The position numbers were made by a program, and so were the translations under genes. From Acidimicrobiales bacterium (GTDB taxonomy: Bacteria > Actinomycetota > Acidimicrobiia > Acidimicrobiales > UBA8592), in the NCBI GenBank assembly GCA_013912105.1, contig JACERY010000007.1, positions 1 to 64,000 of the forward strand: a stretch of 64,000 bases of DNA. The letters run 5' to 3'. This document shows, in pieces, positions 1 to 64,000 of the stretch (within the stretch, counting starts at the first letter, position 1; every line of letters starts with the position of its first letter). A model generated the notes under the pieces. It was not told the origin of the DNA. It saw only the letters and a program-made list of their open reading frames with translations, and searched no databases.

Positions 1-1440
1 ATTGTCACTAGTTAGCAGACCAAAATCTGTATATGTGCGAGCTGTCAAGGAGTTATAGTTTCCTGTTCCGATGTGACTGTAACGAACTATTTGGTTGTTC
101 TCTTTTCGGATGACAAGGGTCATTTTTGAATGAATCTTTAGCCCGACAAGACCATAAATAACATGAGCGCCAGCCTCTTCAAGAGTCTTTGCCCATTGAA
201 TATTTGCCGCTTCGTCAAACCTAGCCTTCAACTCAATGATGACAGCAACCTGTTTCCCCTGTTCTGCAGCTCTTAAAAGGCTATCGATTATTGCACCATC
301 TCCATCAGTTCTATAAAGTGTCATTTTTATAGCTTGAACATCCGGATCCTCAGCTGCTTGGCGTATAAACTCACCAACCGTATGATCGAAGGACTCGTAC
401 GGGTGGTGGACAAGTACGTCTTTAAATCTCAGCAGCGAAAAAATGTCTGAGACTGAAGAACTTACTGAAGAAAATAAGGAAGGTTTCGCGGGATTCTCTT
501 CAAGGAAATTTCTCGGGATCGATGGAGTGTGTGGAGGGTAATGCAGATTATCTTCGTCAAGTTTAGATAATTCAAAAGATGGTTCCGGAGAAATCGGTAT
601 TGGGTTTACATAAATATCACAATCTAGAATGCCCAATTCAGTGCTTAAAGTTGCTTTGAAGTCATCTGACAGAGGTTTAGAAACCTCTAGTCGAACTACT
701 TCCCTAAATTTCATACGGCTTAATTCGTTCTCAATTGCTGTAAGAAGATCATCTGCCTGTTCCTCATCAATCTCTAAATCAGCTGATCTGGTAACTCTGA
801 ACAGAACAGTATCTATGATCTCCATGTCTGGAAATAATTCAGGTAAAGCAGACATGATAGCTTCCTCTAATAAAACAAATTTTTTAACGTTAGGTAATTG
901 AATGAGTCTGTTTAGATTCGGTGGAATTTTTATTCTTGCGAATCTCTTCACTAACAACGCTTTGTCCCTAAGCATCACTCCAATGCTTAGCGAAAGGTTT
1001 GACACATATGGAAATGGGTGCCCCGGATGGACACCTAAGGGAGTGAGAACAGACGTCACTTCTGAATGAATGTAATGCTCTACAAAAGCTGCTTCTTTAG
1101 CATCTAGTTCAGCAATGCTTACGACATCTATTCCGTGCAAAGATAATTCTTTAATAAGTTCCGAAAAGCTATCCTTTGCGACTTCAATTTGTTTGTTCAC
1201 AGCTAATTGAATGCTGGTTAACTCGTCCACATTTGCTTCTGAGCTGATTCCGTAGTTCAGTTTTGCCTTTGTTTCAGCAACGCGAATTTGAAAAAATTCA
1301 TCAAGGTTACTGTTCCAGATCCCAAGGAACTTGAATCGCTCCAAAAGCGGAATATCGCCCTGTTGTGTTAAAGACAGTACGCGATCATTAAAATCTAACC
1401 AAGATAACTCGCGATTCTTAAATCCAGACTTCTGAGACAT
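1..1440 (-). CDS. ppk1: Polyphosphate kinase 1, N-terminal part (runs off the window edge)
   Basis: My own reverse-strand translation begins MSQKSGFKNRELSWLDFNDRVLSLTQQGDIPLLERFKFLGIWNSNLDEFFQIRV and includes HSKMTLVIRKE and YSHIGTGNYN, all typical of PPK1. ATG at 1438-1440. Not in the supplied ORF track because it is open at the edge. Confidence 0.96.
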   Translation of the reverse strand, partial: MSQKSGFKNRELSWLDFNDRVLSLTQQGDIPLLERFKFLGIWNSNLDEFFQIRVAETKAKLNYGISSEANVDELTSIQLAVNKQIEVAKDSFSELIKELSLHGIDVVSIAELDAKEAAFVEHYIHSEVTSVLTPLGVHPGHPFPYVSNLSLSIGVMLRDKALLVKRFARIKIPPNLNRLIQLPNVKKFVLLEEAIMSALPELFPDMEIIDTVLFRVTRSADLEIDEEQADDLLTAIENELSRMKFREVVRLEVSKPLSDDFKATLSTELGILDCDIYVNPIPISPEPSFELSKLDEDNLHYPPHTPSIPRNFLEENPAKPSLFSSVSSSVSDIFSLLRFKDVLVHHPYESFDHTVGEFIRQAAEDPDVQAIKMTLYRTDGDGAIIDSLLRAAEQGKQVAVIIELKARFDEAANIQWAKTLEEAGAHVIYGLVGLKIHSKMTLVIRKENNQIVRYSHIGTGNYNSLTARTYTDFGLLTSDN

Positions 1441-1728
1441 TTAGACAGGATTTCCCTCTTCCTCTTCATACCCTAAGTCCCATTCAATAAGAATATTCTC
1501 TCGTTCAGCATCACGGTTAACACGTTCTCTGTTTCGACGAAACTGTGGGTCATGTGGGGGAAGAAGAACAAGCCGGGCTTGAACTCTGGTTCGAAAACCA
1601 TCAACCATTTCTTTATCGCCAAAATCGGATCGCATATCCCAATGCGGAGCTACCGGACCCATGTAAACCATCTTTACATGTCCCTTAGGTGGTTCGTTCT
1701 CAATGTCAGTCATGTGAATATTCCTCAA
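1441..1728 (-). CDS. Small hypothetical protein immediately upstream of ppk1
   Basis: 95-aa ORF abutting ppk1 on the same strand. An internal Met (MTDIENEPPKGHVKMVYMGPVAPHW...) may be the true start. Confidence 0.65.
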   Translation of the reverse strand: MRNIHMTDIENEPPKGHVKMVYMGPVAPHWDMRSDFGDKEMVDGFRTRVQARLVLLPPHDPQFRRNRERVNRDAERENILIEWDLGYEEEEGNPV

Positions 1729-1822
1729 TTCGTATGATCAGTGATTGTATCCAAGGAAAAAAATTTTTGTTCATGGGAACTTTTTCGTATTTTCTTTCGT
1801 CAGGTAAGTATTGGAGGTTTTT

Positions 1823-2077
1823 ATGGAAACTATATGGATGGCACGTGGCAATTGCAGCAACAAACCACCAGAAATTTTTTTCCCTAGTGACGGTGCTGGG
1901 GTAGAAAAAGCTAAAAGTATATGTGTAACTTGCCCTGTAAAAGAAATGTGTTTAGAGCATGCTCTTTCACATCGTATTGATCATGGAGTGTGGGGTGGTT
2001 GTTCAGAACGTCAACGACGACGAATTCGTAAAGAACGGCGACAAAATAAGCTTGTTACATTAGGAAAGCGAGAATAG
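1823..2077 (+). CDS. WhiB-family Fe-S transcriptional regulator
   Basis: METIWMARGNCSNKPPEIFFP...AKSICVTCPVKEMCLEHAL...GVWGGCSERQRRRIRKERR: four-Cys WhiB layout and G(V/I)WGG turn. GGAGG lies just upstream of ATG 1823. Confidence 0.95.
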   Translation: METIWMARGNCSNKPPEIFFPSDGAGVEKAKSICVTCPVKEMCLEHALSHRIDHGVWGGCSERQRRRIRKERRQNKLVTLGKRE

Positions 2078-2093
2078 GTCACTATTTAGTGAC
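2078..2093. terminator. Small hairpin between the two convergent whiB genes
   Basis: GTCACT-ATTT-AGTGAC perfect 6-bp arms. No strong T tract, so terminator function is uncertain. Confidence 0.4.
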
Positions 2094-2098
2094 TGCGA

Positions 2099-2389
2099 CT
2101 ATCCGATCGCTTTTGTTTCTGCCACAACTGTAATTGCTGCTTGACGGTCTAAGGCACGCTGTCTTCGGATGCGGCGTCTTTCGCGTTCGCTCATACCGCC
2201 CCAGATTCCAAATTTTTCACTATTTTGTAAAGCATATTCAAGGCAATCTTCCCGGACTACGCAACCGCGACAAACCTCTTTAGCTTCGCGTGTGGAAGCT
2301 CCTCGTTCTGGGAAAAATAGGTCTGGATCAACACCAAGGCAGTTAGCAAAATCCTGCCATCCCTCAGTAATCGAATTTTCTTCGATCAC
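2099..2389 (-). CDS. WhiB-family Fe-S transcriptional regulator
   Basis: WQDFANCLGVDPDLFFPERGASTREAKEVCRGCVVREDCLEYALQNSEKFGIWGGMSERERRRIRRQR: canonical WhiB. Confidence 0.96.
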   Translation of the reverse strand: MIEENSITEGWQDFANCLGVDPDLFFPERGASTREAKEVCRGCVVREDCLEYALQNSEKFGIWGGMSERERRRIRRQRALDRQAAITVVAETKAIG

Positions 2390-2581
2390 AATTGACCCTC
2401 CAAATTTCCAAACAAATCAGTCAACACGACAACTTGGCGCGATGAACAAGCCCAAAATTCAAGCTTGTAATTACATTAGTGTCATTTAAGCAGGTCAGGG
2501 GTCAAAACAGCAAATTCTTTTGATAAAAGATAATTTTTTTATAAAAAGTCACAAATAAGTATTTATTAATACCATCGGCTT

Positions 2582-4612
2582 TTAACGAGACTTCGTAAGT
2601 CTTCTTCTATGTTCAACAAAATCAACGAGAAGATAGTCGCCAAGATTATCGCTATTTGTAAAAAAGGCTCGTCCGCCATTCATTTCAGTAATTTTTTCAA
2701 TAAATTGACTTAGTGCTGGTTCTGGATCGAGCATAAATGTGTTGATACGTATTCCCTCTCGAGTGCATGCCATAACTTCGGAAAGTGTCTGATCTATTGT
2801 GTACTGAGATGGTGGGTAGTCAAAATACGGATTTCCTGACCGATCAATGTGAGCGGTTGGCTCCCCGTCAGTCACCATAATAATTTGCTTTGTTCCAGAT
2901 TGTTTGGAGAGCATCTGACGGCTCAGCATAAGTGAATGATGCATGTTAGTTCCTTGCATGTATCCAGTTGTAACTTCAGGTAATTCATGTGCTTCTATTT
3001 CTCTGGCGTAAAGGTGAAACCCAACTATTCCTAAGTAATCACGCGGATACTGCATACTGATCAGGGACTGTAATGCCATCGCTACTTTTTTTGCTGGCAA
3101 TAATCGACCTGTCCACGCCATCGAGTTAGATAAGTCCAGCATTAAAACTGTGCTCGACCGGACAAGACTTTCTGTACGTTCTATTTCAAAATCTTCAGAA
3201 GTGAGTTCGACTGGAGTTCCGCCACCAGTTCGCTTAATCGCATTTCTCACTGTTTTCTGAATATCTAAATTAAATGGATCCCCAAATTCATAGGATTTCG
3301 TCGAGAAGTCTCTTTCATGCCCTATCCCTTCATGTTGAAGATCATGAGTTCCCATACGGTCTTTATCAAGCTTTCTAAAAAGATCAGTTAATGCTTGCTG
3401 ACCAATTTTACGCATCGCCCTAGGAGTGAGTTCATATTGACCGTCTTTACTTTCAACGTAACCAGCTTCTTCTAGTTGCTTCGCAACTTCAGCCAACTGT
3501 TCCAAACTGTTAGCTGCATCGTTCCCTAGAAGCTCACGTACTCGTTCAATATCAATTTCAGCGAGTGAAGCAGGGTTATTCATTGAGGAAAGCATTCTTT
3601 CTAACGCATCTAAGTCACCTAATTCTTCAAAGACACCCTGGCCGTCTTGCATTGACATAGGTTCATCACCAGAAAATTCATACGATTGTTCCCAGCCAAG
3701 TTCAGGGAATGCTTCTTGAAGATTTTGGGTAAGTTGATCCATCTGCCACTGTAGATCCATATCTTCAAGAAGTTGATCCGACAAATCTTGCAGTTGTTGT
3801 TGCTGCTCTGGTGTCATTGAATTCATCATTGCTTGTGCTGCAGCCATCCGCTGAGCCATTACTTCTAAAAGCTCATCAAGCGTTGAAGGATTCTCTGGAA
3901 AGAAATCTCCAAACTCTTCCATGAACGAATCGAAATCGGGCTCTTCACCATTTGCGCGTTCTTCAAGCATTTCATTTAACGCTGCCATCATGTCTTTTAA
4001 ACGTCCAAGATCTTCAGTTTCCATATTTTGCATTTCATCGGAAAGTTGATCTAAGTAACGTTGCATAAGTTGTTCACGGAGCTTTTCCATAAGATCTTCG
4101 AATTGTTCGCGAGCTTCGGTTGACGTAAATTCATATTTTTGCAATTCACGTACTTTGCTAGCTAGATCTTGAGGAATCATATCTAGTTGAAGATTCCGTT
4201 CAGAAACAGTCTCTTTCGTTATCTGCTCTCTACGTTCATCGCCAGATTCACGGGCTTGTTCCATCAAGTCATCTAGTGAACTTTTTTCTGTATCGACAAC
4301 TGATTGGAGTTCTTCAGAAACTTCATCATATATTCCGCCTAGATCATAATTCTCCAAGCGTTCCTCTCGTTCTTGACGCAAACGGTCAAGCATTTCACGG
4401 AAGCCCTGAACTCTTTCCCCATCCATGTCGAATCCTGATTGCATGAGGCGACGAAGCGCTGAATTAATATCACCGTCGTACATAAGGTCGTCACCAATTT
4501 CTGACATGATGTCATCCGCTGATATGTCAAACCCGGTTTGCGTCCCGTCCCAAGCCGAATACGCATAATACATATTCTTACGTTTTCTTTTCCGCCACTT
4601 GCCCAGCACCAT
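2582..4612 (-). CDS. von Willebrand factor A (VWA) domain protein, ChlD/CoxE-like
   Basis: C-terminal MIDAS-type motif TVLMLDLSNSMAWTG and MVTDGEPTAHI. Long acidic, Gln-rich helical N-terminal region. Confidence 0.85.
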   Translation of the reverse strand: MVLGKWRKRKRKNMYYAYSAWDGTQTGFDISADDIMSEIGDDLMYDGDINSALRRLMQSGFDMDGERVQGFREMLDRLRQEREERLENYDLGGIYDEVSEELQSVVDTEKSSLDDLMEQARESGDERREQITKETVSERNLQLDMIPQDLASKVRELQKYEFTSTEAREQFEDLMEKLREQLMQRYLDQLSDEMQNMETEDLGRLKDMMAALNEMLEERANGEEPDFDSFMEEFGDFFPENPSTLDELLEVMAQRMAAAQAMMNSMTPEQQQQLQDLSDQLLEDMDLQWQMDQLTQNLQEAFPELGWEQSYEFSGDEPMSMQDGQGVFEELGDLDALERMLSSMNNPASLAEIDIERVRELLGNDAANSLEQLAEVAKQLEEAGYVESKDGQYELTPRAMRKIGQQALTDLFRKLDKDRMGTHDLQHEGIGHERDFSTKSYEFGDPFNLDIQKTVRNAIKRTGGGTPVELTSEDFEIERTESLVRSSTVLMLDLSNSMAWTGRLLPAKKVAMALQSLISMQYPRDYLGIVGFHLYAREIEAHELPEVTTGYMQGTNMHHSLMLSRQMLSKQSGTKQIIMVTDGEPTAHIDRSGNPYFDYPPSQYTIDQTLSEVMACTREGIRINTFMLDPEPALSQFIEKITEMNGGRAFFTNSDNLGDYLLVDFVEHRRRLTKSR

Positions 4613-4719
4613 GATGAGACAGTACCAGTCTCACAGAGTTCTGCCCATATCTAAACTGAAACGCTTCAGTCATAAGTATTAGTTAGAACGTTTGGGGAAG
4701 CTGCTGTAGAGTCAAATCC

Positions 4720-5481
4720 ATGATTGTTGAATATGAAAAACGTGAAAATGTAGCAATCATCACTTTGAATAGACCTGAAGCTAGAAATGCTGTTTCAGGT
4801 GAACTTGCTCAAGCACTTGAAGCTGCTGTTGACCAACTTGAAAGTGATGACGATATTTGGGTAGGAATATTGGCAGGGAATGGTCCAGTATTTTGCGCAG
4901 GAGCCGACTTAAAAGCGGTAGCATCGGGTGCTGCGAATCTTGGAACAAAACGAGGGGGATTCGGAGGTTTCGTAGTTTTGGAACGAACCAAGCCAATCAT
5001 TGCAGCTGTTGAAGGGCCTGCAGTAGCTGGAGGATGCGAACTCGTCCTAGCTTGCGACATGGTTGTTGCATCACATCAGGCTTCATTTGGACTCCCTGAG
5101 GTTAAAAGGTCTTTAGTAGCAATGGCTGGCGGAACAACTCGCCTACCTAAACGCCTTCCTCCTAATATTGCAATGGAGATGGCGTTAACAGGGGACACCA
5201 TTGAGGCCGCCCGAGCTTACCAACATGGACTCGTTAATATCTTATGTGAATCCGGTGAAGCGGTAGACGAAGCTATTGCCCTTGCTAAGAGAATCAATGC
5301 CAACGCTCCTCTCGCAGTTCGCGCAACGCGAAAAGCTGTGCTTGAAGGAGGGGTCGTCGAAGATAATGAAGGGATACGATTGGCTATCGATTTTTTCCAA
5401 CCCGTAGCTGTGAGTGAAGATGCGAAAGAAGGACCAAAAGCTTTTGTTGAAAAACGATCACCGAAATGGAAAGCACGCTGA
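4720..5481 (+). CDS. Enoyl-CoA hydratase/isomerase family (crotonase) protein
   Basis: VAIITLNRPEARNAVSGEL, GNGPVFCAGADLKAV, AAVEGPAVAGGCELVLACDMVVAS: crotonase oxyanion-hole motifs. Confidence 0.94.
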   Translation: MIVEYEKRENVAIITLNRPEARNAVSGELAQALEAAVDQLESDDDIWVGILAGNGPVFCAGADLKAVASGAANLGTKRGGFGGFVVLERTKPIIAAVEGPAVAGGCELVLACDMVVASHQASFGLPEVKRSLVAMAGGTTRLPKRLPPNIAMEMALTGDTIEAARAYQHGLVNILCESGEAVDEAIALAKRINANAPLAVRATRKAVLEGGVVEDNEGIRLAIDFFQPVAVSEDAKEGPKAFVEKRSPKWKAR

Positions 5482-6122
5482 TTAACTTAGACACTGACCA
5501 TGAACTAGTTTTTGAAGCAAATCTTCGACAGCAAATCCAAGAGAATTTAGATTTGCATCCATGGATACCTGCAAAAAATGAGACGCTTCGGAAAGCGTCA
5601 GTCGGGATAATTATTGTTCCAACTGGAGAAGGTAAAGCAGGATTTATTTTAACTCGTCGAAGCCAAGGGTTGCGAAATCATAGTTATCAATACGCTCTAC
5701 CTGGCGGCAGAATTGACCCTGGTGAAACACGCGAAGAAACAGTACTACGCGAAATACATGAAGAAATAGGCATTGCAGCAGAAGAGCATGAAATTCTTGG
5801 ATGCTTGGACGAATACGAAACTCGTTCAGGATTTTCTATCACACCTATAGTTCTATGGGTTGAAGATCTTTCAGCTATGACACCGGAACCTAATGAAGTT
5901 GATGAAATATTTCTTATTGACCTTGTAGAACTTTTTCGCGCTGACAGCCCGAGATGGGTTGACATAGCAGAAAGCAGCAAACAAGTACTTCAGTTGCCTA
6001 TACGAAATAGTTTAATTCACGCTCCAACGGCAGCTCTACTGTACCAATTTCGAGAAGTTGGGATTCTTGGAAACCTTATGCGTACAGATGATATTGAAGA
6101 GCCTGTGTGGGCTTGGAAGTAA
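5466..6122 (+). CDS. NUDIX hydrolase (CoA pyrophosphatase-like)
   Basis: Nudix box GGRIDPGETREETVLREIHEEIGI; preceding SQGLRNHSYQYALPGG is like CoA pyrophosphatases. Confidence 0.93.
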   Translation: MESTLINLDTDHELVFEANLRQQIQENLDLHPWIPAKNETLRKASVGIIIVPTGEGKAGFILTRRSQGLRNHSYQYALPGGRIDPGETREETVLREIHEEIGIAAEEHEILGCLDEYETRSGFSITPIVLWVEDLSAMTPEPNEVDEIFLIDLVELFRADSPRWVDIAESSKQVLQLPIRNSLIHAPTAALLYQFREVGILGNLMRTDDIEEPVWAWK

Positions 6123-6235
6123 AAAATGTTCATATATCACTGAATTTCTATGTAAAAGTTGTGGAATCATGGCAAATACGGCAGGAAACCGCTATGTTTA
6201 CCATGTGTGTCATCTGGCACATTAAATGACTTTCT

Positions 6236-6258
6236 TGCACTAATAACGTGTTAGTGCA
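6236..6258. promoter_or_regulatory. Perfect 8-bp inverted repeat just upstream of the surface-protein gene
   Basis: TGCACTAA-TAACGTG-TTAGTGCA, arms 6236-6243 and 6251-6258. Confidence 0.5.
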
Positions 6259-6280
6259 CAATTTGAGAGGGAAATTTTTC

Positions 6281-6796
6281 ATGAAAAAAGTTAAAATACT
6301 TCTAGCAGCCTTGGGTGTGGCGTTAATGGCTATGTTTGCATTAGCTCCAGCAGCTCAAGCGCAAACACTTGCTAGCGTAACTGCTGACCCACTTTTCGTG
6401 GCAGCAGGCGGTGAACAAACATTCACAATGACCGGATCTGGCTGGCCAGCAAATGGCACAGTCGCACTCGTTCCATGTGAAGGTGCAACAACCTATGAGG
6501 AAGCTGCAGCAGGCGGAGCAGATGCCTGTGACATTAGCAACTTAACAATTGTTAATGCTGACGCAGACGGTAACTTCTCAGCTGAATGGACTTATAACAT
6601 TCCAGCTGGTGGTATGTGTATCGGTGGAGGAACCTTGGATCAATCATATGTCGGCACATTCTGTGTTGGCGTTGGAGCTCCAGTTCTTCCTAACTCAGGA
6701 TCGGAATCAACTATGATTGCGGTTATTGGTGCAGCTGTTCTTGCCGGTGGTGCGATGATTGTGCTCAGCACACGTCGTCGTTCATTCGTCAGCTAG
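6281..6796 (+). CDS. Secreted, LPxTG-like (LPNSG) anchored protein with a neocarzinostatin-like domain
   Basis: Signal peptide MKKVKILLAALGVALMAMFALAPAAQAQ; C-terminal LPNSG + hydrophobic stretch + RRR. The central part (TMTGSGWPANGTVALVPCEG...CDISNLTIVNADADGNFSAEWTY) resembles the neocarzinostatin beta-sandwich pattern. Confidence 0.75.
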   Translation: MKKVKILLAALGVALMAMFALAPAAQAQTLASVTADPLFVAAGGEQTFTMTGSGWPANGTVALVPCEGATTYEEAAAGGADACDISNLTIVNADADGNFSAEWTYNIPAGGMCIGGGTLDQSYVGTFCVGVGAPVLPNSGSESTMIAVIGAAVLAGGAMIVLSTRRRSFVS

Positions 6797-6833
6797 AACT
6801 GACTCCAGTTTTTACTGGACTAAAGAACTCTTT

Positions 6834-6868
6834 GAGCCGGGCCTTCGGGTCCGGCTCTTTGATTTTTT
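6834..6868 (+). terminator. Intrinsic terminator of the LPNSG protein gene
   Basis: GAGCCGG-GCC-TTCG-GGT-CCGGCTC followed by TTTGATTTTTT. Confidence 0.92.
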
Positions 6869-7496
6869 AATTGCCGGTCCAAATAGAAACTATTTCTTCT
6901 GTCGTTGTCAGAGTTGCAAGTAAAGAAATAGTTCCTTGCATTATCGACTCACCGTACGAAATGGGAACTCCAGCTACAGCATCAGTTGGGACAACAACCT
7001 GATAGCCAAGATCAACTGCTGAAAGAACTAAGCCAAGAATTCCAATGTTGATTGATACACCGATAGGTATAACTGTCTTCGCTCCAAGATTACGAATGAT
7101 TTGATCTAGTGATGTTGATGTGAACGGCGTTAATCCATGGAGTCGAGGAACAACAATATCTCTCGACTTAGGGCCAAAGGAAGAAACTAGTTCAGCTCCT
7201 TCAGTGCCTTCTATTATTCCTTCGTTATTTTCATTCATTTTCTTTGACGCTGCGAGCATCCGGCAATTAGCTATTGAGCCCGCATAGTCAGAACGGTTGA
7301 TAGCAGTTGCATGTATAACTTGCACTCCCGTATTTCGTGCCGTGCTGCAAAGTTTTGGCCCATTCGTTAAAAGTCCAACTTCCATTGCAGATGATTTCAA
7401 TTCTTGAAAATCTGAAAGGTCTCCAACGATTCCCTTTTGCACTTCCATCGTCACCAATACGGTAGTCGAGGGATCTATAAGATCTTTTAGATCCAT
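6867..7496 (-). CDS. Isochorismatase-like cysteine hydrolase family protein
   Basis: Rossmann-like isochorismatase fold pattern: STTVLVTMEVQKGIVGD..., VIHATAINRSDYAGSIANCRML, AKTVIPIGVSINIGILGLVLSAVDLGYQVVVPTDAVAG. The usual VAT(xx)C catalytic region reads VSINIG, so activity is uncertain. Confidence 0.75.
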   Translation of the reverse strand: MDLKDLIDPSTTVLVTMEVQKGIVGDLSDFQELKSSAMEVGLLTNGPKLCSTARNTGVQVIHATAINRSDYAGSIANCRMLAASKKMNENNEGIIEGTEGAELVSSFGPKSRDIVVPRLHGLTPFTSTSLDQIIRNLGAKTVIPIGVSINIGILGLVLSAVDLGYQVVVPTDAVAGVPISYGESIMQGTISLLATLTTTEEIVSIWTGN

Positions 7497-7665
7497 GTGT
7501 TTCTCCTAACAACGCAGAACTTTCTACCCTTTGAGCTTCCCACATTTACGCATCGTTTGCAGCACCTTCTTCAAGCGTTCAAAAAAAATAGAAGCATCCA
7601 CCACTAAGTATGATTTAACGGCAAAAGTAGGCACGTTCGTCACCTGGGAAACTGCCACCGCTTTA

Positions 7666-7693
7666 GGGGGTGGGCTTATTTAAGCCCACCCCC
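7666..7693. terminator. Perfect 13-bp GC-rich hairpin downstream of the thiolase-like gene
   Basis: GGGGGTGGGCTTA-TT-TAAGCCCACCCCC; no obvious T tract on either strand. Confidence 0.6.
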
Positions 7694-7701
7694 ACCGTTC
7701 T

Positions 7702-9186
7702 TTACTGCGTTTCTATTTCAAAAGACCCGCTACTATCCACGTCAATTACCCCTCCAATGTGGCTGTCTTGAGAAAAAGCTTGGGTGGTTTCAGGGTCCAA
7801 CGTTGTGACGACTCTTCGGTAATGGTCATCAGACTCGGCTATAACAAAGGCTTTGGGGCCCTGGCTAGTATGCGCAATTGTTGATGAAATAATCCTTAAA
7901 CGACCATTGATATCTGGTTTAATATCAACTGTTTTCATTGCCCTTTTCACTGCAGTTGATACATCTTCATGAAAGAAATCCGATGTATCTGATTTAGCGG
8001 ACAAGGCAAAGAGTCCTTGCTTAGTAAGCATTCCAGAAATTGACGTAACGAGACCATCAGTCTCCTGATCACGTATCTTCTTAGCGACACAAGATATTCC
8101 TTGGATTGTAAAATTATTAAATGGGCCTCCAGCAAAAGTCATTCCACCAGTAACACTTAAGTCATGATTATAAAGTCCGAGATGTTCTGATTGAAGGCGA
8201 ACTGCGATTGGGAAGCAACTATACAACTCAACTATTTCCCTATCTGATGCTGCCTTCCCAGTTAATGATTTGAGCTTCTCATTGATAAAGCGCATCGCTA
8301 TACATGAAGATAAATCTTGCCGCTCTGTCAGTGGCGTAACGTTATTTGATTCAATTATCGCCTTTGGATACACCCATGAATGTCCACTAGAACCGAAAGC
8401 TTTTGCTGTTTCTTCTGTGGTGATTATTAGCGCTGCGGATTGATTCACATTCCACTGTGTTATGTGATTGACGCAATATGGGTCAGCGATAGGTCTTCCC
8501 CAGCCTTGTTCATCTAGGTACTGGCATGCATTTTTCCTCCACGGCGCATTTGCCGCTTCAGATATCTTCGCCATCTCTTTCCATTCCTCATTTATAAGAT
8601 CTATTAGTTGTCCCCGCGTGAGATTATTTTCATGTGCGTATGCGTTTTCAATGAGTGCATATTGATCAGCAGCTCGAATGAGACCTGTATCAATTTCATG
8701 GCGAGAAATAACTAGTTCTTCAGCTCTTACCCATTCAGGTAATACATTCGCAGTAGTTACGTCGCTTGCTGTGCTGGTGGGAATAGCGCCATGAAGTCTT
8801 TTGTCTAATTCTTTTGTTTCTCCTCCAACGATAATCGTGCATTCTGAACGTGCTTCGGCGACATCCTGAATAGCTCTTTTGACCAAGGAACTTTGTAGGA
8901 CCCCAAGATCAAAAAGAACATTTTTTGCTTCTATACCAAATGCTGAAGCGATTGAAGATCCAGGATTATCTATGTTCCAAGTACCTTTCGGTATAAAGAT
9001 CTGGTCAGCCTTGCGCAGAAGTTTTCGGCTACCTGCATCATCAGCCGCATCTTCAACAGCTCTGCACATAAGATCGATGGTACTAATTGGTTCCTGCCCG
9101 GATTCCCATGTGATATTCCCCGTTCCTGCAATTACTATTCTTGAGGCAGGTTTAGTTCTCACACCACTCTTCTTTCTATATAGCAA
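7702..9186 (-). CDS. Thiolase-like / acetyl-CoA acetyltransferase family protein
   Basis: ASRIVIAGTGNITWESGQEPISTIDLMCRAVEDAADDAG, EIVELYSCFPIAVRLQSEHLG, TGGMTFAGGPFNNF: thiolase-superfamily pattern. Confidence 0.83.
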   Translation of the reverse strand: MLYRKKSGVRTKPASRIVIAGTGNITWESGQEPISTIDLMCRAVEDAADDAGSRKLLRKADQIFIPKGTWNIDNPGSSIASAFGIEAKNVLFDLGVLQSSLVKRAIQDVAEARSECTIIVGGETKELDKRLHGAIPTSTASDVTTANVLPEWVRAEELVISRHEIDTGLIRAADQYALIENAYAHENNLTRGQLIDLINEEWKEMAKISEAANAPWRKNACQYLDEQGWGRPIADPYCVNHITQWNVNQSAALIITTEETAKAFGSSGHSWVYPKAIIESNNVTPLTERQDLSSCIAMRFINEKLKSLTGKAASDREIVELYSCFPIAVRLQSEHLGLYNHDLSVTGGMTFAGGPFNNFTIQGISCVAKKIRDQETDGLVTSISGMLTKQGLFALSAKSDTSDFFHEDVSTAVKRAMKTVDIKPDINGRLRIISSTIAHTSQGPKAFVIAESDDHYRRVVTTLDPETTQAFSQDSHIGGVIDVDSSGSFEIETQ

Positions 9187-9300
9187 CGCTTAGGTTGATG
9201 TTTGGAAGATCTTAGTTGCGTTGAATACTTGTTTGTCCTTAATGAGAATAACTTCTATTTCAGTTCCTTGTTTGACGTTATTTTGTGTAAGGCTCATCCA

Positions 9301-10146
9301 ATGAATGAATTGCATTGGGAAAAACAGCGAAACTTAAAAAGGCCCATTCTTATCATCGCATTGAAAGGGTTGTTTGATGCGGCTGAGGCAGCAACGGCTG
9401 GTGTTGATCTTTTAATTGCGAAACATAATGCTTTCCCAATAGCAGAAATAGATCCAGAATCGTTTTTTAATTTTCAAGAAGAACGACCTTTCGTTCGTTT
9501 AGGGGAAGAGGGTAGAGAAATAGAGTGGCCATCTAATCAAATCTGGGGGGCAGAGTGTGAAGATAGCCAGCATGACCTTCTGCTGCTTTCTGGAATAGAG
9601 CCTCATCTTAAATGGCGAACATTTTCTGAAACTTTACGTGAAGTTGCCCAAGAAATGAATGTTGAAATGGTTATAACTATCGGCGCTATGGCTGGAATGG
9701 CCCCTCATACGAGAACACTTGGTGTTGTTGGGAGTGCGTCGGATCCAATTATTGCAGATCGGCTTGGTCTTGGACGTCCAACATACGAAGGTCCAACTGG
9801 TCTGGTAGGAGTTCTTCACGATTATTTAGATAAAGAAGGTATTCCTATCATTTCACTTCGAGTTTCTGTTCCTCACTACGTGCCTGGACCACCTAATCCG
9901 GAAGCAACACGCTCATTACTATCTCGTCTTGAACTTGTAACAGGCGTTGAAACGTTTCATGCTGATTTAGAAAAAGCAGCAAACGAATGGCGAGATCGAA
10001 TACATGCGGCAGTAACAAATGATCCAGAAATGGCTAGTTACGTTGAACAATTAGAGCAACGCGTCGATGAAAGCGAAATTCTTCCATCTGGAGACGACCT
10101 TGCAGCTGAACTCGAAGCTTTTCTAAGAGATAAGCGAGCCGATTAG
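9301..10146 (+). CDS. PAC2 family protein (proteasome-assembly-chaperone-like)
   Basis: RPILIIALKGLFDAAEAAT, DLLLLSGIEPHLKWRTFSETL, GVLHDYLDKEGIPIISLRVSVPHYVPGPPNPEATRSLLSRLE: typical actinobacterial PAC2. Start set to internal ATG 9301. Confidence 0.92.
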   Translation: MNELHWEKQRNLKRPILIIALKGLFDAAEAATAGVDLLIAKHNAFPIAEIDPESFFNFQEERPFVRLGEEGREIEWPSNQIWGAECEDSQHDLLLLSGIEPHLKWRTFSETLREVAQEMNVEMVITIGAMAGMAPHTRTLGVVGSASDPIIADRLGLGRPTYEGPTGLVGVLHDYLDKEGIPIISLRVSVPHYVPGPPNPEATRSLLSRLELVTGVETFHADLEKAANEWRDRIHAAVTNDPEMASYVEQLEQRVDESEILPSGDDLAAELEAFLRDKRAD

Positions 10147-10151
10147 TATTT

Positions 10152-11036
10152 TTATTTTTTAGGTATTATCTGTTTGCCCATACCTTGAAAAGCTACTGCC
10201 GCTGCACCTACCAAAGGACCTTTATCTCCGAGACCACCAGGAACAATTATTGTTCCTACAGAATGCTGGATTTTTGTTAATTCGTTAATAGTTTTTTGCG
10301 CTGCCTGGAAAAAAACGGTTCCGTACCCCAAAGCTACAGATCCGGAAACAACTGCGAGCTGTAGATCAAGTAAATTTGCTACCGATGCGACAGCTCTACC
10401 TACGTAAATTCCCGCTTGGATTCGAATTTCATCTGGTGCTTCCGACGGAGCGTACCCGTATTTCCTTTCTAAGCCCGATCCAGATGCAGACCCTTCAAGA
10501 AGACCACTGACACCATTTGCGTCTAAACCACCTTCAGGCTGAATATATACATGTCCGATATGGCCTGCATTTCCTTCAGACCCTTCCAAAAGTTTTCCAT
10601 TTAGAACGATTCCACCACCGATACCTGTCGAAACAACCATGGCAAGATAATTTTCATAACCTTGAGCTGCTCCCAACCAGCCTTCAGCTAGAGCGAGAGC
10701 TTTAGCATCATTATTTATAAACGTTGGTAATTGTAAATCAGTCTCTATTTTTTTTCGTAACGGAAAATCTTTCCAGTTTGGAATATTAAGCGGTGAAACT
10801 AGCTCGTACGCTTGCTTTCCTGGTCCTCCGCATCCGATACCAATCGCTGTTGGCGAATTAGGTGATAACGACATACACCGCTCTAGTAGGTCTAAGACTT
10901 GTTCATAAAGGAAATGGGGGGTTCCATTACCGACGTTTGTCGGTACCTGTATTCTGTTACTAAGTTGACCCTGCTCATCAACGAGAGAAGTTGCCAATTT
11001 TGTCCCGCCTATGTCTAATGCGAGAATTTTGTGCAT
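10152..11036 (-). CDS. ROK family sugar kinase (glucokinase-like)
   Basis: ILALDIGGTKLATSLVDEQG, GIGCGGPG, STGIGGGIVLNGKLLEGSEGNAGHIGHVYI. Confidence 0.93.
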   Translation of the reverse strand: MHKILALDIGGTKLATSLVDEQGQLSNRIQVPTNVGNGTPHFLYEQVLDLLERCMSLSPNSPTAIGIGCGGPGKQAYELVSPLNIPNWKDFPLRKKIETDLQLPTFINNDAKALALAEGWLGAAQGYENYLAMVVSTGIGGGIVLNGKLLEGSEGNAGHIGHVYIQPEGGLDANGVSGLLEGSASGSGLERKYGYAPSEAPDEIRIQAGIYVGRAVASVANLLDLQLAVVSGSVALGYGTVFFQAAQKTINELTKIQHSVGTIIVPGGLGDKGPLVGAAAVAFQGMGKQIIPKK

Positions 11037-11041
11037 GAGGA

Positions 11042-12454
11042 TTATGCTCTTGCTCGATAAACCCCTGAGTCTCCCATAGCTTCTTTGTTGAGGAGCTTAC
11101 TGAGATGTAACCCCTCAAGAATAAATTCGATACCGCTAGCTACCATTGAAGGAGATTCAAGATCTTTTTCATCTAAACCTAGACTTTTAAGAAGAGGGAG
11201 AAAAGACGGAATTTCATCAAGCCACTCCATATAGGTCGCGGACGCTATGTCATCACCAGCATTGATTACTGCCCCATCGGTAAACGCTTGAAGGATTCCG
11301 CTGCAGAGCGTTTGATCTGCAGTTGTTTTAAATACTTCCAAAACAGATTGTTTAATAAGGTATTGGATTATTTCGACTTCACGGCCATCATCAAGGGATT
11401 CAACTTCAATTTTTCCTGCAGTAGAAGCAAGCAAAGCGCTCAGGTCGCTTACCCTTGGGACGACTGTGCCTTCATTGGTAAGTAAAGTCCTGCGTACAGC
11501 TCCAGCAACGAGAGATTCATAATTCGCTACAGTAACGCGTACCGATACCCCTGAGCGCTGATTAATATGTGCGCTTTCACGAGCAGCGTGCGTGACGGTT
11601 GCGATAATTTTTGACATAAAATCAGGGACAACCACGGCGACATCATCCTTTGAGAATATGGCTGCTTCTTGAACAGCTATATTTGCCTCAAGATCAATTT
11701 CAAATGGGTAGTGCGTGCGCAATTGACTGCCGAATCGGTCCTTTAATGGCGTTATAATTCTCCCACGATTTGTGTAATCTTCAGGATTTGCTGATGCTAC
11801 TAGAAGAATATCTAGTGGTAGTCGTATCTTATAACCGCGCACTTGAACGTCTCTTTCCTCAAGAACGTTAAGAAGCCCTACCTGTATTCGCTCCGATAAA
11901 TCGGGTAGCTCGTTGATTGCAAAAATTCCACGGTTCGTTCTTGGGACAAGGCCATAATGAAGTGTTAATTCATCTGAAAGATAACGCCCTTCGGCTACCT
12001 TTATCGGATCTACTTCGCCGATTAAGTCAGCTATCGCCGTATCGGGAGTCGCTAATTTTTCTCCAAATCGTTCACTTCTGTGGACCCAATGAATTGGTGT
12101 TCCATCACCCTTTTCTTCTATGAGATTGATTGCATATTTTGAAACAGGGTTGTAGGGGTCATCGTTTATTTCTGAGCCTGCGACAATCGGCATCCATTCA
12201 TCAAGTAACTCGACGAGGCCGCGAATCATTCGAGTTTTTGCCTGACCTCGTTCTCCAAGAAAAATAAAATCGTGACCGGCTAATAAAGCATTCTCTAATT
12301 GGGGTATAACGGTTTCTTCATAGCCGATCACCCCCGGAAATAGATCTTTTCCTTCCTTTATTCGCTCTACTGCATTCTCACGTATTTCTTGTTTAACCGT
12401 TTGCGATACCCAACCTGATTTTTTTAATCGACCAAGTGTTGTTGCTTGCTTCAT
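11042..12454 (-). CDS. MoxR/magnesium-chelatase-I-like AAA+ ATPase
   Basis: HDFIFLGERGQAKTRMIRGL (Walker A-like), NRGIFAINELPDLSERIQVGLLNVLEERDVQVRGYKIRLPLDILLVASANPEDYTNRGRIITPLKDRFGSQ. Confidence 0.92.
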   Translation of the reverse strand: MKQATTLGRLKKSGWVSQTVKQEIRENAVERIKEGKDLFPGVIGYEETVIPQLENALLAGHDFIFLGERGQAKTRMIRGLVELLDEWMPIVAGSEINDDPYNPVSKYAINLIEEKGDGTPIHWVHRSERFGEKLATPDTAIADLIGEVDPIKVAEGRYLSDELTLHYGLVPRTNRGIFAINELPDLSERIQVGLLNVLEERDVQVRGYKIRLPLDILLVASANPEDYTNRGRIITPLKDRFGSQLRTHYPFEIDLEANIAVQEAAIFSKDDVAVVVPDFMSKIIATVTHAARESAHINQRSGVSVRVTVANYESLVAGAVRRTLLTNEGTVVPRVSDLSALLASTAGKIEVESLDDGREVEIIQYLIKQSVLEVFKTTADQTLCSGILQAFTDGAVINAGDDIASATYMEWLDEIPSFLPLLKSLGLDEKDLESPSMVASGIEFILEGLHLSKLLNKEAMGDSGVYRARA

Positions 12455-12508
12455 GCTTGAACCGTAGCGGACATATGGAGTAAGGGCCGCATTGAAGATA
12501 CGAGGAAT

Positions 12509-13150
12509 TCAAATATTTTCTATTGATAGCAATTCATCATTTATATTATTAAGTGCTTGCTTTTCAAAGAGTTCTTGAAACGCATCGGTTGCGAAGATAC
12601 TTCGTTTATTTAATGTACTTTCTAAAAATATTCGTCTACCACGGAAAAAATCTTTGTCATCTAAATAACTATATTCCGCTCGAATATTAGCTACGTAAGT
12701 CTGATATTCCCTTGTATTCGTTCCTAATATGTGCAGATCTAGATCATGGAGTGTTCCTTCAATCCGTCCAGACGGTGGATCTATTGCATAATCGGCTGTT
12801 TGGTTAATTAATTGCGATATTTCGGAAGCATTGGGTATTCCTTGTTCACGTAACCATTTCTCAGCGAAAATGGCGCTTTCTTCTTCGTTGCTATCCGATG
12901 TTACGTCGTAAATGACGTCGTGGAACCAAATAGCATATTCGATAAGGTCGCGTTCATTTTGTTCCAATGGGACGCGATCAAGAAGGTTAAGACATGCAAT
13001 GACATGAGACAACGTGTGGTAGTAGCGATGAGACTCACTGTAAGCGTCAATTAATAGTTGACACATTTGCGATGCTGCTTTGAGATCTACTGAATTTCTA
13101 TGGCAAATATCAAACCATCTGTGTGTCGAGTCAAAAGAATTTGTTTCCAT
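12509..13150 (-). CDS. Predicted HD-superfamily metal-dependent phosphohydrolase
   Basis: SESHRYYHTLSHVIACL, EYAIWFHDVIYDVTSDSNEEESAIFAEKWL, TLHDLDLHILG. Confidence 0.88.
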   Translation of the reverse strand: METNSFDSTHRWFDICHRNSVDLKAASQMCQLLIDAYSESHRYYHTLSHVIACLNLLDRVPLEQNERDLIEYAIWFHDVIYDVTSDSNEEESAIFAEKWLREQGIPNASEISQLINQTADYAIDPPSGRIEGTLHDLDLHILGTNTREYQTYVANIRAEYSYLDDKDFFRGRRIFLESTLNKRSIFATDAFQELFEKQALNNINDELLSIENI

Positions 13151-13316
13151 AAGAAAAGACTAGTTCCCGCTATGCAACTGTGGGGAAAGTATTATGTATT
13201 TTGACTGTAAAAAAGGTCACACAGTTAGCCCGAAAATCACGACTGCCGCTACGGTAAATCTAGGGAAAGTACTAAATTCTTTTGAATTTAGGTAATGCCA
13301 GGAGGCACAGAACGCA

Positions 13317-14138
13317 ATGGCACAAATAATAACGCGAGAAGGTCCTCAGCCAATTCGTAAAAAGCCAAAGCAACTTCCATTTCCGCTGAATTTATATCAA
13401 AGCGCTATTGGAAGAAAATGGGTAATGGCCGTCAGCGGAATTGTGCTGCTTGGTTTCGTAATAACGCATATGATCGGGAACCTACATCTTTATGAAGGAC
13501 CTCTAGAAATTCATGAATACGCTGAAACTCTTAGAAATTTAGGGACAGATATTGTTCCAAGGACTTGGCTACTGTGGGGAGTTCGGTTATTACTTATCGC
13601 TGCCTTTGCTATCCATATTCATTCTGCCTACACACTTAAGGAAATGGGGCGTAAAGCTAACACCCGAGCGAATTACGCTGATGGAAACAAGAAGTACGCT
13701 GCGTCGCAAGATTTTATAGCTGCGAACTACGCCAGTCGTACCATGAGATGGACCGGACCAATCATTCTTTTCTATTTGTTCTTTCACCTGGCAGACTTGA
13801 CATGGGGCTGGTTTAGCAAAGACTGGTATCTTGGAGACCCTTACAATAACATCGTTGTTTCAATGGGAAATATAGGCGTTGCCATTATTTACATCATTGC
13901 AAATGTAGCCCTCGCAATACATATATTTCATGGGACATGGAGCCTCTTCCAAAGTTTGGGAATTAATAGCCCAAAAATCAATAAAGTTCGTAGACATATT
14001 GCAGCTGGATTAGCTGGACTTATTCTTGTTGGGAATCTTAGTTTCCCAATTGCAGTAACTGTTGGTCTCATTGATCAAGATAATTGTGAGGCGCCTTGCG
14101 GACTTACTGCTGTTGAAGCCGAGGAGGCAAAGGAATGA
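13317..14138 (+). CDS. sdhC: Succinate dehydrogenase cytochrome b subunit (b558-type)
   Basis: [31 protein letters not shown] plus multiple TM helices; directly upstream of sdhA/sdhB. Confidence 0.96.
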
Positions 14139-16057
14139 TCGGAGAAATTAATTCACGTATCCCAGAAGGGCCAATTGCTGATAAGTGGACTAGTCACAAG
14201 TTCAACATGAAGTTGGTGAACCCATCTAATAAACGAAAATTTGAAATTATTGTTGTGGGGACGGGTTTAGCTGGTGCCTCTGCAGCTGCAACACTTGGAG
14301 AGTTAGGGTACAAAGTAAAAGCTTTTACATACCATGACAGTCCTAGGAGAGCACATAGCATTGCTGCTCAAGGTGGTATCAACGGTGCTAAGAACTACCA
14401 AAACGATGGCGATTCAGTTCATCGACTCTTCTATGACACTGTAAAAGGTGGCGATTACCGAAGCCGTGAAGCAAACGTTCACCGACTTTCAGAAGTATCG
14501 CTAAATATCATTGACCAGTGCGTTGGGCAAGGAGTCCCCTTTGCGAGAGAATATGGCGGGCTGCTTGATAATAGATCTTTTGGTGGTGCTCAGGTAAGTA
14601 GAACTTTCTACGCTCGAGGGCAAACCGGTCAGCAGTTGCTGCTTGGTGCATATTCCGCATTGATGCGACAAGTCGGTGCCGGTTCCGTTGAGCTACATAC
14701 AAGAACCGAAATGCTTGACTTAATTGTTCATGATGGCGCTGCTCGTGGAATCGTTACTCGGGATTTGATCTCAGGCGATGTTCGAAGCCACACAGCGCAC
14801 GCAGTCGTTCTCGCTACAGGTGGTTATGGAAATATCTACTATCTTTCAACGAATGCTATGGCATGCAATGTGACAGCAGGATGGCGCGCCCATAGAAGAG
14901 GAGCTCTTTTCGCCAACCCGTGTTATACGCAAATACACCCGACCTGCATCCCAGCAAGTGATGAGTTTCAATCTAAATTGACTTTGATGTCCGAATCTCT
15001 AAGAAACGACGGAAGGATCTGGGTTCCAAGAGGACATGATGAAGAAAGAAGTGTCGCCGAAATCCCTGAGGATCAAAGGTATTACTATCTTGAAGAAAAA
15101 TACCCTGCATTTGGAAATCTCGTACCCCGCGATGTTGCGTCGAGAAATGCTAAAACAGTTGTAGATCAAGGATTAGGAGTAGGACCTCTTAAAAATGGTG
15201 TTTATCTTGATTTTGCCGGCGCAATTCAAAGAGATGGAGAAGACGCGATACGCGCTCGTTATGGAAACTTATTCCAAATGTATGAACGCATCACTGGAGA
15301 AGACCCCTACAAAACACCGATGAGGATATATCCTGCAACTCATTACACCATGGGTGGGCTTTGGGTTGACTACGAATTAATGAGTAATGTTCCGGGCCTT
15401 TTCGTGGCAGGTGAAGCTAACTTCTCAGACCATGGAGCGAACCGGCTTGGTGCTTCAGCGCTTATGCAAGGCCTTGCTGATGGCTACTTTGTTCTTCCCT
15501 ATACCATCGGGAATTACCTAGCGCCTCTTCTTGGTGATAGCCCACTTGATGAAGGCGACCCTTCATGCGTATCAGCAGTTGAAGAAGTTGCTGACCGAAC
15601 ACAAAAATGGCTTTCAGTCAAAGGCACAAGATCAGTTGACTGGTTCCACAGAGAACTTGGCAAACTTGTATGGAACTTTATAGGAATGGAACGAGACAAA
15701 AACGGACTTGAGAAAGCACTCACAGAGATTCCTTCTTTACGTGAAGAGTTTGAGAAGGATGTTCGTGTTCTCGGTTCTGCAGATAATTTAAATACTTCAC
15801 TTGAAAAAGTTGGTCGTGTTGCCGATTTCTTTGAACTTGCGGAACTAAAAGCTCGAGATGCTTTAGAGCGTGAAGAGTCCTGTGGCGGTCATTTCCGGAC
15901 AGAAAGCCAAACCGTTGAAGGTGAAGCGTTACGCGATGATGAGAACTTTGCTCATGTTTCGGCTTGGGAGTGGGGCGGAACATCAGATTCAGCAGTACTC
16001 CATAAAGAAGATTTGGAATTTGAAAATGTTCCACTAACACAACGGTCATACAAGTAG
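14135..16057 (+). CDS. sdhA: Succinate dehydrogenase flavoprotein subunit
   Basis: [74 protein letters not shown]. Confidence 0.98.
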
Positions 16058-16066
16058 GAGGACGAT

Positions 16067-16843
16067 ATGGAAAATACAATGGCTCTTACAATAAAAGTCT
16101 GGCGACAAAATGGACCATCTGAAACTGGAAGATTTGAAACATACGAAGTTGACCAGATCAGCCCTGACATGTCTTTTCTAGAAATGTTTGACGTTCTTAA
16201 TGAAAATTTGATTAATGCTGGAGAAGAACCTGTTGAAATCGCAAGCGACTGCCGAGAAGGAATCTGTGGCACCTGCGGATGTATGATCAATGGGAAAGCA
16301 CACGGTCCTGAAAAAGCAACTGCAACTTGTCAACTTCATATGAGAAAGTTCAGTGACGGGGACACAATCATCGTTGAACCATGGCAAGCCGCTTCATTTC
16401 CTGTGATAAAGGACTTGGTTGTTGATCGTTCTCCATTAGATCGCATAATTGAAGCTGGAGGATACATAACAGTTCCTACAGGGTCAGCGCCTGACGCTAA
16501 TTTGATTCCAGTTCCTAAAGATGCCGCTGACACAGCTTTCGATGCTGCAGCATGCATTGGTTGCGGAGCTTGCGTAGCAGCGTGCCCCAACTCTGCCGCT
16601 CAGCTCTTCACATCTGCGAAGATACAACACCTCAATCTACTGCCACAAGGTCAGCCTGAAAGGTGGTCAAGGACTGAGGATATGGTTGAGACAATGGAAG
16701 AGTATTTTGGTTCATGTACAAACCATGGAGAATGCCACGAAGCATGCCCGAAGGAAATTCCTCTAGACTTTATTGCATACACCAACCGAGATTACATAAA
16801 GTCAAAACGGAAGAATAGGAAATTATTGGGACAAATTTCTTAG
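16067..16843 (+). CDS. sdhB: Succinate dehydrogenase iron-sulfur subunit
   Basis: [65 protein letters not shown]. Confidence 0.98.
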
Positions 16844-17409
16844 AACGGAGACTTTTGTTTCAAGCAACTTTCTAGAAGGTCCTTATAGTGTGTTATTGAA
16901 TAGTTGCTAAAGTAAGGATCTTTTGCTTGATCGTCCCATTTCCTCAATGAAACTGCAGCTTTCCAGTACCTATTTCCTTGAAACTCCTCTAGTTCAGTCT
17001 CTGTGAACGGTCCACCTTGTAGCTCTAAACTTCTAACTGAAGCGGGAGAGAGCGTGCTCATGTAGTTAGGGTCTGTTGCGCATAGCCACCGTTTTGCCTC
17101 AACATGAAGAGCGACTGGTTGTACTATAGCGTCAGTATAAAATTCATTTAAATAGTTAGCTCCAAGTACCTCATGAAAGTGATCTCTTGGCGAATGTAGT
17201 TCGTCAATTTTCTGTTCCTGAAGGAGGAGGTGGCCTAAATCGTGTAACAGCGCCGAAAGAATAACTTCTTTCTCCTCTCCTGCTTTTTCAGCAAGATACG
17301 CTGCCTGCACAGCGTGACTCTCTTGAGTGACAACTTCCGTGTATTTCGTTCGTCCATATTTTCCATAAAGTTGGATGAGGTGTTCAACTGGTGATTTTAA
17401 ACTATTCAT
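16840..17409 (-). CDS. phnZ: PhnZ/TmpB-like HD-domain phosphonate oxygenase
   Basis: [12 protein letters not shown] (HD), [61 protein letters not shown]: the PhnZ-type HVxAKRYL / LSxAS..(T/S)LExQGGP / LRxWDxxAK signatures. ATGA overlap with phnE. Confidence 0.82.
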
Positions 17410-19259
17410 GACACAAATTTTCTACGTAGCCAGGATGACAGTAATTCAATTGCATATACCACCACAAAAATGCAGAATATGATTCCACCAAGGGTTTCAA
17501 AATTTAATGTCTTAGCAGCATTGATAGTGAGAAATCCTATTCCCCCGCCTCCAACAATACCGATCACGGTTGAACTTCTTATTGAAACATCGAATAAGTA
17601 AAGCGAGTTCGAAAAAAGAGACGGCGCAACTTGTGGGAATACTCCAGTGACTGACTCCTGAATCCGTGTTGAACCCGTAGAGGTAACACCATCTCTAATA
17701 TTTTGTTTTGCTTCTTCAATAGTGTCGGAAAATAGTTTCACGACAAAACCGAACATTCCGATAGCCATTGCTATTGTCCCTGTTTTAGGACCAGGGCCGA
17801 TAGCAGCAACAAATATAACCGCTAAAACTAATTCTGGAAGGCACCTCACCGACAGGTTAAAAAATCTGGAGACCCTATAAATAAATTTTCCAGGAGCGGT
17901 GTTACTAGCGGCAAGAAAAGCAAACGGTATGGCGAATATCAATGCAATCGTTGTGCTTGCTAACCCAATAGCTATAGTTTCCAGCATGTCGCTAACTATT
18001 CGGTCGGTAAACCATGACCAATCATCTGGAGTTACTCTTCCTAAAAATTCTGGGAATTTACCGCTTCCGGTGAATAGTTCTCCCCATACGGAACTAATAC
18101 CATCGCCTGGTTGAGTTAACGATAAGACAAGTAAGGAGAAAAGACTCAGCCCGACTAAATTAACTTTTACTCTATCTGAGGTCCAAGGTTGGGTGAGTTG
18201 GACTTTAGATTTCTTAAAATGCGGTGAATGGATATTATGTGAATCTTCAACTGAATCTAGTTTTGAGATCTCTGTAATAGTTGGCTGAGGCTTCCTAACA
18301 ATTATATTTGCTAGCTTGGTTCCTATACTATTGCGTTCCAGATGACCTCCTCTCAGCATTGATTGGCTTCTATTGCCACTAAAGAATCGACTACCGAGCA
18401 TTGGTGTTTTCTTTACAGTGTTTTTAGTTGTCCCTAATAAGGTGTGGCGAGTAATGGCTGATAGTAATTCCATGAGAATGACCATCAAGGTGATTAATAA
18501 AGTAACACCGAGCATTTCTTGATATCGAAGGTTGCCTTGGTAACCTCTAAAAATAACTCCGATTCCGCCAGCTCCAACCCATCCGAGAATATTCGCTGCA
18601 CGGAAACAAATTTCAAGGCGATAGAGTCCTACTGCTATAGCAGTAGGGACTATTTGACTCCAGACTCCTGTAATTGTGTCCTGAAACCCGCTAGCACCAG
18701 TTGAAGTAACTCCCTCTCGCGGACCCGAATCAATTTCTTCAGCCGCATCCGTGATCAATTTACCTATCATTCCGATTGAATGTAAACCCAACGCTAAGAT
18801 CCCAGCAAGAGGCCCAATTCCGTATACCCGCACAAAAAAGAGTGCAAAGACTAGTGCCGGGATTGCTCTTGCAAAAACTATTGTTACGCGCGATAAAAAC
18901 CGAATAAACGCTAAGGGCATAACATTCTTTGCTGCAAGGAGCCCTAAAGGTATTCCTAGGATTAAGCCTAAAAAAGTACCAGCAAAGGCCATAAGGAATG
19001 TATCCCAAACAGCTTTCACTACTACATTTAGGTCTTCGCTCGGAATAAATGGAGGCCACATCCGAGCTAAAAGATCTTGCGTTTCAGGCCAACCACGGAA
19101 AATTTCAATTACACCCTGTGGAGTAAGATTTACTTTATTGATTGACCATATAAATGCAGTCAGAAACAAGATAGAAAACGACCACATTTGAACACGTTTC
19201 CGTGTAATAGGTTGAGATATGCTCGTTTCAGGAGTGGTAGTTCTGGAAGTTTCGCTCAA
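17406..19259 (-). CDS. phnE: Phosphonate ABC transporter permease, two PhnE modules fused in one chain
   Basis: Two PhnE-like permease halves, each with a REGVTSTGASGFQDTITGVWSQIVP / RDGVTSTGSTRIQESVTGVFPQVAP EAA-loop and AANILGWVGAGGIGVIF / SSTVIGIVGGGGIGFL. Confidence 0.94.
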   Translation of the reverse strand: MSETSRTTTPETSISQPITRKRVQMWSFSILFLTAFIWSINKVNLTPQGVIEIFRGWPETQDLLARMWPPFIPSEDLNVVVKAVWDTFLMAFAGTFLGLILGIPLGLLAAKNVMPLAFIRFLSRVTIVFARAIPALVFALFFVRVYGIGPLAGILALGLHSIGMIGKLITDAAEEIDSGPREGVTSTGASGFQDTITGVWSQIVPTAIAVGLYRLEICFRAANILGWVGAGGIGVIFRGYQGNLRYQEMLGVTLLITLMVILMELLSAITRHTLLGTTKNTVKKTPMLGSRFFSGNRSQSMLRGGHLERNSIGTKLANIIVRKPQPTITEISKLDSVEDSHNIHSPHFKKSKVQLTQPWTSDRVKVNLVGLSLFSLLVLSLTQPGDGISSVWGELFTGSGKFPEFLGRVTPDDWSWFTDRIVSDMLETIAIGLASTTIALIFAIPFAFLAASNTAPGKFIYRVSRFFNLSVRCLPELVLAVIFVAAIGPGPKTGTIAMAIGMFGFVVKLFSDTIEEAKQNIRDGVTSTGSTRIQESVTGVFPQVAPSLFSNSLYLFDVSIRSSTVIGIVGGGGIGFLTINAAKTLNFETLGGIIFCIFVVVYAIELLSSWLRRKFVS

Positions 19260-19272
19260 TGTAAGTTACTTT

Positions 19273-20145
19273 CTAAACAAGTCCCTCAGAGTATTCAGCA
19301 CGCTTTTCACCGCCAGGGTCAAGTTCACGATAAACACCCATAACGCTCTGTTGATCGATCGAATCATCCACAGGAGTATCAAGAACTACCTTTCCATCCC
19401 TGAGACCTATTAGTCTGTCAGCCCATCCCAATGCGAGATCTACCTGATGAAGACTACATAACACAGTTATATTGTCTTCAATGCAACATTGGACCAGCAA
19501 GTCCATAACCTGTCCAGAAATTTCTGGGTCAAGAGATGCAACTGGTTCGTCGGCTAAGACAATTTTTGGTTTTTGCATCAATGTTCTAGCAATCGCTACT
19601 CGTTGTTGCTGTCCACCCGATAATGTATCCGTACGTTGCCAAGCTCTTTCAGCAAGACCTACCCTTTCTAATTGTTCAATAGCTTCTTTTCTCAATTCTT
19701 TCTTATACATTGAGGCGCCTATCCTCGGCCCCTTCAAACGACCAAGAGTTCCGGTTAATACATTTTCAATGCAGGTCAATCGACCAACAATATTGAATTG
19801 TTGAAAAACGAAACCAACTTCTTTTCTGAGGTTCCTTAAATCTGTTCGGTTGAGATTCGGTACATTCTGCTCAAGGACGGTGACAGAGCCCTCTGAGGGA
19901 AGATGGAGCCCATTTAAATGCCGCAGAAGCGTAGATTTCCCTGACCCAGATAGGCCAATTATAACGAGTAGTTGACCTTCTGGTACAGCAAAAGATACTC
20001 CATCTAATGCACGAACTGCCCCGTTATCAAAGGTTTTTACCAGGTCACATACCTCAACTGCAGTTTTCCCTAACGCCGGGACATGCGCACTGTCCACGAC
20101 GTCAGGGGTTGAAATTGCTTCAACTGCCATGTTTCTTAACCGCAC
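19273..20145 (-). CDS. phnC: Phosphonate ABC transporter ATP-binding protein
   Basis: GLSGSGKSTLLRHLNGL, TDTLSGGQQQRVAIARTLMQKPKIVLADEPVASLDP; adjacent to phnD/phnE. Confidence 0.95.
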   Translation of the reverse strand: MRLRNMAVEAISTPDVVDSAHVPALGKTAVEVCDLVKTFDNGAVRALDGVSFAVPEGQLLVIIGLSGSGKSTLLRHLNGLHLPSEGSVTVLEQNVPNLNRTDLRNLRKEVGFVFQQFNIVGRLTCIENVLTGTLGRLKGPRIGASMYKKELRKEAIEQLERVGLAERAWQRTDTLSGGQQQRVAIARTLMQKPKIVLADEPVASLDPEISGQVMDLLVQCCIEDNITVLCSLHQVDLALGWADRLIGLRDGKVVLDTPVDDSIDQQSVMGVYRELDPGGEKRAEYSEGLV

Positions 20146-21149
20146 TTACTTGCTTTAGTAACTTCACAAACCTGACGGATCCCATCATAGAACGCATCGG
20201 TTTTCGGGACGTATCCCCATGTGTCATCTTCATCAGCGAAGCTGCAGTTGTTATCTTCTAATGTTCCTTCACAAAAGCCATTTTCGATGGCCCATGGAAC
20301 GTTGACGTTCTCGGCAATGACTTCTTTCCACCTTGCAATGAAATCTGCTGGCAAGTCGTTAATAATTGCCATCGGAGCTCCTGAAATTGTTTGACTCTTC
20401 CAAATAATTCGCAGATCTGCATCTTCTGGGTTTACGTTTTCATCTCCAACATCATCGATGACACCTTTGATGTCTCCACTGTTTATGAGTTGGCTTGTGA
20501 TCATGGTGTCGTAGGCGAATCCGGCATCGCATTCACCATTTGCGACAGTGATAGCTGATGCATCATGACCCCCAGCAAAGACAGGGGTAATATCTGTTGA
20601 AGTCTCAGAAGGGTCGAGACCGGCGGATAGCATACCTTCCGATGGGAATAAGAATCCAGAGGTTGATCCAGGGTCAACAAAGCAGACTGTTTTACCAGCT
20701 AATTGTTCAATTGAAGTGATTCCACTATCTGGTTGTGTAACTAGATAACTTTTGTAACCTGGCTCAATCGCAGGGTCTCGAGTCATAACTCCAGCAACAT
20801 CTACATCTGCTCCGTTATTGGTTGCGATCACATAGGAAAATCCACCAAATTGTCCGACATCGATTCGACCAGCAATGATTCCTTCAATAATACCTGCGTA
20901 TTCTGTGGCTTGAAAAAAATCTATTTCTTCAAGTCCATCAATTTGTGCAATCAAAATTGCTCGTGTCGTCTCGTAATCTGCTTCGAGGCTACTAGCGGCT
21001 TCGGCAGGTACTGCTCCAAAAATTATTTTTGATGGCCAGTCATTGTTAGAACTTTCGTCGTCATCTCCACAGGCGACAGTGAGAACACTCATTGTCACAA
21101 GAGCTAGCACAATTGAAAAAATTCTAAAGAATCCTTTTTTCCTTTTCAT
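20136..21149 (-). CDS. phnD: Phosphonate ABC transporter substrate-binding lipoprotein
   Basis: Lipobox VLTVACGDD; IIFGAVPAEAASSLEADYETTRAILIAQI, QFGGFSYVIATNNGADVDVAGVMTRD, GKTVCFVDPGSTSGFLFPSEGMLSAG. Confidence 0.95.
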   Translation of the reverse strand: MKRKKGFFRIFSIVLALVTMSVLTVACGDDDESSNNDWPSKIIFGAVPAEAASSLEADYETTRAILIAQIDGLEEIDFFQATEYAGIIEGIIAGRIDVGQFGGFSYVIATNNGADVDVAGVMTRDPAIEPGYKSYLVTQPDSGITSIEQLAGKTVCFVDPGSTSGFLFPSEGMLSAGLDPSETSTDITPVFAGGHDASAITVANGECDAGFAYDTMITSQLINSGDIKGVIDDVGDENVNPEDADLRIIWKSQTISGAPMAIINDLPADFIARWKEVIAENVNVPWAIENGFCEGTLEDNNCSFADEDDTWGYVPKTDAFYDGIRQVCEVTKASKCG

Positions 21150-21331
21150 TATTGTTGTCCCTCCTAATTAGGGTCAATTCTTCACTTTGTGTGAATAATT
21201 GTTACTACAAACATAAATTCATGAATTTACGAAAAAGTATCCTTTGGGTTAACTTCTCCAAAAGAGAAAGCAACATCGAAAGGTGAGTTAACCTTCTAGT
21301 TAATTTTTTGATATTTCGATGTAATATTGGC

Positions 21332-21353
21332 AACCTTTTGATCACCTTATTCA
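21332..21353 (+). promoter_or_regulatory. Candidate Pho-box-like 11-bp direct repeats in the phnD/arsI divergent promoter region
   Basis: CAACCTTTTGA TCACCTTATTC: CAACCTT (21332) and TCACCTT (21343) spaced 11 bp. Actinobacterial PhoP/RegX3-type boxes use 11-bp units with a TCACC core. Confidence 0.3.
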
Positions 21354-21435
21354 TCTAAATTTTATAATGGCGTTACTCTGAATTTCTTTACGATAGGTAA
21401 ATTAAATATGTTAATATTCTTTATTGGGGTAAGTT

Positions 21436-21843
21436 ATGGGTCGTTTACAGTTAGCTCTGAATGTTTCTAATTTGGATGAAAGCATTGATTTCTATTCACG
21501 AATGTTCGGAGTTTCACCAACGAAATTAAAACCTGGTTATGCAAATTTTGAAATTTCAGATCCTCCTCTGAAGTTAGTGCTTTTTGAATCAACAAAGTCA
21601 GAAGCGGGAACAATTAACCATCTTGGAGTAGAAGTCACAGAAGTGGCAGAGGTTTCTGAGGCTGAGTCACGTTTGACTTTCCGTGGGCTCGATACGACCG
21701 GAGTTGAAGAAACACTCTGTTGCTATGCAGAAAAGACTGAAACATGGGTTGAGGGACCCGATGATCTCAAGTGGGAATGGTATGTTAAACAGGGCGACTC
21801 CGAGCAATTTGCAAACGTAGTCACAAACACCTGTTCCGATTGA
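21436..21843 (+). CDS. arsI: CadI/ArsI-type VOC protein (candidate organoarsenical C-As lyase)
   Basis: Vicinal Cys motif ETLCCYAEKTETWVEGPDDLKWEWY matches the ArsI CCYA...W..DPDG..WE block; NHLGVEV carries the metal-ligand His; Gln at position 5 as in actinobacterial-type ArsI. Confidence 0.8.
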   Translation: MGRLQLALNVSNLDESIDFYSRMFGVSPTKLKPGYANFEISDPPLKLVLFESTKSEAGTINHLGVEVTEVAEVSEAESRLTFRGLDTTGVEETLCCYAEKTETWVEGPDDLKWEWYVKQGDSEQFANVVTNTCSD

Positions 21844-21852
21844 AGCAAATAC

Positions 21853-22851
21853 CTAATTGGAATTCGTCTGATAGGCTCCTGAAATCGCTATAACAACACC
21901 GATGATTGCAAAGTACGAAATAGAATCACCGCGAAACATAACACCTAAAATTGCAGCTTCAATTGGAAAAAGATATGCAACTATTGAGGAGCGGACTGCT
22001 CCTACTCGGCCTGTAAGCTTACTCGACCAGATATAGGCGATGCCGGTTCCACCTGCACCCAAAACAAGACAGGCAGACATTGCTTGTAAAGAAAATGAAC
22101 TTGATAAAGTTCCATAGATTCCTAGAGGAGTTGTCAACAAAGTTGCTAATGTCAAAGCTCGTCTAACCACGGGAATTGAACCGTATTGATTTTGAAGAGG
22201 GCCGGCTAGGTTAAATCCAATCCCATATGAAATAAATGCCAAGAACATGAGACCAACTCCGAATGCGTTTGTGTTGTCGGTAGAAATTTCTGGGCTACTG
22301 ATTAACACGATCCCAATTAAACCGATACAGATTCCTTTGAGTCGCTGGGGTGAAGTGGAGACTTGAAAGAATGCTGCAGCGATCATAACGGTCAAGATCG
22401 GTACTGCGCTGTAGAGCATTCCGGTCATTGAGGAGTTAACCCATTGCTGAGCAATCGGGAACATTGATAACGGAAAAGCCATCCAGGTAAATCCCAGTAG
22501 CATCACTTTTCTCCTATCAGATGCGCGAACCGCTTCGCTGTTACTTGGGAAAATCCATATAGTTAAACATCCGAATAGAACTCTCAACCATGTAATCAAG
22601 CTTGGGTGGAAATCATCCAATGCGATATCTATAAATAGTGGGGAAGCTCCCCAGAGACCAGCCGTTCCGATTATGAGAAACCAGTCATGCTTTTCGAAAG
22701 ATGCTGTTTCTGAATCCAATCTGAGATCACCGTCTATTTTCTCATAGTCAAGTTTACGAATTTGACAATAGCTCAAGTATCTTTTCTGCAAGAGCTTCAC
22801 TCGCTGCACAAACCCCACTCCACCGTTGTGTGATGTCTGTAGTATATTCAA
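21853..22851 (-). CDS. EamA/DMT-family permease
   Basis: About 10 hydrophobic helices; LWGASPLFIDIALDDFHPSLITWLRVLFGCL, AIISGAY-type end. The ORF start overlaps the upstream gene; the true start is probably near 22750 (TTG). Confidence 0.85.
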   Translation of the reverse strand: MNILQTSHNGGVGFVQRVKLLQKRYLSYCQIRKLDYEKIDGDLRLDSETASFEKHDWFLIIGTAGLWGASPLFIDIALDDFHPSLITWLRVLFGCLTIWIFPSNSEAVRASDRRKVMLLGFTWMAFPLSMFPIAQQWVNSSMTGMLYSAVPILTVMIAAAFFQVSTSPQRLKGICIGLIGIVLISSPEISTDNTNAFGVGLMFLAFISYGIGFNLAGPLQNQYGSIPVVRRALTLATLLTTPLGIYGTLSSSFSLQAMSACLVLGAGGTGIAYIWSSKLTGRVGAVRSSIVAYLFPIEAAILGVMFRGDSISYFAIIGVVIAISGAYQTNSN

Positions 22852-23530
22852 ACGGCCTACCGTTAAGATCTACAAGTACTCCTCCTGCAGCTTCAAGAAA
22901 CACTTTTGCAGCGGCAAGGTCAACAATTCGATGAGTGTTCGAACCGGGGTCAAGAGCTGCGTCGAGAGACCCCTCGGCAACAAGTGCGCCTTCAATTGCA
23001 GACGAACCAAGAATTCTTGTTTTGTGGCAGGCTTTTGCGACTTTCAGAAATTTTTCTCCATTACCTTTCGGTCGGATCATTGAAATTGTGCTGGTTGTGA
23101 GTTGTGTTGAGCAACTTGTTTTGTAACTAGTTGATTCACCTCGTTTTGCCCACCATGCCTTATCGCCCTCAAACCAATATGTATATCCTTCTATGAAAGT
23201 AGAATCTTTAACGAGAGCGGCTGTGAATGCGCTAAAGGGAATTCCGGTCGTAGCGTTACCTGTTCCATCAACTGGATCAATTATTAAAGTAACAGATGAT
23301 CCTTTATCTATAAAGCCTTCTTCTTCGCTTAAGATATTGATGTCGAAGGAGTCGACTTTTTCGATCACTGCTGATTCGACTAATTCATCTAACAGTTTAG
23401 TAGGGGTTCCATCTTTACCCATGCGGTGTGTTTCTCGGAGTTTAGAAAGTCCTACATTGTTCTTTGCGTTATGATAAGCGGCAATAGCGGCATCAGCAGC
23501 TTCGGAAATAATCGGCGAAATATTTTTCAT
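22754..23530 (-). CDS. Inositol-monophosphatase family protein in the phn operon
   Basis: ILSEEEGFIDKGSSVTLIIDPVDGTGNATTGIPFSAF (DPVDGT motif) and RIVDLAAAKVFLEAAGGVLVDLNGRPF. Three-base gap to phnM. Confidence 0.9.
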   Translation of the reverse strand: MKNISPIISEAADAAIAAYHNAKNNVGLSKLRETHRMGKDGTPTKLLDELVESAVIEKVDSFDINILSEEEGFIDKGSSVTLIIDPVDGTGNATTGIPFSAFTAALVKDSTFIEGYTYWFEGDKAWWAKRGESTSYKTSCSTQLTTSTISMIRPKGNGEKFLKVAKACHKTRILGSSAIEGALVAEGSLDAALDPGSNTHRIVDLAAAKVFLEAAGGVLVDLNGRPFEYTTDITQRWSGVCAASEALAEKILELLSNS

Positions 23531-23533
23531 CTT

Positions 23534-24724
23534 TTAACTGCGAAATGAGGGTTCGTTGGAGCGAAGAACTTTTACTACTTGAGGCCATCGGCCTTTGCTT
23601 TGAACGATTATCAGATCTTCAGAACAACCAATTCGAAGAGTCCCTTCTTTTTCAAGTCCGATCATGCTAGCTGGACCTTTTGTGATGAGATTGATAGCTT
23701 CAACGAGACTGCATATTTTCATTTCGGCCATGAGAAACGCTGATGCTAACATTGATGAAGGCATATAATCCGAAGCGAGAGCTGTACAAAGGCCTAAGGA
23801 AATTACTTCCCTTGCAGAGACATTTCCACTATGAGAACTGCCCCGTAAGGCATTAGGTGCACCCATTACAACAGCCAAACCATTTTCAGCAGCGTACTGA
23901 GCGGCCTCAATAGTCACAGGAAATTCAGCTATCTTTGCGCCTTCGAGTATTGCATTTCGAACCTCATCACGGTTTTCTAAGTCGTGGGCAATTAGTTTTA
24001 TTTTTTCGTTCTCTACAAAGGGCCGTAGTTTCTTTCTCGTTGCTTCTAATTGGCTGAAAGTTGCTTCAGCTTCTGTGATTTTTTTGTTTACATATTCCTC
24101 TACGGTCATCCCAGGTTCAAGTTCGTGTTTTTCTACTGAAGCTTCAAACTGTTTTCTGTCTCGATATTGTCCTTGTCCCGGTGTATGGTCTTCAAAAGAT
24201 ACCATCCAGTTAGTTTCATGTTTTTCGGAATTGAGGTCCTGAATTAAAGCTTCTACTCCGACTTCATCACGTGCCTCAATGCGATGTAGAACTTTATGTG
24301 TTACCTGTGAGTCAGGATTTGATGCTCTACTTAGGATTACTTTTCGAAGTTCTTTAGCCCCTTCTACAGATCTACCCATCTTAGGGTTGTCTTGATAGCC
24401 GACACCATGAGCTATCGTCGTTATTCCTGCTGCACGAACGCGACTTTCATATGAAGATAGGGCATAGTTGGTGTCAAAACGCACGTTTGGTCGTGGCGAA
24501 ATCTCCTTTTCGAGTCCATCACTATGAGAGTCCACCAAACCAGCCATGACAAAGCAACCGTAGGCATCTATAGCTCCTTCGGGTACTGCACCATTCGTTG
24601 ATATGGATGTAAGAATCCCATCTTCGATGACAATAGTTGCTTCGTCAAGAATTTTATTTTCAAGAATTAGCCTACAGTTTTTTATAGATAATATTTTTGC
24701 TTGGGTCGGGGTTGTTATTGTCAT
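23534..24724 (-). CDS. phnM: Alpha-D-ribose 1-methylphosphonate 5-triphosphate diphosphatase
   Basis: GCFVMAGLVDSHSDGLEKEISPRPNVRFDTNYALSSYESRVRAAGITTIAHG, VSFEDHTPGQGQYRD, LASDYMPSSML: PhnM. Confidence 0.97.
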   Translation of the reverse strand: MTITTPTQAKILSIKNCRLILENKILDEATIVIEDGILTSISTNGAVPEGAIDAYGCFVMAGLVDSHSDGLEKEISPRPNVRFDTNYALSSYESRVRAAGITTIAHGVGYQDNPKMGRSVEGAKELRKVILSRASNPDSQVTHKVLHRIEARDEVGVEALIQDLNSEKHETNWMVSFEDHTPGQGQYRDRKQFEASVEKHELEPGMTVEEYVNKKITEAEATFSQLEATRKKLRPFVENEKIKLIAHDLENRDEVRNAILEGAKIAEFPVTIEAAQYAAENGLAVVMGAPNALRGSSHSGNVSAREVISLGLCTALASDYMPSSMLASAFLMAEMKICSLVEAINLITKGPASMIGLEKEGTLRIGCSEDLIIVQSKGRWPQVVKVLRSNEPSFRS

Positions 24725-25470
24725 GATGCAACACTTTCTAGTGATCGGTTAATTACTTCATCGGGGTGACCTTGGTCGATAACTTTTCCATTGGAGAGAA
24801 CTACAACACGATCGGCCAATCGAAACATGGCATCAAGGTCGTGGAAAACGCTCAATATCGTCGTATTATCTTCGGCTAAATTTTGAATAACTTGTAAGAC
24901 TGCTTCACGGTTTTTCGGATCAAGAGCCGAAACTGGTTCATCAAGAAGCAGAAGAATTGGTGGTGCAACTATTCCTGCTGCTAGATTAACTCTTTGTTTT
25001 TCTCCCCCAGAAAGCAATGTTGGATAGGTGCCCCATAATGATTCATCTATGTTGAGCTTTGTGAGAATAGCTGCTGCCATTTCATCAGCTATTGCTTCAT
25101 CAATTCCCTTTTTGATTGCAGATTTAATAACAATTTCTTTCACACCTCGCCTGGGTTCAGCTTTTAAGAATTGAGAAACATACCCTATTTGGTGTTCCCG
25201 TAGATCTGCTATTTGGTCATCAGTCAAAGTTGTTATTTCATAGCCCGTTCCAATATTGAACTCGATTGAACCGGAATCACTTAAATACGTTCGGTGAATA
25301 CATTTTAAAAGACTTGATTTACCTGCTCCTGATGTTCCAGCTAGTGCGACGTGCTCACCTTCATAAATATCAAGGTCGACTCCATTAAGTCCCTCGATTA
25401 AACGTCCGTCAACTGCATGTAGCGTAAATGATTTGTGTAGGTCGCATATACGAAGAAGTGGTTTTTTCAT
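24721..25470 (-). CDS. phnL: C-P lyase system ABC-type protein PhnL
   Basis: LRICDLHKSFTLHAVDGRLIEGLNGVDLDIYEGEHVALAGTSGAGKSSLLKCIHRTY, TLLSGGEKQRVNLAAGIVAPPILLLLDEPVSALD. Confidence 0.96.
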   Translation of the reverse strand: MKKPLLRICDLHKSFTLHAVDGRLIEGLNGVDLDIYEGEHVALAGTSGAGKSSLLKCIHRTYLSDSGSIEFNIGTGYEITTLTDDQIADLREHQIGYVSQFLKAEPRRGVKEIVIKSAIKKGIDEAIADEMAAAILTKLNIDESLWGTYPTLLSGGEKQRVNLAAGIVAPPILLLLDEPVSALDPKNREAVLQVIQNLAEDNTTILSVFHDLDAMFRLADRVVVLSNGKVIDQGHPDEVINRSLESVAS

Positions 25471-25471
25471 A

Positions 25472-26311
25472 TCAACCCCTTGCCGCAGCTACAAGCTTCT
25501 GACTATAAGGGTGTTGCGGGTCTTCTAGTAATTGATCGGTCAATCCAACTTCTACCGTGCGACCATGATGCATAACCATGCATCGTCTTGTAAGCATTTC
25601 AACTACATTGAAGTCATGGCTGACTACGACAGCTGCGATTCCTGTTTCATCGAGTAGTCCTCTTATGAGATCTAGAACACCTGCAGCAACGGATGCGTCT
25701 AATCCAGTTGTTGGTTCATCAAGTATTAGTACTGGTGGCTTGTTGGCAAGTGCTTTCGCTAATTGTACACGTTGTCTCATCCCTCCAGAAAAGGTCTGGA
25801 CGGGGTCATCCATTCTGTTAAGAGGAACTTCTGTTCGGTGGAGTAACTCGGTTGCTCGATCTCTAATGTCTTTGAAGTTTCTCCATCCAGCAGCCGTTAG
25901 GCGTTCAGCAATGTTACCTCCAGCTGAGATTTTAAGATCTAGCCCTTCGCTTGGGTCTTGATAAACCACTGCTAGCTGATCTATTCGCAGAGATCTTCGG
26001 GTGCTGTCATCCATCTCGAAGATATTTTGCTTTCCTCCTTCTATGCTTACTAATCTAAGATCTCCCTTTGTCGCTTTCTGATCCCCAGCGATGCATCGCA
26101 TAACAGTGGATTTACCAGATCCGGATTCGCCTATAACTCCTAATGCTTCACCCGGAGAGGCATGAAGGCTGACGTCCCAACACCCGACAACTGAGTCGTA
26201 TGTCTCGCTGACGTTAGTTCCGAATGTTGGTCCAGTCTCGTCAGCAGCTGCATGGTTATTTGGTCCGTAGATGCAACCTAGGCCTTCTAGTTGAATTGAC
26301 CCTTTTACCAC
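25472..26311 (-). CDS. phnK: C-P lyase system ABC-type protein PhnK
   Basis: GESGSGKSTVMRCIAGD, DQLAVVYQDPSEGLDLKISAGGNIAERL, TFSGGMRQRVQLAKALANKPPVLILDEPTTGLD. Confidence 0.95.
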   Translation of the reverse strand: MVKGSIQLEGLGCIYGPNNHAAADETGPTFGTNVSETYDSVVGCWDVSLHASPGEALGVIGESGSGKSTVMRCIAGDQKATKGDLRLVSIEGGKQNIFEMDDSTRRSLRIDQLAVVYQDPSEGLDLKISAGGNIAERLTAAGWRNFKDIRDRATELLHRTEVPLNRMDDPVQTFSGGMRQRVQLAKALANKPPVLILDEPTTGLDASVAAGVLDLIRGLLDETGIAAVVVSHDFNVVEMLTRRCMVMHHGRTVEVGLTDQLLEDPQHPYSQKLVAAARG

Positions 26312-27219
26312 AACTCACCCTCCTTAAAGTCTTGATCATTAGCTAAATCAGGGTTCTGCTTGCGATTGCACCAATCTGTATCACTGCACACCCATTGTGA
26401 TGACCCGTTTTGTTGCGGGATCTCGACAAGGTAGCTAGCTTCACCATTATCATTCTTTGTTCCGATCGTTCCGCAGTGTCTACAGACAGCGTTTACTTCT
26501 TCGACCTGAAATGGAACGTCATCAAATGTCAAAGGTTCAACATCTGTATATGGTGGCACGGCATAAATTCTTTTTTCTCGGCCTGCCCCGTATAGGGCAA
26601 GGAAATGTGCTTGATGGAGCTTTGGGACGTCCCATCTTGGTATTGGCGTAGTCGCTATGATGTATCTTCCATCAATTAAACATGGATACCCAGTTGTTTT
26701 CATGATGACACCGTTATGTACGATATCTTCGTACAGACTTACCCAAATTTTTGCGTAGTCTGCTTCAGCGTGCATTCTTCTTAGTTCGTTCATATCACGT
26801 TCCACCTCACGAAGAGGTTCGGGAACAGGTACTTGCAAAACTAATATCTGATTTTCTTGCAACTCATCTTCAGGAACTCTATGACGAGTTTGGATTACGT
26901 TAGCTTTCCTTGCATCGGTTGTGGTCTTAACACCTTCTGAGTTTCTGATAAGTCGTCGTAGGTTAGCTGCGTTTACTCCACCATCTTCTCCTTGGTCATA
27001 AACCTTAACTACAGACTCGTTCCCAACTACTGCAAGAGTAATTTGTAAACCCCCGGATCCCCATCCTCGAGCTACGGGCATTTCTTTAGATCCAAATGGC
27101 ACCTGATAACCAGGAATAGCAACTGCTGTTAGCACTGCACGTCGTATTTCTCGTTTCGTGTGCTCGTCCATTATTTGGTTTCGGTTGCGTTGAACAGTTA
27201 TTACATCTTGGAGTGTCAT
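26305..27219 (-). CDS. phnJ: Alpha-D-ribose 1-methylphosphonate 5-phosphate C-P lyase
   Basis: YAFLDEHTKREIRRA-type start (QIMDEHTKREIRRAVLTAVAIPGYQVPFGSKEMPVARGWGSGGLQIT); CRHC...WVCSDTDWC Cys cluster. Confidence 0.97.
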   Translation of the reverse strand: MTLQDVITVQRNRNQIMDEHTKREIRRAVLTAVAIPGYQVPFGSKEMPVARGWGSGGLQITLAVVGNESVVKVYDQGEDGGVNAANLRRLIRNSEGVKTTTDARKANVIQTRHRVPEDELQENQILVLQVPVPEPLREVERDMNELRRMHAEADYAKIWVSLYEDIVHNGVIMKTTGYPCLIDGRYIIATTPIPRWDVPKLHQAHFLALYGAGREKRIYAVPPYTDVEPLTFDDVPFQVEEVNAVCRHCGTIGTKNDNGEASYLVEIPQQNGSSQWVCSDTDWCNRKQNPDLANDQDFKEGELW

Positions 27220-28382
27220 GACTTTCCCACTTTTTTTTCTAAAGCATGGTGGCTTTTTATAGCTTCGCCTTTTCTATCTCTGTCTAGGATTGCTTTTCTT
27301 GCAGCGATTTTCCGTTCCATCATTGATCGAAATGTGACGTAATGAGGGAGTTTCAAGTGTTCTAAAAACCCTGATGAGTCAAGACCATCAGTCGTCATCA
27401 AAAGTGATTGTTCGAGCCAACTTCCTTCGGGTTCGCGATTCAATGCAACATCTAAATTTGCCATAGCTATTGCTTTTCGCTCGTTATGCCCAAAGCAAAT
27501 CCCATATCCGACGTCAAACCGTCCCCTATCTTCATCAATACCGTCTAGATCCTCGATTGCTTCGACCTCAGTAATTCTGACGTGTCCAATTTTTACAGGT
27601 TCACTTGTATAAGGGTGCAACACGGTAATGGGTAGGCGACCGTGACGAACTTCTCCAAGAGTTACCTCATTTATGTTGTTGTCAGGACCTAGGATATTGC
27701 GGTACCAAAGTTGGACCAAAGCACCTGTTTCAGCGCGAGCCATGGTTGATAGTAAAGATGATCGAGGAGCGCCAGGCCTAGCAGGTGTTCGCGAAATATC
27801 AACTGGTTCGGGGTCTGCATCTGACCTTCGTTCAACAACAGCGTCCATTGCGCGCAATACATCAAGAAGTCGACCTGGTACTCTGGGTTTATCATGTTCA
27901 TTTGTAGTGATTCCAAAGGTCTTTTGTTTGTTGTCATGGTGCTTCGCTGATGCTTCAACTGCGTCAGTTCTCGCTTTATTTTCATCCCACTCTTCTAACA
28001 ACCGTCCGGTATAGTCAAGAGTTTTTCCTAGAAGTTGGGGGCCAGGAGGTTCTCTAAATGCAGGGACAATTCTTCGGAGCACATCTATCTGATTTACATG
28101 AGTAACTTCGGTATATCCGAGTCTGGGCAATGTTGATTTATGAGATCGAAGTAAGTGAGCTGCTTCAATTAGGTCTCCCTCAGCTTGACGGAAGGCAATA
28201 GCTGCAAGCTTTTCGTCCCACAGTCCTCCTTCGCCCATAACACGATCAACTGAATACTGAAGACGTTCGATGATTTGGTCGATTTCTAGCCAGGAGCTAT
28301 TACATTCAACTCGCTTTCTTTGTACTAGTTCCTCTGCTGCCTGAATAGCTTCAAAGCCACCTTTTGCTGCCATGTAGCCCAT
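27216..28382 (-). CDS. phnI: C-P lyase core subunit PhnI
   Basis: MGYMAAKGGFEAIQAAEELVQRKR; DVGYGICFGHNERKAIAMANLDVAL; SSGFLEHLKLPHYVTFRSMMERKIAARK. Confidence 0.97.
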   Translation of the reverse strand: MGYMAAKGGFEAIQAAEELVQRKRVECNSSWLEIDQIIERLQYSVDRVMGEGGLWDEKLAAIAFRQAEGDLIEAAHLLRSHKSTLPRLGYTEVTHVNQIDVLRRIVPAFREPPGPQLLGKTLDYTGRLLEEWDENKARTDAVEASAKHHDNKQKTFGITTNEHDKPRVPGRLLDVLRAMDAVVERRSDADPEPVDISRTPARPGAPRSSLLSTMARAETGALVQLWYRNILGPDNNINEVTLGEVRHGRLPITVLHPYTSEPVKIGHVRITEVEAIEDLDGIDEDRGRFDVGYGICFGHNERKAIAMANLDVALNREPEGSWLEQSLLMTTDGLDSSGFLEHLKLPHYVTFRSMMERKIAARKAILDRDRKGEAIKSHHALEKKVGKS

Positions 28383-28988
28383 TTAGTTGCCTCCATTTTT
28401 GCTTGTAATTCGAGTTGTTCGAGGAATTGATATGACTAAGCCATCTTCACTGAAAAGCCATGTATCAAACCCCTGCGGGTATGGTCCGCTATTCGTTCCC
28501 AATTGGTTTAAGACGTTGAGTGACATACCCGTTATTTGTATATCTCGGCTTCCATTGATACCGGGTCCCTGAAACTGTAGGCTCACAGAGTTTTCGGAAT
28601 TATCTGTCTGCGCGTTAAATCTGGTTACATTAAGAGCTACTTTTGCTCCTAGTTCGGGTGCTAGTGCTGTCCCTGTCCTAACATTTGAGATTCTTTCACT
28701 ATTTGATTGATCAAGTACGACAATATCTGCTTCAGTAAGTGCTTTAGGAATTGCCCCAGAAGCATCGAAAACGAGTCTTTGATGATCGATATCTGATGTT
28801 CCGATATGTACAGTAGTGTCAACATCGCTTAGTACGAGTGGAAGCCATAGGTTCAGTGGCAGTGATTTAGAGATGACCTCGTTTGGAAGAGGTAAGACTT
28901 TTCCTGGTTCTGAAATAGTCCGAAGTAGAACATCAAATACTCTTTGTGCTAGTTCCTCCGTAATTCGAGCATCAATGTAAGTCGTCAT
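28383..28988 (-). CDS. phnH: C-P lyase core subunit PhnH
   Basis: Position between phnG and phnI; LPLNLWLPLVLSDVDTTVHI, LQFQGPGINGSRDIQITGM, NSGPYPQGFDTWLFSEDGLVISIPRTTRI. Confidence 0.93.
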   Translation of the reverse strand: MTTYIDARITEELAQRVFDVLLRTISEPGKVLPLPNEVISKSLPLNLWLPLVLSDVDTTVHIGTSDIDHQRLVFDASGAIPKALTEADIVVLDQSNSERISNVRTGTALAPELGAKVALNVTRFNAQTDNSENSVSLQFQGPGINGSRDIQITGMSLNVLNQLGTNSGPYPQGFDTWLFSEDGLVISIPRTTRITSKNGGN

Positions 28989-29416
28989 TCTATTTCCTCA
29001 AAGTTGACAATGGTTGCTGACAGTTCTTGCCATTCTGCTGCTCTTTGACTTTGGATCTTCTGCTTAGTTTCTCTAAGAAGTGTTTCGACATCAGTTGAAT
29101 AAGGACCGTCAGCTTCAATCTCAGCATCGCAAATAGCAGCAGCTAAGGAGGCGACGGGGTTATCTCCCATAAGGAGCGCCCACCCTTGTATTCCTCTGTG
29201 AATAACTTCAGTTTTTGTTGCTAAGACTTCTCCTAAATGAAATCTCTTTTCTTCAATCGGCTCTCTTAGGGTGAGAACTACTGTTCCTACTTGCGGACCG
29301 GTTATGATCTCAGGATTATCAGTACCTTCCAGACATAAGTTACCTATTGCAGTAAGCAGGTCGGGGTCTGTAGCTGCTAGAAGTTCAGATCTTTCACCTC
29401 TTGATAATCTGTTCAT
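28985..29416 (-). CDS. phnG: C-P lyase core subunit PhnG
   Basis: EITGPQVGTVVLTLREPIEEKRFHLGEVLATKTEVIHRGIQGWALLMGDNPVASLAAAICDAE. Confidence 0.94.
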   Translation of the reverse strand: MNRLSRGERSELLAATDPDLLTAIGNLCLEGTDNPEIITGPQVGTVVLTLREPIEEKRFHLGEVLATKTEVIHRGIQGWALLMGDNPVASLAAAICDAEIEADGPYSTDVETLLRETKQKIQSQRAAEWQELSATIVNFEEIE

Positions 29417-30138
29417 AGTTCTCCAATACTCTTTTGGGTTTCTCCAAATTCGAGATAAACATGAAATGCATCTGCTCTCATGAATGATTCTGAGTACTCA
29501 ACCGGTTTCCGTAATTTTGCGCAACCATTGACCGACTTGATGTGCCAAACAGGGGGCTGCCCGATAAGTTGTAATACTTTTGCTACCTCTATTGGTGCTG
29601 GGATGAGATCAACCCGAGACCAATTACGAACGATTCTGTATCCGAGATGTTGTTGGAGAAAATACGTTAATGACTCCCCATTATTCATAGATTCTTCTAG
29701 ATTTTTTGAGCTTTCGGTGAGCCAATGTTCTTGGTACGTGGTTACTTCATTGTTCACGAGTCCCATACGAGAAATTTTTGTTACGTGTTTAGATTCTGAA
29801 ATGATTAGTTTTTTTGCTACTGCTTCTGGGGGGCTTCCCCTAGTTATTTCAGCCACTTTTCGTGTTGCTACATGTCCAGCATCTCTTACAAGTTGTGACC
29901 AGCTCGGAGCTTCCCCGTCTTTAATGGGGTACGGTAACCGTAGCGCTACTCTTGTTCCTGATCCTCTTTCTCGTCGAACAAGGTGCCGAACTTCAAGTTC
30001 CCGTAGTGCCTCGCGAGCTGTAACTCTGCTGACATCGTGATCATCCATTAATTCATGCTCAGTGGGTAATAACTCACCGAATTTTAGTGAATTTATCTTC
30101 TCGCCGAGTTTGTTTGCGAGATGGAGATATTTTGGCAT
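29413..30138 (-). CDS. phnF: GntR/HutC-family regulator PhnF
   Basis: GntR wHTH LPTEHELMDDHDVSRVTAREALRELEVRHLVRRERGSGTRV plus UTRA-like C-terminus; first gene of the phn operon. Confidence 0.93.
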   Translation of the reverse strand: MPKYLHLANKLGEKINSLKFGELLPTEHELMDDHDVSRVTAREALRELEVRHLVRRERGSGTRVALRLPYPIKDGEAPSWSQLVRDAGHVATRKVAEITRGSPPEAVAKKLIISESKHVTKISRMGLVNNEVTTYQEHWLTESSKNLEESMNNGESLTYFLQQHLGYRIVRNWSRVDLIPAPIEVAKVLQLIGQPPVWHIKSVNGCAKLRKPVEYSESFMRADAFHVYLEFGETQKSIGEL

Positions 30139-30146
30139 ATCTCATA

Positions 30147-30170
30147 CATAACAAATGAAAAGTTGTTATG
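30147..30170. promoter_or_regulatory. Candidate PhnF operator (8-bp perfect inverted repeat)
   Basis: CATAACAA-ATGAAAAG-TTGTTATG, 9 bp upstream of the phnF start codon. Confidence 0.55.
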
Positions 30171-30205
30171 ACATAGTATTTAGAAACTGTTCACCTATTA
30201 TTCTA

Positions 30206-30254
30206 AAGAATTTACCCTTCGGCAATCTATCGTTAATTTGAAGGGTAAATTCTT
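30206..30254. promoter_or_regulatory. 15-bp perfect inverted repeat in the phnF/2H divergent intergenic region
   Basis: AAGAATTTACCCTTC (30206-30220), 19-bp spacer, GAAGGGTAAATTCTT (30240-30254). Confidence 0.75.
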
Positions 30255-30266
30255 GGAATGTATACA
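30238..30266 (+). promoter_or_regulatory. Sigma70-like promoter for the 2H-phosphoesterase gene
   Basis: TTGAAG (30238-30243), 17-bp spacer, TATACA (30261-30266); ATG at 30284 leaves a very short leader. Confidence 0.55.
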
Positions 30267-30283
30267 CTTTTCATACCATAAAA

Positions 30284-30838
30284 ATGTTTAGGCGGGATAT
30301 GCATAATACTGGTGGCGCGAATCTTAATGAGTTAATTCTTTACGCCACGCCGACTGGTGACTTGCTTGCATGGTGCAATGATTACTTTCATATTGCTGAC
30401 CAATTGGGAGGTACTGAGGCGCAAAAATATCCTCCGCATTGCTCTATGACTGGTTTCTTTCATCGGTCAACCTCAAGATTAAATGAAGCAGTTTGGGCTC
30501 TTGGTAATTTAGATGTGAAGTCGGTTAATATCCCTATTGACTCATTGAATATTTCTCTTGATAAGCCGAGTTGGTTAGGAATTGAAATAGGGTCTGAAAG
30601 TTTAAGTTCTATAATTTCTTTGTTTTCGTCTAATTATAAAAATTTAAGCGATGAAGATCCGATACGTGTCAAAGAGTGGTTACATTTAAGTTTGGCGTAT
30701 GGGGTTGAAGATATAGGTCCTTTTAAAGAGGCATTAATTGACATGGATGCTTTACCTTCTGAACCATCTTGGGAGATTTCGCTTTGGCAACGCCATCGTC
30801 ATAATCTTTGGAAGAGATTAAATTTTGAAACCGACTGA
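30284..30838 (+). CDS. 2H-phosphoesterase-superfamily-like protein
   Basis: Two HxS motifs in suitable contexts: YPPHCSMTGFF and EWLHLSLAYGV, about 82 residues apart, as in 2H cyclic phosphodiesterases. Confidence 0.72.
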   Translation: MFRRDMHNTGGANLNELILYATPTGDLLAWCNDYFHIADQLGGTEAQKYPPHCSMTGFFHRSTSRLNEAVWALGNLDVKSVNIPIDSLNISLDKPSWLGIEIGSESLSSIISLFSSNYKNLSDEDPIRVKEWLHLSLAYGVEDIGPFKEALIDMDALPSEPSWEISLWQRHRHNLWKRLNFETD

Positions 30839-32408
30839 GACTACGCCTAGTGCTAAAAATCTTCCTGTGAGCATCGAGCGTCGTTACGACATGGATGCTT
30901 TACGTGGCATAGCCATGTCCTTAGGTATTGTTCTTCACGGAACTTTATCATTTATTCCAAACGCATGGCCGGCAGAGGATATAAGGGCTTTGTCGGACGG
31001 TGAAGGATTCTACGATGAGATTTTGTCAGCTATCCATGGATTTAGAATGCCATTATTCTTTCTGCTAAGCGGCTTTTTTACTTCTATGGTCTGGAGAAGA
31101 CGCGGAGCATTTTCGCTTATTCGGCAAAGATTTAAACGAATTGTCCTACCGTTAATTTTGGGCTGTTTATTAATTGTCCCTTCCGTAGATTGGGCATCAG
31201 AGAAAGCTCTTAATGATAGATATGACGATCGCGACCAATTTTATTCCCAAGATTTATGGGGCCCTATTATTGAGGGGCAAGATAATGTGATTAAGAGGAT
31301 ATTGAGTTATGGGGTGTCACCAAATATTAGGGGGGATGATAATTGGACACCTTTGCACATAGCCATCCTTCTGAATGAGAAACTAGCAGTTCAATACCTT
31401 TTAGCTTCTGGTGCTGACGCAACAGCTAAAACAGATCTTGGGATCACTCCTATCCAATTCGCAATTTGGAATGGAGATCAAGATATCGCTAATTGGGTGA
31501 TTGCAGCGGGCGGGAGCATCGACTTAGAACCCGTAAAGAATTGGGCATCAGTTGATAGTTGGGGTCAAAGACCAGATGAACTTAATCAAGCTATTAGTAG
31601 CATTAGATCAGATGATCCATTTTCTCTTCATCATCTTTGGTTTCTTTGGTTTTTGTGTTGGTTTGTGTTCGCCTACATACTAGCCATAGGAGTTAGAAAT
31701 ATAAGGAATAGGATTTTCCCATCTTTATCTAAGTTCTCAAGTTTAAGACGTGGTGCCATTTCAGCCATCTATTTAATAGGTCTCCTAGGTGTCAGCTTCC
31801 TTTGTCAACTTCAAATGTCCGATAAAGGTAACTATCGTTCATTTGGACCGGATACATCAACTAGCTTTAGAATCCCCGCACATTTGTTTCTCTATTATCT
31901 TTCATTCTTCGCTTTTGGAGCAGTTTTATTCTCCGCTACACGATCGAAAGGTAAACTATTAATAGATGACGCTTACAAAATCTGGATGATTCCATTTCCA
32001 GCATTACTTGTCTTATTTCCTTTTGCTAAACAATTAACAGGCGATTTGGGACAAAATTGGGCAGTAATATCAGTCTTTCAAATTTCATATACTTGGATAA
32101 TGACTTTAGGGTTAATAGGCCTTTCCCAAAGATTCCTTTCAAAGAAAAGAGAGAGGGTTCGATGGTTCTCGGATTCTGCCTATTGGCTCTATCTAGCCCA
32201 CATTACAGTTCTCATACTTGCCCAATCATGGATTCGCAACGTTGAATTGCCAGGCCCAATAAAACTGACCGGTTTATGTTTTGTTACCACTGTTGTTCTT
32301 TTGGTCTCTTATCAGTTATTCGTTCGTTATACGCCTATCGGTTGGCTACTAAATGGAAAACGAAAAAAACTTCGGTATCAGAAAGATGCTTCTTTAGCTG
32401 TAAATTAG
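30825..32408 (+). CDS. Acyltransferase-3 family membrane protein with an internal ankyrin-repeat insertion
   Basis: RYDMDALRGIAMSLGIVLHGTLSF and HGFRMPLFFLLSGFF are acyltransferase-3 motifs. Between TM segments: DNWTPLHIAILLNEKLAVQYLLASGADATAKTDLGITPIQFAIWNGDQDIANWVIAAGGS is ankyrin-like. Confidence 0.85.
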   Translation: MKPTETTPSAKNLPVSIERRYDMDALRGIAMSLGIVLHGTLSFIPNAWPAEDIRALSDGEGFYDEILSAIHGFRMPLFFLLSGFFTSMVWRRRGAFSLIRQRFKRIVLPLILGCLLIVPSVDWASEKALNDRYDDRDQFYSQDLWGPIIEGQDNVIKRILSYGVSPNIRGDDNWTPLHIAILLNEKLAVQYLLASGADATAKTDLGITPIQFAIWNGDQDIANWVIAAGGSIDLEPVKNWASVDSWGQRPDELNQAISSIRSDDPFSLHHLWFLWFLCWFVFAYILAIGVRNIRNRIFPSLSKFSSLRRGAISAIYLIGLLGVSFLCQLQMSDKGNYRSFGPDTSTSFRIPAHLFLYYLSFFAFGAVLFSATRSKGKLLIDDAYKIWMIPFPALLVLFPFAKQLTGDLGQNWAVISVFQISYTWIMTLGLIGLSQRFLSKKRERVRWFSDSAYWLYLAHITVLILAQSWIRNVELPGPIKLTGLCFVTTVVLLVSYQLFVRYTPIGWLLNGKRKKLRYQKDASLAVN

Positions 32409-33094
32409 ATTTGGTTCATCAAGTTTACTGTTCTTTGCCATGCAATGTCTGCAGCTGAGGAATCAAACGTTCCTAAGACATCTTCTTCATTCGCAAAGGC
32501 ATGGCCTGTGCCTTCATAAATATGGAAAGTCACATCTTTTCCCTGCTTCTGCAACTGTTTTTCAAGATCTTGAACCGCTTCAGGGGGGAAAAAATCGTCG
32601 TGCGCAGCAAAATGACCCTCTACTTTCGCAGTAAGGCCATCCCAATTTACCGATGGATCGCCGAGAGGAGCTCCATAGTAGGGGGCTGCGACTGCCACTC
32701 GGTTACCCTCTTGAGCTGTTATGAGTAATGTCAACATACCGCCCATACAGAAGCCAATTACGCCTACCTGCTCGCTTGAGCATGCATCGTGTGATAGGAG
32801 ATAGTCGATGGCAGCTGACATGTCGCGGGCTGCTCTCTCTGGAGGCAGTGTTGTCATAAGTTCGCCTGCTTTGTCCATTTCCGTATGTTGAGCAAATTCT
32901 CCATGATACAAATCCGGAGCAAGTGCACTGAACCCTTGATCTGCAAGCCGGTCACAGATGCCTTTAATTTGAGGAACCAAACCCCACCACTCCTGCAAAA
33001 CCAAAACGCCAGTCCCTTGACCTGACTTAGCTTCAGAAAGATAGCCAGCAGCTTGTGTGCCATTTACTGGGAAGTTAACCATTTGTCCGTTCAT
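32405..33094 (-). CDS. Dienelactone hydrolase family protein
   Basis: GVLVLQEWWGLVPQIKGICDRLADQGFSALAPDLYHG, VGVIGFCMGGML, YEGTGHAFANE. Confidence 0.95.
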   Translation of the reverse strand: MNGQMVNFPVNGTQAAGYLSEAKSGQGTGVLVLQEWWGLVPQIKGICDRLADQGFSALAPDLYHGEFAQHTEMDKAGELMTTLPPERAARDMSAAIDYLLSHDACSSEQVGVIGFCMGGMLTLLITAQEGNRVAVAAPYYGAPLGDPSVNWDGLTAKVEGHFAAHDDFFPPEAVQDLEKQLQKQGKDVTFHIYEGTGHAFANEEDVLGTFDSSAADIAWQRTVNLMNQI

Positions 33095-33169
33095 GCATCT
33101 CCAATTCGTAGAAATTTCTATCTCTACAATTAGTAAAGAGATGCCGTGAGCGCAAGTAAGTCGAAGTGT

Positions 33170-33742
33170 TTAATTTATTTTCTTACAGGCGAGCCAAGCT
33201 TCATGTCTTTCTGATCTTCGCCACCCCTCATCTACATGGAGGATTTCCATACCAGCAAGATTCTCGCTTATCTCAAATATTTCTGAAGGGTCGAGTAGAA
33301 ATCGTTCGCTTGGGTGTTGGTGACGCTCTAAATTTTTCTTCGTTGGTTGGGCGAACAAAAGTATTCCTTGCGGGTTTAGGTACTCATTCGCTGTCTGCAA
33401 AACGCCTCTATTGAGGAAAAGGGTAAGGAGCGCAATATCCCATCTTCGTTCTGGTGGAAGAAGGTTCTTCTCAATGTCCCAATATATGCATTCAAGTTCC
33501 ACTTTTTGAGATTGGGCGCTCTTCGTTGCCTGGTTAAGGGCAACTGAACTGATATCAATCACAGACGTTGTGTAACCTTTCTTAGCGAACCAAAGAGCAT
33601 TCCTTCCATTCCCTCCCGCTATGTCAACACAAGTCCCATGATCCGGAAGGTATTGTTCAAATTCTTCGAGAAACTCTGAGGGAGGATTCAGAACAGGATT
33701 ATCGCTATAGCGTTTGTCCCAGAGACCTTCTGAATCTTTCAT
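33170..33742 (-). CDS. SAM-dependent class I methyltransferase
   Basis: WDKRYSDNPVLNPPSEFLEEF, GTCVDIAGGNGRNALWFAKKGY, WDIALLTLFLNRGVL. Confidence 0.88.
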   Translation of the reverse strand: MKDSEGLWDKRYSDNPVLNPPSEFLEEFEQYLPDHGTCVDIAGGNGRNALWFAKKGYTTSVIDISSVALNQATKSAQSQKVELECIYWDIEKNLLPPERRWDIALLTLFLNRGVLQTANEYLNPQGILLFAQPTKKNLERHQHPSERFLLDPSEIFEISENLAGMEILHVDEGWRRSERHEAWLACKKIN

Positions 33743-35010
33743 CGGGGCGTTACGCTCACCGGGACTGTTTCATATCCTCTAAGCGTTAGTCTGCCGCGTT
33801 GTTTTAAATCACCAGCTTGTTCAATGGTTTTGAATCGTCTGATTAAACCTGCAAACATTTCTTGTCCTTCTGTGCGTGCAAGATTAGCCCCTAAACAGTA
33901 GTGAATACCTGAAGCGAAACTCAACGGAGGTCCTTCATTCCTCCGGATGCGAAAGTCATCAGGGTTAGCAAAACGCTCAGGATCTCGATTAGCAGCGCCA
34001 ATTAATGTCACAATGTTACTTCCTTTAGGAAGCGACAATCCGGCAATTTCAGCATCTTCAAGCGCTGTTCGCCCATCAAGTTGGACAGGACTATCAAACC
34101 GAAGTATTTCTTCTATTGATGATTCGACAAGGGTGGAGTCATCCCATAAAAGATCCATTTGATCAGGATTTTCGAAGAAAGCACCTAGTCCATTTCCAAT
34201 AAGGTTCTGCGTTGTTTCCATTCCTGCAGCAAATAAAAGAATGATCGTGCTAACCACTTCTGGCTCGCTTATTCGATCACCACTTTCTTCTACTTCTATG
34301 AGCGCTGACATGAGGTCATCACGAGGACTTTCCTTCCGTTCAGCTAGTAACTGAGTAAAGTATTCATTCATTTCGATGAACGCAGCAGTTGATGCTTTTA
34401 ACTCATCTAAGGATGGTGCTGCTTCTAAAGACGCTACACCAGCTGTAACCAAGGGGCGAAAATAGTCCCAATCAGATTTAGGTACACCTACTAATTCACC
34501 GATTACGTTCACTGGTAGGAAACCAAGTATTTCCATTGCGTCCCCACCTCCATTTTCAGCAAGGTTATCAAGGCAGTCTTCAGTCAAACTTGTAATGCTT
34601 GCTCTCATTGAATCAACTCTTTTGGGAGTAAAAGCTCTACTTACTAACGCTCTTAATCTTGTGTGGTCTGGTGGGTTGAGAAACAACATAGACGGAGAAG
34701 AATCTCCCCTATTCTCACTTAGTTCTTTTCTATATGCTTTAACCTCTTCAGATTCGTCGCGAGGAAGTGCTGAACCACCTGGGCCTTCTCGATCATCTTT
34801 ACCTAATCTGTTATCCCTAAATAATGTCCGACAATCACTATACCTAGATAGGAAAATTGCCCCAGAGGAACTTTCAAAAACAGGTGACTCATCGCGTAGA
34901 CGTTTATACCAAATGGCTGGGTTAGCTATTCCTTCTTCCGTAAGGAATAAGTTAAGTAGATATTCGTCACCACTGCTCTGATTTTCAATTTCCATATTGC
35001 CTCCATACAA
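33739..35010 (-). CDS. Cytochrome P450
   Basis: ILLFAAGMETTQNLIGNG (I helix), EEILRFDSPVQ (ExxR), LSFASGIHYCLGANLARTEGQ (heme Cys loop). Confidence 0.97.
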   Translation of the reverse strand: MYGGNMEIENQSSGDEYLLNLFLTEEGIANPAIWYKRLRDESPVFESSSGAIFLSRYSDCRTLFRDNRLGKDDREGPGGSALPRDESEEVKAYRKELSENRGDSSPSMLFLNPPDHTRLRALVSRAFTPKRVDSMRASITSLTEDCLDNLAENGGGDAMEILGFLPVNVIGELVGVPKSDWDYFRPLVTAGVASLEAAPSLDELKASTAAFIEMNEYFTQLLAERKESPRDDLMSALIEVEESGDRISEPEVVSTIILLFAAGMETTQNLIGNGLGAFFENPDQMDLLWDDSTLVESSIEEILRFDSPVQLDGRTALEDAEIAGLSLPKGSNIVTLIGAANRDPERFANPDDFRIRRNEGPPLSFASGIHYCLGANLARTEGQEMFAGLIRRFKTIEQAGDLKQRGRLTLRGYETVPVSVTPR

Positions 35011-35119
35011 ATAGTAACTACTACATCTAACTAACGAAAATTTTTTTTATATTTCTGATGACTTTGGCTAGTCTAAAAAGAGATAGAAGAGTTGTTCTCT
35101 GATAGAACGAATCGCCCCT

Positions 35120-36061
35120 ATGATTCTAAGAATGAAAATCGGTTCTAAAAATGAGAAAGTTGTTGATGGTTTACAACAACTACTCCGTGGGGTATTCATG
35201 GGGGCAGCGGACGTAGTCCCCGGAGTTTCAGGTGGAACTATTGCTTTATTATTGGGAATTTACGAAAGACTTGTTCATAATATCCATGTAACTAGTAGTG
35301 CTTGTGTGCTCTTCCTTAAAAGAGATTTACCGAGATCCAAAGAAAATTTTTCCAGAATTGAATGGAGATTCATTGTTCCATTGCTCCTAGGAATACTTGT
35401 TTCGTTTATTGGGTTTGCTCAAATTATTGAAATTATTTTAGAAGAATACCCTCGCCAAACAGCAGGGTTTTTCTTTGGTCTAGTCCTTGCTTCTATCGTT
35501 GCTGCTATTTCGATGATAGATGTGTGGAAAAACTTTTATCTTCTTTGCATACCCCTTATAGCTGCATCAGCCTTTTTCTTCTTAGGGTTACGGGCTGGCC
35601 CTATAGCAAATCCTAGTCTCATAGTTTTTTTTATCTCTGGAGCGATTGCTATCTGCGCAATGATTCTTCCAGGCATATCTGGATCTTTTCTACTCTTGAT
35701 GATGGGAATGTACGGTTCTTTAATTGAAACGGTTAATAACCGTGAATTGACGAAGCTTACGGTTTTTGCTTTTGGAGCAATTCTGTCTCTAGGGTTCTCA
35801 GCGCGAGGACTCAATTGGCTCCTCTTAAAATTTCGTGATCCTTTATTAGCTTTTCTTATTGCTTTGATGATTGGAAGTTTAAGAGTTATTTGGCCATGGC
35901 CTAACGGTGTGGGTGTTGTTAGTAGCGAAGAAAATGAGGTGGTCGAGGGTTCTATTTTAGCTTGGCCACTTTCGTTGAGTGATTTTTTTTGGCCAACGTT
36001 ATTCGGGATTATTGGATTTATTGTTGTAATGAGTATTTGGAATTTTGGAAGAACTAAATGA
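35120..36061 (+). CDS. DUF368 membrane protein (undecaprenyl-phosphate transporter-type)
   Basis: LLRGVFMGAADVVPGVSGGTIALLLGIYERLVHNIH, ICAMILPGISGSFLLLMMGMY: DUF368 signature repeats. Confidence 0.92.
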   Translation: MILRMKIGSKNEKVVDGLQQLLRGVFMGAADVVPGVSGGTIALLLGIYERLVHNIHVTSSACVLFLKRDLPRSKENFSRIEWRFIVPLLLGILVSFIGFAQIIEIILEEYPRQTAGFFFGLVLASIVAAISMIDVWKNFYLLCIPLIAASAFFFLGLRAGPIANPSLIVFFISGAIAICAMILPGISGSFLLLMMGMYGSLIETVNNRELTKLTVFAFGAILSLGFSARGLNWLLLKFRDPLLAFLIALMIGSLRVIWPWPNGVGVVSSEENEVVEGSILAWPLSLSDFFWPTLFGIIGFIVVMSIWNFGRTK

Positions 36062-36933
36062 TGGTGCATTTATTAATAAGCTCTTTTTCAAGAAAAGGTA
36101 AAGGTCGTGAGAGCACTGAAGTGATTCTCGAGAAATTTGGTGATCTTGGTGTAGAAGTTACCCTTATCGAAGGTGAAACGCTTACCGATATTGATGTGAA
36201 ACTACGTGATTTAGTTAGTAATGGTATTGAGCGAATAGTTGTCGCTGGCGGCGATGGAATGATTCACTCTGCTATTCAGGCTGTTGCACAATCAGAGACA
36301 ATTCTTGGATTCATACCAATTGGAACTGGTAATGATTTTTGCAGGTCCTTGGGATACCCCATGGATATAGCGCAAGCTATTGAAAGGTCGCTTGGCGATG
36401 ATTATTTAACTGACTTACTTCGAATTAATGGTCGATGGGCGGCATCTGTTGTGACTTTTGGGTTTTCTGGAGACGTAAATACAAAAGCAGAAGCACTGAA
36501 ATGGCCTAATGGCCCGAGCCGCTATACCCTAGCTACTCTTGCGGTTCTTCCCTCTCTCAAAAGTCAAGTAGTTGAATTAGTAATTGATGATGTTCCCGTA
36601 AGCCTAAATCTCTGCCTGTCTAATATTGCTAATACAAGTGATTTCGGAGGTGGCATGAAAATTGCTCCATCAGCAAATGCATTTGATGGAATCGCTGATA
36701 TGACATTTGTTTCAAAGATCAGTCGTTTGGAATTACTTCGTTTCTTTCGGAAAGTATTTAGTGGTTCTCATATGGAGCACCCAAAAGTTATAGGTATGAG
36801 AGGTAAAAGAATTGAGATTATTTCTAGTGGAATAGATCTATGGGCTGATGGTGAGTTAATCGGATGTTCTCCAACTGTAGTTGAGTTAGTTCCTAAGGCG
36901 ATTCGATTAGCTGGTTCCAAAGGTAATCTGTAG
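36058..36933 (+). CDS. Diacylglycerol/lipid kinase family protein
   Basis: IERIVVAGGDGMIHSAIQAV, LGFIPIGTGNDFCRSLGYP: GGDG and PxGTGND motifs. Confidence 0.94.
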   Translation: MMVHLLISSFSRKGKGRESTEVILEKFGDLGVEVTLIEGETLTDIDVKLRDLVSNGIERIVVAGGDGMIHSAIQAVAQSETILGFIPIGTGNDFCRSLGYPMDIAQAIERSLGDDYLTDLLRINGRWAASVVTFGFSGDVNTKAEALKWPNGPSRYTLATLAVLPSLKSQVVELVIDDVPVSLNLCLSNIANTSDFGGGMKIAPSANAFDGIADMTFVSKISRLELLRFFRKVFSGSHMEHPKVIGMRGKRIEIISSGIDLWADGELIGCSPTVVELVPKAIRLAGSKGNL

Positions 36934-36935
36934 TT

Positions 36936-37271
36936 ATGGAAGTTTTTAAGCAAAATTGGGTTGCTGAACTACAAAAGAATATTAGCAACACCCTCTCCGA
37001 CATATCAGGTATGGAATTGACAACCCAATACGTGATTAATAATGAATCAGGGGATAACGAATGTTTCTTTTTTGAATTAGCAGGAAACCAAGTATCTATT
37101 TCAAATGGGACTTTAGACTCACCCGATATGATATTTACGCTTGATAGTGGTGTTGCTTCGTTAATTAATTCCGGAGAGCTAACAACCGAAGAAGCTTTTT
37201 TAAGAGGTCTTCTTCAATTTGATGGGGATGTAGCAAAACTTATTGATATTTTTTCAAAAATTAATCAGTGA
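36936..37271 (+). CDS. SCP2 sterol-binding-like small protein
   Basis: FFFELAGNQVSISNGTLDSPDMIFTLDSGVASLINSGELTTEEAFLRGLLQFDGDVAKLI. Confidence 0.8.
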   Translation: MEVFKQNWVAELQKNISNTLSDISGMELTTQYVINNESGDNECFFFELAGNQVSISNGTLDSPDMIFTLDSGVASLINSGELTTEEAFLRGLLQFDGDVAKLIDIFSKINQ

Positions 37272-37284
37272 ATTGTGAATTTCG

Positions 37285-38295
37285 TTATATTAAACCAAGT
37301 TCGGAGACTGTATCTCTTTCTGAAACCAGTTCATCCGCTGAAGCATCAATTCTGCCTCTGCTAAAATCAACGAGATCTAATCCTTGGACTATTGAATAAT
37401 CGCCATCAGCACAAGTTACAGGGAATGATGAAATAATTCCTTCAGGAATTCCATAACTTCCATCTGATGGAATAGCCATGGAAACCCAATCGCCTTCAGG
37501 AGTTCCAAGTTCCCAATCTCGCATATGGTCGATTGCAGCATTCGCCGCTGAAGCCGCTGAGGAAGCTCCTCTTGCTTTGATAATGGCTGCACCACGCTGT
37601 TGTACTGTAGGAATAAAATCATTCTCCAACCATTGTTGATCATTGATTGTCTCTGCTACAGAATTTCCATTGACCTCGCAGTTGAAAAGATCAGGGTATT
37701 GAGTTGCAGAATGGTTACCCCAAATAGTCATTTTTTTTACTGAATCTACTGGAACGCCAAGTTTAGAAGCCACTTGACTTTTTGCTCTATTGTGATCAAG
37801 TCGAGTCATGGCAGTAAATTGTCGAGAGTTAAGTCCTGCCGCTGAAGATTGAGCGATTAATGCATTTGTATTCGCTGGGTTTCCAACAACTAAAACCTTG
37901 ATATTAGAGTTAGCGTGATCTGCCATCGCTTTGCCTTGAGGGCCAAAAATACCGCCGTTAGCTTCAAGGAGATCCGCTCTCTCCATCCCATCTTTTCTAG
38001 GCATAGCTCCTACAAGAAGCGCGTAATCGCTTTCAGTAAATGCAACGTTTGCATCATCTGTTTTGACTACGTTTTCAAGAAGAGGGAATGCGCAATCATC
38101 AAGTTCCATGTGCACGCCATCTAGTGCCCCTAACGCAGGAGTTATCTCTAACAAACGCAGAATTACTGGCTGATCCGGCCCAAGCATTTGACCACTTGCT
38201 ATTCGGAACAGGAGTGCATATCCAATTTGTCCTGCAGCTCCAGTGATAGTCACATTTACCGGTTTTTTACTCATTTGAGCCTCCTTAGTACACAT
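37285..38295 (-). CDS. mdh: Malate dehydrogenase
   Basis: [78 protein letters not shown]. Confidence 0.97.
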
Positions 38296-38356
38296 GCGAG
38301 ATTACCTAATAGACAGCACCTATTGGCTAATCCTCAACAGGGTTAGTCAAATTTCG

Positions 38357-40207
38357 TTAAACGCTTTGGGTATTGCCTATCCAACTTTTATACAAGTTTG
38401 CATAAACACCATCTTGTTGTGAAAGCCAGTGATGACTGCCTATTTCCACGATATGACCTTTATCAAAAACGATTACCATATCGGATCTTTCGGCTGTGCT
38501 TAAGCGATGCGCAACAGATATGGTCGTTCGTCCCTGAGAGAGTTGATCTAAAGCAGATACAAGTGCGACTTCAGTTTCAGGATCTACAGCACTTGTTGCT
38601 TCATCAAGTATAAGTAATCCAGGATTAGCGAGCTGAGCTCGGGCTAATGCTACTAATTGTCTTTCCCCGACCGAGAGACGCTCTCCACGAGGCCCTGTTT
38701 GGGTGTTAACGCCATTTGGCAATTTCTGCACCCACCAGCTAAGTCCAAGTGATTCGAACGCCTTCATTACATCTTCTTCGTTAGAATCTGGCTTTCCAAA
38801 TAGAACGTTGTCGTAAATTGTTTGGTCAAAGAGAAAACCATCTTGAGGAACCATTTGTATTGATTCATGACGAGATGTCATTTCAATACTTTCTAAAGGT
38901 AAGCCGTTGACTTTTATAGTGCCCGATATTGGATCTGCTAACCGAGCTAAGAGCTTTACAAATGTAGTTTTTCCTGAACCGGTTTCGCCTACAACGGCGA
39001 CGTTACTTCCAGCAGGAATAAGAACGTTAATGTCGTGGAGGACTTGATCACCAGTACGGTAACTGAAAGATAATTGGTCAACACGTATTTCAAGAGGCCC
39101 TTTTGAAAGTTCTCTTCCATTACTAGGTTCAATGACTTCAATCGGAACGTCTAGGACTGAAATGATTTTCCACCAGCCAGCAAGTGCCGTTTGGGTTTGA
39201 TCTAATACTTCACCCAATTCCCAGATAGGAGCAACGAGAATAGTTGTTAAAAAAACGAAAGCAATCATTTCGCCAGACGTCAAACCAATATCAGGACCTA
39301 GAAGTGAGCCAACGACAATTACTCCTGCAATAGCTAGAGCGCTAAAAGCATCCATGACTGGGGCAAGTAATGCAAAAAATTTGTGAGCTTTAATCTGACG
39401 TTTGTATTGCGATTGATTAGCTTTCTCTAATTTTTTTCGAACTGACTCTTCGTAACCGTATGAACGAATTACAGGAGCAGCAGTAATTGCTTCTGATGCT
39501 TCTCCCATCGTTTCAGAAACAGCTTCTCGGACATCTCTATACTTAATAAATTGTTGCCGTTGGATTGCTTTTAGTATCGGAATAATTGGAATGTATATTG
39601 CGATTACGGCAATCGTTAGTTGCCAGCTGTAGATCGCCATGACAAGAAGGGTTCCTAGAATTATTACCGAATCCACTATCCACGCTATTGCTCCCCACTG
39701 GGCAAATTGAGAAAGGGTTTCAATATCACTTGTTACTCGTGCTGTCAGTATCCCTTTTCGAGCCTCTTGATGATCAGCTAAACTAAGTTTTTGTAAATGC
39801 CTGAAAACTCTAATGCGAAGTTCCAGAATTGTTGTTTCAGCAACTTTAACTAAACGGTTGTAGGTTGCTCTCTGTGCAAACACGACAAAAGTTATTATGC
39901 CAATAGCAATCGAGCAAGAAATGTAGATAAAACCTGTTCTCAAACCATTTCCGTTGTTGAGTCCTTGATCTAATATCTGTTGGATAAGAATTGGGATTGC
40001 TAGTGAACCTGCTGCGACGATTAAAGCCATCATTACTGTAAGGGCAGCTCCGGAACGTAACTCTGGGCTAACTTCAAGACCTCTACGAAGAACTTCGAGA
40101 GCACCCGTTTTTTCATCACTTTCATCGTTATCAATTTGAGTGATAGCTTGAGCGTCTTGACCTACTTCACCCCTAGTGGATCTTCTTATGAAACGCTGTT
40201 GTTTCAT
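38357..40207 (-). CDS. ABC exporter (permease-ATPase), half of a probable heterodimer
   Basis: GETGSGKTTFVKLLARL, LSVGERQLVALARAQLANPGLLILDEATSAVDPETE; ATGA overlap with the next ABC gene. Confidence 0.94.
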   Translation of the reverse strand: MKQQRFIRRSTRGEVGQDAQAITQIDNDESDEKTGALEVLRRGLEVSPELRSGAALTVMMALIVAAGSLAIPILIQQILDQGLNNGNGLRTGFIYISCSIAIGIITFVVFAQRATYNRLVKVAETTILELRIRVFRHLQKLSLADHQEARKGILTARVTSDIETLSQFAQWGAIAWIVDSVIILGTLLVMAIYSWQLTIAVIAIYIPIIPILKAIQRQQFIKYRDVREAVSETMGEASEAITAAPVIRSYGYEESVRKKLEKANQSQYKRQIKAHKFFALLAPVMDAFSALAIAGVIVVGSLLGPDIGLTSGEMIAFVFLTTILVAPIWELGEVLDQTQTALAGWWKIISVLDVPIEVIEPSNGRELSKGPLEIRVDQLSFSYRTGDQVLHDINVLIPAGSNVAVVGETGSGKTTFVKLLARLADPISGTIKVNGLPLESIEMTSRHESIQMVPQDGFLFDQTIYDNVLFGKPDSNEEDVMKAFESLGLSWWVQKLPNGVNTQTGPRGERLSVGERQLVALARAQLANPGLLILDEATSAVDPETEVALVSALDQLSQGRTTISVAHRLSTAERSDMVIVFDKGHIVEIGSHHWLSQQDGVYANLYKSWIGNTQSV

Positions 40208-41988
40208 CGGATTGTTCCATTTATTTCGTACGCTTTGATGAGTGTGGAGTACGATTTTGATTCCATAAGTTCTTCATGGGTTCCAGTTCCTTCTACTTTT
40301 CCTTTATTCAGGAAGATAACCCGATCGGCGAGTTTAATGGTTGACAATCGATGAGCAACGATAAGTAGTGACACATCTGAATGCAAGCGAAGGTTATTTA
40401 ATATTTTCTTTTCTATGACTGGGTCAACTGATGAAGTTGAGTCATCGAGGAAGATGATTTTGGGTTCCCCTACTAATGCTCTTGCAAGTGTAATTCGTTG
40501 ACGTTGCCCTCCAGAGAGGCTAACTCCTCGTTCACCTAAAACAGTATTGATTCCTTCAGGAAGATGTTCAACAAACTCAAGGGCCTGTGCAGTTTCAAGA
40601 GCAGCGCGAATATCGTTTTCTTCAAAATCTCTGCCTAGAAGAATATTTTCTTTAACTGTGTCTGCAAAAAGAAAAGACTCTTGGAATGCAACAGCGAGTA
40701 TCTGATTTTTTTGCTGTGCTTGTATTTCCTCTAATCGCATATCTCCTAACAGAACGTGACCCGCTGTAGGTTTTTGTAAACCTCCGATCATGTCGGCAAT
40801 GGTTGATTTACCTACACCAGTTGGCCCAACAAGAGCTACTATTTCACCAGGTTCAATAGTGAAATTGATATTGTCGAGGATTAATTGATCACCGTATCGT
40901 GCTTCAAGGCCTTTAATTTCTAATTTAAGTGACTCGTTGGTAGTTGTTTTTGTTCCAAAAGAGTTTTTCATCGGATTTTCTAGTTCAAGGATTTCATCAA
41001 TCCTGTCTAACGCAACTACTGATCTAGGAAGCTCCTCAAAGAAAATACCTGCTATCCGCATCGGAAACGCAAGAATTCCGAATAAGGCGATTGCACTTAC
41101 AAGTTCTCCTATAGTTAATGATCCTTTATCAATAAGCCAAGTACCAATCATGAGTAAGGCAATAACACCAAAATTTGGTAATGCAAAAATAGCTGGTTCA
41201 AAGATTGCTCGGAGCCTTCCAACGCTAATCCTATGTTTCCGAATTTGGCTAGCAGATTCTCTAAGTCGTTGGACTTCTGCTTCACTTCGACCTAACGATT
41301 TTATGACGAGAATGCCATCAAAACTCTCATGAACTAAGCCAGATGTACTCCCGACAGATTCCTGAACTGCAGATGCAGGAGTAACAACTCGCTTTGAGTA
41401 AGACTGATTCATTCCTGCAAGTAGCGGAAAAAGAACTAACGCTATACAAGCAATAGTTGGATGAATGAGAAAAAGATTAAGTAGGGCAATTATGGATAAG
41501 AACAATGTACCTACAGTGAAAGCTAAAGGCATTAAAGCTAATGATGCGATCATCATGTCATTGTCTGCATGAGCTAAAAGTTCCCCAGCCGATTTTCTTC
41601 GATGGAATGACATTGGAAGATCTAAGTATTGATTAAAAAGTTGACGTCTCCAAACTAGTTCGGTCCCATAACGAGCTCCAGCGAGAAAGTACCGTCGGAG
41701 GAAAGCACCTAATCCTCGCGATAAACCTACTGAAATAATAACTATAAAAACAATCCATAATTCCGTATGGTCTAGGGAATCACGATCTAAATTCGGGATT
41801 ATTATTTCATCGGTGGCGTGACCTAAAACGCGAGTCAAAGCTACTGCTGATATTGAGAATAGGCATGCACCTGCGATTGCTACTACATGTGAAACTGGGC
41901 GTATTCTAAAAGAACGTCTAATCAGATTTAACCCACGTCTGAAATAACGCTCTTGGGGAATTTCTTTCTGTCTGGCCGAAGTATCCAT
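40204..41988 (-). CDS. ABC exporter (permease-ATPase), second half of a probable heterodimer
   Basis: GPTGVGKSTIADMIGGL, VSLSGGQRQRITLARALVGEPKIIFLDDSTSSVDPVIE. Confidence 0.94.
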   Translation of the reverse strand: MDTSARQKEIPQERYFRRGLNLIRRSFRIRPVSHVVAIAGACLFSISAVALTRVLGHATDEIIIPNLDRDSLDHTELWIVFIVIISVGLSRGLGAFLRRYFLAGARYGTELVWRRQLFNQYLDLPMSFHRRKSAGELLAHADNDMMIASLALMPLAFTVGTLFLSIIALLNLFLIHPTIACIALVLFPLLAGMNQSYSKRVVTPASAVQESVGSTSGLVHESFDGILVIKSLGRSEAEVQRLRESASQIRKHRISVGRLRAIFEPAIFALPNFGVIALLMIGTWLIDKGSLTIGELVSAIALFGILAFPMRIAGIFFEELPRSVVALDRIDEILELENPMKNSFGTKTTTNESLKLEIKGLEARYGDQLILDNINFTIEPGEIVALVGPTGVGKSTIADMIGGLQKPTAGHVLLGDMRLEEIQAQQKNQILAVAFQESFLFADTVKENILLGRDFEENDIRAALETAQALEFVEHLPEGINTVLGERGVSLSGGQRQRITLARALVGEPKIIFLDDSTSSVDPVIEKKILNNLRLHSDVSLLIVAHRLSTIKLADRVIFLNKGKVEGTGTHEELMESKSYSTLIKAYEINGTIR

Positions 41989-42086
41989 TCAATTAGCCAT
42001 CTACGTTCTCTTGATTCTTTGGGGTTGTGCGCTCAGATATCTCTGTTGTGAAGCAAAGAGATAATACTCGTTATTGGAGAGCGAGA

Positions 42087-43283
42087 TTAGAGTCGATCAA
42101 CTATTGCCGAAGCAAATTCTGAGCATTTTACCTCGGTGGCTCCATCCATAAGTCGAGCAAAATCGTATGTAACAATTTTTTCACCGATCGTGCGCTCAAC
42201 TGCATTTATTATGTCATCCGCTGCGTCTCTCCAGCCGAGATGTTCAAACATAAGAACACCGGACAAAAGAACAGACGAAGGGTTGACTTTATCTTGACCA
42301 GCGTACTTAGGCGCAGTTCCATGGGTAGCTTCAAATATTCCGTGACCTGTAACATAATTAATGTTTGCTCCAGGAGCTATACCTATCCCACCAACCTGTG
42401 CTGCAAGAGCGTCAGAAAGATAGTCCCCATTGAGATTCATAGTCGCTATGACATCAAATTCTGAAGGTCTTGTTAGAACCTGCTGAAGTGCTATATCGGC
42501 TATTGCATCTTGAACGAGTATCTTATCTCCGGGATCTCCGCCACAATCGTCCCAACCTACAGCTACATCGCTGAATTCTTCTTGGACAAGTTCGTATCCC
42601 CATTTCTGAAATGCGCCTTCGGTGTATTTCATAATGTTTCCTTTATGAACCCAATGCACGTTCTTTCTGCCTCTATCAACGGCGTATTTAAGAGCAGCAC
42701 GTTGTAATCTTTGAGACCCAGTTCGCGAGACAGGTTTGATACCAATTCCCGAATCTTCACGAATATCTCTTCCGAATATTTCACTTATCATCTCAATAAG
42801 TTTTGCTGCTTCAGGTGAACCTGCTTCTGCTTCGATTCCTGCATAAATATCTTCTGTATTCTCTCTAAAAATAACCATATCTACGAGTTCCGGTTGCTTT
42901 ACAGGAGATGGAACACCTTCAAACCATCGAACTGGACGAAGGCATACATACAAATCTAAAAGTTGTCTGATAGCTACGTTGAGGCTTCTGAAGCCTCCAC
43001 CAATTGGGGTTGTAAGCGGTCCCTTTATCCCAATGAGGTATTCTTGAAAAGTATCTATGGTCGCTTGCGGAAGCCAGTCGCCTGTTTCATCGAAAGCTTT
43101 TTCACCTGCAAGAACTTCTACCCATTCAATAGTTCTACCGTATTTGTTTGCTGCAGCATCAAGTACAAGTTTTGCTGCCGGCCAAATATCTATTCCAGTT
43201 CCATCACCTTCAATAAAAGGAATAATTGGATTATCAGAAACATTTAGCGTGTGATCGTCGTTGATTGTTATTTTGTCTGCCAT
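42087..43283 (-). CDS. icd: Isocitrate dehydrogenase (NADP)
   Basis: [89 protein letters not shown]. Confidence 0.98.
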
Positions 43284-43351
43284 ATAGCACGAGTCTAGGG
43301 CAAAGTTGGAAAGTTACTTAAATGCAGAAGAAAAAACTCTTTAATTGCTTA

Positions 43352-44203
43352 TTATTGCTTCTCTGCAGCGGAAACAGTATTTGCCATTAATAATGCTCGA
43401 GTCATAGGCCCTACTCCGCCAATTCTTGGGGAAAGCCATCCTGCTACTTCATGTACTTCTTCTGCTACATCAGAAACTAGCTTCTTCCCCGAAAAACTTA
43501 CTCCTGCTGCGACAACGGCAGCTCCGGGTTTTACCATGTCGGCTTTAATCATTCCTGGCGACCCTGCTGCAGCAATGAGAATGTCAGCTTGTCGTGTATA
43601 GGGAGCGATGTTACCTGCTCCAGTATGAACGACCGTTACTGCTGCATTTGCGTTTGGTCGTTTAAGAGAAAGAAGGTTTGCTAAAGGTCTCCCTATAGTC
43701 AACCCCCTACCAACGACTACAACATGTTTTCCTTCAATTGGTACGTCATAACGCGCAAGAAGCATTTGAATCCCTGCAGGAGTACAAGCGAGTGGAGCAG
43801 AGACTCCTTGTACTAGTTTCCCTAGATTTACAGGGTGAAGCCCATCAGCATCCTTTTCTGGAAGGACTTTCATAAGTTGTTGTTCATAATCTAATTCACC
43901 TGGAAATGGGTACTGGACTATAAAGGCATGAATATTTGGGTCTTGGTTTAAGTCAAGAATTGCTTCAGATATTTCATTTGGGGATGCTGTCGCAGGGAGG
44001 TTAATTTCTTTTGAATGCATTCCTAACTCTTGGCAATCACGATGTTTCATAGCCACATAGTTTTTAGAAGGCCCATCTTCTCCAACTAGCAAGGTCCCTA
44101 AACCAGGTATAGTTTGTTGTTCCTGTAGTTTATTAATGCGTTCTTGAAGCTTAATTTTGAGTTCTGATGCGAGAATTTCCCCGTCAAGTTTAATAGCAGT
44201 CAT
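43352..44203 (-). CDS. folD: Methylenetetrahydrofolate dehydrogenase/cyclohydrolase
   Basis: PGLGTLLVGEDGPSKNYVAMKHRDCQELGM, KDADGLHPVNLGKL, PCTPAGIQMLL-like ACTPAG, VVVGRGLTIGRPLANLL. Confidence 0.97.
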   Translation of the reverse strand: MTAIKLDGEILASELKIKLQERINKLQEQQTIPGLGTLLVGEDGPSKNYVAMKHRDCQELGMHSKEINLPATASPNEISEAILDLNQDPNIHAFIVQYPFPGELDYEQQLMKVLPEKDADGLHPVNLGKLVQGVSAPLACTPAGIQMLLARYDVPIEGKHVVVVGRGLTIGRPLANLLSLKRPNANAAVTVVHTGAGNIAPYTRQADILIAAAGSPGMIKADMVKPGAAVVAAGVSFSGKKLVSDVAEEVHEVAGWLSPRIGGVGPMTRALLMANTVSAAEKQ

Positions 44204-44268
44204 AGTTTGATGATGGCATGCAACAGTTGGGAAATCTCATTATTCATTTACTTCAATGATTTTGTTTC

Positions 44269-44829
44269 TTAGTTGAATGAAGGAAACGTTGTCTTCGGTA
44301 TGTTTAGCAATCGGCCTTCAGCCAGTTCTTTCACTGCTGGGACTGGGTTGGGATCCGCAAATAATTCTTCATCGTTCGGTTGGAAACCCAATTTTTCTAT
44401 GGGAACAGTCCAATAGGAGGCTTCTAAAGCTATGCCATTGTTATCGTGGAAATATACGGACCTGATAATCTCGTGGTCAACAATTCTTGTAATATCACAT
44501 TGCGCTTTTTCTAGACGTTGAATAAGAGAAACAAGGTCTTGTTCATTTGGCAATGCAAATGAGAGATGGTCAAATTGTAAATCTGTTCTTGTCATCAGGC
44601 CAGCAGGTTTCTTAAATGTCTCCGCACGAGGGTCCTCAAAAAAAGCAATAGTATTACCTGGTCCAAGTTCAAAGAAGTAATGCCTCATCGGACCGGCGCA
44701 AAGTGTTGCTACTAATGGCATTCCTAGCACTCCACAGTAGAAGCGGACAGTTTCATCCATATCAGGTGTGATCATGGCAAGATGATGAATTCCTTGCCAT
44801 TTTGGTGAGGAAGATTCTTTTTCTATCAT
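44269..44829 (-). CDS. VOC/glyoxalase-family protein
   Basis: IHHLAMITPDMDETVRFYCGVLGMPLVAT, FDHLSFALPNEQDLVSLIQRL, VYFHDNNGIALEASYW. Confidence 0.9.
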   Translation of the reverse strand: MIEKESSSPKWQGIHHLAMITPDMDETVRFYCGVLGMPLVATLCAGPMRHYFFELGPGNTIAFFEDPRAETFKKPAGLMTRTDLQFDHLSFALPNEQDLVSLIQRLEKAQCDITRIVDHEIIRSVYFHDNNGIALEASYWTVPIEKLGFQPNDEELFADPNPVPAVKELAEGRLLNIPKTTFPSFN

Positions 44830-44895
44830 CCTTATAGTTTAGCGAAGACTAATTCAGTGTGTCTTATCACTTAGTTAATGTAACTAATCCAGATT

Positions 44896-46407
44896 TTAAT
44901 GTTTGAAATGGCGCTCACCAGTAAACACCATTGCTAAACCTGCTTCGTTTGCAGCATCTATAACTTCTTGATCGCGTATAGAACCACCTGGTTGAATCAC
45001 TGCTGTGCATCCTGCATCAATTGCTGCATCTAACCCGTCCGTAAAGGGAAAGAACGCATCGCTCGCACATACACCACCTTTTGCTCGACCATTTGCTTTT
45101 TCGGCAGCAATAACTCCTGCATCCCTTCTATTTTGTTGACCTGCTCCTATTCCAAGTGCCTGCTTATCTTTGGCTAGAACTATGCAATTAGAACTGACTT
45201 TTGCTGCAACCCTCCAGGCAAAATCTAAGTCAATCCATTCACTTTCCGTTGGTTCTCTATCAGTGGCTATAGTCCATTGACTATGGTCTAGCTGTAAACG
45301 ATCACAGGTCTGAACCAGTAGGCCCCCATCTAATGATCTCATATCTAGTAAAGGAAAACCTGGGGGATGTGCTTCAATGATTCTAATATTTTTCTTTTCT
45401 GTAAGTTTTGAAATTGCTTCTTGAGTGAAACTTGGAGCGACAACGACTTCTGTAAATACCTTTGCTAATTCGTCTGCCATTGACCCTGAAACTTCTTTGT
45501 TCACAGCGACTATCCCTCCGAATGCCGAAACTGGATCGCATGCATTTGCTCTAATATACGCTTCAGTAATGTCATGGTGGGAAGATACACCGCACGGGTT
45601 CGCATGTTTAATGACTGCTACCGTTGGTTCTTCTCCCATTGAATGCACAAGTCTCCATGCAGCTTCAGTATCAAATAAATTTAGATAACTCATTTCCTTT
45701 CCATGGAGTTTTATTGCAGCGTCCCACCAACCACCTCCATTTACAAATTTATATCTAGCGCCGACTTGATGAGGATTTTCGCCATATCTAAGATCATGAA
45801 CTCTCTCCAAAGCTAAGTGAATTGAATCTGGTAATGGGTCTTCAGCATCGCTGCTTTGATCTGTATCGTCTATCCAACTAACGATCGCTGCATCATAAGC
45901 TGCTGTGTGTGCGAAAGCTTTACGAGCAAGCATTTTTCGTGTTCCAGCTGAGAGGTTTCCGGCGTTCTGCAATTCGACAAGAACAACGTCATAGTCCTTA
46001 GGTTCTACAACCACACCTACATAGTCATAATTCTTAGCAGCTGCCCTAACCATTGTCGGACCGCCAATATCAATATTCTCTATTCCGGGTTCTGCCTGAA
46101 ATGGGTAAAGATTACAAACGACAAGGTCTATTGTCTCAATCTGATTGTCTATCAGGTCTTGCTGATGTTCAGCATTCTCTCTATCTGCAAGAATCCCACC
46201 ATGGATTTTGGGATGGAGAGTAACGACTCGGTGTCCAAGCATTATGGGAGATCCTGTGTAGTCTGCAACATCAGTGACAGGGATTCCAGCTTCTGCTATT
46301 TGTTTTGCTGTTCCCCCGCTAGAGATAAGTTCCCAACCTAATTCATGAAGGCCAGAGGCAAATTCTTCTATTCCTATTTTGTCAAAGACGGAGAGTAGAG
46401 CTTTCAT
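44896..46407 (-). CDS. purH: Bifunctional AICAR transformylase / IMP cyclohydrolase
   Basis: ALLSVFDKIGIEEFASGLHELGWELISSGGTAKQIAEAGIPVTDVADYTG, LRYGENPHQ, AVIKHANPCGVS. Confidence 0.98.
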   Translation of the reverse strand: MKALLSVFDKIGIEEFASGLHELGWELISSGGTAKQIAEAGIPVTDVADYTGSPIMLGHRVVTLHPKIHGGILADRENAEHQQDLIDNQIETIDLVVCNLYPFQAEPGIENIDIGGPTMVRAAAKNYDYVGVVVEPKDYDVVLVELQNAGNLSAGTRKMLARKAFAHTAAYDAAIVSWIDDTDQSSDAEDPLPDSIHLALERVHDLRYGENPHQVGARYKFVNGGGWWDAAIKLHGKEMSYLNLFDTEAAWRLVHSMGEEPTVAVIKHANPCGVSSHHDITEAYIRANACDPVSAFGGIVAVNKEVSGSMADELAKVFTEVVVAPSFTQEAISKLTEKKNIRIIEAHPPGFPLLDMRSLDGGLLVQTCDRLQLDHSQWTIATDREPTESEWIDLDFAWRVAAKVSSNCIVLAKDKQALGIGAGQQNRRDAGVIAAEKANGRAKGGVCASDAFFPFTDGLDAAIDAGCTAVIQPGGSIRDQEVIDAANEAGLAMVFTGERHFKH

Positions 46408-46979
46408 TGTTCTCTTTCTATTAGCTGATTATTCTTAATAATTTCCTGGATCGTTTCTACATACAGGCGACGTTCTATAGTCTTTATTCTTTCATGGAGT
46501 GTTTCCTCTGTGTCGCCATTAAAAATAGGAACTGCTTCTTGGGCAAGGATTGGCCCTGCATCAACTTCTTTCGTAGCTACATGTACTGTACAGCCTGTAA
46601 TTTTTACACCATGTTGTAGGGCATCTGAAACAGCATGCCATCCGGGAAAACTTGGTAATAAAGATGGGTGAGTGTTGAGAACTCGACCTTCAAAAACGTT
46701 ATAAATAGGTTGACCTAAAATTGTTCCGAATCCTGCCATCACCACAAGATTGATATCGTTAAAGAGGAGTGAATCTCGAACTTCACACGTATACGAATCC
46801 CTATCAAAGTCCTTTCCGTAATTTGTGCGTTCAATTCTTTTATGGAAGATCTCATTATTTATCGCAATGCTTTCTGCATTGCATTCACGATCGGTAACAA
46901 CAAGTTCAATAGGAATTCCAGCTTCAATCATTGCATGAAGAATGGTTCCACTTCCAGATGCTAGAACAGCTACGCGCAC
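46404..46979 (-). CDS. purN: Phosphoribosylglycinamide formyltransferase
   Basis: VAVLASGSGTILHAMIEAG, VVMAGFGTILGQPIYNVFEGRVLNTHPSLLPSFPG, GCTVHVATKEVDAGPILAQEAVPI. Confidence 0.97.
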   Translation of the reverse strand: MRVAVLASGSGTILHAMIEAGIPIELVVTDRECNAESIAINNEIFHKRIERTNYGKDFDRDSYTCEVRDSLLFNDINLVVMAGFGTILGQPIYNVFEGRVLNTHPSLLPSFPGWHAVSDALQHGVKITGCTVHVATKEVDAGPILAQEAVPIFNGDTEETLHERIKTIERRLYVETIQEIIKNNQLIEREQ

Positions 46980-47046
46980 GCGCTGAACCTACCATTAATT
47001 TGGTAATTCTCGGTTCACCTTTCAAGATTTAGTTAAGTCTATGAAA

Positions 47047-47931
47047 TTATAATGAAGCTACAATTTGAGCCATAAGCTCTCCGGCTTCTGTAGGGTTATT
47101 TCCAACTCGGACACCAGCTGCTTCAAGGGCTTCCATTTTCGCTTGGGCGGTTCCTTTCCCTCCCGAGACGATCGCTCCAGCATGTCCCATTTTCTTTCCT
47201 GGAGGCGCAGTCACTCCAGCAATGTAACTTGATACAGGTTTTGTGACATGATCTTTGATGTATTCTGCAGCTTCTTCTTCTGCGGACCCACCGATTTCCC
47301 CAATCATCATGATTGCTTCAGTTTCAGAATCTTGTTCAAAAGCTGCAAGGCAATCAATGAAACTGGTTCCAGGTACAGGATCGCCTCCTATACCTACGCA
47401 CGTGGTGACACCAATATTTTTTTGCTTGAGTTCATATAGTGCCTGATATGTCAGCGTTCCAGATCTGCTGACTATCCCAACGGGTCCTCCGGCTTTGGCG
47501 ATATGACCTGCTGTTATACCGATATTGCATTTCCCTGGACTAATGATCCCTGGACAATTAGGACCAAGTAGCTGCACATCTGGATAGTCCCTTTTAAGTT
47601 GATTATAAAAGTGTGCTTCATCGTGTGCTGGCACACCTTCGGTAACAGCGACAATAAAAGTTACTCCTCCTTCTGCTGCTTCCATAACAGCTGAACGAAC
47701 TCCAGCTGCAGGAATGAAAATACAACTTGCTGTCGCCCCAGTCTGTTGAACAGCTTCAGCAACATTGGCGTAAATCGGGACGCCATCTACGTCAGATCCA
47801 GCCTTTTTAGGGTGAGTTCCTGCAACAACTTGCGTACCATATTCACGATTAAGGCGTCCATAATAACTTCCTTGAGACCCCGTTAAGCCTTGATATATTA
47901 CTTTGGTTGTTTCATCTACGAAAATGCTCAT
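47047..47931 (-). CDS. sucD: Succinyl-CoA synthetase alpha subunit
   Basis: [90 protein letters not shown]. Start set to internal ATG 47931. Confidence 0.98.
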
Positions 47932-47938
47932 GTTTCTC

Positions 47939-49078
47939 CTATCGAGCCAATTCAACTGCAGTTTTAGCAGCATCAAGCATAGTTGCTTCCATCAATAACG
48001 AATCTGAAAGATTTGGCTCAAGAATGGCTCTTCCTTCGTCAGCATTAGTTCCATCGAGCCGGATAACTATAGGAGATTCAATATCGACACGTTGCATAGC
48101 TTCCAGAATTCCGTTTGCGACTTCCTCTCCTCTTGTAATACCCCCGAAAATATTTATAAAAATAGCCTTTACGTTTGGATCATTGTTAATAACTTCAAGT
48201 GCTCCAGCCATTACATCCGCGTTGGCTCCTCCTCCTATATCTAGAAAGTTTGCAGGCTTACCTCCGACTTGGTTGATCACATCGACTGTGCTCATTGCTA
48301 ATCCTGCGCCATTTGCGATGACGCCCACACTTCCTTCTAGACCTACATACTGAAGGCCTTTTGCATGTGCCGCTGTTTCTCTTTCATCTCTTGTCTGAGT
48401 CTCGTCGTATTGGGCATATTCTGTGTGGCGAAAAACTGAATTACCATCAAGAGTAACTTTTGCATCTAGAACGTGAACTTTCCCTTCAGGTGTCAGAATA
48501 AGTGGATTAATTTCCACTAGATCAGCATCACCTGTTGTATACGCTTCGTAGAGTTTCATTAGAATATCTACTGCACCATCAAATGCCTGATCAGGTAAAG
48601 CAGCTGCAGATACCCATTCCTTGCATTCATCTTCGCTTAATCCGTCTACTGGATCTACCCAGATTTTTGCAATAGCTTCTGGGTTCTCCTCAGCAACTGT
48701 TTCGATTTCAACGCCGCCTTCTTTAGACAACATACCAAGGTGTTTTTTTGCCGAACGATCTAGAGTGAAGCTTGCATAGTATTCCTCAGCTATATCAGAA
48801 GCTTTCTCTATCCAAACTCTCCCAACAACATGGCCTTTAATGTCTAGGCCAAGAATATTTGAGGCATGTTCTTGAACATCTTCAATCGTTGCTGCAAATT
48901 TCACCCCACCGGCCTTTCCTCTTCCACCGGTATGAACTTGAGCTTTCACCATTACTGGTGTGCCAAGTTGTTCCGCTGCGGAAACAGCTTCTTCAACAGT
49001 AAATGCAATTTGCCCTGGTGAGATTGGCATGCCGTATTCAGAAAAGAATTGTTTGCCTTGATATTCGAACAAGTCCAT
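47939..49078 (-). CDS. sucC: Succinyl-CoA synthetase beta subunit
   Basis: MDLFEYQGKQFFSEYGMPI, VMVKAQVHTGGRGKAGGVKFA, LVEINPLILTPEGKVHVLDAKVTLDGN. Confidence 0.98.
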   Translation of the reverse strand: MDLFEYQGKQFFSEYGMPISPGQIAFTVEEAVSAAEQLGTPVMVKAQVHTGGRGKAGGVKFAATIEDVQEHASNILGLDIKGHVVGRVWIEKASDIAEEYYASFTLDRSAKKHLGMLSKEGGVEIETVAEENPEAIAKIWVDPVDGLSEDECKEWVSAAALPDQAFDGAVDILMKLYEAYTTGDADLVEINPLILTPEGKVHVLDAKVTLDGNSVFRHTEYAQYDETQTRDERETAAHAKGLQYVGLEGSVGVIANGAGLAMSTVDVINQVGGKPANFLDIGGGANADVMAGALEVINNDPNVKAIFINIFGGITRGEEVANGILEAMQRVDIESPIVIRLDGTNADEGRAILEPNLSDSLLMEATMLDAAKTAVELAR

Positions 49079-49225
49079 AAGAGCCTCTTTGGTATGTGAT
49101 TTTATGATTTCTAGCGCGTATACGCCCCGAGGGGATACTAGTGAATTGTTGGGCGCTTATGCTCATCATCGAATTGTTTAGTGGAAAAAAACCAAAAGCG
49201 ACTAATTGCTTAATACGCTGTTTTC

Positions 49226-49711
49226 ATGCCTTTCTTGCAAAGTCGTCAGGTTAATTTCCCTCGAATTGTGTCGTTTATCATATTTAGCCTGATTTTTGGA
49301 GTTGCATTACTATTTGCGATTGTGAAACTTTCTGGTAGCGGTGAAATTCAATTCAAACTTGGTGATGATGTTTTTGAAGTAGGTGATGCACAACTTTTTG
49401 CAGACCGAATTGAGAGTGATAGAAGCCCAATACCCTTTTCATCTTTAAGCGGAGCTCGACCTATATATGTTCAACATACTGGTGGTGATCCTGCTAAAAA
49501 TTGGTTTGCTATTGATGCACGGTCACCATCTGACCCGGTAAATTGTGCTTTAAATTGGGATATTGAAAGACAAGTCTTTGTTGACGGCTGCGATGAATCC
49601 TCGTTGTACCCTGTTGACGGGAATGGTTTAACTAGATTTAGAGTCGCAATCACTGAATTTGGAATTCTAGTAATTGACCTAAATCAAATATATGCCCCCA
49701 CCAGCGATTAG
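49226..49711 (+). CDS. Membrane-anchored hypothetical protein
   Basis: N-terminal TM (IVSFIIFSLIFGVALLFAIVKL) then an extracytoplasmic domain ending NCALNWDIERQVFVDGCDESSLYPVDGNGL... Confidence 0.7.
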   Translation: MPFLQSRQVNFPRIVSFIIFSLIFGVALLFAIVKLSGSGEIQFKLGDDVFEVGDAQLFADRIESDRSPIPFSSLSGARPIYVQHTGGDPAKNWFAIDARSPSDPVNCALNWDIERQVFVDGCDESSLYPVDGNGLTRFRVAITEFGILVIDLNQIYAPTSD

Positions 49712-52080
49712 ATTTTTGTTACTGGAGCCCAAGAAAGATCTAGAGTTTTTTGTCCTTCGTCAGCAAAATTTATTGTTGCTATAGCCTCGTATTCGTTAAC
49801 TTCTAACTTGACTATGACACCATCACCAAACATGTCGTGGTTTACGTTATCGCCTACTTTGAGACCTATTTGATCAGCATTACTTTTATCTGAATCTTTA
49901 CCTAAATTACTATCCGACCACGCTTGTACTCCACCTAATCGAGAACCAAAGTTTGATCTTTGGTTCACTCGACTACTCATTTCACTTTCAAATTTTCTGC
50001 TCTTCCTATGAGTTATGAGGTGCTCAGGTATATATCCAATAAATCTGCTTGGTATGTTGTAAGTAGTTTGTCCATGAAGTGTTCTTTTATGTGCGTGGGT
50101 AAAGTAAAGATTCTTTTCTGCACGCGTAATCCCGACATAAGCTAAGCGATGTTCTTCATCGAGTCCTCCATCTTCAAAGATCGCTCTGGGGAAGGGGAAA
50201 AGCTCATCTTCCATACCCATGATGAAAACAGAAGGATACTCAAGTCCCTTTGAAGAATGAAGAGTCATTAACGATACTGAACCACCTTCATGATCTTCTG
50301 ATGAATCCGTTAGGCTTGAATTATTCAGAAATAACGTAACTGCTTTCATGTGATTAGGCTCTACATCAGAAAGTTCTTCATGCACGTTTAGGTCTTGTTT
50401 ATACTGGTCGTCATCTGCGGCTCCTAGAAGTTCACTGAGATTCTCTATCCGAGTTGCATTTGTAATCGGGTCTCCGCTTTTTTCAAGTGATTCTAAGTAC
50501 TCTGTCTCAATCAAAAGATGGCTTAGCGCTCTTTGAGGACATATATAACCATGCTCGTTGAGAATACTGAGTGATTTTGATGTTGTTTCTGAAGATTGAA
50601 GAAGACTTAGATCGTGTTCTACCATCTCAAAAATTGAAAGGTAAGCCTTAAGAAACTTTTTTACTCCTTTGAGTGCTCCGGCACTGAGTTGTTTCTCTTT
50701 TCCACCAATTTCTACCTTTATATTTTCATTACTTTGAGATTGAAGAAGAACTTCATACAAATTATTGAAACCCTTTTCCTCTTTATATTTTTTTAGAATT
50801 TCCCTTGCACCTTTACCAATCCCACGGGTTGGCTCATTAAGAATTCGTTCTAGAGAAAGATCGTCCTGTGGATTATTGAGAACGTTAAGGTAAGCAAGGG
50901 CGTCTTTTATTTCTTTTCGTTCATAGAATCGTAATCCGCCGATTACCTTGTAATGAATTTTATTTCTCGTTAACACTTCCTCTAAAGCTCGACTTTGAGC
51001 ATTGGTTCGATAAAAAACTGCTATGTCATCTAACGCATACTTTTGAAGATCTTGGATTTTCCGAATTTCACGCCCGACTTCCTCTGCCTCATCCTTTTCG
51101 TCAAATACTTGTATCGAAGAAATCTGGTCACCCATTTCTCCATCTGTCCAGAGGTTCTTTGCATAAGGTCTATGATTCTGTTCGATTACACTATTTGCTG
51201 CATCAAGAATAATTTGTGTGCTTCTGTAGTTCTGTTCAAGAGGTATAACAGTGACATCGGGAAAATTGTTCTCGAATTGAAGAATATTTTTAATATCCGC
51301 AGCGCGGAATGCATATATTGATTGATCCGGGTCTCCTACAACACAAATATTTCTGTGTTCTTTTGCCAGTTGAATAATGAGCTTGTTTTGTACAGGGTTT
51401 GTGTCTTGATACTCATCTACGAGAACATGTTGAAATTTATTTTGATATTCAATAAGAGTTTCTTCACTTATTTCAAATAATTTAACAATATTGCAAAGTA
51501 AGTCATCAAAGTCCATGCCATTATTTGATCTTTTAAGCTGTTCATACCTTCGGTAAGCGTCTTCAAATTGAGGCGGCACCAGGCTATTACTATCTCGAAG
51601 TTCTTCAGCAAATACTAGGGGATCCTTATCTTCATTTTTTGCTCTAGAAATTAGCGATTGGTACATGCCTGCGTTTCGCCCGTCAAGCCCAAGTGATAAC
51701 AATGTTTCTTTAGTTAAAGTCTTTGAGTCTGCTTGATCGTAAATATTATAATTGCTGTCATAACCGAGCAACCCAGCTTTAGTTCGGAGAATACGTGCAC
51801 AAGCTGAATGAAAAGTTGAAACCCACATCGTTTGAGCTCTAGGTCCTACAAGAGCCCCAACTCTTTCCTTCATTTCTTGAGCAGCTTTTTTCGTAAATGT
51901 TATTGCCAATATCTGGTAGGGAGATATTCCAAGCTCAGCAATTAAATATGATATGCGATGTGTAAGAACGCGTGTTTTTCCAGAACCGGCACCCGCTAAA
52001 ACAAGAAGTGGTCCTGTTTGGTGTGTTACCGCATCCAATTGTGATTGGTTAAGACCGCTAGTTAAATTATGTGAAGGCAC
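49708..52080 (-). CDS. pcrA: UvrD/PcrA-type ATP-dependent DNA helicase
   Basis: LNQSQLDAVTHQTGPLLVLAGAGSGKTRVLTHRISYLI, VDEYQDTNPVQN, VVGDPDQSIYAFRAAD, LMTLHSSKGLEYPSVFIMGMEDELFP, RLAYVGITRAEK. Confidence 0.97.
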   Translation of the reverse strand: MPSHNLTSGLNQSQLDAVTHQTGPLLVLAGAGSGKTRVLTHRISYLIAELGISPYQILAITFTKKAAQEMKERVGALVGPRAQTMWVSTFHSACARILRTKAGLLGYDSNYNIYDQADSKTLTKETLLSLGLDGRNAGMYQSLISRAKNEDKDPLVFAEELRDSNSLVPPQFEDAYRRYEQLKRSNNGMDFDDLLCNIVKLFEISEETLIEYQNKFQHVLVDEYQDTNPVQNKLIIQLAKEHRNICVVGDPDQSIYAFRAADIKNILQFENNFPDVTVIPLEQNYRSTQIILDAANSVIEQNHRPYAKNLWTDGEMGDQISSIQVFDEKDEAEEVGREIRKIQDLQKYALDDIAVFYRTNAQSRALEEVLTRNKIHYKVIGGLRFYERKEIKDALAYLNVLNNPQDDLSLERILNEPTRGIGKGAREILKKYKEEKGFNNLYEVLLQSQSNENIKVEIGGKEKQLSAGALKGVKKFLKAYLSIFEMVEHDLSLLQSSETTSKSLSILNEHGYICPQRALSHLLIETEYLESLEKSGDPITNATRIENLSELLGAADDDQYKQDLNVHEELSDVEPNHMKAVTLFLNNSSLTDSSEDHEGGSVSLMTLHSSKGLEYPSVFIMGMEDELFPFPRAIFEDGGLDEEHRLAYVGITRAEKNLYFTHAHKRTLHGQTTYNIPSRFIGYIPEHLITHRKSRKFESEMSSRVNQRSNFGSRLGGVQAWSDSNLGKDSDKSNADQIGLKVGDNVNHDMFGDGVIVKLEVNEYEAIATINFADEGQKTLDLSWAPVTKI

Positions 52081-52167
52081 TCCGATAGATTACATGGAAG
52101 GTGGTCTAATTGAGGCGCTTTACTATTTTCCGGCTATCTTTCTATTGCGAATAAAAAAGAAAATAAG

Positions 52168-52569
52168 TTGGAGACTAAAATGGTTCAAAGCAAAAATAAA
52201 GAATTAGATGTTGCTCTTGAATTATTTAATGCTGAGCTAGAAAAGCAAAAGCTTAAAGAGAAAGAGCTTGCCGTCGTTAAGAAAGCGGAAAAGAAAAAAT
52301 CAGATGCTGTTAAAGCTTTACAACAAGCAGAAAAAAACCCGAATATTTCTCAAGAAGAAAAAGATGCTGTTAAATCAGCTTGGTTGAAAGCTGATGATGA
52401 CCTGAAAAGGATTTTAGCTGGAGAAGAACCACAAGCCGAAGAAGAAACCAAAGCAGAAGAACCAGCCAGCGAAGACACTGAAGAACCACAAGCCGAAGAA
52501 GAAACCAAAGCAGAAGAACCAGCCAGCGAAGACACTGAAGAACCACAAGCCGAAGAAGAGGCTAGTTAG
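52168..52569 (+). CDS. Small charged, Glu-rich repeat protein
   Basis: Lys/Glu-rich helical N-terminus then EEPQAEEETKAEEPASEDT repeated. The start may be ATG 52180. Confidence 0.75.
   Translation: METKMVQSKNKELDVALELFNAELEKQKLKEKELAVVKKAEKKKSDAVKALQQAEKNPNISQEEKDAVKSAWLKADDDLKRILAGEEPQAEEETKAEEPASEDTEEPQAEEETKAEEPASEDTEEPQAEEEAS
52423..52559 (+). repeat. 57-bp in-frame tandem repeat, about 2.4 copies
   Basis: GAAGAACCACAAGCCGAAGAAGAAACCAAAGCAGAAGAACCAGCCAGCGAAGACACT at 52423 and 52480, partial third copy from 52537; the two full copies are identical. Confidence 0.97.
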
Positions 52570-52572
52570 GGT

Positions 52573-53388
52573 TCAAAATAACTGTTGTTTAAAATGGTTG
52601 ATTACTTTCTCATGAGCGATAAACGTAGGATGCTCTGGTGTGTCTCGGAATTCTGTAGTTAAAACCGAATGGGCGCTCTTCTCTATCCCATGCAAGTTTG
52701 AACTTGAACTATCTATCTCTATGCCAATGAATCCATCTCCTAATTCATCTTTGAGTTTTTGAAAACGAGTTTCAGGCACAAGCGGGTCTTGTGTGAATCT
52801 CAAACCAAACACGCATAACTGCTCTTTGTGAACTCGTTCTTTCACTATTAAAAGTTCTTCTTTACTAAGTCCTAGATTTTCTTTTCTTTTTTTACCTAAA
52901 GGCAGTGGAAGGCTCGGTTGACTCATAACAGGGGCTTTCACTAGCGGATCTACGGCTAACGCTAAGGCGAAGCCGCCAGTGAAACACATTCCAACAATTC
53001 CAACACCTTCTCCTCCGCACCGTGATACAGCTACTCCAACGAGTTTTCGTATCCATTTGGTTACTGGGGAACTTTTTCCTGTTGCGAAGATAAGGAATTC
53101 TTTTGAGATACAGGCTCGTGTCATTGATTTCAGTGCGTAACCATTACTGAAAGGTTTGCCCGGATTTCCAAAAAGATTAGGTATAGCGACTGTAAAGCCA
53201 TTGGTTACGAGTCTTCTTCCAAACTCGGCTACTTCAGGGGTAATTCCAGGTATTTCGCTTAGGACGATTATGCAGGGTCCTGTTCCCTTCCAGAAGACGT
53301 CTTTCGTCCGATTTTCTATAGTGATTGACTCTCTTGTGAAATCAGTTAAGACATCATCTTTATTCGAACTCATATTATGAGAGTACAT
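52573..53388 (-). CDS. Dienelactone hydrolase-like alpha/beta hydrolase
   Basis: PCIIVLSEIPGITPEVAEFGRRLVTNGFTVAIPNLFG, VGIVGMCFTGGFALALA. Confidence 0.9.
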   Translation of the reverse strand: MYSHNMSSNKDDVLTDFTRESITIENRTKDVFWKGTGPCIIVLSEIPGITPEVAEFGRRLVTNGFTVAIPNLFGNPGKPFSNGYALKSMTRACISKEFLIFATGKSSPVTKWIRKLVGVAVSRCGGEGVGIVGMCFTGGFALALAVDPLVKAPVMSQPSLPLPLGKKRKENLGLSKEELLIVKERVHKEQLCVFGLRFTQDPLVPETRFQKLKDELGDGFIGIEIDSSSSNLHGIEKSAHSVLTTEFRDTPEHPTFIAHEKVINHFKQQLF

Positions 53389-53471
53389 GATTAGAGAATG
53401 GTCAGAATCGCTTTGAGTTCAAAGACCTAATAACATTACGGATGGTATAAAACCTTTCAAAGGGGGATGTC

Positions 53472-54593
53472 TTGAAGTTTTCAATGATCTTTGAATTTCA
53501 ATGTGATGATGTTTCCCCTGAAGGTGAACGCGAAACATTAATGAGTTGCGTTGAACAAGCTGTCTTCGCAGAAAAAAAGGGTTTTGATCGTATTTGGGCT
53601 GTTGAACACCATGGATTGAAACACTACGCACATATGAGTGCCCCTGAAATTTTTCTTACCTGGGTTGCAGCAAAAACATCAACTATCCGAATTGGGCATG
53701 GAGTTGTTTGCATGCCCTTTGGGTATAACCACCCTCTTCGTGTAGCTGAACGCGTAGGGATGCTTGATAGCCTCTCTGGTGGGAGATTGGATGTCGGTGC
53801 TGGACGAGGCGCAACAGCTATAGAAATGTCTGGATTTGGAGTTGACCGAGAAGATACATACCCTCAGGTAAAAGAATCTCTTCAAATTCTGAGTCAATGT
53901 TGGGAGAATGAGACATTTGAGTGGAATGGCAGTATCTCTATATCTGAACGTTCGGTGATCCCTCAACCTATTCAGCTACCTCACCCACCGCTATACATGG
54001 CCTGCACAAAAGACGATACTGTTAGGCTGGCTGCAGAGTATGGACTTGGGGCTTTAGTACTAGGTTTTTCTGGGCCTTCCCAAGTAAGCGAACTTAAAAA
54101 AATATACGATGATGCGATTGCTTCCCGTTCAAATAAGAACTGCATTTCGAAAACACCCATAAATTTTCTCTCAGCGCTTTGCCCAACAGTCGTTCTCAAT
54201 GATGCTGAAGAAGCATTCCAAATCGGTGCTCGTGGACAGAAATTTTTTGCTGAATCAATTCAGCATTGGAATATAGGAACACCGCTACCTGAACATGTAC
54301 CAAGTGATATAGATATTCGTGACGCTATTGACGATGCGAAAGAACGCGTAGAGGCATTCATGACTAAAGGAGGTCACCCTCTGCCTTCTGTTGTTGCTTC
54401 AACCGAACCATTTAATATTAACCATGCCTATGGAGACAGCGATGACGCTATCAGGTATGTGAAAGAGCTAGAAAAGGCAGGGGCCGACGAAATTATGTGC
54501 CTCATACAGATGGGTGGGGTGCCTCATGAGGTTGCCATGGAAACGATTCGTCAATATGGGGAAAACGTGATACCGCACTTTTCAAGTGTTTAA
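53472..54593 (+). CDS. LLM-class flavin-dependent oxidoreductase (luciferase-like)
   Basis: FDRIWAVEHHGLKHYAHMSAPEIFLTWVAAKTSTIRIGHGVVCMPFGYNHPLRVAERVGMLDSLSGGRLDVGAGRG. Confidence 0.95.
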   Translation: MKFSMIFEFQCDDVSPEGERETLMSCVEQAVFAEKKGFDRIWAVEHHGLKHYAHMSAPEIFLTWVAAKTSTIRIGHGVVCMPFGYNHPLRVAERVGMLDSLSGGRLDVGAGRGATAIEMSGFGVDREDTYPQVKESLQILSQCWENETFEWNGSISISERSVIPQPIQLPHPPLYMACTKDDTVRLAAEYGLGALVLGFSGPSQVSELKKIYDDAIASRSNKNCISKTPINFLSALCPTVVLNDAEEAFQIGARGQKFFAESIQHWNIGTPLPEHVPSDIDIRDAIDDAKERVEAFMTKGGHPLPSVVASTEPFNINHAYGDSDDAIRYVKELEKAGADEIMCLIQMGGVPHEVAMETIRQYGENVIPHFSSV

Positions 54594-55318
54594 CTTGTCT
54601 TAAATATATTGAATATCTCACTATGATTTTTGATTACGTAGTCTGCTTCATCCCCAACTTCTGGGTCATCTCGGGCTCCGGTGTAGCGAACTGTTGTCAT
54701 GTTAATCGCGCGTGCTCCGGCTACATCTGTTCTTCTCAAATCTCCGACATGAATACATTCAGAAGGATCTAAGACTCCTAACCCTGTGAGGGTCTCTTTA
54801 AAGATCTTAGGGTCGGGTTTATAAACGCCAATATCATCTGAAAAACCGAAGTAGTCAAAGAATTGATGCACATTGAGATCATCTAACCAAGAACGTAGAC
54901 GACTGCTAGGTATTGTCCCTACATCGCATATTACGCCTAACCGAAGGCCCAGTCCTTTTAATTGTTGGAGTGTTTGCTCAACCTCCGGCAATAGGCTTCT
55001 AGGGGTCGACTCTGATGCTTCTAAGTAAGCGTCGGTCAATTTTTCTTTGACAGTGGATGAGATACCGTCTGGAAGTTTCGTTATCGCTGCTTTGACGACA
55101 TTCTCTAATGAAGATTGGACGTTATTTCTCCAATTCGTTTCAAAGTAGTCCCATCCCTTCTTAAACGCTTTATCTAGTTGATCTTGCGTTACCTCAATAC
55201 CATTCGCGTATAAAATTTCTGTCCATAAGACTCTTCTTCGGTCAAGCGAATTGGTTGTTTCCGCCATGATCGTGTTCCAATAATCGTAGGTTACTGCCTG
55301 ATAATTTCGTGTATCCAT
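54590..55318 (-). CDS. HAD-superfamily hydrolase
   Basis: AVTYDYWNTIM, LGVICDVGTIPSSRLRSWLDDL, FFDYFGFSDDIGVYKPDPKIFKETL, CIHVGDLRRTDVAGARAINM. Confidence 0.93.
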   Translation of the reverse strand: MDTRNYQAVTYDYWNTIMAETTNSLDRRRVLWTEILYANGIEVTQDQLDKAFKKGWDYFETNWRNNVQSSLENVVKAAITKLPDGISSTVKEKLTDAYLEASESTPRSLLPEVEQTLQQLKGLGLRLGVICDVGTIPSSRLRSWLDDLNVHQFFDYFGFSDDIGVYKPDPKIFKETLTGLGVLDPSECIHVGDLRRTDVAGARAINMTTVRYTGARDDPEVGDEADYVIKNHSEIFNIFKTS

Positions 55319-55337
55319 AATTGCTTCCTACTGATCA

Positions 55338-56387
55338 TCAAATGATTTGTACTGAACCTGATCCATTTTCTCTGATTGTGCCTATTCGAGTCGTTGAAAG
55401 ACCCATTGAATGAACAATTTCTGTTGTACTATCAACACATTGTTGGTCAAGGATTAGGACCATCCCAATTCCCATATTGAAGACTTTATACATTTCATTC
55501 TCATCAATATTTCCAAGTGACTGTATCTCAGTAAATATTTTAGGTGGTTTCCAGGTTTCCCTAAATATTTCAGCATCCACATTATTGGGGAGCGCTCGGT
55601 TGATATTCCCTGGAAGACCCCCTCCAGTTATATGAGCTATGGATTTAATAGGGTTATGTTCCAATATTTTTAAAATTGTTGGTGTGTATATTACTGATGG
55701 TCGAAGAAGTTCTTCAGCAACCGTAATCTCAGCGCCATCCCACACAGGTTCGTCAATTGATTTCTTAGCAGTTTCAAAGAATACTTTTCTTGCAAGTGAG
55801 TAACCATTACTTCGAAGACCTGGCGAATGTAACCCGATGATCGCATCACCTGGAACAATATTTTTACCTGTGATCATGTCTTCTTTGTCGACAACTCCGA
55901 CACTGAAACCTACAAGCTCAAAATCTCCTGAGTGCATCAAACCTGGGTGTTCAGCCATTTCTCCACCTATTAGAGCGCATCCGGCTTCTCTACATCCATC
56001 CGTGATTCCTTTAACAAGTAATTCAACTTGATTAGGGATTAATTTTCCGACAGAAACGTAATCAAGAAAAAACAGTGGTTCAGCTCCTACGCAAATGAGA
56101 TCATCAACACACATTGCGACAAGATCAATCCCAATAGTGTCATACCTTTGAGCCATCACTGCCACTTGAGCTTTTGTTCCAACACCATCGGTAGAAGAAA
56201 CTAGAACTGGGTGCTTTCTTCCTGTTTGGGTTATATCAAAGGCTCCTCCAAATCCCCCGATACTAGTAAGAACTTCGGGGCGGAGTGTCGTTTCTATTAA
56301 CGGAGTTATTCGATGAACGGCTTCTTCCCCAGCAGCTATATTGACCCCTGCCGATTCATACGTTTCTTCTTTATTTCTTTTAGCCAT
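55338..56387 (-). CDS. purM: Phosphoribosylformylglycinamidine cyclo-ligase
   Basis: TYESAGVNIAAGEEAV, VLVSSTDGVGTKAQVA, IGIDLVAMCVDDLICVGAEPLFFLDY, ALIGGEMAEHPG. Start set to ATG 56387, which overlaps the end of purF. Confidence 0.97.
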   Translation of the reverse strand: MAKRNKEETYESAGVNIAAGEEAVHRITPLIETTLRPEVLTSIGGFGGAFDITQTGRKHPVLVSSTDGVGTKAQVAVMAQRYDTIGIDLVAMCVDDLICVGAEPLFFLDYVSVGKLIPNQVELLVKGITDGCREAGCALIGGEMAEHPGLMHSGDFELVGFSVGVVDKEDMITGKNIVPGDAIIGLHSPGLRSNGYSLARKVFFETAKKSIDEPVWDGAEITVAEELLRPSVIYTPTILKILEHNPIKSIAHITGGGLPGNINRALPNNVDAEIFRETWKPPKIFTEIQSLGNIDENEMYKVFNMGIGMVLILDQQCVDSTTEIVHSMGLSTTRIGTIRENGSGSVQII

Positions 56388-57906
56388 TGACTTTCCCGCT
56401 AATTGTTGACGCAATTTCATCTGGATTGATAACAGGCGTTATTAATTCCTCTTCGTTATTTTTCTCTAAAACTTTTTTTGATAGATTCTCAGGTATCTCT
56501 ACAGGATATTCTCCCGTAAGACATGCTGAACAAAATCCTGCATTACTTGTTCCAGTTGCTTCTACCAACCGGTCAAGGGTCAAGTAAGAAAGAGAGTCCA
56601 CGTCTAAATAGTCTTCTATTTCTTGAACTGTGAGGTTAGAGGCCAGAAGTTCGGATTGTGTTCCGGTGTCCATTCCATAAAAACAAGGCCACCTGTATGG
56701 TGGTGACGAGATTCGCATGTGAATTTCTTTGGCTCCAGCTTCTCTGAGCATACGAACCATAGCTTTGGTAGTTGTTCCACGAACTATTGAATCATCAACA
56801 ACAACTAACCTATTGCCTTCAATCGTGTCCCTAAGAGGATTGAGTTTCATACGCACTCCTAGTGAACGGAGTTCCTGATTCGGAGCAATGAACGTTCTTC
56901 CTATATAACGATTTTTTACTAAACCTTGGGCATAGGGAATATTTATCTCTTTTGCGTATCCTTCTGCTGCGGGAATTCCAGATTCCGGTACACCCATTAC
57001 AACATCAGCTTCTGCGGGTGCTTGCTGAGCCAGTGATTGTCCCATGCGAACTCTTGCATGATGAACACTTTGTGTATACAACTGTGTGTCTGGCCGGGCA
57101 AAATATACAAATTCAAAAATGCATAGACTTGGATTAACGCGTTCAGGAGGAAATGGGTTAATTGACCGGACTCCTGTCGCACTTACAATGACCATTTCTC
57201 CAGGATCTATTTCCCTAATAAAATGAGCTCCGATAATATCAAGGGCTGGAGTTTCCGAAGCCAATACCCATCCATTATCAAGTTTCCCTAGACAGAGTGG
57301 CCTAAAACCATTGGGATCTCGTACTCCAATAATGTTAGCTTCATCCATTAAAACAAAAGAGAAAGCACCTTCTAGCTTTGGAAGAACTTGAACAAGAGAC
57401 CTTTCTAATTCTCTTCCATCAGACGAGTTCTGATTTGCTGCTTTATTAATATGTTGGCCTATTAGTTCTGCAACCAAATCACTGTCGCTTGTGATAGTGC
57501 CAGGGAGCATTCCTGCTTCTTCAGCGAGCTTTTCAGTATTAGTTAAATTTCCGTTATGACCTAATGCAAATTCTCTCTGGTCCATTCCACGGTAAACGGG
57601 CTGAGCGTTTCTCCATGAACTTGATCCTGTGGTGCTGTAACGTGTTTGCCCGATACCAAGATGCCCATCAAGGCCAGCTAATGTTCTTTCGTTGAATACG
57701 TTTGAAACTAGTCCCATATCTTTGACGACTGTGATTGTTTCACCATCGCTAGTGGCTATACCCGCAGATTCTTGACCTCGATGTTGAAGAGCATAAAGAC
57801 TAAGATAATTCATGTGAGCTACAGCTTGTCCTGGAGCATAAATTCCAACTACTCCGCAGGCTTCACGTGGCGAATCGCCATCTAGGTTGTATTCGTCCAC
57901 CGCCAC
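56380..57906 (-). CDS. purF: Amidophosphoribosyltransferase
   Basis: REACGVVGIYAPGQAVAHMNYLSLYALQHRGQESAGIA, VVVDDSIVRGTTTKAMVRMLREAGAKEIHMRISSPP. Confidence 0.98.
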   Translation of the reverse strand: MAVDEYNLDGDSPREACGVVGIYAPGQAVAHMNYLSLYALQHRGQESAGIATSDGETITVVKDMGLVSNVFNERTLAGLDGHLGIGQTRYSTTGSSSWRNAQPVYRGMDQREFALGHNGNLTNTEKLAEEAGMLPGTITSDSDLVAELIGQHINKAANQNSSDGRELERSLVQVLPKLEGAFSFVLMDEANIIGVRDPNGFRPLCLGKLDNGWVLASETPALDIIGAHFIREIDPGEMVIVSATGVRSINPFPPERVNPSLCIFEFVYFARPDTQLYTQSVHHARVRMGQSLAQQAPAEADVVMGVPESGIPAAEGYAKEINIPYAQGLVKNRYIGRTFIAPNQELRSLGVRMKLNPLRDTIEGNRLVVVDDSIVRGTTTKAMVRMLREAGAKEIHMRISSPPYRWPCFYGMDTGTQSELLASNLTVQEIEDYLDVDSLSYLTLDRLVEATGTSNAGFCSACLTGEYPVEIPENLSKKVLEKNNEEELITPVINPDEIASTISGKVNG

Positions 57907-58061
57907 TTTGAAATTCTTACAGATTATTTACCGTTGTGTAATGATGTAGATGACTTTAGTTAACTATGAGCTTGGCAAAGTTCCAAAGACACGGTTCAAT
58001 GGTATGTGTAAATTGTTGTATGTGAAAACAATTTTATCTAAGCGGGGGATTCTAGAAAAAC

Positions 58062-59342
58062 ATGACAACTTCTGAACATATCGATTTAAAAGACTACGAC
58101 CCGATGAATTACGAGGTTCAACAGTGCCCATTTGATCATTACGCTGCACTTCGCCATGATGGTCCAATCTTTTTCCATGAAGGTACCGGAATGTTCTTTG
58201 CTTCAAGACTTGATGTTGTGAATGAGATTTTGCGCGATACAAAAACTTTTTCTTCGGAAAGGGCTACTACAACCACAAGACCTGACCCAGAAACTCTTGC
58301 GGAAATGACAGCAATCCTCAGTGAGGGAGTGCCTCGAGCTGAAACTCTATTGACTATAGATCCTCCTCGTCATACTGCTTATCGGAAGCTTATTTCACGA
58401 ACTTTCTCCGCAAGACGAATTGTGGCTTTAGAGGACAAGATAAGAGATATTGCAATTGAATTGATTGAAGCATTCCCTGATAAGGGAGTAATTGATTTTC
58501 ATACAGCCTTTGCGGTTTCTTTTCCTGTTCGCGTCATCCATCACACGTTGAATATGGCTCCAGAGACTACTGAAAAAATCAAAGGCTGGTCTGATGACGC
58601 TACCGCTGCTATCGGAAATAAATTAACCCACGAAAGATGGATTAGTTCGGTAAAGGGTCAATTGGAGAATCAGAAATATTGGTTCTCTGAGTACGAGAAA
58701 AGATTAGTTGACCCACAAGATGATATTTTATCTGACCTTACACACGCTGATTTTCCAGATCCCGATTTACCAACTGGCGAAACAAGAAAGCTTGAATTTG
58801 CTGAGATCTATAGTCTTATCCAACAACTTATGGTTGCCGGAAATGAAACAACAACAAAATTTCTTGATGAAACTATGCGCATTTTGATTGAACAACCTCA
58901 GTGGTGGGAAGCATTAGAAAAAGATCCTGAAAACATGTACTACGGCGTAGTTGAGGAAGGTCTAAGAATGTCCTCGCCGAATCAAGGATTGTTTCGTGTT
59001 GTTACACAAGATACTGAAATACATGGAGTTTCCATCCCGAAAGGATCTCGAATCTGGGTTATGTTTGCCGCTGCAAACCGTGATTCGCAAGTATTTGATG
59101 AAGCAGAATCGTTTAATCCAAAAAGGGAAAACCTAAAAGAACATGTCGCTTTTGGTAAAGGACATCATTTCTGTATTGGGGCACCACTTTCACGCTTAGA
59201 GGGGAAGGTAGCTATGCAGGAGTTAGTAAAACGAATCAAATTACCTTCGTTTACTGAAAATTGCACATTTGAATATGAATCAAGTTTTGTTCTTCGTGGC
59301 CTTGCTAGTTTAGAAATTGAGGTTGAGAAACGCCCACTATGA
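58062..59342 (+). CDS. Cytochrome P450 (tandem copy 1)
   Basis: QQLMVAGNETTTKFLDETM, EEGLRMSSPNQ, VAFGKGHHFCIGAPLSRLEGKVA. Confidence 0.97.
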   Translation: MTTSEHIDLKDYDPMNYEVQQCPFDHYAALRHDGPIFFHEGTGMFFASRLDVVNEILRDTKTFSSERATTTTRPDPETLAEMTAILSEGVPRAETLLTIDPPRHTAYRKLISRTFSARRIVALEDKIRDIAIELIEAFPDKGVIDFHTAFAVSFPVRVIHHTLNMAPETTEKIKGWSDDATAAIGNKLTHERWISSVKGQLENQKYWFSEYEKRLVDPQDDILSDLTHADFPDPDLPTGETRKLEFAEIYSLIQQLMVAGNETTTKFLDETMRILIEQPQWWEALEKDPENMYYGVVEEGLRMSSPNQGLFRVVTQDTEIHGVSIPKGSRIWVMFAAANRDSQVFDEAESFNPKRENLKEHVAFGKGHHFCIGAPLSRLEGKVAMQELVKRIKLPSFTENCTFEYESSFVLRGLASLEIEVEKRPL

Positions 59343-59357
59343 ACGAAAGGCGATGAA

Positions 59358-60638
59358 GTGACGAATATTGACGAGATAGATCTCAGTAGCTACGACCCTA
59401 TGGATCGAGATATCCAGCAATGCCCATTTAATCATTACGCCGCTCTTCGAGAGCATGGGCCTCTTTTCTATCATGAGCAAACAAAAACGTATATTGCTTC
59501 TCGAATGGACATTGTTAACCAGATCGTAAGAGACACTGAAACGTTTTCATCTGAACGGTCTAATGCAAAAGTGCCAACTGATGATATTGAAACTCAGGCA
59601 GAAATAGATGCGATCTTATCTAAAGGTTGGCCTCGTACTGAAACGATGCTCACAATCGATCCTCCGTATCAAACGCGTTATCGCAAACTGGTTTCACGAA
59701 CTTTTTCCGCTCGTAAAATTGGAAGCTACGAAGAAAAAATCCGTGAGATCGCCATTGACCTAATTGAAAAGTTTCCAACAAAAGGCACGATTAATTTTGA
59801 CACATCATTCGCAACTCCACTTCCCGTAAAAGTAATACATTACGCATTAAATATGTCTCCAGAAGTAGAGAACAAGGTTAAATGGTGGTCGGATGCAAAT
59901 AATTACGACCTTGGAGCAAACCCTTCACGAGAAATGCGAATAGAGAAAGCTGAATCTATTGTTGATTGTCAAAAGTACTGGTTTTCTGAATATGAGGACC
60001 GTCTGATTAACCCTCAAGATGATATTCTTTCTGATTTAGCACTTGCTGATTTCAATGATCCTGACTTACCTGACGGGCAAACTAGAAAACTGTATTTCCC
60101 TGAGGTATATGGCATTATTCGGCAGCTCATGGTTGCCGGTAATGAGACAACTACAAAGTTTTTAAATGAAACAATGCGCTTACTAATAGAGAATCCCAGG
60201 TGGTGGGAGCAACTCGAACGCAACCCAGATGAGATTGTCTATGGAATCGTAGAGGAAGGACTTAGAGCATCATCACCTACTCAAGGTCTTTTTAGAACCG
60301 TTACAAAAGATGTGAATATAGAAGGAATGTTAATTCCTAAAGGATCGCGCGTCTGGGTTGTCTTTGCCGCAGCAAATAGAGATGATCGTGAATTCCCCAG
60401 CCCTGATCAGTTCTTACCAGATCGTGATAATGTCAACAAGCATTTAGCCTTTGGGAAAGGACACCATTTCTGCATTGGCGCACCATTATCTCGGTTAGAA
60501 GGAAAAGTTGCATTGGAAGAACTAGGGAAAAGAATAAACCTTCCTAGTTTCAACGCTAAGAATACATTTGAATACGAACCAAGCTACGTTCTTCGTGGGT
60601 TAGCATCATTACATCTAGATATTGAAAAAAAAGAATAA
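59358..60638 (+). CDS. Cytochrome P450 (tandem copy 2)
   Basis: RQLMVAGNETTTKFLNETM, EEGLRASSPTQ, LAFGKGHHFCIGAPLSRLEGKVA; same length as copy 1. Confidence 0.97.
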   Translation: MTNIDEIDLSSYDPMDRDIQQCPFNHYAALREHGPLFYHEQTKTYIASRMDIVNQIVRDTETFSSERSNAKVPTDDIETQAEIDAILSKGWPRTETMLTIDPPYQTRYRKLVSRTFSARKIGSYEEKIREIAIDLIEKFPTKGTINFDTSFATPLPVKVIHYALNMSPEVENKVKWWSDANNYDLGANPSREMRIEKAESIVDCQKYWFSEYEDRLINPQDDILSDLALADFNDPDLPDGQTRKLYFPEVYGIIRQLMVAGNETTTKFLNETMRLLIENPRWWEQLERNPDEIVYGIVEEGLRASSPTQGLFRTVTKDVNIEGMLIPKGSRVWVVFAAANRDDREFPSPDQFLPDRDNVNKHLAFGKGHHFCIGAPLSRLEGKVALEELGKRINLPSFNAKNTFEYEPSYVLRGLASLHLDIEKKE

Positions 60639-60662
60639 AAAAAACTTGTCACAAGCTGATTT

Positions 60663-62873
60663 TTAACCCTGTGTTGTTCCACTATCAAATGCTTCCGTAA
60701 GTTTATTATCCCATTGGGTCTGAAGTTCCGAAACAGGCAGTGAAAGCAAGTTTTTCACTGCAAATGTTTCTCCATGTGCTAGCCCTATTCGTGTAAGCGG
60801 AACGTTATTGTGTGTTGCTATTTCTTCTACTTCTGGAATACGTTCAGGATTCACAGCGATTAACACTCGAGAAGGTGATTCAGAAAAGAATGCCATATGG
60901 TCAGGGATTCGTGCGAGTGTACATCCAATACCAGAGTGGATAGCCATTTCAGCTGCGCAGACACCTAATCCACCAGTTGAAATATCATGCAATCCGGTGA
61001 CAAGTCCGTTAGTAACTAGGTATTTAATTGTTTCACATACTTGTTTATGTAAATCGAAATTAATTGATTCAAGTACTCCAGACCGATGATTTTTCTGAAA
61101 AGCCCAAGCGCTTCCTGATAAACCTTTTGCTTCAGGACCTATCACCATCAACCGGTCGCCATCTTCCCATTGCATTCCAGGTGGTGGGGTTTCAAGTTTA
61201 TTGATAACTCCAATTACCCCAACTATTGGTGTTGGGTCAATATTTACACCTTGACTTTCGTTGTACAAACTTACATTTCCGCCAACAACAGGAAGGTCCA
61301 GTTCAATGCATGCTTCAGCCATACCATCAACTGCTTCACTTAATTGCCACATCACTGTTGGGTTCTCTGGATTTCCGAAATTTAAACAATTCACAAGGGC
61401 TTTAGGTTCAGCACCAACACAAGATAAATTAAGAACAGCTTCTGCGACAGTCATGGCTGTTCCGAGCCTTGGGTTGACTGCACACCATCGATGATTCCCG
61501 TCGGTCGTTACAGCTAAACCTCGTCCTGTATCTTCTCCAGAGACAGGATCCTTTAAACGTAAAACTGCAGCGTCACCCCCTGGGCCAACAACAGTATTAA
61601 GAAATAATTGAGAATCATATTGAGAGGTAACCCATTGGGTTCCAGCTAGTAAGTTGAGAAGGTCTGAGGTTATATCTTCAGGTTCGGGTAATTGTTCAGC
61701 CTGATTTTCTTGAAAAGATTGAAAGTCAGTTGGAGGCATTAACGGCCTTTCATACAAAGGAGCATCCTCATGGAGCGAAACTGCAGGAACTTCACCTAGA
61801 ACTTCACCACCTAATCCATCCAAAATACGGAGAAGACCACCTTCGGTTACTTTCCCAACTACAGCAGATCTAATTTCCCACTTTTTACTTATATCAGTGA
61901 CCGCAGCAAGATTTTCTGGTGTAACTATAGCTAGCATTCGTTCTTGAGATTCACTAGTCATAATTTCATAGGGATGCATACCCGTTTCCCTTTGGGGGAC
62001 TGCAGAAACATCAAAGTCCATTCCAACACCTCCGCGTGACGCAGTTTCTGAAGCTGCACAAGAAAGCCCTGCTCCACCCAAATCCTGTATCCCAACAACA
62101 AGACCTGCATCTAATAGTTCAAGACAGCATTCAATAAGGCGTTTTTCTTCAAATGGATCACCAACCTGAACACTTGGTCGTTTATCGGCATCCTGTTCGT
62201 CATCGCCAAAACCTGCTGAGGCAAGGACGCTAACACCGCCTATGCCATCTCTACCTGTTGTAGCACCTAACAGAACTGCTAGATTACCAACACCTGATGC
62301 TTGTCCCAGAACAAGGCGTTCTTTAGGTAGTATTCCCAGACATAACACGTTAACCAATGGGTTACCTATATACGTCTGATCAAAAACTGTTTCACCACCT
62401 ATGTTCGGAACACCTACAGAATTTCCATAACCAGAAATTCCACTAACGACGCCTTCTGCAACCCATTTACTTCTTGCATCGTCAAGAGGGCCAAACCTTA
62501 GCGGGTCCATAATTGCTATCGGACGAGCGCCCATAGTAAATATGTCCCGTATTATTCCTCCTACACCAGTTGCTGCACCTTGATATGGCTCTATGTAGCT
62601 GGGATGGTTATGACTTTCAATCCTTATTGCTATAGCAATATCATTACCGACATCAATAACACCTGCATTCTCTCCGGGCCCAACAAGGACATCCTCTCCC
62701 TCTGTAGGTAGCCGCTGTAAATGAATTCTTGATGATTTGTAGGAGCAGTGCTCGCTCCACATAACTGAATACATTGCTAATTCTAGGTGGTTCGGTTCTC
62801 GATCTAAGATTTGAATAATCTTTTCAAATTCTTGGTCTGTTAGACCTAATGTTCGATGGAGTTCGTCCGTCAT
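60663..62873 (-). CDS. purL: Phosphoribosylformylglycinamidine synthase subunit PurL
   Basis: MYSVMWSEHCSYKSSRIHLQRLPTEG, IRIESHNHPSYIEPYQGAATGVGGIIRDIFTMGARPIA, GGVSVLASAGFGD. Confidence 0.98.
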   Translation of the reverse strand: MTDELHRTLGLTDQEFEKIIQILDREPNHLELAMYSVMWSEHCSYKSSRIHLQRLPTEGEDVLVGPGENAGVIDVGNDIAIAIRIESHNHPSYIEPYQGAATGVGGIIRDIFTMGARPIAIMDPLRFGPLDDARSKWVAEGVVSGISGYGNSVGVPNIGGETVFDQTYIGNPLVNVLCLGILPKERLVLGQASGVGNLAVLLGATTGRDGIGGVSVLASAGFGDDEQDADKRPSVQVGDPFEEKRLIECCLELLDAGLVVGIQDLGGAGLSCAASETASRGGVGMDFDVSAVPQRETGMHPYEIMTSESQERMLAIVTPENLAAVTDISKKWEIRSAVVGKVTEGGLLRILDGLGGEVLGEVPAVSLHEDAPLYERPLMPPTDFQSFQENQAEQLPEPEDITSDLLNLLAGTQWVTSQYDSQLFLNTVVGPGGDAAVLRLKDPVSGEDTGRGLAVTTDGNHRWCAVNPRLGTAMTVAEAVLNLSCVGAEPKALVNCLNFGNPENPTVMWQLSEAVDGMAEACIELDLPVVGGNVSLYNESQGVNIDPTPIVGVIGVINKLETPPPGMQWEDGDRLMVIGPEAKGLSGSAWAFQKNHRSGVLESINFDLHKQVCETIKYLVTNGLVTGLHDISTGGLGVCAAEMAIHSGIGCTLARIPDHMAFFSESPSRVLIAVNPERIPEVEEIATHNNVPLTRIGLAHGETFAVKNLLSLPVSELQTQWDNKLTEAFDSGTTQG

Positions 62874-62957
62874 TGTTCCTCAATTTGATGTGATTGGTAG
62901 GCACTAGGCGAGCTACATTCGGATAAAAGCATTTTTCTATTAAAAAGATATATGTGA

Positions 62958-63626
62958 CTACCCATTAGCACTCTCTATAAAACTTTGTAACAAAGGTTTG
63001 CCATCTGTACTTCCTAGTAGATGGTGGCATGCACGTTCAGGATGCGGCATTAAACCAACAACATTACGAGCTTCATTGCATATCCCCGCAATGTCTCCCA
63101 TTGAACCATTCGGGTTCTCTTCATACGTTAAGACGATACGGTCATTACTTCTTAAGTCTTCAAGTACCTTTTCACTACACGTATAATTTCCTTCAAAATG
63201 ATTGATAGGTATGCGAAGAATCACACCTTTTTCTGCTTGTGATGTAAGAACTGAATTAGTTGATTCAACTTTAAGATTAACTGGTTTGCAAAGAAACTTG
63301 AGTCCGGCATTTTTTTGTAGCGCTCCGGGAAGGAGACCTACTTCGGTAAGCACTTGAAATCCATTACATATTCCAATTACAGGTCCGCCTTTTTTAGCAA
63401 AATCAACAATTGATTCCATAGCTGGAGAAAACCTCGCTATAGCCCCTGGGCGAAGATAGTCACCATGAGCGAAGCCTCCCGGAATAATTACTCCGTCAAT
63501 GTCACCTATCTCTGATGAGCCATGCCATAAAAAATGAGCTTCAGCTCCCAAACCTCTAATTGTTTCGACAGCATCCTGTTCACAATTAGAGCCTGGAAAA
63601 ATAACAACGCCTATTGAAGGACTCAC
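62958..63626 (-). CDS. purQ: Phosphoribosylformylglycinamidine synthase subunit PurQ
   Basis: IGVVIFPGSNCEQDAVETI, DGVIIPGGFAHGDYLRPGAIARFSP, VIGICNGFQVLTEVGLLPGALQKN, MPHPERAC. Confidence 0.98.
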   Translation of the reverse strand: MSPSIGVVIFPGSNCEQDAVETIRGLGAEAHFLWHGSSEIGDIDGVIIPGGFAHGDYLRPGAIARFSPAMESIVDFAKKGGPVIGICNGFQVLTEVGLLPGALQKNAGLKFLCKPVNLKVESTNSVLTSQAEKGVILRIPINHFEGNYTCSEKVLEDLRSNDRIVLTYEENPNGSMGDIAGICNEARNVVGLMPHPERACHHLLGSTDGKPLLQSFIESANG

Positions 63627-63877
63627 TCGACTCCTTGGACACTTATAAAGGCATCCTCAATAACTGGGTTAGTTAAGAATCGGTCACATAATTCTTGGAT
63701 AGTTTCTCTAGCTGATTCTTCAGTCTCAGACTCAACTATAAAACGGATATTTTTCCCTACCCGAACATTACTGACTCCTTCAAAACCTAATTTGGGAGTA
63801 GCTTTTTCTATCGTTGATCCTTGAGGATCTGCTATTCCTTCTTTGAGACGCACTTCCACGCAAGCTTCATATTTCAT
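63623..63877 (-). CDS. purS: Phosphoribosylformylglycinamidine synthase subunit PurS
   Basis: MKYEACVEVRLKEGIADPQGSTIEKATPKLGFEGVSNVRVGKNIRFIVE; start set to internal Met. Confidence 0.95.
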   Translation of the reverse strand: MKYEACVEVRLKEGIADPQGSTIEKATPKLGFEGVSNVRVGKNIRFIVESETEESARETIQELCDRFLTNPVIEDAFISVQGVE

Positions 63878-63895
63878 CTCCCAATGCTGCCACAA

Positions 63896-64000
63896 TCAAA
63901 GCAGTAAGGCGAGTATCTTCTCATGAGTTTCTGACGTTAAGATTCGACGTAATCCTGAACTCGTTTCTGCAAATGCCTTACTCTCACTTCTTGGTAATTA
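63896..64000 (-). CDS. C-terminus of an unidentified ORF running off the window edge
   Basis: Open frame ...LPRSESKAFAETSSGLRRILTSETHEKILALLL* ending at 63896-63898, just upstream of purS. Family not identifiable from 34 residues. Confidence 0.35.

Follow-up and report, generated by a model that had tools for sequence, protein, structure and literature searches.

The phn cluster and the gene divergent from phnF

The window analysed here, a stretch of 64,000 nucleotides from an Acidimicrobiales genome, carries a cluster of phn genes on the minus strand. It is headed by the gene of a phnF-like GntR/UTRA regulator (29413–30138; PF00392 and PF07702), which scored 77.9 bits against TIGR02325 (equivalog cut-off 156.8) and is followed by the operon phnG-H-I-J-K-L-M. 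Most of these genes were recognized by profile matches: phnG (28985–29416; PF06754), phnH (28383–28988; PF05845, with TIGR03292 above cut-off), the C–P lyase gene phnJ (26305–27219; PF06007, E 2.2e-116), phnL (24721–25470; TIGR02324 as the best match), and phnM (23534–24724; TIGR02318/NF011990). Assignment of phnI (27216–28382) was based on its location between phnH and phnJ, which is the place of phnI in related clusters, and that of phnK (25472–26311) on gene order and about 70–80% identity to related phnK. No second phnM was seen in the window. The operon is followed by a gene for an IMPase/FBPase-like phosphatase (22754–23530; PF00459; 164 bits to NF009321, below cut-off) and a gene for an EamA transporter.

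Further along the same strand are phnD (20136–21149; TIGR03431/TIGR01098), phnC (19273–20145; conserved order and 66–76% identity to related phnC), and phnE (17406–19259). The product of the latter, 617 aa in length, is a tandem fusion of two permease domains and is matched by TIGR01097 in two stretches. The phnD-C-E array ends with the gene of an HD-domain oxygenase-like protein (Phn-HD; 16840–17409; 201 bits to TIGR03276, cut-off 214.6), which is close to the phosphonate oxygenases PhnZ/TmpB. Since this HD gene recurs in other phn clusters that contain the 2H gene described below, these bacteria may combine C–P lyase with an oxidative route.

On the plus strand, divergent from phnF, an open reading frame at 30284–30838 encodes a protein of 184 aa, a candidate phosphoribosyl cyclic phosphodiesterase of the 2H fold. 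The start codons of the two genes are 145 nt apart, the boundary of phnF being at 30138. Translation of the 2H gene may actually begin with the ATG in position 30299 (residue 6), judging from AGGCGGG just upstream and from homologs that begin near residue 15. The first catalytic motif, YPPHCSMTGFF (30428–30460; H52xS54), includes PHCSMT at residues 51–56, with the codon of H52 at 30437–30439. The second one, RVKEWLHLSLAY (30665–30700; R128, K130, H134xS136), includes LHLSLAY at residues 133–139, with the codon of H134 at 30683–30685. Two HxS motifs in a single sequence prove little on their own, and single-sequence searches returned no Pfam, NCBIfam, PHROG or PDB sequence match for the 184-aa protein, the NCBIfam model of PhnP (TIGR03307) included. 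The 2H gene is followed by a gene for an acyltransferase_3 membrane protein (30825–32408) with ankyrin repeats inserted mid-protein.

The control region that separates phnF from the 2H gene (30139–30283) contains a perfect 15-bp inverted repeat, with the arms AAGAATTTACCCTTC (30206–30220) and GAAGGGTAAATTCTT (30240–30254) located 19 nt apart, and a HutC-type site of the form GTATACAC, found as an exact GTNTANAC at 30260–30267. Also, a palindrome is present at 30147–30170. These elements possibly include a putative PhnF or Pho operator. The inverted repeat was not shared by the related loci in which it was sought.

An unnamed family of 2H phosphoesterases

Full or nearly full homologs of the 2H protein were detected at E < 1e-24 in eight of 397 genomes of the same order, the window's own included; two other matches (G200 and G231), which were short and contained stops, were left out. 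Scanning of GTDB contigs with the alignment of these eight members revealed 78 loci in Acidimicrobiia, Cyanobacteria, Chloroflexota, and a few other groups, while no relative was found in the viral contigs and plasmids searched. The family alignment, A2, comprises 63 members; locus L061, which has an in-frame stop, was excluded from it. The paired HxS motifs, the length of 184 aa and the divergent orientation to phnF, all given in the initial annotation, were confirmed, and both histidines proved to be invariant in 63 of 63 members. The full set of invariant residues includes I18, Y20, A21, P23, H52, G57, F58, R128, K130, H134, A138, and W163. Positions 54 and 136 are occupied by S or T in every one of the 63 sequences.

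Individually, 47 of the 63 members, the window protein not among them, matched PF13563 (2_5_RNA_ligase2). The best of these matches had an E value of 2.9e-9 and scored 37.6 bits (cut-off 27), and two of the matches listed were above the curated cut-off. Matches of family members to LigT_PEase were weak, and the LigT equivalog model TIGR02258 was matched by two of the 63 members, with a best E value of 0.021. Profile searches of PDB with the family alignments A1 and A2 gave chance matches only.

The AlphaFold2 model obtained with the family alignment had a pLDDT of 91.6 and a pTM of 0.85. All eight Foldseek matches in PDB at E ≤ 0.001 were 2H proteins, the top ones with a probability of 1.00. 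CPDase from Arabidopsis (1fsi) ranked first and was followed by YjcG, LigT, and Usb1. The 2H fold suggested in the initial annotation is thus borne out by the model. Namely, the predicted bilobal fold, the two HxS/T motifs about 80 residues apart, and the family-level match to PF13563 are the features of the 2H superfamily, and the proteins in A2 constitute an unnamed family of 2H phosphoesterases.

CPDase is the Appr>p cyclic phosphodiesterase, whose substrate is ADP-ribose 1'',2''-cyclic phosphate. The ribose 1,2-cyclic phosphate of this compound is the same group as that made by PhnJ. CPDase provides the closest solved fold and also has two HxS/T motifs, but the identity is only 9–12% and the enzyme belongs to the plant pathway for a tRNA-splicing by-product. 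LigT, YjcG, and the 2_5_RNA_ligase2 proteins are similar to the present family at the level of the superfamily; their substrates, however, are RNA ends and they have no phn context.

Replacement of PhnP by a 2H enzyme has already been proposed for DUF1045 (RcsF, TIGR03223, PF06299). These proteins adjoin phnM in clusters without PhnP and have been proposed to act as a 2H phosphodiesterase of 5-phosphoribosyl 1,2-cyclic phosphate (PRcP) in place of PhnP (PMC3840354, PMC8235418, PMC10574752); rcsF is contained in 16 phn operons that lack phnP (PMC10574752). RcsF was taken to be DUF1045 because the order phnM-DUF1045-phnN in Ruegeria agrees with that given for rcsF (PMC5649143). Nine phn-linked DUF1045 proteins were gathered from alphaproteobacterial plasmids and aligned. 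In the hhalign comparison of this alignment with the 2H family, both His motifs were in register and the probability was 4%. PF06299 was absent among the matches listed for the 63 members, while reference DUF1045 controls matched at 1e-61; TIGR03223 was matched by one of the 63 members (E 0.012). The motif context is YGFHATLKAPF/FRFHMTLTG in DUF1045 versus YMPHCTLTGFF/RLKDWLHLSLAY in the 2H family. DUF1045 proteins are about 230 aa long, proteobacterial, and encoded in clusters that keep PhnN, whereas members of the present family have 170–190 aa and occur in other phyla, in clusters without PhnN. Thus, DUF1045 and the present family are alike in residing in phn clusters that lack PhnP, but HMM and profile comparison agree with the initial view that the window protein is not a member of DUF1045. 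The similarity between the two profiles would be compatible with either separate recruitment or ancient divergence.

Linkage to phn genes and absence of PhnP, PhnN and DUF1045

Homologs were collected by sequence alone, without reference to phn genes, and their neighbourhoods were then searched by tblastn with the phn proteins of the window. At 14 of the 15 loci from Acidimicrobiia, 6 of the 9 from Chloroflexota, and 19 of the 50 from cyanobacteria, one or more of phnG, H, I, J or M were located within 10 kb of the 2H gene. With 39 of 75 loci overall, in three phyla, the 2H gene is a component of phn clusters, and the association expected from the initial annotation is strong. Most commonly, the 2H gene comes immediately after phnM or a second phnM; in cyanobacteria, the HD gene is often next. 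This adjacency recurs across phyla, and the phn linkage as such is seen in differing arrangements. A second, divergent phnM often directly precedes the 2H gene (L063, at 8934–9980, L088, L094, L097, and L100).

Among the genomes of the same order, the 2H gene was present in 6 of 12 with PhnJ versus 2 of 385 without it (Fisher p = 4.8e-9), counts that refer to sampled genomes, of which some are incomplete (the window's own is 89.8% complete) and related ones are not independent. The six PhnJ-containing Acidimicrobiia genomes without the 2H gene (L047–L052) also had no DUF1045 and no PhnP over cut-off. A divergent 2H copy in these genomes was considered and rejected, as the A2 profile gave only matches of E 0.07 inside very long open frames. 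These genomes must therefore have another solution, or the step can be accomplished in a different way.

For 39 genomes the 2H locus had no PhnJ nearby; PhnJ was encoded elsewhere in 20 of them and was absent from 19. The phnM-2H pair occurs in genomes without PhnJ at L077 (ESFC-1), L069 (Hyella), L061, L064, and L065, and in ESFC-1 it is kept alongside a remnant of PhnI with a stop codon. The chromosome of Planktothrix rubescens has the 2H gene and no PhnJ. At L103, L104, L096, L098, and L116 from the Planktothrix/Oscillatoriales clade, the 2H gene is intact and the genomes contain neither PhnJ nor PhnI; at L103 the 2H gene is followed by the gene of a HAD-type phosphatase. This set forms one derived clade inside the phn-linked sequences, and the other PhnJ-less members are interleaved with the latter. 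Loss of C–P lyase explains the 2H genomes without PhnJ, but a second role of the 2H protein is possible.

PhnP was absent from the window's own genome, and none scored over cut-off among 14 genomes. The search for PhnN in 19 genomes also revealed nothing over cut-off; the sub-threshold matches are probably guanylate kinases. DUF1045 was not found in the 14 genomes, a search in which no control genome matched; the neighbourhood search had working controls. With PhnP and PhnN of E. coli, PhnN of Paracoccus, and the nine DUF1045 proteins as queries, it detected none of the three in any 2H-bearing neighbourhood searched, while the control loci matched. Since PhnN is missing along with PhnP, the end of the pathway must differ too. 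As the window's genome also lacks PhnN, the IMPase-like phosphatase may be a substitute for it. The phosphatase gene is conserved in related clusters, namely in 6 of 15 Acidimicrobiia neighbourhoods, but was found in none of the cyanobacterial and Chloroflexota neighbourhoods searched, and therefore cannot be the general answer to the lack of PhnN.

Proposed function in the C–P lyase pathway

Taken together, these data make it likely that the 2H protein hydrolyses PRcP in the C–P lyase pathway, as PhnP does. PhnP (TIGR03307), the 5-phosphoribosyl 1,2-cyclic phosphate phosphodiesterase of E. coli, performs the same proposed reaction at the same pathway position. It is a metal-dependent enzyme of the metallo-beta-lactamase fold and is unrelated to the 2H fold. 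One substitute for PhnP is known from an actinobacterium: PhnPP of Eggerthella, a PHP-type cyclic phosphate dihydrolase, hydrolyses both ester bonds. The idea of a replacement for PhnP, put forward in the initial annotation, thus gains support from the fold, the phn linkage, and the absence of PhnP from the genome and the searched clusters, while the reaction itself is deduced from these features.

By analogy with CPDase, H52 and H134, aided by S54 and S136, would bind the cyclic phosphate and serve as acid and base acting on phosphate and water. Ring opening in this manner would be metal-free and would yield ribose 1,5-bisphosphate; ribose 2,5-bisphosphate is a possible alternative product. 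The conserved residues R128 and K130 may serve to bind the 5-phosphate. The phosphatase encoded at 22754–23530 may then take off the 1-phosphate, giving ribose 5-phosphate and Pi.

An alternative is a phn-regulon enzyme that acts on another cyclic or phosphorylated ribose, such as non- or 5-triphosphorylated ribosyl 1,2-cyclic phosphate, and is paired with a second PhnM-like hydrolase, while PRcP is opened by something else. The second, divergent phnM that immediately precedes the 2H gene at many loci of Acidimicrobiia and cyanobacteria and the persistence of the phnM-2H pair without PhnJ or PhnI are in line with such a function. The 2H gene, however, is also found in clusters where one phnM was seen, the window's own included, the searched clusters contain no other candidate for PRcP hydrolysis, and the interrupted PhnI of ESFC-1 points to loss of C–P lyase rather than to a separate function. 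We therefore regard this explanation as unlikely. The Planktothrix clade, which keeps the gene without C–P lyase, would also be compatible with a housekeeping RNA 2',3'-cyclic phosphodiesterase of the LigT/ThpR type whose proximity to phn genes is due to chance or operon drift, as would the weak matches to LigT_PEase and PF13563 and the presence of LigT among the structural matches. Recurrence of the phn linkage in three phyla and in differing arrangements, the correlation with PhnJ, and the near-complete lack of TIGR02258 matches make this very improbable.

The possibility that the protein is a distant DUF1045/RcsF, i.e. the known substitute for PhnP, draws on the common superfamily, the same neighbours (phnM and phnF), the co-registering His motifs, and the single TIGR03223 match. 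It is highly doubtful given the hhalign value, the differing motifs, the absence of PF06299 among the matches listed, and the presence of PhnN in DUF1045 clusters but not in those with the 2H gene. The divergent orientation to phnF, finally, could suggest that the protein is a regulator or a scaffold whose 2H fold has degenerated, but a non-catalytic role has no need of the catalytic histidines and paired S/T residues retained in all 63 members, and we give this idea hardly any credence.

Beyond hydrolysis of PRcP by the window protein, we tentatively suggest, with reservations, that recruitment to C–P lyase in Actinomycetota, Cyanobacteria, and Chloroflexota involved a 2H family distinct from DUF1045. 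The resulting branch of the pathway would end without PhnP and PhnN: the 2H enzyme would open PRcP, a phosphatase would free Pi, and phosphorus would leave as phosphate and ribose 5-phosphate, not as PRPP.

Growth of cyanobacteria such as Trichodesmium on methylphosphonate releases methane in oxic water. Trichodesmium uses this compound, reportedly without PhnN, PhnO, and PhnP (PMC10574752), and the phn cluster of Nodularia contains two unnamed genes (PMC3610870, PMC5955973), which lie beside phnM and were annotated as no more than 'hypothetical protein in phn cluster' in one of the papers (PMC3610870). Both reports fit the 2H family, of which the Nodularia genes are putative members. The literature search found no paper that describes this family. 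What is new, therefore, is not a 2H enzyme in place of PhnP but the present family, the phyla in which it occurs, and the missing PhnN. The co-absence of PhnN was unexpected, and the host range of the family is wider than that of DUF1045. For the ring-opening step that is missing in several phyla, the 2H family offers a concrete candidate.
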